Virus record (IMG/VR): IMGVR_UViG_3300042883_000475
Location: 1 to 28,324 of that record
Source of the DNA: a virus
DNA length: 28,324 nt
Reading direction: 5' to 3' (one strand)
The notes under the pieces were generated by a model, which saw only the letters and a list, made by a program, of their open reading frames with translations, searched no databases and was not told the DNA's origin. Position 1 is the stretch's first letter, and each line of letters starts with the position of its first letter. A program made the position numbers and the translations under genes. Shown piece after piece: positions 1 through 28,324 of this stretch.

Positions 1-2
1 AT

Positions 3-41
3 ATTGATAATGATTTTTTAAAATACTATAAAGAAAATTAA
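3..41 (+). CDS. Possible 3' end of an upstream gene (partial)
   Basis: The reading frame beginning at base 3 is open from the left edge to a TAA at 39-41 and has a plausible coding composition (Asp, Asn, Lys, Tyr, Glu codons). The other two plus frames stop within the first 21 bases. Twelve codons are too few to assign anything, and AT-rich spacer could look the same. Only the sequence to the left of the window can settle whether a gene ends here. Confidence 0.25.
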   Translation: MDNDFLKYYKEN

Positions 42-51
42 ATAAAAAAAT

Positions 52-3000
52 ATGAGTACAAATAAATTAATAAATGGTTCATTATCAGCAAATACACTTA
101 ATTTAAGAACTATAGGTGCGACTGCTTCAATAACTAATTTAGGTATTGATTCTAATGGTAATGTGGTATCTGGTTTAACTGGTGGTGGTAGTAGTGGTCC
201 TATATCAGTGGTTAATACTTCTTCTTTATTTTCAACTGGATTAGCTAATACTGGTATAAATGCAAGTGGTGTTACATATTCAATATTTTTTGGTGAGAAT
301 GCTGGTAATACCGCAAATAACTCATCAAGTTCAAATTTCTTAGGTAATAGTGCTGGTTATCAAGCGACCAATGCAGCTAATTCAAATTTTCTTGGTACCA
401 GTTCTGGTTATCAAGCTGTTGGTGCAACTAATTCAAATTTCTTAGGTCAAGGGGCTGGTTTTGCTGCTACTAATGCAAATAACTCTAATTTCTTTGGTTG
501 GAATGCTGGTGTTGTTGCAACTGGTGCACATCATTCTAATTTTTTAGGTTATCAAGCTGGTAATCAAGCAACTAATGCTTATTATTCCAATTTCATAGGC
601 GCTACTGCTGGTGAAAATGCGACTGCTGCGCGCCAATCTAATTTTATTGGTGTTAGCGCTGGTTTGAACGCTACTAACGCTGGTAGTTCAAATTTCATCG
701 GTCAAGGGGCTGGTGAAAATGCAATTGATGCATCTAATTCAAATTTCATAGGCGCTACTGCTGGTGGTAGTGCGACTAATGCTAGTAGTTCTAATTTCAT
801 TGGTGGTAATGCTGGTTATTTTGCAACTGATGCTTCTAATTCAACTTTCATTGGTGTTGCTGCTGGTCAAAACGCAACTAATGCACATCATTCAAATTTC
901 TTAGGTTATTATGCTGGTTATGAAGCAACTGTTTCTTACCAATCTAATTTCATTGGTTCACAAGCTGGTAAATACGCAAGTAATGCTAATGATTCAAATT
1001 TCATTGGTACTATTGCTGGTAGCGGTGCGACTTATGCTAGTTCTTCTAATTTCATTGGTAATTATGCTGGTTATAAAGCAACTAATGCTAGTGCTTCTAA
1101 CTTCATGGGTAATTATGCTGGTACTAATGCAACTGGAGCTAGTGCTTCAAATTTCTTTGGTCAATCGGCTGGTAGTTCTGCTAGTAACGCTTATCAATCA
1201 AATTTCATTGGTGGTAGTGCTGGTGAGTTAGCAACTAACGCTTATCAATCTAATTTCTTAGGTTATTATGCTGGTAATGCCGCAAGTGATAGTTATCTAT
1301 CAAATTTCATCGGTAATAGTGCTGGTCAAAGTGCAACTAATGCATCTAATTCAAATTTCATTGGTAATAGTACTGGCTATCAAGCTGATAACGCTAATTA
1401 TTCTAATTTCATCGGTTATAGTGCTGGTTATCAAGCAACTAACGCTGGTAGTGCAAATTTCATTGGTACACAATCTGGGTATCAAGCAAGTGGCGCATCT
1501 TATTCAAATTTCATTGGTAGTGGGTCTGGTGGGTATGCAACTAATGCTTACCAATCTAATTTCATTGGTAATTATGCTGGTGCTAATGCAACTGATGCTT
1601 ATAATTCAAATTTCATTGGCGGTAGTGCTGGTCAAGGTGCTAGTAACGCTTATAATTCAAATTTCTTTGGTTTATACGCTGGTTTTAGTGCAACATACGC
1701 AAATTATTCAAATATATTTGGTTATTTTGCTGGTCAAGATGCAGCTAATGCGAATAACTCAAATTTCATTGGTTATTATGCTGGTTATAAAGCAACTTAT
1801 GCTGCTCAATCTAATTTTATTGGTAATAATGCTGGTAGTGGCGCTACTAATGCTTATAATGCAAATTTCATCGGTACTAATTCTGGTGCTTACGCAACTG
1901 GAGCTACTAGTTCAAATTTCTTTGGTGCTGGTGCTGGTCAAGGAGCAACTAATGCATCATCTTCTAATTTCATTGGTGTTAGTGCTGGTTTGAACGCAAC
2001 TGGTGCATATGAGTCAAATTTCATTGGTAGTCAAGCTGGTGCTGGTGCAATAAATGCTTATCGTTCAACTTTTTCTGGTTATCGAACTGGTGTTGGCGCT
2101 ACTAATGCTAGACATTCTAATTTCTTTGGTAGTCTTGCTGGTGTTAATGCAACTAATTCATCTTACTCTAACTTTTTAGGTTATCAAGCTGGTCAACTAG
2201 CAAGTGGTGCAACTAATTCAAATTTCTTTGGTAAAAATACTGGTTGGAGGGCAGCTAATGCAAGTAATTCAACTTTCTCTGGTCAATATGCTGGTTATGA
2301 TGCAACTAACGCATCAGGGTCAAATTTCATTGGTAATTATGCTGGTTGGAATGCAACTAACGCTAATAATTCCAATTTCTTTGGTTTTAATGCTGGTTTT
2401 CAATCAACTGGTGCAGCTGGTTCAAATTTCATTGGTTCTCAAGCTGGTTATGTAGCAGCTAGTGCTACTAACTCAAATTTTATGGGTACTAATTCTGGTT
2501 ATTTTTCAACATATGCCAATGATTCAAATTTCTTTGGTTATCAAGCTGGTAATCGTGCGACTAGTGCTAGTACTTCTAATTTCTTAGGTTATCAAGCTGG
2601 TAGTGGTGCTACTAACGCAACTAACTCTAACTTCATAGGTAATAATACTGCTAAAGGTGCAACTGGTGCACGTGATTCAAATTTCATGGGTGTTCAAGCT
2701 GGTGATAGTGCAAGTGGTGCGTATGGTTCAAATTTCTTTGGTTTTCAAACTGGTTCTTATGCGACTAATGCTAGTAATTCAAATTTCATAGGTACATCTG
2801 CTGGATATCAGGCGACTAATGCAACATTGGCAAATTTCATTGGTGCTGGTGCTGGTCAAGGTTCGACTGACGCAATTTATTCAAATTTCATTGGTTATAA
2901 CGCTGGTGCTTATGCATATAGTGCTACTAACTCTAATTTCATTGGTGATGGTTCTGGGGGTGGGGCAACTGATGCAAAATATTCAAATTTCCTTGGTTAT

Positions 3001-3432
3001 CGAGCTGGTAATAATGCAGATAGCGCATCTTATTCTAATTTAATTGGATTTAACGCTGGTAAAAGTTTTATCAGTAATTATATAGGTTCAAATAATATTA
3101 TTATTGGTACTAATGTAACTTTACTAAGTGGAGCTACTAATAGTATTAATATAGGTGGGGTATTATTTGGAAGCGGAACTTATTCAGCAATAACTGGTAA
3201 TCCATCTAAACTTGCAGTATCAACTGGTAAAATAGGTATAGGTGTAATTTCTCCAACTGAAAAACTAGACGTTGGGGGTGCTATTAAAATAGCGTCAAAT
3301 AGTTATACTAGTTTAACTAATGGTGCTACAACCCCAGTACCAAATGGTGGGGCTGGTACTATGGTATTTGATACTGTTAACTTACATTTCTTTGGTTGGA
3401 ATGGAACTTCTTGGAGACAATTAGATAACTAA
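52..3432 (+). CDS. Giant tail fibre / adhesin with a 17-residue repeat array
   Basis: Predicted 1126-residue fibre, probably a trimeric host-binding appendage. Residues 1-76 form a head that shares the TNLGxDxNGxVVSGxTGG module with the fibre gene at 15577. Residues 77-994 are 54 consecutive 17-residue units, consensus SNF(I/F/L)GxxAGxxATNAxx, followed by a partial unit at 995. The array has no Cys or Pro and few charged residues, which suits a repetitive beta-roll or beta-solenoid. Its IG/AG/A rhythm recalls YadA-type head repeats (inference). The C-terminus (about 1040-1126) has asparagine- and glycine-rich IIIG/INIG strands, a KIGIGxxSPTEKLDVxG segment and a final FxGWNGTSW motif, all common in phage fibre tips. 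The ATG follows an A-rich leader without Shine-Dalgarno. A strong hairpin terminator lies 15 bases after the stop. Fibre assignment is firm; the receptor is unknown. Confidence 0.85.
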   Translation: MSTNKLINGSLSANTLNLRTIGATASITNLGIDSNGNVVSGLTGGGSSGPISVVNTSSLFSTGLANTGINASGVTYSIFFGENAGNTANNSSSSNFLGNSAGYQATNAANSNFLGTSSGYQAVGATNSNFLGQGAGFAATNANNSNFFGWNAGVVATGAHHSNFLGYQAGNQATNAYYSNFIGATAGENATAARQSNFIGVSAGLNATNAGSSNFIGQGAGENAIDASNSNFIGATAGGSATNASSSNFIGGNAGYFATDASNSTFIGVAAGQNATNAHHSNFLGYYAGYEATVSYQSNFIGSQAGKYASNANDSNFIGTIAGSGATYASSSNFIGNYAGYKATNASASNFMGNYAGTNATGASASNFFGQSAGSSASNAYQSNFIGGSAGELATNAYQSNFLGYYAGNAASDSYLSNFIGNSAGQSATNASNSNFIGNSTGYQADNANYSNFIGYSAGYQATNAGSANFIGTQSGYQASGASYSNFIGSGSGGYATNAYQSNFIGNYAGANATDAYNSNFIGGSAGQGASNAYNSNFFGLYAGFSATYANYSNIFGYFAGQDAANANNSNFIGYYAGYKATYAAQSNFIGNNAGSGATNAYNANFIGTNSGAYATGATSSNFFGAGAGQGATNASSSNFIGVSAGLNATGAYESNFIGSQAGAGAINAYRSTFSGYRTGVGATNARHSNFFGSLAGVNATNSSYSNFLGYQAGQLASGATNSNFFGKNTGWRAANASNSTFSGQYAGYDATNASGSNFIGNYAGWNATNANNSNFFGFNAGFQSTGAAGSNFIGSQAGYVAASATNSNFMGTNSGYFSTYANDSNFFGYQAGNRATSASTSNFLGYQAGSGATNATNSNFIGNNTAKGATGARDSNFMGVQAGDSASGAYGSNFFGFQTGSYATNASNSNFIGTSAGYQATNATLANFIGAGAGQGSTDAIYSNFIGYNAGAYAYSATNSNFIGDGSGGGATDAKYSNFLGYRAGNNADSASYSNLIGFNAGKSFISNYIGSNNIIIGTNVTLLSGATNSINIGGVLFGSGTYSAITGNPSKLAVSTGKIGIGVISPTEKLDVGGAIKIASNSYTSLTNGATTPVPNGGAGTMVFDTVNLHFFGWNGTSWRQLDN
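280..3033 (+). repeat. 54 tandem 51-bp units (17 codons each)
   Basis: The first unit begins at codon 77 (base 280) and the 55th, partial unit begins at codon 995 (base 3034). The distance is 2754 bases, exactly 54 x 51, so the array has kept period without one insertion or deletion. Framework positions (S1 N2 F3 G5 A8 G9 A12 T13 A15) are conserved. Positions 6-7, 10-11 and 16-17 vary in nearly every unit, as expected for exposed residues. DNA identity between units is partial, so the array is diversified rather than freshly amplified. Confidence 0.9.
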
Positions 3433-3447
3433 CAATAATAAATAAAA

Positions 3448-3472
3448 AAAGCTGGGATAACGTCTCAGCTTT
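3448..3472 (+). terminator. Intrinsic terminator after the giant fibre
   Basis: A 10-bp stem (AAAGCTGGGA paired with TCTCAGCTTT, one G-T wobble) encloses the loop TAACG. It is preceded by an A-run and followed by a T-rich stretch. It lies 15 bases beyond the fibre stop codon and separates it from the next gene, which has its own candidate promoter. Confidence 0.8.
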
Positions 3473-3484
3473 ATTCGTTTTATA

Positions 3485-3495
3485 GATATTTATAA
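3485..3495 (+). promoter_or_regulatory. Candidate phage promoter element (ATATTTATA) before the 124-residue gene
   Basis: GATATTTATAA lies between the upstream terminator and the ATG at 3509, 24 bases before it. The same ATATTTAT(A/T) core precedes most predicted transcription-unit starts in this window. Its role as a promoter is inferred from recurrence and position only. Confidence 0.4.
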
Positions 3496-3508
3496 TAAAA
3501 CAAATAAT

Positions 3509-3883
3509 ATGGATTTCCAAATTAACAAAAACTCAACATTGCCAGTATTAAAACTTGAACTTATTCAAGATGGTATAAACAATTATACACATTTTTTTGA
3601 TTTAGTTCAGAATGCTATCATATATTTTAGTATGACTGATATTAAAACTGGTGTTAAACATATTTCTAGAAAAATTGCTGGGTTGTCACCTAAGACACAA
3701 TATGTTGGTTGCAGTATAGAAGAATACTATTTAACATATAAATTCACTAAAAAAGAAACCTCAAAACCAGGAACCTATTTAGGTCAATTTACAATTGAAT
3801 TTTTAGATGGTTCTGGAACATTAATCGTACCTATTAGAGAAGAACTTTATATCCAAATTTTAGAAGGTAGTATAAAAAAATAA
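3509..3883 (+). CDS. Small beta-rich structural protein, baseplate/fibre-adaptor type (BppU N-domain-like)
   Basis: 124 residues, no signal peptide or membrane segment. The pattern is that of a single beta-sandwich domain seen at the N-terminus of phage upper-baseplate (BppU-like) proteins: an opening strand ending in LELIQDG, a strand with IYFSMTDIKTG (about 38-50), then a Y-rich stretch, a GTYLGQF strand (about 88-95), a DGSGTLIVP turn-strand and a closing YIQIL strand. It sits just downstream of the giant fibre and has its own candidate promoter. I infer that it links or caps a fibre or baseplate component. The match is to a general fold signature remembered from the family, not to specific residues, so the name is tentative. 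Confidence 0.5.
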   Translation: MDFQINKNSTLPVLKLELIQDGINNYTHFFDLVQNAIIYFSMTDIKTGVKHISRKIAGLSPKTQYVGCSIEEYYLTYKFTKKETSKPGTYLGQFTIEFLDGSGTLIVPIREELYIQILEGSIKK

Positions 3884-3891
3884 TATTATTA

Positions 3892-3921
3892 TTGTTTATT
3901 AAAATTTTTACCCTATATTTG
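3892..3921 (+). promoter_or_regulatory. Bacteroidota-type promoter for the DNA polymerase
   Basis: TTG (3892-3894), a 19-base spacer, then TATATTTG (3914-3921) fits the known Bacteroidota primary-sigma consensus (TTTG-N19-21-TAnnTTTG). Transcription would start about 4-8 bases later, leaving only roughly 8-12 bases before the ATG at 3938. The ATATTTAT element found before the structural genes is absent here. Confidence 0.55.
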
Positions 3922-3937
3922 TAAAAAAAACATATAT

Positions 3938-6900
3938 ATGGAAATGGAAAAAGTTAGTTTTGAAGTAATCGAACAATTTCTTGAAGGGAGTGATTCTCAA
4001 GAGTATATTGTAGGTATTGAATCTTCATATTCTGAAAATATCGTCTACTTAATTATTAATGACCCAGAAACTGGTAAACGTATCGAATTACACAAATTCA
4101 AACCTTTTATGTGGGTTAAAGAAGAAGTTGTTAAAAGACTTTATGGTGGTAATAGAAGGAAAATACAAGAAATTTGTAAAAAAAATAGTATTAGATTCAA
4201 AAAATTAAGAACTTTAGATGATAATGGTGATGAACCAGAACGTATGTCTAATGGTTATAAATATTTAGTAACTATATCTGGTCAAGGATATTCAGCTTTA
4301 CAAGATTTTTTCAGACATGGTGGTGTAGACCCTAGACATGAAGATAATAGAAAATTATTCACAGCTTTTTCACCAGACGAACAATTTCTTATTCAAACTG
4401 GTAAACGTTTATTTAAAGGAACTGATGATTATAATGATGTTCATAGACTTCAATTTGACCTTGAAACCGAAGGATTAGACCCAGATATTAATGGTATATT
4501 TCAAATCGGTATAAAAGATAATAAAGGTTATGAAATAATTTTAGAAACTAAAGGTGCTGATGGTAAAGAACGTAGAGCATCTGAACGTACTAATATTAAA
4601 GAATTTTTTAAAATACTTTATGATTTAAAACCAGATATTATCACAGCATATAATTCAGAGAACTTTGATTGGCCTTTCATAGAAAAAAGATGTGAAAGAT
4701 TAGGTTTAGATTTTCATAATATAGTTAAAACTTTAAACCCTAATGTAAAAGTTAAAAGAAAAGATGCTATGCTTAAGCTTGGTGGTGAACAAGAAGCTTA
4801 TAAACAGACTTATATATGGGGTATCAATGTTTTAGATATCTCACACTCAGTTCGTAGAGCACAAGCCATTAATTCAAGTATTAAAAAATGGTCACTAAAA
4901 TATATTACACAATTTTCTGGTGTAGCAAAACCTAATCGAGTTTATGTTAATGGTGATGTTATTAATAAAACTTGGTCTGATACTAGAGACCATTGGTTTA
5001 ATGACACTAATGGTACATGGGGATTATTAGATGATAATGAATTAGAAGAAAATTGTAAAATAGTTAAAGGAGATTATATTGTTCAAAGATATTTATTAGA
5101 TGACCTTTGGGAAACTGAACAAGTTGATGGTATATATAATCAAGCAGCATATTTAATTGCTAAAATATTACCAACTTCTTATATGAGAAGTTCTACAATG
5201 GGTACAGCTGGTCAATGGAAATTAATCATGGCTGCTTGGTCATATGAAAATAATTTAGCAATACCTGAATTACAAAATAAAAGAGAGTTTACTGGTGGTC
5301 TTTCAAGATTACTTGAAGTAGGGTTTGCTAAGAACGTTGTGAAGGCCGATTTCGCTGCGTTATATCCAAAAACAGAGTTAACACATGGTATATTCCCATC
5401 GTTAGATATATCTGGCGTTATGGAGGGTCTATTGACTTATGTTGTTGATAAACGTGATGAATTTAAATTCTTAACTAGTGAACATAAAGATAAATCAAAA
5501 GATTTAGCAACTAAATTAGAAGAAAGAAGGGATACTTTAACACCAGAAGAAATTGAAAAAGTAGGGAAAGCAATTAAGAAACATAAGAAATTAGCTTCCA
5601 ATTATGATAAGAAACAATTACCTCTTAAAATATTAGCCAACTCATTCTTTGGTGCGTATGGTGCTCCTTATATATTTAACTGGGGTGATTCAGATTGTGC
5701 TGAGGAAACAACATGTAGAGGTAGACAATATTTACGTTTAATGGTTCGTTTCTTTACTGAGAAATATGGTTTTAGAGCGTTGGTATTAGATACAGATGGT
5801 TGTAACTTTGCTATTCCAGAAAATATTGATGAAGTTAAATATTTTACAAACGCTAGTCATTGGAAAACTAATCATTATGAAGTGGGTCAAGAATTAATTG
5901 GTCTTGATGCTGTATTAGCTGAATTCAATGAAGCTTATATGTTAGGTAGAATGGGATTAGATATTGATGATATTTGCGATGCTACAATAAATTTTGCTAG
6001 AAAGAATTACGCTAACGATATTGATGGTAAAGTTAAATTAGTTGGTAATAGTATTAAATCTAAAGCAATGCCAGAATATATCGAAGAATTTATCGATAAG
6101 GGTGTTAGAATGTTATTGGATGATAGAGGTTATGAATTTATTGAATATTATTACGAACATGTAAATAAAATATATAGTTACCAAATACCAGCATTAAAAA
6201 TGGCTTCAAAATCTAGGGTTAAAATGACACCTAAGAATTATGTTGATGTTTATTGTAAAGGAACTAATAAAGCTGGTGCTGCTAAAGCTAGACAAGCTTA
6301 TATGGAATTAATTATAGCTAATAATTTAGATGTTAATTTAGGTGATACAATTTATTATATTAATACTGGTGAAGCAAAATCACATAGTGATATTAAAGCT
6401 ATTAAAAATAAAGATAACGGTCAAACACATGTTGAATTTAATTGTAAATTAATACCTCAAGAACAAATTGATTTAGACCCTAATTTAATTAATACTGAAT
6501 ATAATGTACCTAAATATTTAGAAGCATTTAATAAACGTATTAAACCATTATTAGTTTGTTTTGACCCAGAAATTAGATATGATATTATTGTTAATGTAGT
6601 TAAAGATAGGAAAACTAAATTACTTAAGTTAGAAGATAGAAATGTATTTACTGAGAAACAATGTAAATTAATGGCTGGTAAACCTTTTGAAGAATCTGAC
6701 CAAGATAGTTATGAAGCTCTTATGACTATGGAAGATAAAGAAATTAGATTCTGGGATTCAGTTAATAAAATACCAAATAATATTGAAGAAGAAGAATGGG
6801 AAATAATTAGAGCTGATTATCATATTAGATTAGCTAAAATGAAAGTTGATGGTATTTCTAAAGAGAAAGAAATGTTTGATACTATATGTAAGAATTTAAA

Positions 6901-7261
6901 ACCTATCGATTTTCAAATTATGACTGAAACTGGTGACTTATATAGAACTTTAGCTGACTTATTTTATATTGATGAAGAAACTGGAATGTTAATATCTAAA
7001 AAATGGCGTGAATCTATTTATTCAGTTTCCAATATATTCGATTATTTAGAGATAGTTAAAGAGCGTGAATTATTTATTAACACTATTGAAGGTGATTATA
7101 GTTATGATGATAAATTTAATATGTGGTTAAATAAAGATAATTGCAATGAATTTAAAACTGAATATATAGACTTAGAAGATGATAAACCTATATTAATAAC
7201 TGAACCAGTTCTTGATGTTGTTCAAAGTAATGACATTAATGATGATGAATGGAATTTCTAA
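3938..7261 (+). CDS. Family B replicative DNA polymerase with 3'-5' exonuclease
   Basis: 1107 residues, longer than T4 gp43 (about 900). Proofreading motifs: Exo I DLETEG (D174, E176), Exo II YNSENFDWPF (N242, D244), Exo III YLLDD (Y385, D389). Polymerase motifs: A is DFAALYP (D471), B is KILANSFFGAYG (K564, N568, G572), and C is LDTDG (D618, D620). All catalytic carboxylates are present, so it should be active. Motif C departs from the usual YxDTDS in having Leu-Asp before DTD and Gly after it. Charged, less conserved sequence at about 505-560 separates motifs A and B. The gene stands alone with a host-type promoter, which suits early expression for phage genome replication. ATG 3938 is used; a second ATG is two codons downstream and cannot be excluded. 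A G/C hairpin follows the stop. Confidence 0.95.
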   Translation: MEMEKVSFEVIEQFLEGSDSQEYIVGIESSYSENIVYLIINDPETGKRIELHKFKPFMWVKEEVVKRLYGGNRRKIQEICKKNSIRFKKLRTLDDNGDEPERMSNGYKYLVTISGQGYSALQDFFRHGGVDPRHEDNRKLFTAFSPDEQFLIQTGKRLFKGTDDYNDVHRLQFDLETEGLDPDINGIFQIGIKDNKGYEIILETKGADGKERRASERTNIKEFFKILYDLKPDIITAYNSENFDWPFIEKRCERLGLDFHNIVKTLNPNVKVKRKDAMLKLGGEQEAYKQTYIWGINVLDISHSVRRAQAINSSIKKWSLKYITQFSGVAKPNRVYVNGDVINKTWSDTRDHWFNDTNGTWGLLDDNELEENCKIVKGDYIVQRYLLDDLWETEQVDGIYNQAAYLIAKILPTSYMRSSTMGTAGQWKLIMAAWSYENNLAIPELQNKREFTGGLSRLLEVGFAKNVVKADFAALYPKTELTHGIFPSLDISGVMEGLLTYVVDKRDEFKFLTSEHKDKSKDLATKLEERRDTLTPEEIEKVGKAIKKHKKLASNYDKKQLPLKILANSFFGAYGAPYIFNWGDSDCAEETTCRGRQYLRLMVRFFTEKYGFRALVLDTDGCNFAIPENIDEVKYFTNASHWKTNHYEVGQELIGLDAVLAEFNEAYMLGRMGLDIDDICDATINFARKNYANDIDGKVKLVGNSIKSKAMPEYIEEFIDKGVRMLLDDRGYEFIEYYYEHVNKIYSYQIPALKMASKSRVKMTPKNYVDVYCKGTNKAGAAKARQAYMELIIANNLDVNLGDTIYYINTGEAKSHSDIKAIKNKDNGQTHVEFNCKLIPQEQIDLDPNLINTEYNVPKYLEAFNKRIKPLLVCFDPEIRYDIIVNVVKDRKTKLLKLEDRNVFTEKQCKLMAGKPFEESDQDSYEALMTMEDKEIRFWDSVNKIPNNIEEEEWEIIRADYHIRLAKMKVDGISKEKEMFDTICKNLKPIDFQIMTETGDLYRTLADLFYIDEETGMLISKKWRESIYSVSNIFDYLEIVKERELFINTIEGDYSYDDKFNMWLNKDNCNEFKTEYIDLEDDKPILITEPVLDVVQSNDINDDEWNF

Positions 7262-7269
7262 ATAAATAA

Positions 7270-7290
7270 GGGGGGTTACCCCCCCCCCCC
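7270..7290. terminator. Bidirectional terminator hairpin GGGGGG-TTA-C12 between convergent genes
   Basis: Six G, loop TTA, then twelve C, inside AT-rich flanks between the stops of the polymerase (plus) and the neck gene (minus). The plus strand continues ATTATTTTTATTT. The minus strand reads GGGGGG TAA CCCCCC then TTATTTATTT. Both give a very stable stem followed by a T-rich tail. The C run is twice as long as the stem needs. Confidence 0.65.
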
Positions 7291-7297
7291 ATTATTT

Positions 7298-8446
7298 TTA
7301 TTTAATGTAGAACCCCATGGGACGAAATTTTAAATTTTTATTTAGGAATTCAGCTTCATTAGCGCCTCGTTCTAATTGTTTTGTTGAAGAAAGTCTATCT
7401 AATCTAGTATCTAATCTTTCTAATACAGCTTTTCTTTCTTCATTACCTTCAGATAATAATGAATCATAATCCATTGTTCTTTCAGCACCTTCTATACCAA
7501 TAACACCACCAAATTTACCTCTAGTTCTACCTAACGCTCTTTTAGCTTCAGCAATAAATAATTGACGTATTAATACTTTAGTTGGCTCATTAAATTTAGA
7601 GAAATCTAATTTAGCTAATGGCACTTCATTTGGTAACATAATAATATCTGAATTTGCTGCTCTACATTCATCTACATTTTCAGATGTTGTATCATAATAG
7701 TGATACCATACTTGACATCCAAGTAAATTCATACCACCACCTATACCAGTTTGATTTATAGCACCACCAAAAGATATCTTAGAACCAGGCGTACTCAATA
7801 AATGTAATAATCTAGTACCATCTGGTCCAGCAGTAATTTTATAAACTAAATCTGATTTAAGAATTCTATCTTTAAGATTCATATCACTTGCAGTAAGTAA
7901 TATATCATAAGCTGGTGCGATATAATAACCACCATAACCAGCTCCAGGCATACCAGAACCACCAGCACCAGTACCAATTTGAGCAAATCCACCACCTAAA
8001 CCATAGTTAAGACCACCATAATTAGCAAATAAAGCTTTATCAGTTGTTGGTGGAGTTACATATAATACTTCATTTATTTCTCTACCAGCTGGTATTTGAT
8101 AAACTTGTCTACCAGCTTCAATATTAATATAATCTTTTTTAAGTTCCCATGGTCCTCTTGTTTGAAGACCTACTTGTTTGGAATAAGCATATGTATATTG
8201 TGTGGTTAAATCTAGACTTCTAACACTTAATGCAAAAGCCATATCAGTTGTATCAACATTCTGACCTAATAATGATTGCCACTGATGCTCGATTAAAAAC
8301 TCATTTACATATTGTGCATAATCTTCAACAGCTATCTCTAAAAGAGTACATAATTGGTCATCATCCAATTCTACCTTTCTATAAGGTGCGCCCATGGATA
8401 CACGAAATTGTTCGAATATCCTTAATCTATCTTCATTTGGAACCAT
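7298..8446 (-). CDS. Neck protein, T4 gp13-like (virion structural)
   Basis: 382 residues. The N-terminus (about 8-60) has the pattern of phage neck proteins of the T4 gp13 group: an amphipathic helix, LGAP-type turn (here MGAPYRKVEL, 18-27), an acidic DDDQL segment and a long helix ending in EDYAQYVNEFLIEHQW. A glycine- and tyrosine-rich stretch at about 143-173 is extra. The C-terminus (about 285-370) is helical and charged, resembling the segment that packs against the portal or gp14. It would join capsid vertex to tail. It is third on the minus strand after helicase and glutaredoxin, with a 51-base spacer holding its own promoter-like element, so it may be transcribed separately. ATG start without Shine-Dalgarno. 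Structural role is likely; gp13 equivalence rests on remembered family pattern and context. Confidence 0.6.
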   Translation of the reverse strand: MVPNEDRLRIFEQFRVSMGAPYRKVELDDDQLCTLLEIAVEDYAQYVNEFLIEHQWQSLLGQNVDTTDMAFALSVRSLDLTTQYTYAYSKQVGLQTRGPWELKKDYINIEAGRQVYQIPAGREINEVLYVTPPTTDKALFANYGGLNYGLGGGFAQIGTGAGGSGMPGAGYGGYYIAPAYDILLTASDMNLKDRILKSDLVYKITAGPDGTRLLHLLSTPGSKISFGGAINQTGIGGGMNLLGCQVWYHYYDTTSENVDECRAANSDIIMLPNEVPLAKLDFSKFNEPTKVLIRQLFIAEAKRALGRTRGKFGGVIGIEGAERTMDYDSLLSEGNEERKAVLERLDTRLDRLSSTKQLERGANEAEFLNKNLKFRPMGFYIK

Positions 8447-8464
8447 ATTACTTTATTATTTAAT

Positions 8465-8475
8465 AATAAATATCT
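8465..8475 (-). promoter_or_regulatory. Candidate phage promoter element (AGATATTTATT) before the neck gene
   Basis: On the minus strand AGATATTTATT lies about 27 bases before the ATG at 8446, with TTG a little further upstream. It is in the glutaredoxin-neck spacer and could give the neck gene a late start independent of the helicase. Confidence 0.4.
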
Positions 8476-8497
8476 AATAATCCAAACAATTCTAATA

Positions 8498-8761
8498 TTA
8501 ACCAATAATTCTTTTAATTATATCGTAAGCTTCTTCAAGAGTTTCAAATGATTTATCTGGGATTAGTATACTATTATTAGCTACAATAACTGGTATTCGC
8601 TCAGATTGTGCCACATTGAATACTTTAAAGACTTCATCTTGATTATCTGGTAAGTCGATATCAACATATCTATATTCAACATTATTTTTTTCTAGGATTT
8701 CTTTCATTTCTTTACAATATGAACATCCTTCCATTCCAAAAACTCTTACATTATTTTTCAT
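8498..8761 (-). CDS. Glutaredoxin (CSYC dithiol)
   Basis: 87 residues, the usual size of a phage glutaredoxin. The first strand RVFGMEG is followed by the redox site C13-S-Y-C16 at the start of a helix. A second strand YRYVDIDLP follows, then the conserved cis-proline region R55-I-P57-V-I, and a C-terminal ETLEEAYDIIKRI helix. This is a complete thioredoxin fold with both active-site cysteines. In phages such proteins usually reduce ribonucleotide reductase to support nucleotide supply; no reductase is visible here, so the partner is inferred. Its ATG lies inside the end of the helicase gene (11-base overlap, ATGAAAAATAA), so the two are almost surely translated from one mRNA. The family call is secure. 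Confidence 0.9.
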   Translation of the reverse strand: MKNNVRVFGMEGCSYCKEMKEILEKNNVEYRYVDIDLPDNQDEVFKVFNVAQSERIPVIVANNSILIPDKSFETLEEAYDIIKRIIG

Positions 8762-11720
8762 CTTCTTCTAATATTTCATTAACCATTATATCAATTATTT
8801 CATTATCGGATAATTTATTACCACCGATAATCTTATTAATTATTTCTTTTTTATAATTTAATGTATGCCACATTTTAGTTATAATTGTATCGTTAAATAA
8901 GTTATAATATATTTTCACATTATTTTTTTGACCAATTCTGAAACATCGAAATTCTGATTGTTCCGAGTTGCCAGGTACCCAATCAAATGAATTAAATACA
9001 ACATAGTGTGCCCTAGTTAAAGTGATACCAACGCCAGCTGATATAATATTACCAATAAATACCATTGGACCATCTTCTCTATTTTGAAATTCATCTACTG
9101 AACGTTGTTTTTCTTTATCACTAAGTTGGCCATAATGCACAACACATTTATTACCATAATGATTAGCTAATGCTAGTAATTCTTCAGTAAAACATGTGAA
9201 TATAACTACTTTATTACCTTGTTCAATAATCTCATCAACTAATTCAATTGTATGTGGAATAGTTTCCATAGCCATATACTTTCTCAATAAGCCTAACTCA
9301 ACTAAATCTCTTTGGATATTAACAGTTTTTTTATTATTCTCTCTTTCAATCAAATAATCTTCCCATAACTGTTCATATTGTTTCTTCTGCTCTTTGGTTA
9401 AATCATTTATTAATGGTGTTACCGTTCTGTCTGGCATATCAACAAAATCCTCAGTTAATCGTCTTAAAAATATATTTCTAGTTTTAATCGATAACTCTTC
9501 AAGATTAGAAGCTCCATTCGTTAACCATACCTTCTTTTTAAAACCATTTTTTAACGTAGTGGTAATTTGTCTACCCTCACAGTATCTAGTAGCAAAATAC
9601 TTCCAATTTTCAGTTAATGGTGATTTAATCAATTTCAACAAATTAAAATAATCCATTGGTCTATTTGCAACTGGTGTACCACTCAATAACCATACTTTAT
9701 CAATAGTCTTGCATATGTCACTCATAATAGCCCCACGTTTACTATCTTTATTCTTTAAGTTATGTGCTTCATCGATAATACATAAATCAAATTTAGAATC
9801 TAATAAATGTTGGTTTTCAATTAAATGATATTTTTCTTTATTAGTTTCAGTTTTAATAGTATGGAAGTTTTTAAGAATATCATAATTAATAATTGTAAAT
9901 TTAGCATCTTTCCATTCTTTACCATTAATAATAGCTATATCAAATTCTTGATAATAATTAATTTCTCTTTGCCAATTTATTTTAACTGATGATGGACAAA
10001 CTATTAATATTTTTTTAGCTCCAGATTCTAACGCAGCGACAGTAGCTTGGAGCGTATTATGTGTTACTATACCATGTTCCATAACATATAATTTATCTGG
10101 AGCGTCAACTGATATACAAACAGTTTCAGCTTGACCACATGGTTCTATATTTTTAATGTATCTACCTACTTTATATTTTTTAGGTGTGTAATAAATATCA
10201 GCTTTTCGTTTTAACCTAAAAGGGTTAAATTGTTCTGGCATCTTAATATTTAATCTATAAGCTCTTTTACATTCAACAATAGTACCATCTTCTTTTTTAT
10301 ATTTTCCAATTTTACTACTTTTTCTAACTATACCACCTAAAGAATGTACTATCTCTGCAACATCATTAGCTAATCTTTCTGATACTGTACAATATTCAGT
10401 TCCAGTAAACCCATTATTTTTTGATTTACAACAATGTCCATCAGTATCCATTAACCCTTGTAATATTGCGAGTCTATTTTCAATACTAGAATATTTATAA
10501 ATATCTGGGATAAATTTAGTATCTGAACGAGTATTTTCTAACTTTAATTCTTTTAAATCATTACTATGGTAATTAATGTGCGCTATTCGTTTATTATCAG
10601 AAGATTTATACTCAGTTAATAATACATTTTGAAATAATTCATCAAAGTCATCTTTATGTAATTGTATAATAATAGCAGATGATTTAGTAAAATGACCATC
10701 ACCCAAAGATAATCCTAATAAATAAGGTTCAATAGGTAACACATCATTATTTTCAAAATGAATAGGACTAACAATCGGTATTTGCCATTTGTTATTACCG
10801 TTTGGTTCCTTATAATAAGTTTTAAATTTGTAAGGTCTTTTTTCATTCCAACCAGTACCTTTTTGTTTTAATACTAGATTTTCATCCAACATTTGTTCGG
10901 TACTTATAGTAACATAACGATTTTCTCTATTTTTAGAATTTTCACCAGAGTTATTAGTCGATACTGTCCATAAATGAGAACCGTCAGTTACTATATTATA
11001 ACCATCATTAAATGTTATTTTATATATGTCTTTAACACCTTGTGGAAATACACCAGTTATATTACATGGTTTACCATTTGAACCTATAATTCTATCACCT
11101 ACTTTTAAATCACCAAAACATTTAAGTCCATTAGGTGTTATAGCTAGCGCTGTAGTGATAATCCCTTTACCAGCGCCCATTTCGTCAGCTAGAATGGCTC
11201 CATTCTTAGTTAGAAGGAATTTAATACCATCTTTTTGTAAATCCAATACTTTCCTTCCAACTGTACCATTCATGTTCTTAAATTTATCTAATTTTTCATA
11301 TTTATCAAAATCAACTTCAATATTAATTTCTTCAAAGTATGGGTCATCTAATACTTGTGTTTTAGGTAAGAAATACATTTCAGATTTCTCTTGATTTCTT
11401 TTTAATTTACCATAAACATGAAATGTTTTATCTGAATCAGCTAATATATATTCAATTAAAATTTTCTCAGGTACAAATGTAAGTTTTTCTTGTTTTTTTA
11501 ATTCTTCACCTAAATATTCAGTAATAGCCACAATTTTATTAATTAAAATTGGTTCTTTTTTATGATTATCTATTATGTAATTACTTTGTGTATCGGTAAG
11601 ATTAATTTTACCAACTTTAATTAATTTTTTCTTTAATAGTTTAATATAAGGATTTTTACCATCATACTCTTTAAGTATTGTGATTGCTGAATATCCCTTT
11701 ATATCGTTTAAGTTTATCAA
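8751..11720 (-). CDS. SNF2-family DEAH helicase/ATPase precursor interrupted by an intein
   Basis: 989-residue precursor; 619 residues after removal of the intein (186-555). Extein motifs: Walker A ADEMGAGK (178-185) rejoined to TLQA (556 on), Ia LIVCPSSVKINW, II IIDEAH (D650-H653), III LLSGTP (678-682), then in the second RecA-like lobe VVIFTCFTEE, VHYGQLSDKEK, SAGVGITLT (894-902) and motif VI QSEFRCFRIGQ (921-931). This is the Swi2/Snf2 (SMARCAL1-like) set, consistent with a DNA-remodelling or annealing ATPase in phage replication or recombination. The N-terminal 150 residues are charged and unassigned. There is no ATG before residue 115, so the start shown is TTG; an ATT lies immediately before it. 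It heads the minus-strand operon with glutaredoxin. ATPase activity should depend on splicing, because the intein splits the phosphate-binding loop. Confidence 0.9.
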   Translation of the reverse strand: MINLNDIKGYSAITILKEYDGKNPYIKLLKKKLIKVGKINLTDTQSNYIIDNHKKEPILINKIVAITEYLGEELKKQEKLTFVPEKILIEYILADSDKTFHVYGKLKRNQEKSEMYFLPKTQVLDDPYFEEINIEVDFDKYEKLDKFKNMNGTVGRKVLDLQKDGIKFLLTKNGAILADEMGAGKGIITTALAITPNGLKCFGDLKVGDRIIGSNGKPCNITGVFPQGVKDIYKITFNDGYNIVTDGSHLWTVSTNNSGENSKNRENRYVTISTEQMLDENLVLKQKGTGWNEKRPYKFKTYYKEPNGNNKWQIPIVSPIHFENNDVLPIEPYLLGLSLGDGHFTKSSAIIIQLHKDDFDELFQNVLLTEYKSSDNKRIAHINYHSNDLKELKLENTRSDTKFIPDIYKYSSIENRLAILQGLMDTDGHCCKSKNNGFTGTEYCTVSERLANDVAEIVHSLGGIVRKSSKIGKYKKEDGTIVECKRAYRLNIKMPEQFNPFRLKRKADIYYTPKKYKVGRYIKNIEPCGQAETVCISVDAPDKLYVMEHGIVTHNTLQATVAALESGAKKILIVCPSSVKINWQREINYYQEFDIAIINGKEWKDAKFTIINYDILKNFHTIKTETNKEKYHLIENQHLLDSKFDLCIIDEAHNLKNKDSKRGAIMSDICKTIDKVWLLSGTPVANRPMDYFNLLKLIKSPLTENWKYFATRYCEGRQITTTLKNGFKKKVWLTNGASNLEELSIKTRNIFLRRLTEDFVDMPDRTVTPLINDLTKEQKKQYEQLWEDYLIERENNKKTVNIQRDLVELGLLRKYMAMETIPHTIELVDEIIEQGNKVVIFTCFTEELLALANHYGNKCVVHYGQLSDKEKQRSVDEFQNREDGPMVFIGNIISAGVGITLTRAHYVVFNSFDWVPGNSEQSEFRCFRIGQKNNVKIYYNLFNDTIITKMWHTLNYKKEIINKIIGGNKLSDNEIIDIMVNEILEEDEK
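10056..11165 (-). mobile_element. Intein with LAGLIDADG endonuclease; class 3-type splicing residues, Gly at position 1
   Basis: Precursor residues 186-555 (370 residues). Removing them restores GAGK-TLQA, so the N-junction is K185/G186 and the C-junction is N555/T556. Hint features: block A GIITTALAITPNG, then GDLKVGDRIIG; block B ending SHLW (H249, W251); block F TVCISV (C535); block G GIVTHN (T553, H554, N555) with T556 at +1. Position 1 is Gly instead of Cys or Ser. Trp in block B, Cys in block F and Thr in block G match the noncontiguous WCT triplet of class 3 inteins, where the block F cysteine replaces residue 1 as first nucleophile. Two LAGLIDADG-type motifs, LLGLSLGDG (334-342) and LQGLMDTDG (420-428), keep acidic residues, so the homing endonuclease may be active. 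Host-gene target: the P-loop codons. Confidence 0.88.
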
Positions 11721-11760
11721 AATTATATTATATTTTATTTCTTAAATTATAGTTTTAAAG

Positions 11761-11770
11761 AATAAATATA
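11761..11770 (-). promoter_or_regulatory. Candidate promoter element before the helicase operon
   Basis: The minus strand reads TATATTTATT about 45 bases before the TTG start of the helicase, followed by an AT-rich leader. It is one arm of the divergent 11721-11841 spacer. Confidence 0.35.
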
Positions 11771-11802
11771 ACCATTTTTAAAATAAAATCAAGTATTAAA
11801 GA

Positions 11803-11829
11803 CATATTTATGTTTTCGTTAATATTTAT
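11803..11829 (+). promoter_or_regulatory. Two copies of the promoter-like element before the 174-residue gene
   Basis: CATATTTAT (11803-11811) and AATATTTAT (11821-11829) lie 18 bases apart upstream of the ATG at 11842. The nearer copy begins 21 bases before the start codon. The spacer therefore holds elements facing both ways. Confidence 0.4.
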
Positions 11830-11841
11830 GAATAAAAACTT

Positions 11842-12366
11842 ATGGCAACACCAAGGAAGATTCCTATCACGAGAGTGAATAAATTTTTTTCTAGTTCAGA
11901 ATTTGAATTAGAAATTGGGTTCGGTAGAGAAAGTCTTGAAGCTGATGGTAATTTTACCATTATACTTTATCGTGTTGATAGAATTAATACAGCATCTGAT
12001 AGTGTTTATAATGAAGCGTCTATGGATGAAATTAAATATTTACCACCTATAGAATTAAAAGTTCTTCCAATTATGAACGAACCTGAAAATAAAGCATATA
12101 ATACTGGTGCTGGTGGTCTTAGGTATTTACAAGATGGTCAATTTACATTTGGTGTTTATGATTCTCAATTAATTGATTTAGATGTTGAAATATCATATGG
12201 TGATTATATAGGTTATCCAGTTACAGAAGATGAAGTAAGATTCTTTTCAGTAGCTAATGATGGTAGAAAAAATTACGATAATAAACACACTATATTAGGT
12301 TATAAGGGTGCATTTAGAACTGTTGTTTGTGCTCCAGTGGATGATAATGAATTTCGTTCTTATTAA
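11842..12366 (+). CDS. Virion structural protein, probable neck/head-completion component
   Basis: 174 residues, no signal peptide or membrane segment. The sequence is beta-rich with acidic loops: an early FELEIGFGRE strand, IILYRVDRIN, then YLPPIELKVLPIMNEPENKAYN (read in two parts), GQFTFGVYDSQL and GDYIGYPVTEDEVRFF. The order of an N-terminal strand pair, PIEL/VLP strand, FTFGVYD strand and a GDYIGY loop recalls small neck proteins of the T4 gp14 type, but no diagnostic residue is certain. It starts a plus-strand run with the 277-residue protein 11 bases later, both near the gp13-like gene on the opposite strand, so head-tail joining is the likely setting. Function is inference. Confidence 0.5.
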   Translation: MATPRKIPITRVNKFFSSSEFELEIGFGRESLEADGNFTIILYRVDRINTASDSVYNEASMDEIKYLPPIELKVLPIMNEPENKAYNTGAGGLRYLQDGQFTFGVYDSQLIDLDVEISYGDYIGYPVTEDEVRFFSVANDGRKNYDNKHTILGYKGAFRTVVCAPVDDNEFRSY

Positions 12367-12377
12367 AAAAAATTAAC

Positions 12378-13211
12378 ATGGCAAATCTTCCAAAAGGCTT
12401 TAGAAAGGATATTAATTTTATAAATCAACATGTTGGTTTTGAACAACGTCAAGATATTCTTGATGATATAGCTGATAAAAGTACATTTTTACCTAGAGGT
12501 ATTAGTTATGAAGATGTTGACCAAAGATTTATAGAATTTGTTGAAAATGATTTAGAAATAGTTATTGATGGTGAAAAAGTACCAGTAATATTTTTAACAT
12601 TACAAAGATGGTCTGAATTTAGTAAAACTTGGCAAATTTCTGATAAATTTAAAAATATTAAGATGCCTTTTATTACTGTGGTTAGACAACCTAATCCACA
12701 AGTTGGAACTAATCAAGCTGGGTTGTATAATATACCTGGTAGACAGAATTATACATATATGAAAGTACCAACATTTGAAGGTGGTAGAAGAGGTGTTGAT
12801 ACTTATAAAATACCTCAACCAGTTTCAGTTGATTTTCTATATGAAGTTAGATTATTTTGTAATAGAATGAGAGATTTAAATAAATTAAATTATAAAGTTC
12901 AACAAGCTTTTCAATCGATACAATTTTACGTTAAAGTTAATGGTCATCCAATGCCTATAGTGTTAGAAAATATTGGTGATGAAAGTAATATAGATGATTT
13001 TGAAAATAGAAGATTTTATGTTCAACCAATTGAAATGAAATTAATTGGTTACGTTCAAGATTCAGATAAATTTGAAATAATCCCATCAATAAATAGAGCA
13101 ATGATTATGCTAGAAATTGATAGTAAAATTATACCTAAAATTAATTTTGAAGTTGTTAAGAGAAGTACAACATTGTTGTATAGTTTTGTGTATAAATCTA
13201 AATCAGATTGA
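12378..13211 (+). CDS. Conserved virion protein, possible tail-terminator/tail-completion protein
   Basis: 277 residues, close to T4 gp15 (272). Recognisable stretches are VPVIFLTLQRWSEF (68-81), NIKMPFITVVRQPNP (93-107), GTNQAGLYNIPGR (110-122), a VPTFEGGRRGVDTYKIPQP segment (130-148) and VDFLYEVRLFCNRMRDLN (151-168), followed by DESNIDDFENRRFYVQ. I remember this arrangement as common in large phage genomes without a settled name. The basic, Pro/Gly-rich middle and position after a neck-type gene suggest a tail-completion or terminator role, which is inference. The gene ends in TGA, the only TGA among the genes of this window, and that TGA overlaps a potential ATT start of the next small gene. 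Confidence 0.5.
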   Translation: MANLPKGFRKDINFINQHVGFEQRQDILDDIADKSTFLPRGISYEDVDQRFIEFVENDLEIVIDGEKVPVIFLTLQRWSEFSKTWQISDKFKNIKMPFITVVRQPNPQVGTNQAGLYNIPGRQNYTYMKVPTFEGGRRGVDTYKIPQPVSVDFLYEVRLFCNRMRDLNKLNYKVQQAFQSIQFYVKVNGHPMPIVLENIGDESNIDDFENRRFYVQPIEMKLIGYVQDSDKFEIIPSINRAMIMLEIDSKIIPKINFEVVKRSTTLLYSFVYKSKSD

Positions 13212-13389
13212 TAGTATTGAAAACATAAGTAACATACAAATTATTGTTGATAATATTGAAGTATTTAATGGGTTACAATTACCAATTGGTTCTTTAATAA
13301 TAATAGACGCTGGTTCAAATGTTTATGTTAAAGTTAATAAGAACTTTTTCGATACTAGTAAATTTATCTTAACATCAAATATATTATAA
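13207..13389 (+). CDS. Small hypothetical protein with a non-ATG start, coupled to the upstream gene
   Basis: About 60 residues in the +1 frame relative to the upstream gene. It has a hydrophobic, beta-like composition (NIQIIVDNIEVFNG, SLIIIDAGSNVYVKVNK, then FFDTSKFILTSNIL) and ends two bases before the ATG of the next gene. No ATG occurs in frame. ATT at 13207 overlaps the upstream stop as ATTGA, mimicking the ATGA of coupled genes; TTG at 13186 is an alternative. The frame is also open upstream to 13117, so a +1 frameshift extension of the 277-residue protein is possible but no slippery site is apparent. Tight packing on both sides and protein-like sequence favour a real gene. Role unknown; the fibre genes downstream suggest a structural or assembly protein. 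Confidence 0.45.
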   Translation: MDSIENISNIQIIVDNIEVFNGLQLPIGSLIIIDAGSNVYVKVNKNFFDTSKFILTSNIL

Positions 13390-13390
13390 T

Positions 13391-13927
13391 ATGAGCCAGA
13401 ATAGAAATACAAATGTAACTCAAACTTTTATTGTTGAATCAAATGGTGATAACATACCAGTATTTTCAGCTTGTACTGGTATTTACTCTAACAATATACT
13501 TTCTTGTAGTGGTAATACTCAGATATTTATGGGTACTGATTTTATTACCTTTAGTGGTAATATGCAGACTGATTATAATTTAATTGCAAATGGTATTTCA
13601 TCAAATAATATTTCAGCATGTACAGCAGTTAATACTAATACTATTGTTTCGTGTAGTGGTGATTCTATAATTAATTTATCTAGTGGATATACTCAATTTA
13701 ACACAGATATTACACCTAAAATTGATGCTAGTATTAATATTGGTATCCCAGCTAAAAGATTTAGAGATGTGAATACGGTTAGTGGTACATCTAGTGTTTG
13801 GACATCTATAGTAAAAATTAATACACCTACATTAGATTTAGGTTTAGATAGTCAAAATAATTTAAGACAAATAACCGCTAATAATTCGGTAATTATGGAT
13901 GATACATTGAATGGTGGTAATTTTTAA
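13391..13927 (+). CDS. Short tail-fibre protein with a 49-residue internal duplication
   Basis: 178 residues. Two copies of a module with SACT and SCSG landmarks are offset by 49 residues (S26-A-C28-T and S75-A-C77-T; C39 and C88), giving four cysteines where the other fibres have almost none. The C-terminal third contains NIGIPAKRFRDV followed by SGTSSVWTS, a segment typical of phage fibre shafts before a trimerisation tip. The last residues, DDTLNGGNF, match the end of the neighbouring fibre (GDTLDGGFY). It begins one base after the stop of the small upstream gene and lacks its own promoter-like element, so it is part of the 11842 transcription unit. Fibre assignment is good; its exact place in the fibre is unknown. 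Confidence 0.65.
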   Translation: MSQNRNTNVTQTFIVESNGDNIPVFSACTGIYSNNILSCSGNTQIFMGTDFITFSGNMQTDYNLIANGISSNNISACTAVNTNTIVSCSGDSIINLSSGYTQFNTDITPKIDASINIGIPAKRFRDVNTVSGTSSVWTSIVKINTPTLDLGLDSQNNLRQITANNSVIMDDTLNGGNF

Positions 13928-13938
13928 AACATAATAAC

Positions 13939-13948
13939 ATATTTATAA
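13939..13948 (+). promoter_or_regulatory. Candidate promoter element before the 480-residue fibre
   Basis: ATATTTATAA in the 62-base spacer after the short fibre, 51 bases before the ATG at 13990, followed by (AAT)-rich leader. Confidence 0.35.
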
Positions 13949-13989
13949 TTAATAATAATAATAATATATTCATATAAAAACAAATAAAA

Positions 13990-15432
13990 ATGGCAAATAG
14001 AAGTACAAGGTTTATTTTAAAAAATAATACAAATTCAACAGCACCTTTTTCTGGTGCTACATTATTGGTTGGTGAACCAATAGTTAACACTGCTGCTGGT
14101 ATAATGATGTTCTCTGGTGTTACTAGTGGAACAAATGATTGGGTACCAGCTGGTGATGGTGGAAATGGTAATTTCTTTGAGGTTGGTTCTAATCTTTATA
14201 ATTTAAAAATTAGAAATAAAATTACTGAATATAGTGGTGTAACAAACTTAACTGGTAAATTCTTATCTGGTACTACTGATGGGTTTGTTTTAGCTGATAT
14301 TTCAGGGATTTCTGGTGTTGATACATATATTACTGGGTTTACATACAATAATAACTTATTAACAATTAAACAAAATGTTGGTCAAGCTGATTTAACAGCA
14401 TTGATAAATACAATGACTGGTTTAACTGTTAATGGTACTTTATCAGCAACAACATATGTAGGTAATGGTTCTGGTCTTACTGGTCTTTCTACAGTTACTG
14501 GTGGTACACCAAACAATACAACAAGAGTATATACATTCACAAATAGTACTGGTGGTACATTCAATGTTGATTCGTTGCTTGATGTTGTTGTAACTGGTGG
14601 TACGGTTTCTTATGTTGATGCAGCTGGAACTGCTACGTTTACAAATAGTACTGGCGGAACATTTAGTGTAACTGGATTTAGAGATATATACACAACTGGT
14701 GCTACTTACAATGCTGGTACTGCTACGTTCACCAATAATACTGGTGGTACGTATACGTTGACTGGTATTAATTCAACAGATACATATGTAACTGGTTTGA
14801 CATACAATTCAGCAAGTAATTTGATTACTTTATCACAAAACCAAGGGCAAGTAGATAAAACAATAAACATTACAGTAATGTCTGGTTTAACGTTATCTAA
14901 CTTGACAGCTGGTAGAGTTCCTTATGTTGGTACTGGTGGTTTGTTGACTGATGAAGCTGGATTTACATATGATGCTGGAACAAATACATTTAGTGTTCCT
15001 TCAGATGGTACAGTTAATGTTGGTACTGGTGGTTTAAATGTTGCTGGTGATGCGGTAATTCAAGGTTCATTAACAGTATTTGGTCCTTCAGTTTCAGCAT
15101 TTACTAGTCAATTATATGTAGAAGACGATAATATCATACTTAACTATAACCCAACTGGAAATACAATTGCTACGTCTGTTGGTGCTGGTTGGACAATTCA
15201 AGATGGTTCAGGTATTGCAAATACAGCAACAACATTAAATATTGGTGTATCTTACTTAAACCCTAATTTTTCACCTAATACTGAATACACTGCTGCAACT
15301 GGTAATGAAAATAGAAACTTTTATTCTTCAATTGGTGATATTGTAATTAGAAATACAAATGGTGATTCAAATGCACCTAATGGAGTTAGAGTTCTTGCTG
15401 ATGGAGATACATTAGATGGGGGTTTTTATTAA
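13990..15432 (+). CDS. Tail fibre protein
   Basis: 480 residues. The N-terminus (1-55: MANRSTRFILKN, LLVGEPIVNTA, FSGVTSG) is related to that of the 1084-residue fibre at 15577 and is probably the attachment domain, of the LLLGELxLNT type seen in many phage fibres. The middle consists of repeated beta modules built on F-T-N-(S/N)-T-G-G-T-(F/Y) around residues 185-250 and DTYVTGLTYN segments, typical of fibre shafts. The C-terminal 110 residues (LYVEDDNIILNYNPTGN through GDIVIRNTNG) end in DGDTLDGGFY, like the preceding protein. Low-complexity Gly/Thr/Asn composition, no Cys. A hairpin terminator lies about 45 bases beyond the stop. Confidence 0.75.
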   Translation: MANRSTRFILKNNTNSTAPFSGATLLVGEPIVNTAAGIMMFSGVTSGTNDWVPAGDGGNGNFFEVGSNLYNLKIRNKITEYSGVTNLTGKFLSGTTDGFVLADISGISGVDTYITGFTYNNNLLTIKQNVGQADLTALINTMTGLTVNGTLSATTYVGNGSGLTGLSTVTGGTPNNTTRVYTFTNSTGGTFNVDSLLDVVVTGGTVSYVDAAGTATFTNSTGGTFSVTGFRDIYTTGATYNAGTATFTNNTGGTYTLTGINSTDTYVTGLTYNSASNLITLSQNQGQVDKTINITVMSGLTLSNLTAGRVPYVGTGGLLTDEAGFTYDAGTNTFSVPSDGTVNVGTGGLNVAGDAVIQGSLTVFGPSVSAFTSQLYVEDDNIILNYNPTGNTIATSVGAGWTIQDGSGIANTATTLNIGVSYLNPNFSPNTEYTAATGNENRNFYSSIGDIVIRNTNGDSNAPNGVRVLADGDTLDGGFY

Positions 15433-15476
15433 CGTTGACCGAGGAAAGTATTTACTTTAAAAATATAACAATTATA

Positions 15477-15504
15477 ATATGCACAATTCAAGGATTGTGC
15501 ATAT
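15477..15504 (+). terminator. Intrinsic terminator between fibre genes
   Basis: A perfect 11-bp stem, ATATGCACAAT with ATTGTGCATAT, encloses the loop TCAAGG and is followed by TTATTTTAT. It separates the 480- and 1084-residue fibre genes. Confidence 0.75.
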
Positions 15505-15511
15505 TTATTTT
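15501..15511 (+). promoter_or_regulatory. Candidate promoter element overlapping the terminator stem
   Basis: ATATTTATTTT begins in the 3' arm of the terminator and is 76 bases before the ATG at 15577. It is the most distant copy of the element; the leader between contains the palindrome at 15540-15551. Confidence 0.25.
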
Positions 15512-15539
15512 ATAGAGGTTACATAACCCAAAAATATAA

Positions 15540-15551
15540 CTCTATATAGAG
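15540..15551. other. Perfect 12-bp palindrome CTCTATATAGAG in the leader of the large fibre
   Basis: CTCTATATAGAG followed by ATTTTT, 26 bases before the fibre ATG. It may be a second weak hairpin, a leader structure or a protein-binding site. No function can be assigned from sequence. Confidence 0.3.
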
Positions 15552-15576
15552 ATTTTTAAGACATACCATTATATAC

Positions 15577-18500
15577 ATGGCAAATAGAAATAATACGTTT
15601 TTATTAAAACGTTCAAATATTGCTGGTAAAATCCCAGCAGCTGGTAGTTTATTGCTAGGCGAATTGGGTTTAAACACTTCTGATGCTGTGTTATACACAT
15701 CTGGAACAACAGCTAACTCAATACTTCCAATTGGTTGGGATAGAGTAGCTAGAACTGGTGATACAATGACTGGTACTTTATTTACACCTTTTCTATCTGC
15801 TACAACAATATCTGCAACTAGTATAAACAAAGTTGATTATATTGTATTTAATACTGGTACAACTAGTGCTGCAACACAAGCTGGTACTGTTTATTTTGAT
15901 AATACAGAAAAAGCTTTATCATATAATACATCAATAAATCAAGGTGTTACTGTTAACTTAGGTCAACAAAATTATCTTAGAGTATTTAATAATTCTGGTA
16001 CTGATATCCAAAGAGGTAAAGCTTTGGAAATACTTTCTGCTATTAGCGGATTACCATCTGTAACTCTAGCTGTGAATAAACATACTGGTTTTAATATCGT
16101 TGGTGTTTCTGCTGAAATCATACCTAACAATACTGAAGGTATTGCTATTACTTATGGTATTATTTCTAATATTGAGTTGACTGGAATAACCGTTGGTTCT
16201 TTGGTTTATGCTTCAGATACAGTACCAGGTAAAATAGATGATGCTACAAAATATTTAAACTTCCCTCTTACTGCTAGAACAAATAGTATTGGTTATGTAG
16301 TACAAACTGGTACTACAACTGGTAAATTATTTGTTAATATTAATAATGAAAATTCTGTTTTATCACTTACAGATTTAGAACGAAATGTATTAGAAGGTAA
16401 CACATTATCTACTGGTTTGTTTGAGTTTACTGGTATGACAACAGCGTCAACAACAACTTTTAATATTGCACCGTTGAAAGGTTGGATAGTTAGAAATACA
16501 TATGAATATGCTTTATTACCAGATGTTTTAGGTATTAATTATACTGGAGGTACAAACATACCAGTTACTAATATTGGTTCAGCGGATTCAACATATATTT
16601 TAATTACTAGTGCTTTAACTGTTACACAACAAGTTACATTCCCAACTCCACAAGAAAGAAGAGAAAATATCTATTTGGGTAAGATTACTCACCCAAATAG
16701 AACGAGTATATTAAACATAAATAATCAATCGGATTACGATGTGTCACCAATGTCATCTTTGCGTGATTTATGGTCACCTATAAGATTGATAAATCAAGGA
16801 ATTGTACCTTCACCAAATGGTGCTAATCTAAGTTTTAATACTTCAGCTGGTATTCTTTGGGGAAATGGTATTAATTGGCATAACAACCAATTAAGTCCTA
16901 ATAATGTTAGTATTGCTGCAAAAGCACCAGCGTCATTTTTTTATAGAACACAAACTGGTGGTACTAGTGGTTCGGTTACAGTTATTAACCCTCGTAATTA
17001 TGATGTTGGTGGTGTAATAACTAGTATTGGTAACGCTAATCTTGATGATGCAACTAATCAAAGAATATACATGTACCCTACTGGTGTTATTAATGTTTTG
17101 TATGGTCAAACTAAATACGCTAGTTTAGCTGCCGCTGTTGCAGCAGTACAATCAGAGCCATTTATACCTTATCCTAATGCAGAGTCTACTGGTATACTTA
17201 TTGGTGTACTTTCGGTTAGAAATGATATTGGGACTGATGGACAACCATTGACCAATCCAGCTTATGCTAAATTAACTTTTGTGTCTAAATTTGGTGAAAG
17301 TTTTGGTGGTACTGGTGGTTTATCAACAACTACACTTCAACAAGCGTATGATAACTCAGCTAACCCAGAAATAGTAATAAATTCAACTCTAGATGGTTTA
17401 AGTATCAAAAATGGTACTGGAAACGCTGATAATGTTACAAGATTATTAGAAGGTCTTAATGCTGCTGGAAATGCTACATCATTTATAAGAGCTGATGGTG
17501 ATATTTCTGGAACAACAATACAAACAAATGGATTTACTGGTAATACTGGTGGTGCAACTGCAAGTACATTTAACATATTAACATTAGGTAGTGGTACACC
17601 ATTAACTAATTTAGGTGTAGATATAAATGGTAGAGTTGTATCTGGTACAACTGGTGGTTCAACTTTTACTGGTGGAACTGTAAGTGGTGCAACATTTTTT
17701 ACAAATGGATTAACAGCGAATACTATATCAGCTACAACATATTATAATTTACCTACAGATATTTATTCAACTGGTGGTACATATAATGGTGGTAATATAT
17801 ATGTTACAAATAATACTGGTGGTACATTTACTATAACTGGTTTAACATCTACTGGATTTTCTGCTAATTATTATGGTAGTTTTTCTGATACTACAACACA
17901 ACCAATATTAAGCGCTGATACACCAATAGCATGGACTTATAATACAACTGAGTTATCTAATGGTATTAGTGTTGTTAATAACTCTAGAATTAAAGTTGCT
18001 AATAAAGGTGTTTATGAAATAGGTTATTCAGCACAAATACAAAAAACTGGTATTGGTACTGCAACTGATGTGACTATTTGGGCTAGAATAAATGGTAATG
18101 ATGCAATTAGAACTTCTTCAACATTAGGTTTTGCAAATAACAATACATATCAATTACCTTTCGTATCTTTTATGTTTGAATTAAATGCAAACGATTATGT
18201 TGAATTTTATTTCTCATCTCCAAGTACACTTGTACAAATAACTGCTATAAGTGCTGCAACTGCACCAATAAGACCATTAGCACCATCTGTTATTATTGTT
18301 GCTAAACAAGTTGGGTTATCAGTTACTGATAACTTAGGTGGTAATTATTTACCATTGAGTGGTGGAACAGTAACTGGTGGAACTGTATTTAATAATGGTT
18401 TAACTGCTAATACATTTTCAGCGACAACAATAAAAACATCAAGTTTTACTGCTAATAATAGTGGTATAACAGCTACAACAGTTTCAGCTGAAACATATTA

Positions 18501-18831
18501 TAATTTACCTAAATCAATACCTTATTTTAATAATAAATCTCAAGTTACTTCAGCAACAACAGTTAGTAATGATTTTAATACTGGGGTTAGATTAAGTGCT
18601 ACACCAATAACTAATAGTTATGTTGGTGTTACTGTAAACGGTTTAAATGTTGAGGTTGGTGATGGTGTTGTGACATCAGATTGTTATTTCTCATCAAATG
18701 GAACATTATCTGGTGTTAGGTATTTTAGTGGTGTAACATCTGGTGATTATTTTATGTGGAACACAACAATATCTGGTTATGAATTAGATAATACAGATAA
18801 AATATCATTTTATTATAATATATCACAATAA
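15577..18831 (+). CDS. Large modular tail fibre with a C1q/TNF-like jelly-roll domain
   Basis: 1084 residues. Order of modules: N-terminal attachment domain (1-60, LLLGELGLNTSDAVLY); a domain at about 133-255 starting LRVFNNSGTDIQRGKAL and containing GVSAE, ITYGIISNI and GSLVYAS, widespread in phage tail proteins; a second large domain at about 275-580 (RRENIYLGKITHPNR, WGNGINWHNN, YDVGGVITSIGN); the TNLGVDINGRVVSG module (677-690) shared with the giant fibre; an ATTYYNLP module (719-726); a jelly-roll at about 762-912 (VANKGVYEIGYSAQIQ, VTIWARINGNDAI, LNANDYVEFYF) resembling C1q/TNF-like tips; LPLSGGTVTGG (925-935); a second YYNLP copy; and a distinct C-terminal 100 residues. The jelly-roll and C-terminus are candidates for receptor binding. 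Fibre call is firm. Confidence 0.8.
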   Translation: MANRNNTFLLKRSNIAGKIPAAGSLLLGELGLNTSDAVLYTSGTTANSILPIGWDRVARTGDTMTGTLFTPFLSATTISATSINKVDYIVFNTGTTSAATQAGTVYFDNTEKALSYNTSINQGVTVNLGQQNYLRVFNNSGTDIQRGKALEILSAISGLPSVTLAVNKHTGFNIVGVSAEIIPNNTEGIAITYGIISNIELTGITVGSLVYASDTVPGKIDDATKYLNFPLTARTNSIGYVVQTGTTTGKLFVNINNENSVLSLTDLERNVLEGNTLSTGLFEFTGMTTASTTTFNIAPLKGWIVRNTYEYALLPDVLGINYTGGTNIPVTNIGSADSTYILITSALTVTQQVTFPTPQERRENIYLGKITHPNRTSILNINNQSDYDVSPMSSLRDLWSPIRLINQGIVPSPNGANLSFNTSAGILWGNGINWHNNQLSPNNVSIAAKAPASFFYRTQTGGTSGSVTVINPRNYDVGGVITSIGNANLDDATNQRIYMYPTGVINVLYGQTKYASLAAAVAAVQSEPFIPYPNAESTGILIGVLSVRNDIGTDGQPLTNPAYAKLTFVSKFGESFGGTGGLSTTTLQQAYDNSANPEIVINSTLDGLSIKNGTGNADNVTRLLEGLNAAGNATSFIRADGDISGTTIQTNGFTGNTGGATASTFNILTLGSGTPLTNLGVDINGRVVSGTTGGSTFTGGTVSGATFFTNGLTANTISATTYYNLPTDIYSTGGTYNGGNIYVTNNTGGTFTITGLTSTGFSANYYGSFSDTTTQPILSADTPIAWTYNTTELSNGISVVNNSRIKVANKGVYEIGYSAQIQKTGIGTATDVTIWARINGNDAIRTSSTLGFANNNTYQLPFVSFMFELNANDYVEFYFSSPSTLVQITAISAATAPIRPLAPSVIIVAKQVGLSVTDNLGGNYLPLSGGTVTGGTVFNNGLTANTFSATTIKTSSFTANNSGITATTVSAETYYNLPKSIPYFNNKSQVTSATTVSNDFNTGVRLSATPITNSYVGVTVNGLNVEVGDGVVTSDCYFSSNGTLSGVRYFSGVTSGDYFMWNTTISGYELDNTDKISFYYNISQ

Positions 18832-18844
18832 TCGATAACTAATA

Positions 18845-18854
18845 AGTATTTATA
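18845..18854 (+). promoter_or_regulatory. Candidate promoter element before the 237-residue fibre
   Basis: AGTATTTATA in the 45-base spacer, about 31 bases before the ATG at 18877, followed by AGAAAG. No terminator hairpin is visible between the two fibre genes. Confidence 0.35.
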
Positions 18855-18876
18855 TAAAAAGAAAGATTAATATATC

Positions 18877-19590
18877 ATGAGTAAAATAAAAGTTAAACAA
18901 ATACAAGGATTAGATACTTTAAGTTTTTATATCAAAAGTAGTGGTAATACTAGTACTAATGTTAGTAATGCTTTATATGCGAATACTATATCAGCAACAA
19001 CATATTATAATTTACCATCTAGTGGTGGTTTTTTTACTGGTGGGACTGTAACTGGTGCTACCAGTTTTACTGGTGGAATGACAGCAACAACTGTTTCAGC
19101 TACTACATATTATAACTTACCAAATTCTGGTGTGTTAGTTGTCCCAATAGCAACGTCTAGTGTTGCAGTAGGTACTGGTTCGAATGATTACTATCTAAAT
19201 TTTAAAATACCTTATGGTTTAACTATAAGTAAAGTTGATTTTTCTGTTTCAATTGCTGGTTCTGATAGTGTTAGAATAGGTATTTATAGAGGTCAAGATT
19301 TAACAGCTGTTTTGGTTGGTCAGAGTGCTGGTGGTACAGTTTCAACATTAAATTCTGTTTCAATAGTTGCTGAATCTGGTCAAAATTTAACCTTTAGTGG
19401 TGGTAGTTGGATTGTTATTGGTGTGGCTGTTGGTGGAACAACAACTAACTTATTTGGTTCTGCTTGTCCAGTTAATAATTTAATAGCTTGGACGAATACA
19501 ACAGATAGTTCTGGTGGTTTCCCAACCAATCCTAGAAGTAAAGCTGCTACTAGAACTAGTTTCCCATCAATTGAAATAACAGTTGCTTAA
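18877..19590 (+). CDS. Small tail fibre / fibre-tip protein
   Basis: 237 residues. The N-terminal 90 residues hold two copies of the ATTYYNLP module (near residues 40-48 and 76-84), each in TAxTxSATTYYNLP context, identical in type to modules in the adjacent 1084-residue fibre. At 18979-19016 the coding DNA matches 17716-17753 with one visible mismatch in 38 bases. The remaining 150 residues are an unassigned beta-rich domain (YYLNFKIPYGLTISKVDFSV, SVRIGIYRGQDL, GGSWIVIGVAVGG), probably the tip. The protein looks like a short fibre sharing a shaft connector but with a different head. It is followed after ten bases by the ATG at 19601, so both are one unit. Confidence 0.7.
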   Translation: MSKIKVKQIQGLDTLSFYIKSSGNTSTNVSNALYANTISATTYYNLPSSGGFFTGGTVTGATSFTGGMTATTVSATTYYNLPNSGVLVVPIATSSVAVGTGSNDYYLNFKIPYGLTISKVDFSVSIAGSDSVRIGIYRGQDLTAVLVGQSAGGTVSTLNSVSIVAESGQNLTFSGGSWIVIGVAVGGTTTNLFGSACPVNNLIAWTNTTDSSGGFPTNPRSKAATRTSFPSIEITVA

Positions 19591-19600
19591 AATTAATAAT

Positions 19601-20149
19601 ATGGATAATATAAAGATAGAATTTTTAGGTTATGGTGTTGAGATGAGTATTGGTAAATTAACTGATATACAATCGAATTACATATTAACACATCAAATAG
19701 AATGTAATACTAATATACCTATATTAGAACAAAATAATCAAGTAACATATAAAAATTGGAAAGATGTTAATGATTTTGGTTTAATTTATGGTGCCACATA
19801 TGGTAGTAGTTGTCAAATTAATATTTTGGTTAATAATGAACCATTTATATTATCAGATATAATAGAGACAAGAGATAATATAGTAAAAGAGGAAAATAGT
19901 AATTATATAATGTCTTTACAACACTTAAATGGTGTTATATTTAAATATGAATTTGAAGTTGATAATTTTGATGAAACTAAATTAGTTTTTTTAATTAAAG
20001 ATATTAATAATTTATTTTGGGGTGAATTAATTTATGGTTTAGAATATGATAATAATATATTAACTAGTACTGATAAAATAAATGTTAATTATTATTTTGA
20101 AAACATACTAATAAAAAATAATATAGTGTCACCTATACAAAAAATATAA
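19601..20149 (+). CDS. Conserved hypothetical protein
   Basis: 182 residues from ATG 19601; a TTG six codons upstream would overlap the fibre gene and is less likely. The sequence is acidic with alternating strands: IKIEFLGYGVEMSIGK, then WKDVNDFGLIYGATYG, IVKEENSNYIMSLQ, KYEFEVDNFDETKLVFLIKD and LEYDNNILT. The order (GYGxE near the start, a WxDxxDxxxxYGA centre, an FDxxKL strand and a final EYDxxIL strand) resembles a hypothetical family I recall from T4-like cyanophages and other large phages, with no known function. It is co-transcribed with the short fibre. No signal peptide, membrane segment or catalytic motif is visible. Confidence 0.6.
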   Translation: MDNIKIEFLGYGVEMSIGKLTDIQSNYILTHQIECNTNIPILEQNNQVTYKNWKDVNDFGLIYGATYGSSCQINILVNNEPFILSDIIETRDNIVKEENSNYIMSLQHLNGVIFKYEFEVDNFDETKLVFLIKDINNLFWGELIYGLEYDNNILTSTDKINVNYYFENILIKNNIVSPIQKI

Positions 20150-20299
20150 TTAATCTTCACCGTATATATCCCTTTTAGGTATACATTTATCTTTAATTAA
20201 TGTTTCTGCATACACAAACATTTTAAGACCATTATCTTCACAATACTTTAAGTAGTTCGTATGTTTTGTAGTTATTTTCAAGTTTTTATCTCTTTTCAT
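20150..20299 (-). CDS. Small hypothetical protein (49 residues), minus strand
   Basis: An ATG at 20299 (minus) opens 49 codons ending in TAA at 20152-20150, directly against the stop of the plus-strand gene, leaving no gap. The product is charged, with 9-10 Lys, two Cys (C20, C39) and a mixed helix-like pattern (NYLKYCEDNGLKMFVYAETLIKD read in parts), unlike translated AT-rich spacer. It fills the only long gap of the plus-strand series. An A/T-rich leader precedes it and no promoter was recognised. It resembles small phage early proteins in size and charge, but I recognise no family. Without homologues it could still be chance. Confidence 0.5.
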   Translation of the reverse strand: MKRDKNLKITTKHTNYLKYCEDNGLKMFVYAETLIKDKCIPKRDIYGED

Positions 20300-20443
20300 G
20301 GTCTTTTTTTTTAACTATATTATTAATATAAAAAAAAATAATATAAATTATGGTATATTCTATATCATATGGATTCTTTTGTAAATTTTCCGTATATTTA
20401 TTATAAAGTAATAAAAAGAATAATAAAATAAAAACAAAAGAAT
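20300..20443. other. Sheath-gene leader region
   Basis: 144 AT-rich bases between the divergent 49-codon ORF and the first sheath. It contains homopolymeric T and A runs (20303-20312, 20331-20338) and, near its right end, the ATATTTATTATAAAG element. No RNA gene or strong hairpin was seen. Confidence 0.5.
20393..20407 (+). promoter_or_regulatory. Candidate promoter element before tail sheath 1
   Basis: TATATTTATTATAAAG starts 51 bases before the ATG at 20444. A very similar arrangement, AATATTTATTA then TATAAAG, precedes the second sheath gene, which supports a shared late-type control signal. Confidence 0.45.
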
Positions 20444-23323
20444 ATGCCAAACAAAGTATTTGTGAGCCCTGGGGTTTACACATCAGAAAAGGACTTATCA
20501 TTTGTAACTAAATCAGTTGGAGTAACAACATTAGGTTTAGTTGGTGAAACTACAAAAGGTCCAGCATTTCAACCTATCTTCGTACAAGATTATGGTGAAT
20601 TCACCTCATTTTTTGGTGGATTAAATGCGTCAAAAAATAAAGATACTGGTGCTCCTAAATATGAGTTACCATATGTAGCTAAATCTTATTTAACACAAAC
20701 AAATCAACTGTTTGTAACTAGAGTTCTAGGTTTAAGTGGATATGATGCTGGTCGTTCATGGGCTATAACATTAGAAGCTAATATTAACCCTACTACAATC
20801 GTTAACACTAACGCTGGTATTACTAACGCTAATTTATTTAGTTTTACAGCTGATTCAAATTATAATATTATTGCATTAACATCAAGTGATGCGTTAATCC
20901 AAACATTATATGATAATGGATTATTGGATTCTCAATTCGTTACAATACCAACTAAAAATGTTGGTTCGTTAGTTAGTACACCTATTATTTATAATAAATC
21001 TGGTGTAACATTTAGTGGTGCTCAAATTAGTAATTTCTATTTAACATCTATTGGTCCTATGAGTGGTGGTTTTACTACTGGTTCAACAAGTGGTGTTACA
21101 GCTTATTATGCTGGGACAAGTTATACTGAAGTTGAGGATAAAGTTGTTGCTTTATTAAAAAGTAGAGCTTCTTACGATGGTAATGAAAATTTAACATTTG
21201 AAATTACTGGTGGTACATGTCCAATTGCGATTAGTACAGATTTAGCTGATAATGATGCAGCTTCTGACCCTAAAGGTAATTTTGCATTAACTGGTACTTC
21301 TAGTAATTCAGGTAAATTTAGATATGATGTATCATTTGATAAAACTAAAAATAATTACATCACTAAAGTATTAGGTAGAAATGCACAAGATGGTAAAACT
21401 GCTGTATATGTTGAAGAGATGTTCTCTGAAATGTTTAATGATTATTATAATGTTGACCCAGCTAAGAGTAAAATTAGAGGTATTAACTTATCTTTAGTTG
21501 ATTATTCTACTAAATTCGCTAAGTATAAACAAATTTATCAGCCAGCAGTTACTCCATGGGTTGTTTCTGAATTACGTGGTTCGAATTTATTTAGATTATT
21601 TAGATTTTGGACAATTTCTGATGGTGATACCGCTAATAAATTATTTAAAATATCTATTACTAACATTAAACCAGATGATAAAGAATTTGATTTAGAAGTT
21701 AGAAATTTTTATGATTCTGATTCTAACAAAGGTGTATATGAAAAATATACTAAATTAAGTATGGATGTTGTTTCTAACAATTATATTGGTAAAAGGATTG
21801 GTACATTAAATGGTGATTTCGCTTCTAAATCTAATTATATATTAGTAGAAATGGATGAAGGTACTAACATATCAGATGCATTCCCAGCTGGATTCGTAGG
21901 TTACCCAGTTAGAGATTATGCGGATACACAACTTGGTACAGCTATTGCTCCATCTATTAGTTATAGTACCCAATATTATCCAGTTACTGGTACACAAAAA
22001 AGAAAAGTTTATCAAGGATTATCTGATTTAAAAGGTATTGAAGAAGATTTCTTTACTTATAAAGGTATTCCAGATAGCGCATCACTTAATCAATGGACTG
22101 GTTTAACAAAAGGTTTTCATATGGATATTCACGCTACTGGTGCAACGATTGATAATGTTAAAATATTGGTTTCTGGTACACCAACTACTGGTCTTTATCA
22201 TTATCCAATATTTGAATTTGAAACTGGTATTTCTGAATTTAGAACTGAAGCTGGTGTTCAAGGTGGTGAATATCAAGAAGTATTTGCTCGTAAATTTACA
22301 TTTGCACCATATGGTGGATTTGACGGTTGGGATGTATATAGAACTAGTAGAACTAATAATGATAAATTTATAGCAAGCGGTATAAAAGGTGTTTTAGGTA
22401 AAACTAAAGGTAACTTTAATGCAATCGCATTATCTAATGGTGATTCTGGTATAAATTCAGATTATTACGCATACTTAGAAGCTATCTGGTCATTTAGAAA
22501 TCCTGAAGCTGTTAATATTAACGTATTTGCTACACCTGGTATTGATTTATTTACTAATAGTAACTTAGTTGAAGCTACAATTGAAATGATTGAAACTGAT
22601 AGAGCGGATTCATTATATATCGCTAACTTACCTGATATAGACGCAGCTGGTGATGTTATGTCTCCACAAGATGTTGCTGATACTTTAGATGATTCATTTG
22701 ATAGTAATTATACTGCAACTTATTGGCCTTGGATTCAAGTAAATGATACAGAAAATAATGTATACGTTTATATGCCACCAACAAGAGATGTTGTAAGAAA
22801 CATAGCTTTAACTGATAATCAAGCATATCCATGGTACGCTGTAGCTGGTGTTAATAGAGGTAATGTAGATTGTATCAAAGCTAGAGTTAAATTAACTCAA
22901 GAAGATAGAGATATACTTTATGAAGCAAGAATTAACCCAATAACAACTTTTGCATCTGATGGTGTTAAAATTTGGGGAAATAAAACGCTTCAAGTTAAAG
23001 ATACAGCTCTTAATAGAATTAACGTTAGACGTTTATTATTACAAGCTAGAAAACTTATTTCTGCTGTTTCTATTAGATTATTATTTGAACAAAACGATTC
23101 AGTTGTTAGAAATCAATTCTTAACTCTTGTTAATCCAATCTTGGATAACATCAGAGCTAATAGAGGTTTAACTGACTTTAGAGTTGTTCTTGATGATACT
23201 CCAGAATCAATTGATAGAGGTGAATTAGTAGGAAGAATATTCTTAAAACCTACTAGGGCACTAGAGTTTATCACGCTAGAATTTAATATTATGAATACTG
23301 GTGCTAGTTTTGATAATATCTAA
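20444..23323 (+). CDS. Tail sheath protein 1 (T4 gp18-like)
   Basis: 959 residues; T4 gp18 has 659. N-terminal sheath signature: FVSPGVYTSE (6-15), then TLGLVGETTKGPAFQP and a YGEFTSFFGG strand. The C-terminal third carries the conserved sheath core: TYWPWIQVND (about 757-766), VYMPPTRDVV, YPWYAVAGVNRGNV, INPITTF, VKIWGNKTL (about 842-850), RINVRRLLLQARK, then NPILDNIRANRGLTDFRVV and a final strand pair ending LEFNIMNT. The extra 300 residues are mid-protein surface domains (about 130-450), common in large phages. It polymerises around the tail tube and contracts on infection. It has its own promoter-like element and ends at tandem terminators. Assignment is secure. Confidence 0.93.
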   Translation: MPNKVFVSPGVYTSEKDLSFVTKSVGVTTLGLVGETTKGPAFQPIFVQDYGEFTSFFGGLNASKNKDTGAPKYELPYVAKSYLTQTNQLFVTRVLGLSGYDAGRSWAITLEANINPTTIVNTNAGITNANLFSFTADSNYNIIALTSSDALIQTLYDNGLLDSQFVTIPTKNVGSLVSTPIIYNKSGVTFSGAQISNFYLTSIGPMSGGFTTGSTSGVTAYYAGTSYTEVEDKVVALLKSRASYDGNENLTFEITGGTCPIAISTDLADNDAASDPKGNFALTGTSSNSGKFRYDVSFDKTKNNYITKVLGRNAQDGKTAVYVEEMFSEMFNDYYNVDPAKSKIRGINLSLVDYSTKFAKYKQIYQPAVTPWVVSELRGSNLFRLFRFWTISDGDTANKLFKISITNIKPDDKEFDLEVRNFYDSDSNKGVYEKYTKLSMDVVSNNYIGKRIGTLNGDFASKSNYILVEMDEGTNISDAFPAGFVGYPVRDYADTQLGTAIAPSISYSTQYYPVTGTQKRKVYQGLSDLKGIEEDFFTYKGIPDSASLNQWTGLTKGFHMDIHATGATIDNVKILVSGTPTTGLYHYPIFEFETGISEFRTEAGVQGGEYQEVFARKFTFAPYGGFDGWDVYRTSRTNNDKFIASGIKGVLGKTKGNFNAIALSNGDSGINSDYYAYLEAIWSFRNPEAVNINVFATPGIDLFTNSNLVEATIEMIETDRADSLYIANLPDIDAAGDVMSPQDVADTLDDSFDSNYTATYWPWIQVNDTENNVYVYMPPTRDVVRNIALTDNQAYPWYAVAGVNRGNVDCIKARVKLTQEDRDILYEARINPITTFASDGVKIWGNKTLQVKDTALNRINVRRLLLQARKLISAVSIRLLFEQNDSVVRNQFLTLVNPILDNIRANRGLTDFRVVLDDTPESIDRGELVGRIFLKPTRALEFITLEFNIMNTGASFDNI

Positions 23324-23340
23324 GATTAATTAAAAAATAA

Positions 23341-23368
23341 AAAACCCTAGATTAAAACCTAGGGTTTT
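23341..23368. terminator. Terminator hairpin 1 between sheath 1 and the homing endonuclease
   Basis: A perfect 10-bp stem, AAAACCCTAG with CTAGGGTTTT, has an 8-base loop. It has a T-tail on the plus strand (TTTTT), and on the minus strand it is followed by TTATTTTTT, so it can terminate both convergent genes. Confidence 0.8.
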
Positions 23369-23369
23369 T

Positions 23370-23396
23370 AACCCTTAGCTTAAAGAACTAAGGGTT
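23370..23396. terminator. Terminator hairpin 2, overlapping the endonuclease stop codon
   Basis: A perfect 9-bp stem, AACCCTTAG with CTAAGGGTT, has a 9-base loop and is followed on the plus strand by TTTTTTTATAT. The TTA at 23375-23377, the endonuclease stop on the minus strand, lies inside the left arm, so the last codons of that gene form the hairpin. Confidence 0.8.
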
Positions 23397-25183
23397 TTTT
23401 TATATACTAAAGTTCCACAATCATATATTCTATATATTCCTCTATTTTTCATTATTTCATGTTCAGTCGTATTTGAATCGTAACCTTCCTTAACTAATAT
23501 TGATTTTCTATAAGCGAATCTATGTTTTCTATTGTTGTTAATAATATACCAATAATTAGGTGCTGATGTTTTAGTATTTGTAAATTCTAATTGTTTGTAT
23601 AAATTACCTTGACTCCATCTTCTATCAGCGTAACTAATTATTTCCTTTGGTTGGTACACTTTAATGAAATATTTAAGTAATTTACTGGCACCACCAATCA
23701 CGTTATAATTCAATTTATTACAAAATCTAACTAATTCATATTGATTAGAATTACCGCCCATAGCTATTCTACCTTTCCCAAATGTCATTAAAGAAACTAA
23801 TTCATCATTATAATATAACCCTAAATTAATAGATGATGCAACAGTCCCTTGTATATGATTATTATCTAAAAATAATTTCTTATCCCTTGTATTAACATCT
23901 TTAATAATACATTTTCTACCAAATATTTTATTTTCAGTTATCCCTAATATATTTTTTAACCTTGATTTAACTATATCTTTTTTATATAACCACTCATCTT
24001 CAAATATATGAATTAATTGAATTCCCTTAGATTCACATTGGTCTGTTTTATTTAAATGATAATTTGATGGTTTGAATAATTCATTGTGCCAATATAACCC
24101 ATCAAATTCAATTGCAATATTATGTGAAGGGATATATATATCTAGCTCTAACGGTGTTATAATATTTTTACTATTTTCAATAATTTCTATATTTAATGAT
24201 TTAATAAAACTTTTAACTTCGTCTTCTGATTTATTATATTTTAAACCACATTTTGGACATCCAGACCCTTGTAAATGTGTGTCTGGTAATTGTTCAAATT
24301 CACCATGTTCTGGACATGATATTTTAATATGTTTTTTACAATTAAGATAATTAACATTTGAATAATTATATTTATTATCATGTATTAAATTAGCGTTTAA
24401 TATAAATTCACCAGATGTTTTTGTTTTTTTAGTACTTATCGTTAAACCTTTACATTTAGGGCATCCAGACCCTTGTAAATGTGTATTAATATTTTGTTTA
24501 AAATTACCATGTATAGGACAAGTTATTTCAATAAAATCAATAGATTTAGTTGATGTAATTAATGAATATTCATATTTATTATCATGGATTGAATTAAATT
24601 TAATTATTAAATCAGATATATTTTTATCTCTACCAACACATTTAGGACAACCATGACCTTTTTTATGTGTATTTAACGTTTGTTTAAATTCACCATGTTC
24701 TGGACAGATAATAGTTATTTTATTGATTGGGTTTACGTAATTAACTAATGAATAATCATATTTACCATTATGTATTATTTTTAATTGATTTATTATATCA
24801 TCATTATCTTTATCTCTGCCAATACATTTTGGACAATTCGAACCGTTAATGTGTACACTAGCTCTTTGATTAAACTCACCATGTTCTGAACATAATATCA
24901 TTATATTAGTGTTCATATTAACATATTTAACTAAAGAATAATCATATCTGTTATTATGAATTTCATTACATTTAATGATGAAGTCATTTTCATTTATTTT
25001 ATATGTTTTTGAACATTTAGGACATCCTTGTTGTCTATTAATATGTTTATCTGGTGTTTGTTCAAATTCACCATGTTCTGAACATATTATAGTTACTTTA
25101 GTTTTATTATTAATATAATTAACTAAAGAATAATCATATGTATTATTATGAACTAGTTTACATTTATTTAAAAAATTTTCCAT
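23375..25183 (-). CDS. Free-standing homing endonuclease, Vsr-like nuclease with five zinc-type modules
   Basis: 602 residues. Residues 1-315 are five tandem modules of about 62 residues, each with F/LxxKxxxxHxxxYDYSLVxY, a CxEHGxF segment and a CPKC pair (C54/C57, C117/C120, C179/C182, C241/C244, C309/C312); these match the DUF723-like repeats found in phage homing endonucleases and probably bind zinc and DNA. Residues 320-410 are a Vsr/PD-(D/E)xK-like core: LELDIYIPSHNIAIEFDG (D348, E359, D361), W365-H366 and FEDEW (394-398), related to the I-Bth0305I group. The C-terminal 180 residues (DNNHIQG, GLYYNDELVSLMTFG, IISYADRRW) are a further domain often fused to these enzymes. The gene lies between two sheath paralogues on the opposite strand, typical of an intergenic selfish gene. 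Promoter is host-like with almost no leader. Confidence 0.85.
   Translation of the reverse strand: MENFLNKCKLVHNNTYDYSLVNYINNKTKVTIICSEHGEFEQTPDKHINRQQGCPKCSKTYKINENDFIIKCNEIHNNRYDYSLVKYVNMNTNIMILCSEHGEFNQRASVHINGSNCPKCIGRDKDNDDIINQLKIIHNGKYDYSLVNYVNPINKITIICPEHGEFKQTLNTHKKGHGCPKCVGRDKNISDLIIKFNSIHDNKYEYSLITSTKSIDFIEITCPIHGNFKQNINTHLQGSGCPKCKGLTISTKKTKTSGEFILNANLIHDNKYNYSNVNYLNCKKHIKISCPEHGEFEQLPDTHLQGSGCPKCGLKYNKSEDEVKSFIKSLNIEIIENSKNIITPLELDIYIPSHNIAIEFDGLYWHNELFKPSNYHLNKTDQCESKGIQLIHIFEDEWLYKKDIVKSRLKNILGITENKIFGRKCIIKDVNTRDKKLFLDNNHIQGTVASSINLGLYYNDELVSLMTFGKGRIAMGGNSNQYELVRFCNKLNYNVIGGASKLLKYFIKVYQPKEIISYADRRWSQGNLYKQLEFTNTKTSAPNYWYIINNNRKHRFAYRKSILVKEGYDSNTTEHEIMKNRGIYRIYDCGTLVYKKTLSSLS
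24239..25183 (-). repeat. Five tandem zinc-type modules within the homing endonuclease
   Basis: The CPKC pairs are spaced 63, 62, 62 and 68 residues apart. Every module keeps a Cys-x-x-His-Gly before the CPKC pair, giving three or four likely metal ligands per module. The DNA copies have diverged enough that they are recognised mainly at protein level. Confidence 0.8.
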
Positions 25184-25187
25184 AATA

Positions 25188-25218
25188 CAAATATATGAAT
25201 TAATTTTTAATTAGTCAA
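25188..25218 (-). promoter_or_regulatory. Bacteroidota-type promoter of the homing endonuclease
   Basis: On the minus strand TTG (25218-25216), a 20-base spacer and TATATTTG (25195-25188) precede the ATG at 25183 by only four bases. By the known geometry of this promoter type, transcription would begin at or within a few bases of the start codon, giving a leaderless or nearly leaderless mRNA. Confidence 0.5.
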
Positions 25219-25313
25219 TAAAAAATACAATATTTTAATATCATGAATAATGGTGTATTTACATATATATATTAATAAACAACATAATATATTCTTATTT
25301 TTTTTCATAACGT

Positions 25314-25337
25314 AATATTTATTAATAAACTATAAAG
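25314..25337 (+). promoter_or_regulatory. Candidate promoter element before tail sheath 2
   Basis: AATATTTATTAATAAAC followed by TATAAAG, 46 bases before the ATG at 25360. It mirrors the element before sheath 1. TTAATAAAC also occurs at 25272-25280 as a short direct repeat. Confidence 0.45.
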
Positions 25338-25359
25338 TTTTTTAATTTAAAAATATAGT

Positions 25360-28324
25360 ATGGGAAATAATATAACAGTTGCACCATGGATTTATTACAC
25401 ATCACAAGCGCCTAATGTAGTTGGTCAAGTAATTGCACCAATAACCGAAAAAACTAGACTTGGTTTAGTTGGTGAAACGTTAATTGGTCCAGCATTTCAA
25501 CCAACATTGGTTAAAAATTATAATGAATTTACTAATTTATTTGGTATGCCAAGCTCAACTGTAGATGGTATAACTAATTTTCCTAGATACGAATTACCTT
25601 ATATAGCTAAATTATTTTTAAATGAATCTAAAGCGTTATTTGTAACTAGAGTCCTAGGTTTAAGTGGATATGATGCTGGTTATTCATGGGCTATAACATT
25701 GGAATCTAATTATGATGGTAAAACTGTAGTCCCTACAGTTACTGGTGGTACATATCCAATATTATTTAGTTTTACAGCTGATTCACAAGATGTTATAACT
25801 AATTTAGTATCAAATGATTCATTATTACAAACATTATGGGATAATAATTTATTAACTACTAGTCTTAATAATTTAAATAGTTCGATAGTAATTCCAACTA
25901 ATAATAGTTATACTGCTGGTACATTAAATAATGTTACTAATGTATTATTAAAATTTGGTTCAATTTATAGTGGTTTAAGTATCACTAATTTTTATTTAAA
26001 TAATTATGATGGTTATGGGGTGGGTGCATCTGGTACTACAAGTGGTATGACAGTTTATCAGTCTGGAAATACTTATACTGGTGTTGATGACCAAGTAGTT
26101 GCTTTATTAAAAAGTAGAGCTAATTATGGTGCTAATGAAATTTTAAATTTTAGACTTAGTGGTGGTACAACTTCGTTGGGATTTAATACAACATTAACAG
26201 CGGCAACTATTAATATATTTAGTGATTTTGAATTAACTTGGACAGATTCTGGTAATGTAACTGGTTCAACTAAAGTCAATTTTGACAATGCAAGTCCTAA
26301 CTATATTGGTAGTATTTTAGGTAGAAATAATGATGATAGAACTACACCAATGTATCTTGAGGAAGTGTATGATAATATTATTAGAGTTTTAGATAATGAT
26401 ACTAAAATAAAAGGTATAAAATTATCGTTAGTTAATTATAGTGATAAATTTAATAATTATAAAGATAAATTTAAACCTTCAGTAACACCATGGATAGTTT
26501 CACAAATAAAAGGTTCTAATATAAGTAAATTATTTAGAGCATGGACTAAAGGTGATGGAAAATATACAACTAATTTATTAAAAATAACTATATCAAATAT
26601 TAAATTAGCTAATAGTCAACATCTTGATTATGATGTAAACAAACCAGATGACTATGATGATTATAAATTTGATTTAAGTGTTAGACCGATAGATAACCCA
26701 GATACAAATTTTACCCCATTTACTGATGAAGTATTTAAAAATTGTTCAATGAATCCTAAATCTAAAACTTATATTGGTAAAATGATTGGAACTAAAAATG
26801 GTGATTACCAATCTAATTCTAACTATATATTGATTGAAGTTAATGAGAATGATGAAAACATAATACAATCATTTCCAGCTGGATATTTAGGTTACCCAAT
26901 TAGAGATTATGAAACAACCACTAGTGGGGTAGCATTACCACCATATAACATGTATAAAACAATATATGAACCTACTGATATTATTAATAATAATTTTTTA
27001 GGGTTAAGTGATGCGACTGGGTATGATAAAAGTATGTTTACGTATAAAGGATTACCAAATAGTAATACAATTACAGATTGGACTGGTTTAACAAAAGGTT
27101 TTCATATGGATATTGATGCTACTGGTGCAACAATTGATACTGATAAAATAAGTGTTGATGGTGTAAATTATTTTCAACCTATTAATGAATTTGAAGTAGG
27201 TAATGCAAATTTTGATGATGAACAAAATGTTGCTAATACTCAATATGAAAAATTAAATTATCGTAAATTTACTTTAATGCCATACGGTGGGTTTGATGGT
27301 TGGGATGTTTATAGAAAAGGTAGAACTAATTCAAATAATTATACTTTAAACGGTGATAAAGGTATATTAGGTGAATTAAGTGATAATTTTAATAAAATAA
27401 CATTAACCAATAATAGTGTTGGGTTGACTTCAGACTATTATGCGTTTTTAGAAGGTATATGGACATTTAAAAATACTGATTTTATTGATATTAATTTATT
27501 TGCAACACCTGGTTTGGACACAATGAATCATAATGATTTGGTAGAAGCGGCAATTGATATGATTGAATTTGATAGAGCTGATTCATTATATATTGTCACA
27601 ACACCTGATGTAGATTCTGATGATAGAATATTAAATACTCAAGATGTCGTTAATCTTTTAGAAGATAAATACGATACAACATATGCAGCAACTTACTTAC
27701 CATGGACTAAAATAAAAATTAATGGTGAGATTTGGTTACCACCTACAGCGTCAGTTGTATCTAATATGGCTAAATATGATAAAAGTACGAATACTTTATG
27801 GTATGCAACTGCTGGAGTCGAAAGAGGGGATATTAATGTAATGGATATTAGAAAAGATATTTTAGGAAAATATTTAAGTAAATTGGATGTTAATTATTTA
27901 TATAATAATAGGATTAACCCATTAATAAAAGTAGATGTATATCAACAAACACCAACATATACTGGGTTTAAAATATGGGGTAATAAAACATTATCAACTA
28001 CTAACTATTTAACTAATAGAGTAAATGTAAGACGTTTATTATTGGAAATAAGGTATTTAATGATTAAAGCGTGTAGAGATTTTTTATTTAACCCTAATGA
28101 TACTAAAACTCAAAGAGATATTGAAAATAAATTAAACCCAATATTGGATAGTATAAAAAATAATCGCGGTATATCTCAATTTAAATTAAAATTTGATACA
28201 ACTCCAGAATTTTTAGATAAAGGTCAACTTAATGGTAAAATATTTATTAAACCAATTAACGCATTAGAATATATAGTGTTTGAATTTTCAATTATACCAA
28301 ATGATAGTAATTTAAATATGATAT
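25360..28324 (+). CDS. Tail sheath protein 2, paralogue of sheath 1 (runs off the right edge)
   Basis: 988 codons are open to the last complete codon of the window with no stop. The final visible residues (NDSNLNMI) align with the end of sheath 1 (TGASFDNI), so the stop should be the next codon or nearly so. The same order of segments is present: LGLVGETLIGPAFQP, FVTRVLGLSGYDAGYSWAI, TPWIVSQIKGSN, FPAGYLGYPIRDY, WTGLTKGFHMDIDATGATID, YGGFDGWDVY, FKIWGNKTL and NRVNVRRLLLEIR. The N-terminal SPGVY of ordinary sheaths is replaced by APWIYYTSQ, in the arm that usually links neighbouring subunits. It may be a minor or specialised sheath ring, an alternative sheath, or a duplicate in decay, although the intact frame argues against decay. 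Confidence 0.88.
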   Translation, partial: MGNNITVAPWIYYTSQAPNVVGQVIAPITEKTRLGLVGETLIGPAFQPTLVKNYNEFTNLFGMPSSTVDGITNFPRYELPYIAKLFLNESKALFVTRVLGLSGYDAGYSWAITLESNYDGKTVVPTVTGGTYPILFSFTADSQDVITNLVSNDSLLQTLWDNNLLTTSLNNLNSSIVIPTNNSYTAGTLNNVTNVLLKFGSIYSGLSITNFYLNNYDGYGVGASGTTSGMTVYQSGNTYTGVDDQVVALLKSRANYGANEILNFRLSGGTTSLGFNTTLTAATINIFSDFELTWTDSGNVTGSTKVNFDNASPNYIGSILGRNNDDRTTPMYLEEVYDNIIRVLDNDTKIKGIKLSLVNYSDKFNNYKDKFKPSVTPWIVSQIKGSNISKLFRAWTKGDGKYTTNLLKITISNIKLANSQHLDYDVNKPDDYDDYKFDLSVRPIDNPDTNFTPFTDEVFKNCSMNPKSKTYIGKMIGTKNGDYQSNSNYILIEVNENDENIIQSFPAGYLGYPIRDYETTTSGVALPPYNMYKTIYEPTDIINNNFLGLSDATGYDKSMFTYKGLPNSNTITDWTGLTKGFHMDIDATGATIDTDKISVDGVNYFQPINEFEVGNANFDDEQNVANTQYEKLNYRKFTLMPYGGFDGWDVYRKGRTNSNNYTLNGDKGILGELSDNFNKITLTNNSVGLTSDYYAFLEGIWTFKNTDFIDINLFATPGLDTMNHNDLVEAAIDMIEFDRADSLYIVTTPDVDSDDRILNTQDVVNLLEDKYDTTYAATYLPWTKIKINGEIWLPPTASVVSNMAKYDKSTNTLWYATAGVERGDINVMDIRKDILGKYLSKLDVNYLYNNRINPLIKVDVYQQTPTYTGFKIWGNKTLSTTNYLTNRVNVRRLLLEIRYLMIKACRDFLFNPNDTKTQRDIENKLNPILDSIKNNRGISQFKLKFDTTPEFLDKGQLNGKIFIKPINALEYIVFEFSIIPNDSNLNMI

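Follow-up and report, generated by a model that had tools for sequence, protein, structure and literature searches.

The DNA analyzed here (the window, 28,324 nucleotides) almost certainly encodes a class 3 intein that is full length, includes a LAGLIDADG homing endonuclease and interrupts the Walker A motif of a phage SNF2 helicase between its Lys and Thr. At the level of sequence, class 3 splicing combined with LAGLIDADG homing is well supported by the insertion point, the signature residues, the predicted fold, the selection that keeps them and the evidence for horizontal movement. From these features the window intein would be expected both to splice and to cut DNA.

The host gene (8751-11720, minus strand, as are all features of this gene below) has a TTG start and encodes a 989-aa SNF2-family helicase precursor. 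Pfam searches with this ORF returned SNF2-rel_dom (1.2e-27), spanning the insert, and Helicase_C (2.7e-11), so that it carries both the SNF2 ATPase lobe and the Helicase_C domain of an SNF2 helicase. The N-extein (residues 1-185; 11166-11720) ends in the Walker A sequence ADEMGAGK, with GAGK at residues 182-185 (11166-11177) and the N-terminal splice junction after Lys185. The insert is in frame and comprises 370 codons (residues 186-555; 10056-11165), and it carries the class 3 signature and the LAGLIDADG endonuclease. The C-extein (residues 556-989; 8751-10055) begins TLQATV, and its first residue, Thr556 (10053-10055), would serve as the +1 nucleophile and, after splicing, as the Thr of Walker A. 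Because the window, although it is the entire virus record, is a 28-kb fragment, we can only infer an origin from a large phage, as the preliminary description had proposed, from relatives on contigs of up to about 310 kb.

Intein-free homologues, which the preliminary description had suggested seeking, are present and place the insertion between the P-loop Lys and Thr, as that description had it. At least three contigs (L082-L084), syntenic with the window and 81-88% identical to it in DNA on both flanks, carry an insert-free gene of 619 codons with about 89-90% extein identity to the window. The window DNA reads GCTGGTAAA, then 1110 bases, then ACGCTCCAA across the site, and the empty contigs read AGTGGTAAA directly followed by ACATTACAA, which encodes a continuous GSGK/TLQATV (here and below, a slash in a motif marks a splice junction or the corresponding empty site). 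Since these three genes run through the site uninterrupted, the insertion point is settled. Viral contigs were scanned with the spliced extein as the query, and dozens of further intein-free loci were found among the matches listed; empty genes are thus common among relatives, although these matches do not allow their frequency to be estimated. The Walker A +1 residue was Thr in all intein-bearing genes and Thr or Ser, in many cases Ser, in empty relatives. A phylogenetic pair test of Thr versus Ser at +1 against intein presence, in which the intein-bearing locus L158 was counted as empty, was not significant (median p 0.125).

Class 3 inteins are defined by residues at positions B:12, F:4 and G:5 (PMC3196547). 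In the window intein, residue 1 is Gly186 (11163-11165), which is not a nucleophile, and block B contributes His249 at position 10 (10974-10976) and Trp251 at position 12 (10968-10970). Position 4 of block F is Cys535 (10116-10118), the predicted initiating nucleophile, and Thr553-His554-Asn555 occupy positions 5-7 of block G (10056-10064), immediately before Thr556. The sequence matched solved structures of the class 3 inteins MchDnaB1 (6rix, 6riy) and Msm DnaBi1 (6bs8) and of gp41-1. The counterparts of Trp251 and Cys535 are W67 and C124 in 6rix, and W65 and C107 in 6riz, while Thr553-His554-Asn555 corresponds to T143-H144-N145 of 6rix; the alignment of blocks F and G is short, weak when taken alone (about 2-7 bits), and depends on the conserved pattern. 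The residue numbers and block positions given in the preliminary description for W251, C535 and T553 were therefore correct by alignment with 6rix, 6riy, 6bs8 and 6riz, and the translation bears out its Gly at residue 1 and its Thr at +1.

The top sequence match was 6riz, a gp41-1 intein carrying C1A, F65W and D107C (gp41-1_WCT), in which the grafted F65W and D107C are the residues that align with W251 and C535. A profile of the window intein family scored this graft higher than wild-type gp41-1 (63.7 versus 55.9 bits). Among the solved structures gp41-1 matches the Hint part best in sequence, but it is itself class 1: its F:4 residue is Asp and its B:12 residue is Phe. A DxxH motif in block B has been reported for class 3 (PMC6195587); TDGSH of the window intein fits it, but that Asp is missing in most alleles of the family. 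The NCBIfam intein_Cterm model TIGR01443, run on the window intein, gave no detection, and because it missed this element we regard it as an insensitive detector here.

The fold prediction, for which the input was an alignment of the window intein's own family alone, gave a model with a mean pLDDT of 83 and a pTM of 0.85. Its whole-fold match was PI-SceI (E 2e-17), and it matched the class 3 Hint domains 6riy, 6rix and 6bs8 locally at 1.1-1.8 Å over 68-71 columns. At both splice junctions pLDDT fell below 50, which places the active-site geometry outside the reach of the model. Between the Hint blocks lie two LAGLIDADG motifs, LLGLSLGDG (10695-10721) and LQGLMDTDG (10437-10463), both intact as first described. 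The Pfam searches also returned LAGLIDADG_3 (1.3e-6), which covers the second motif, and Hom_end. The two motifs with their invariant Asp residues, the LAGLIDADG_3 match and the PI-SceI fold together identify a putative LAGLIDADG homing endonuclease.

In the splicing pathway that we propose, Cys535, aided by His249, would attack the Lys185-Gly186 bond to form a branched thioester at block F. The N-extein would then be transferred to the side chain of Thr556, and cyclization of Asn555 followed by an acyl shift would yield GAGK-TLQA and restore the ATP site. Residue 1 would have no chemical role. It is reasonable to suppose that the unspliced precursor lacks ATPase activity, so that ATPase function would depend on splicing. 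The endonuclease would cleave SNF2 alleles that lack the intein, at the codons of the P-loop, and repair would copy the intein in together with a short flank.

To place the window intein within its family, we drew on 155 viral loci that encode relatives, of which 80 were kept; with the window this gave 81 loci. All 81 end in THN/T and have Thr at +1. A set of 42 non-redundant alleles at the Lys-Thr site was chosen by a pattern that required VTHN/T, and because that pattern already fixes the C-terminal end, the invariance of THN/T is taken from the 81 loci instead. His B:10 and Cys F:4 are conserved in all 42 alleles, as is the Asp of each LAGLIDADG motif, and 40 alleles have Trp at B:12. Given the invariant Cys and the near-invariant Trp, the W/C/T motif is not a chance triplet, and its register together with the family-wide Cys F:4 supports the class 3-type assignment made in the preliminary description. 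The other two alleles (L024 and L045) are natural Trp-to-Phe variants at B:12 that are otherwise intact class 3 alleles. Comparison of the window intein with its ten nearest relatives gave a dN/dS of about 0.12-0.25.

Residue 1, by contrast with these invariant positions, was Ala in 13 of the 42 alleles, Phe in eight, Gly in seven, Cys in six, Met in four, Leu in three and Ser in one. On a quick tree of 38 rows, built without bootstrap, it changed at least 16 times. The Cys and Ser alleles all retain Cys F:4. On balance, residue 1 seems to be near-neutral in this family, with the Cys1 and Ser1 alleles nested among those with Ala, Phe, Gly, Met or Leu as members of a lineage committed to class 3, and not as reversions to class 1. 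If this is true, the family is a natural mutagenesis series, and sorting inteins by a missing Cys1 would split one family.

The distribution of the intein points to homing and horizontal movement. On a 60-row extein tree of phage SNF2 genes, there were at least 17 changes between intein presence and absence, and the row nearest to the window was, among the matches listed, an empty gene (this tree was also quick and without bootstrap, and all of our trees cover only this Lys-Thr-site intein family and its host gene). The nearest inteins to that of the window, at about 75-81% identity, sit in exteins that are just 58-65% identical over 220 C-terminal residues; in L043, the extein is 81% identical to that of the window and the intein 62%. 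With groups picked after the trees were seen, AU tests rejected the intein clade of the window, L012 and L017 on the extein data (p = 5e-8) and the pairing of the window with L043 on the intein data (p = 0.0098). The intein-bearing L029 and the empty L102 share about 95% DNA identity, and their differences cluster within 12 bases on each side of the junction, as expected for a short co-conversion tract. Mosaic inteins lie inside near-identical exteins in L008 and L017. The presence/absence changes, the tree conflict and the narrow footprint are all consistent with homing behavior.

This pattern bears on whether the intein is instead a regulatory switch, in which conditional splicing, for example redox-gated through Cys535, keeps the SNF2 ATPase off until needed. 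There is a precedent in the P-loop intein DnaBi1 of M. smegmatis, also of class 3, which is inhibited when its block F Cys forms a disulfide (PMC6195587), and the window intein has further cysteines, among them Cys529 near Cys535. Cys529 is missing in most alleles, however, and a redox trap through it was dropped for that reason. Intein-free alleles are common in close relatives, and the gain and loss of the intein resemble homing and not retained regulation, so we consider a regulatory role very unlikely. A class 2-like route, in which Thr556 would itself attack the N-terminal junction and Cys535 would have only an assisting role, is more improbable still. Class 1 chemistry cannot start from Gly1, and class 2 inteins likewise lack a nucleophile at residue 1, but in the known class 2 inteins, which are KlbA orthologues, the +1 residue is Cys, G:6 is Ser and F:4 is Asp (PMC4031507), whereas the window intein family has an SNF2 host, Thr+1, His G:6, the invariant Cys F:4 and Trp B:12. 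Equally improbable is a degenerate, non-splicing intein that leaves the helicase inactive, as in Arth_1007 of Arsp-FB24, the one class 3 pseudogene on record (PMC3196547), since Cys F:4 and His B:10 are missing there but intact in the window intein, as are its frame and both endonuclease motifs, and its dN/dS is low.

The preliminary description had called uncommon the combination of Gly1, Thr+1, P-loop site and SNF2 host in a large phage. That part of the description does not hold, because 1701 class 3 inteins were known in 2020, 82.5% of them with LAGLIDADG motifs (PMC7891396), Ser or Thr at +1 is a feature of the class (PMC5222942), the P-loop Lys-Thr insertion site has been termed "classic" (PMC5050341), and biochemical work exists on a class 3 Snf2 intein of Deinococcus radiodurans (Brace 2010, as cited in PMC7664689 and PMC5222942). 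Besides the 155 viral loci, 719 GenBank phage records contain relatives of the window intein, 687 of them covering at least 80%. The D. radiodurans intein resembles that of the window in its class 3 mechanism and SNF2-family host and differs in being bacterial; the likeness is to its description in the citing papers, and not to its sequence or exact insertion point. D. radiodurans was not among the species returned by our genome scan.

Other known systems share parts of the arrangement. The mycobacterial class 3 DnaB inteins (Msm DnaBi1, 6bs8; MchDnaB1, 6rix) have the same WCT register and Hint fold, and DnaBi1 is also inserted at Walker A, but they are mini-inteins without an endonuclease in a DnaB host, and DnaBi1 has Ser+1. 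Mycobacteriophage helicase inteins (Pinkcreek gp172 and Alice-type phages) combine a P-loop site (SGK/A...HN/S) and the class 3 signature in a phage helicase; they have about 33% intein identity to the window, another helicase as host and Ser+1. Class 3-type inteins in Hymenobacter montanus and the huge phage LR756508 (L089 and L092) lie in an SNF2 P-loop (GK/A...HN/T) and have H-x-W and the block F Cys; they are 34-36% identical to the window intein and have Ala at residue 1. Ten distant relatives, from six bacterial genome or MAG contigs and four phages, all have H-x-W in block B, the block F Cys and an HN/S or HN/T end; several interrupt a P-loop, and several have an SNF2 host gene.

Because such inserts are common in phages, the window intein is a good new example and not a new phenomenon, and the single element is otherwise ordinary. 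What it adds is a large, densely sampled class 3 allelic family from uncultured phages. This family varies at residue 1, includes mosaics and recent gains, and has intein-free partners that are very close to it. With it one can test whether residue 1 matters in class 3 and at what speed a P-loop intein homes between phages.

Further inteins occur in related genes. Six SNF2 ORFs of about 1340-1370 aa (L008, L011, L018, L022, L025 and L038) have a second intein in helicase motif VI, in the context EDR/C...HN/C[YF]RIGQ. This second intein is of class 1 type, with Cys1, a VYDLSV block F, a VHN/C end and Cys+1, so that class 3 and class 1 types stand side by side in one protein. The SNF2 ORF of L048 has, besides the class 3 intein in the P-loop, an extra insertion that starts with CFTYD and interrupts the DEAH box just behind its DE. 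The 162-kb contig of L059 (G005) contains three strong matches to the window intein profile at different genes. Elsewhere in the window, a 1126-aa protein (52-3432, plus strand) consists of many short SNFIG..AG..AT repeats and had no match in a Pfam search. A freestanding endonuclease gene (23375-25183, minus strand) with DUF4379/DUF723 zinc-finger repeats (PHROG HNH/homing endonuclease) is flanked by two tail-sheath-like genes (20444-23323 and 25360-28323).
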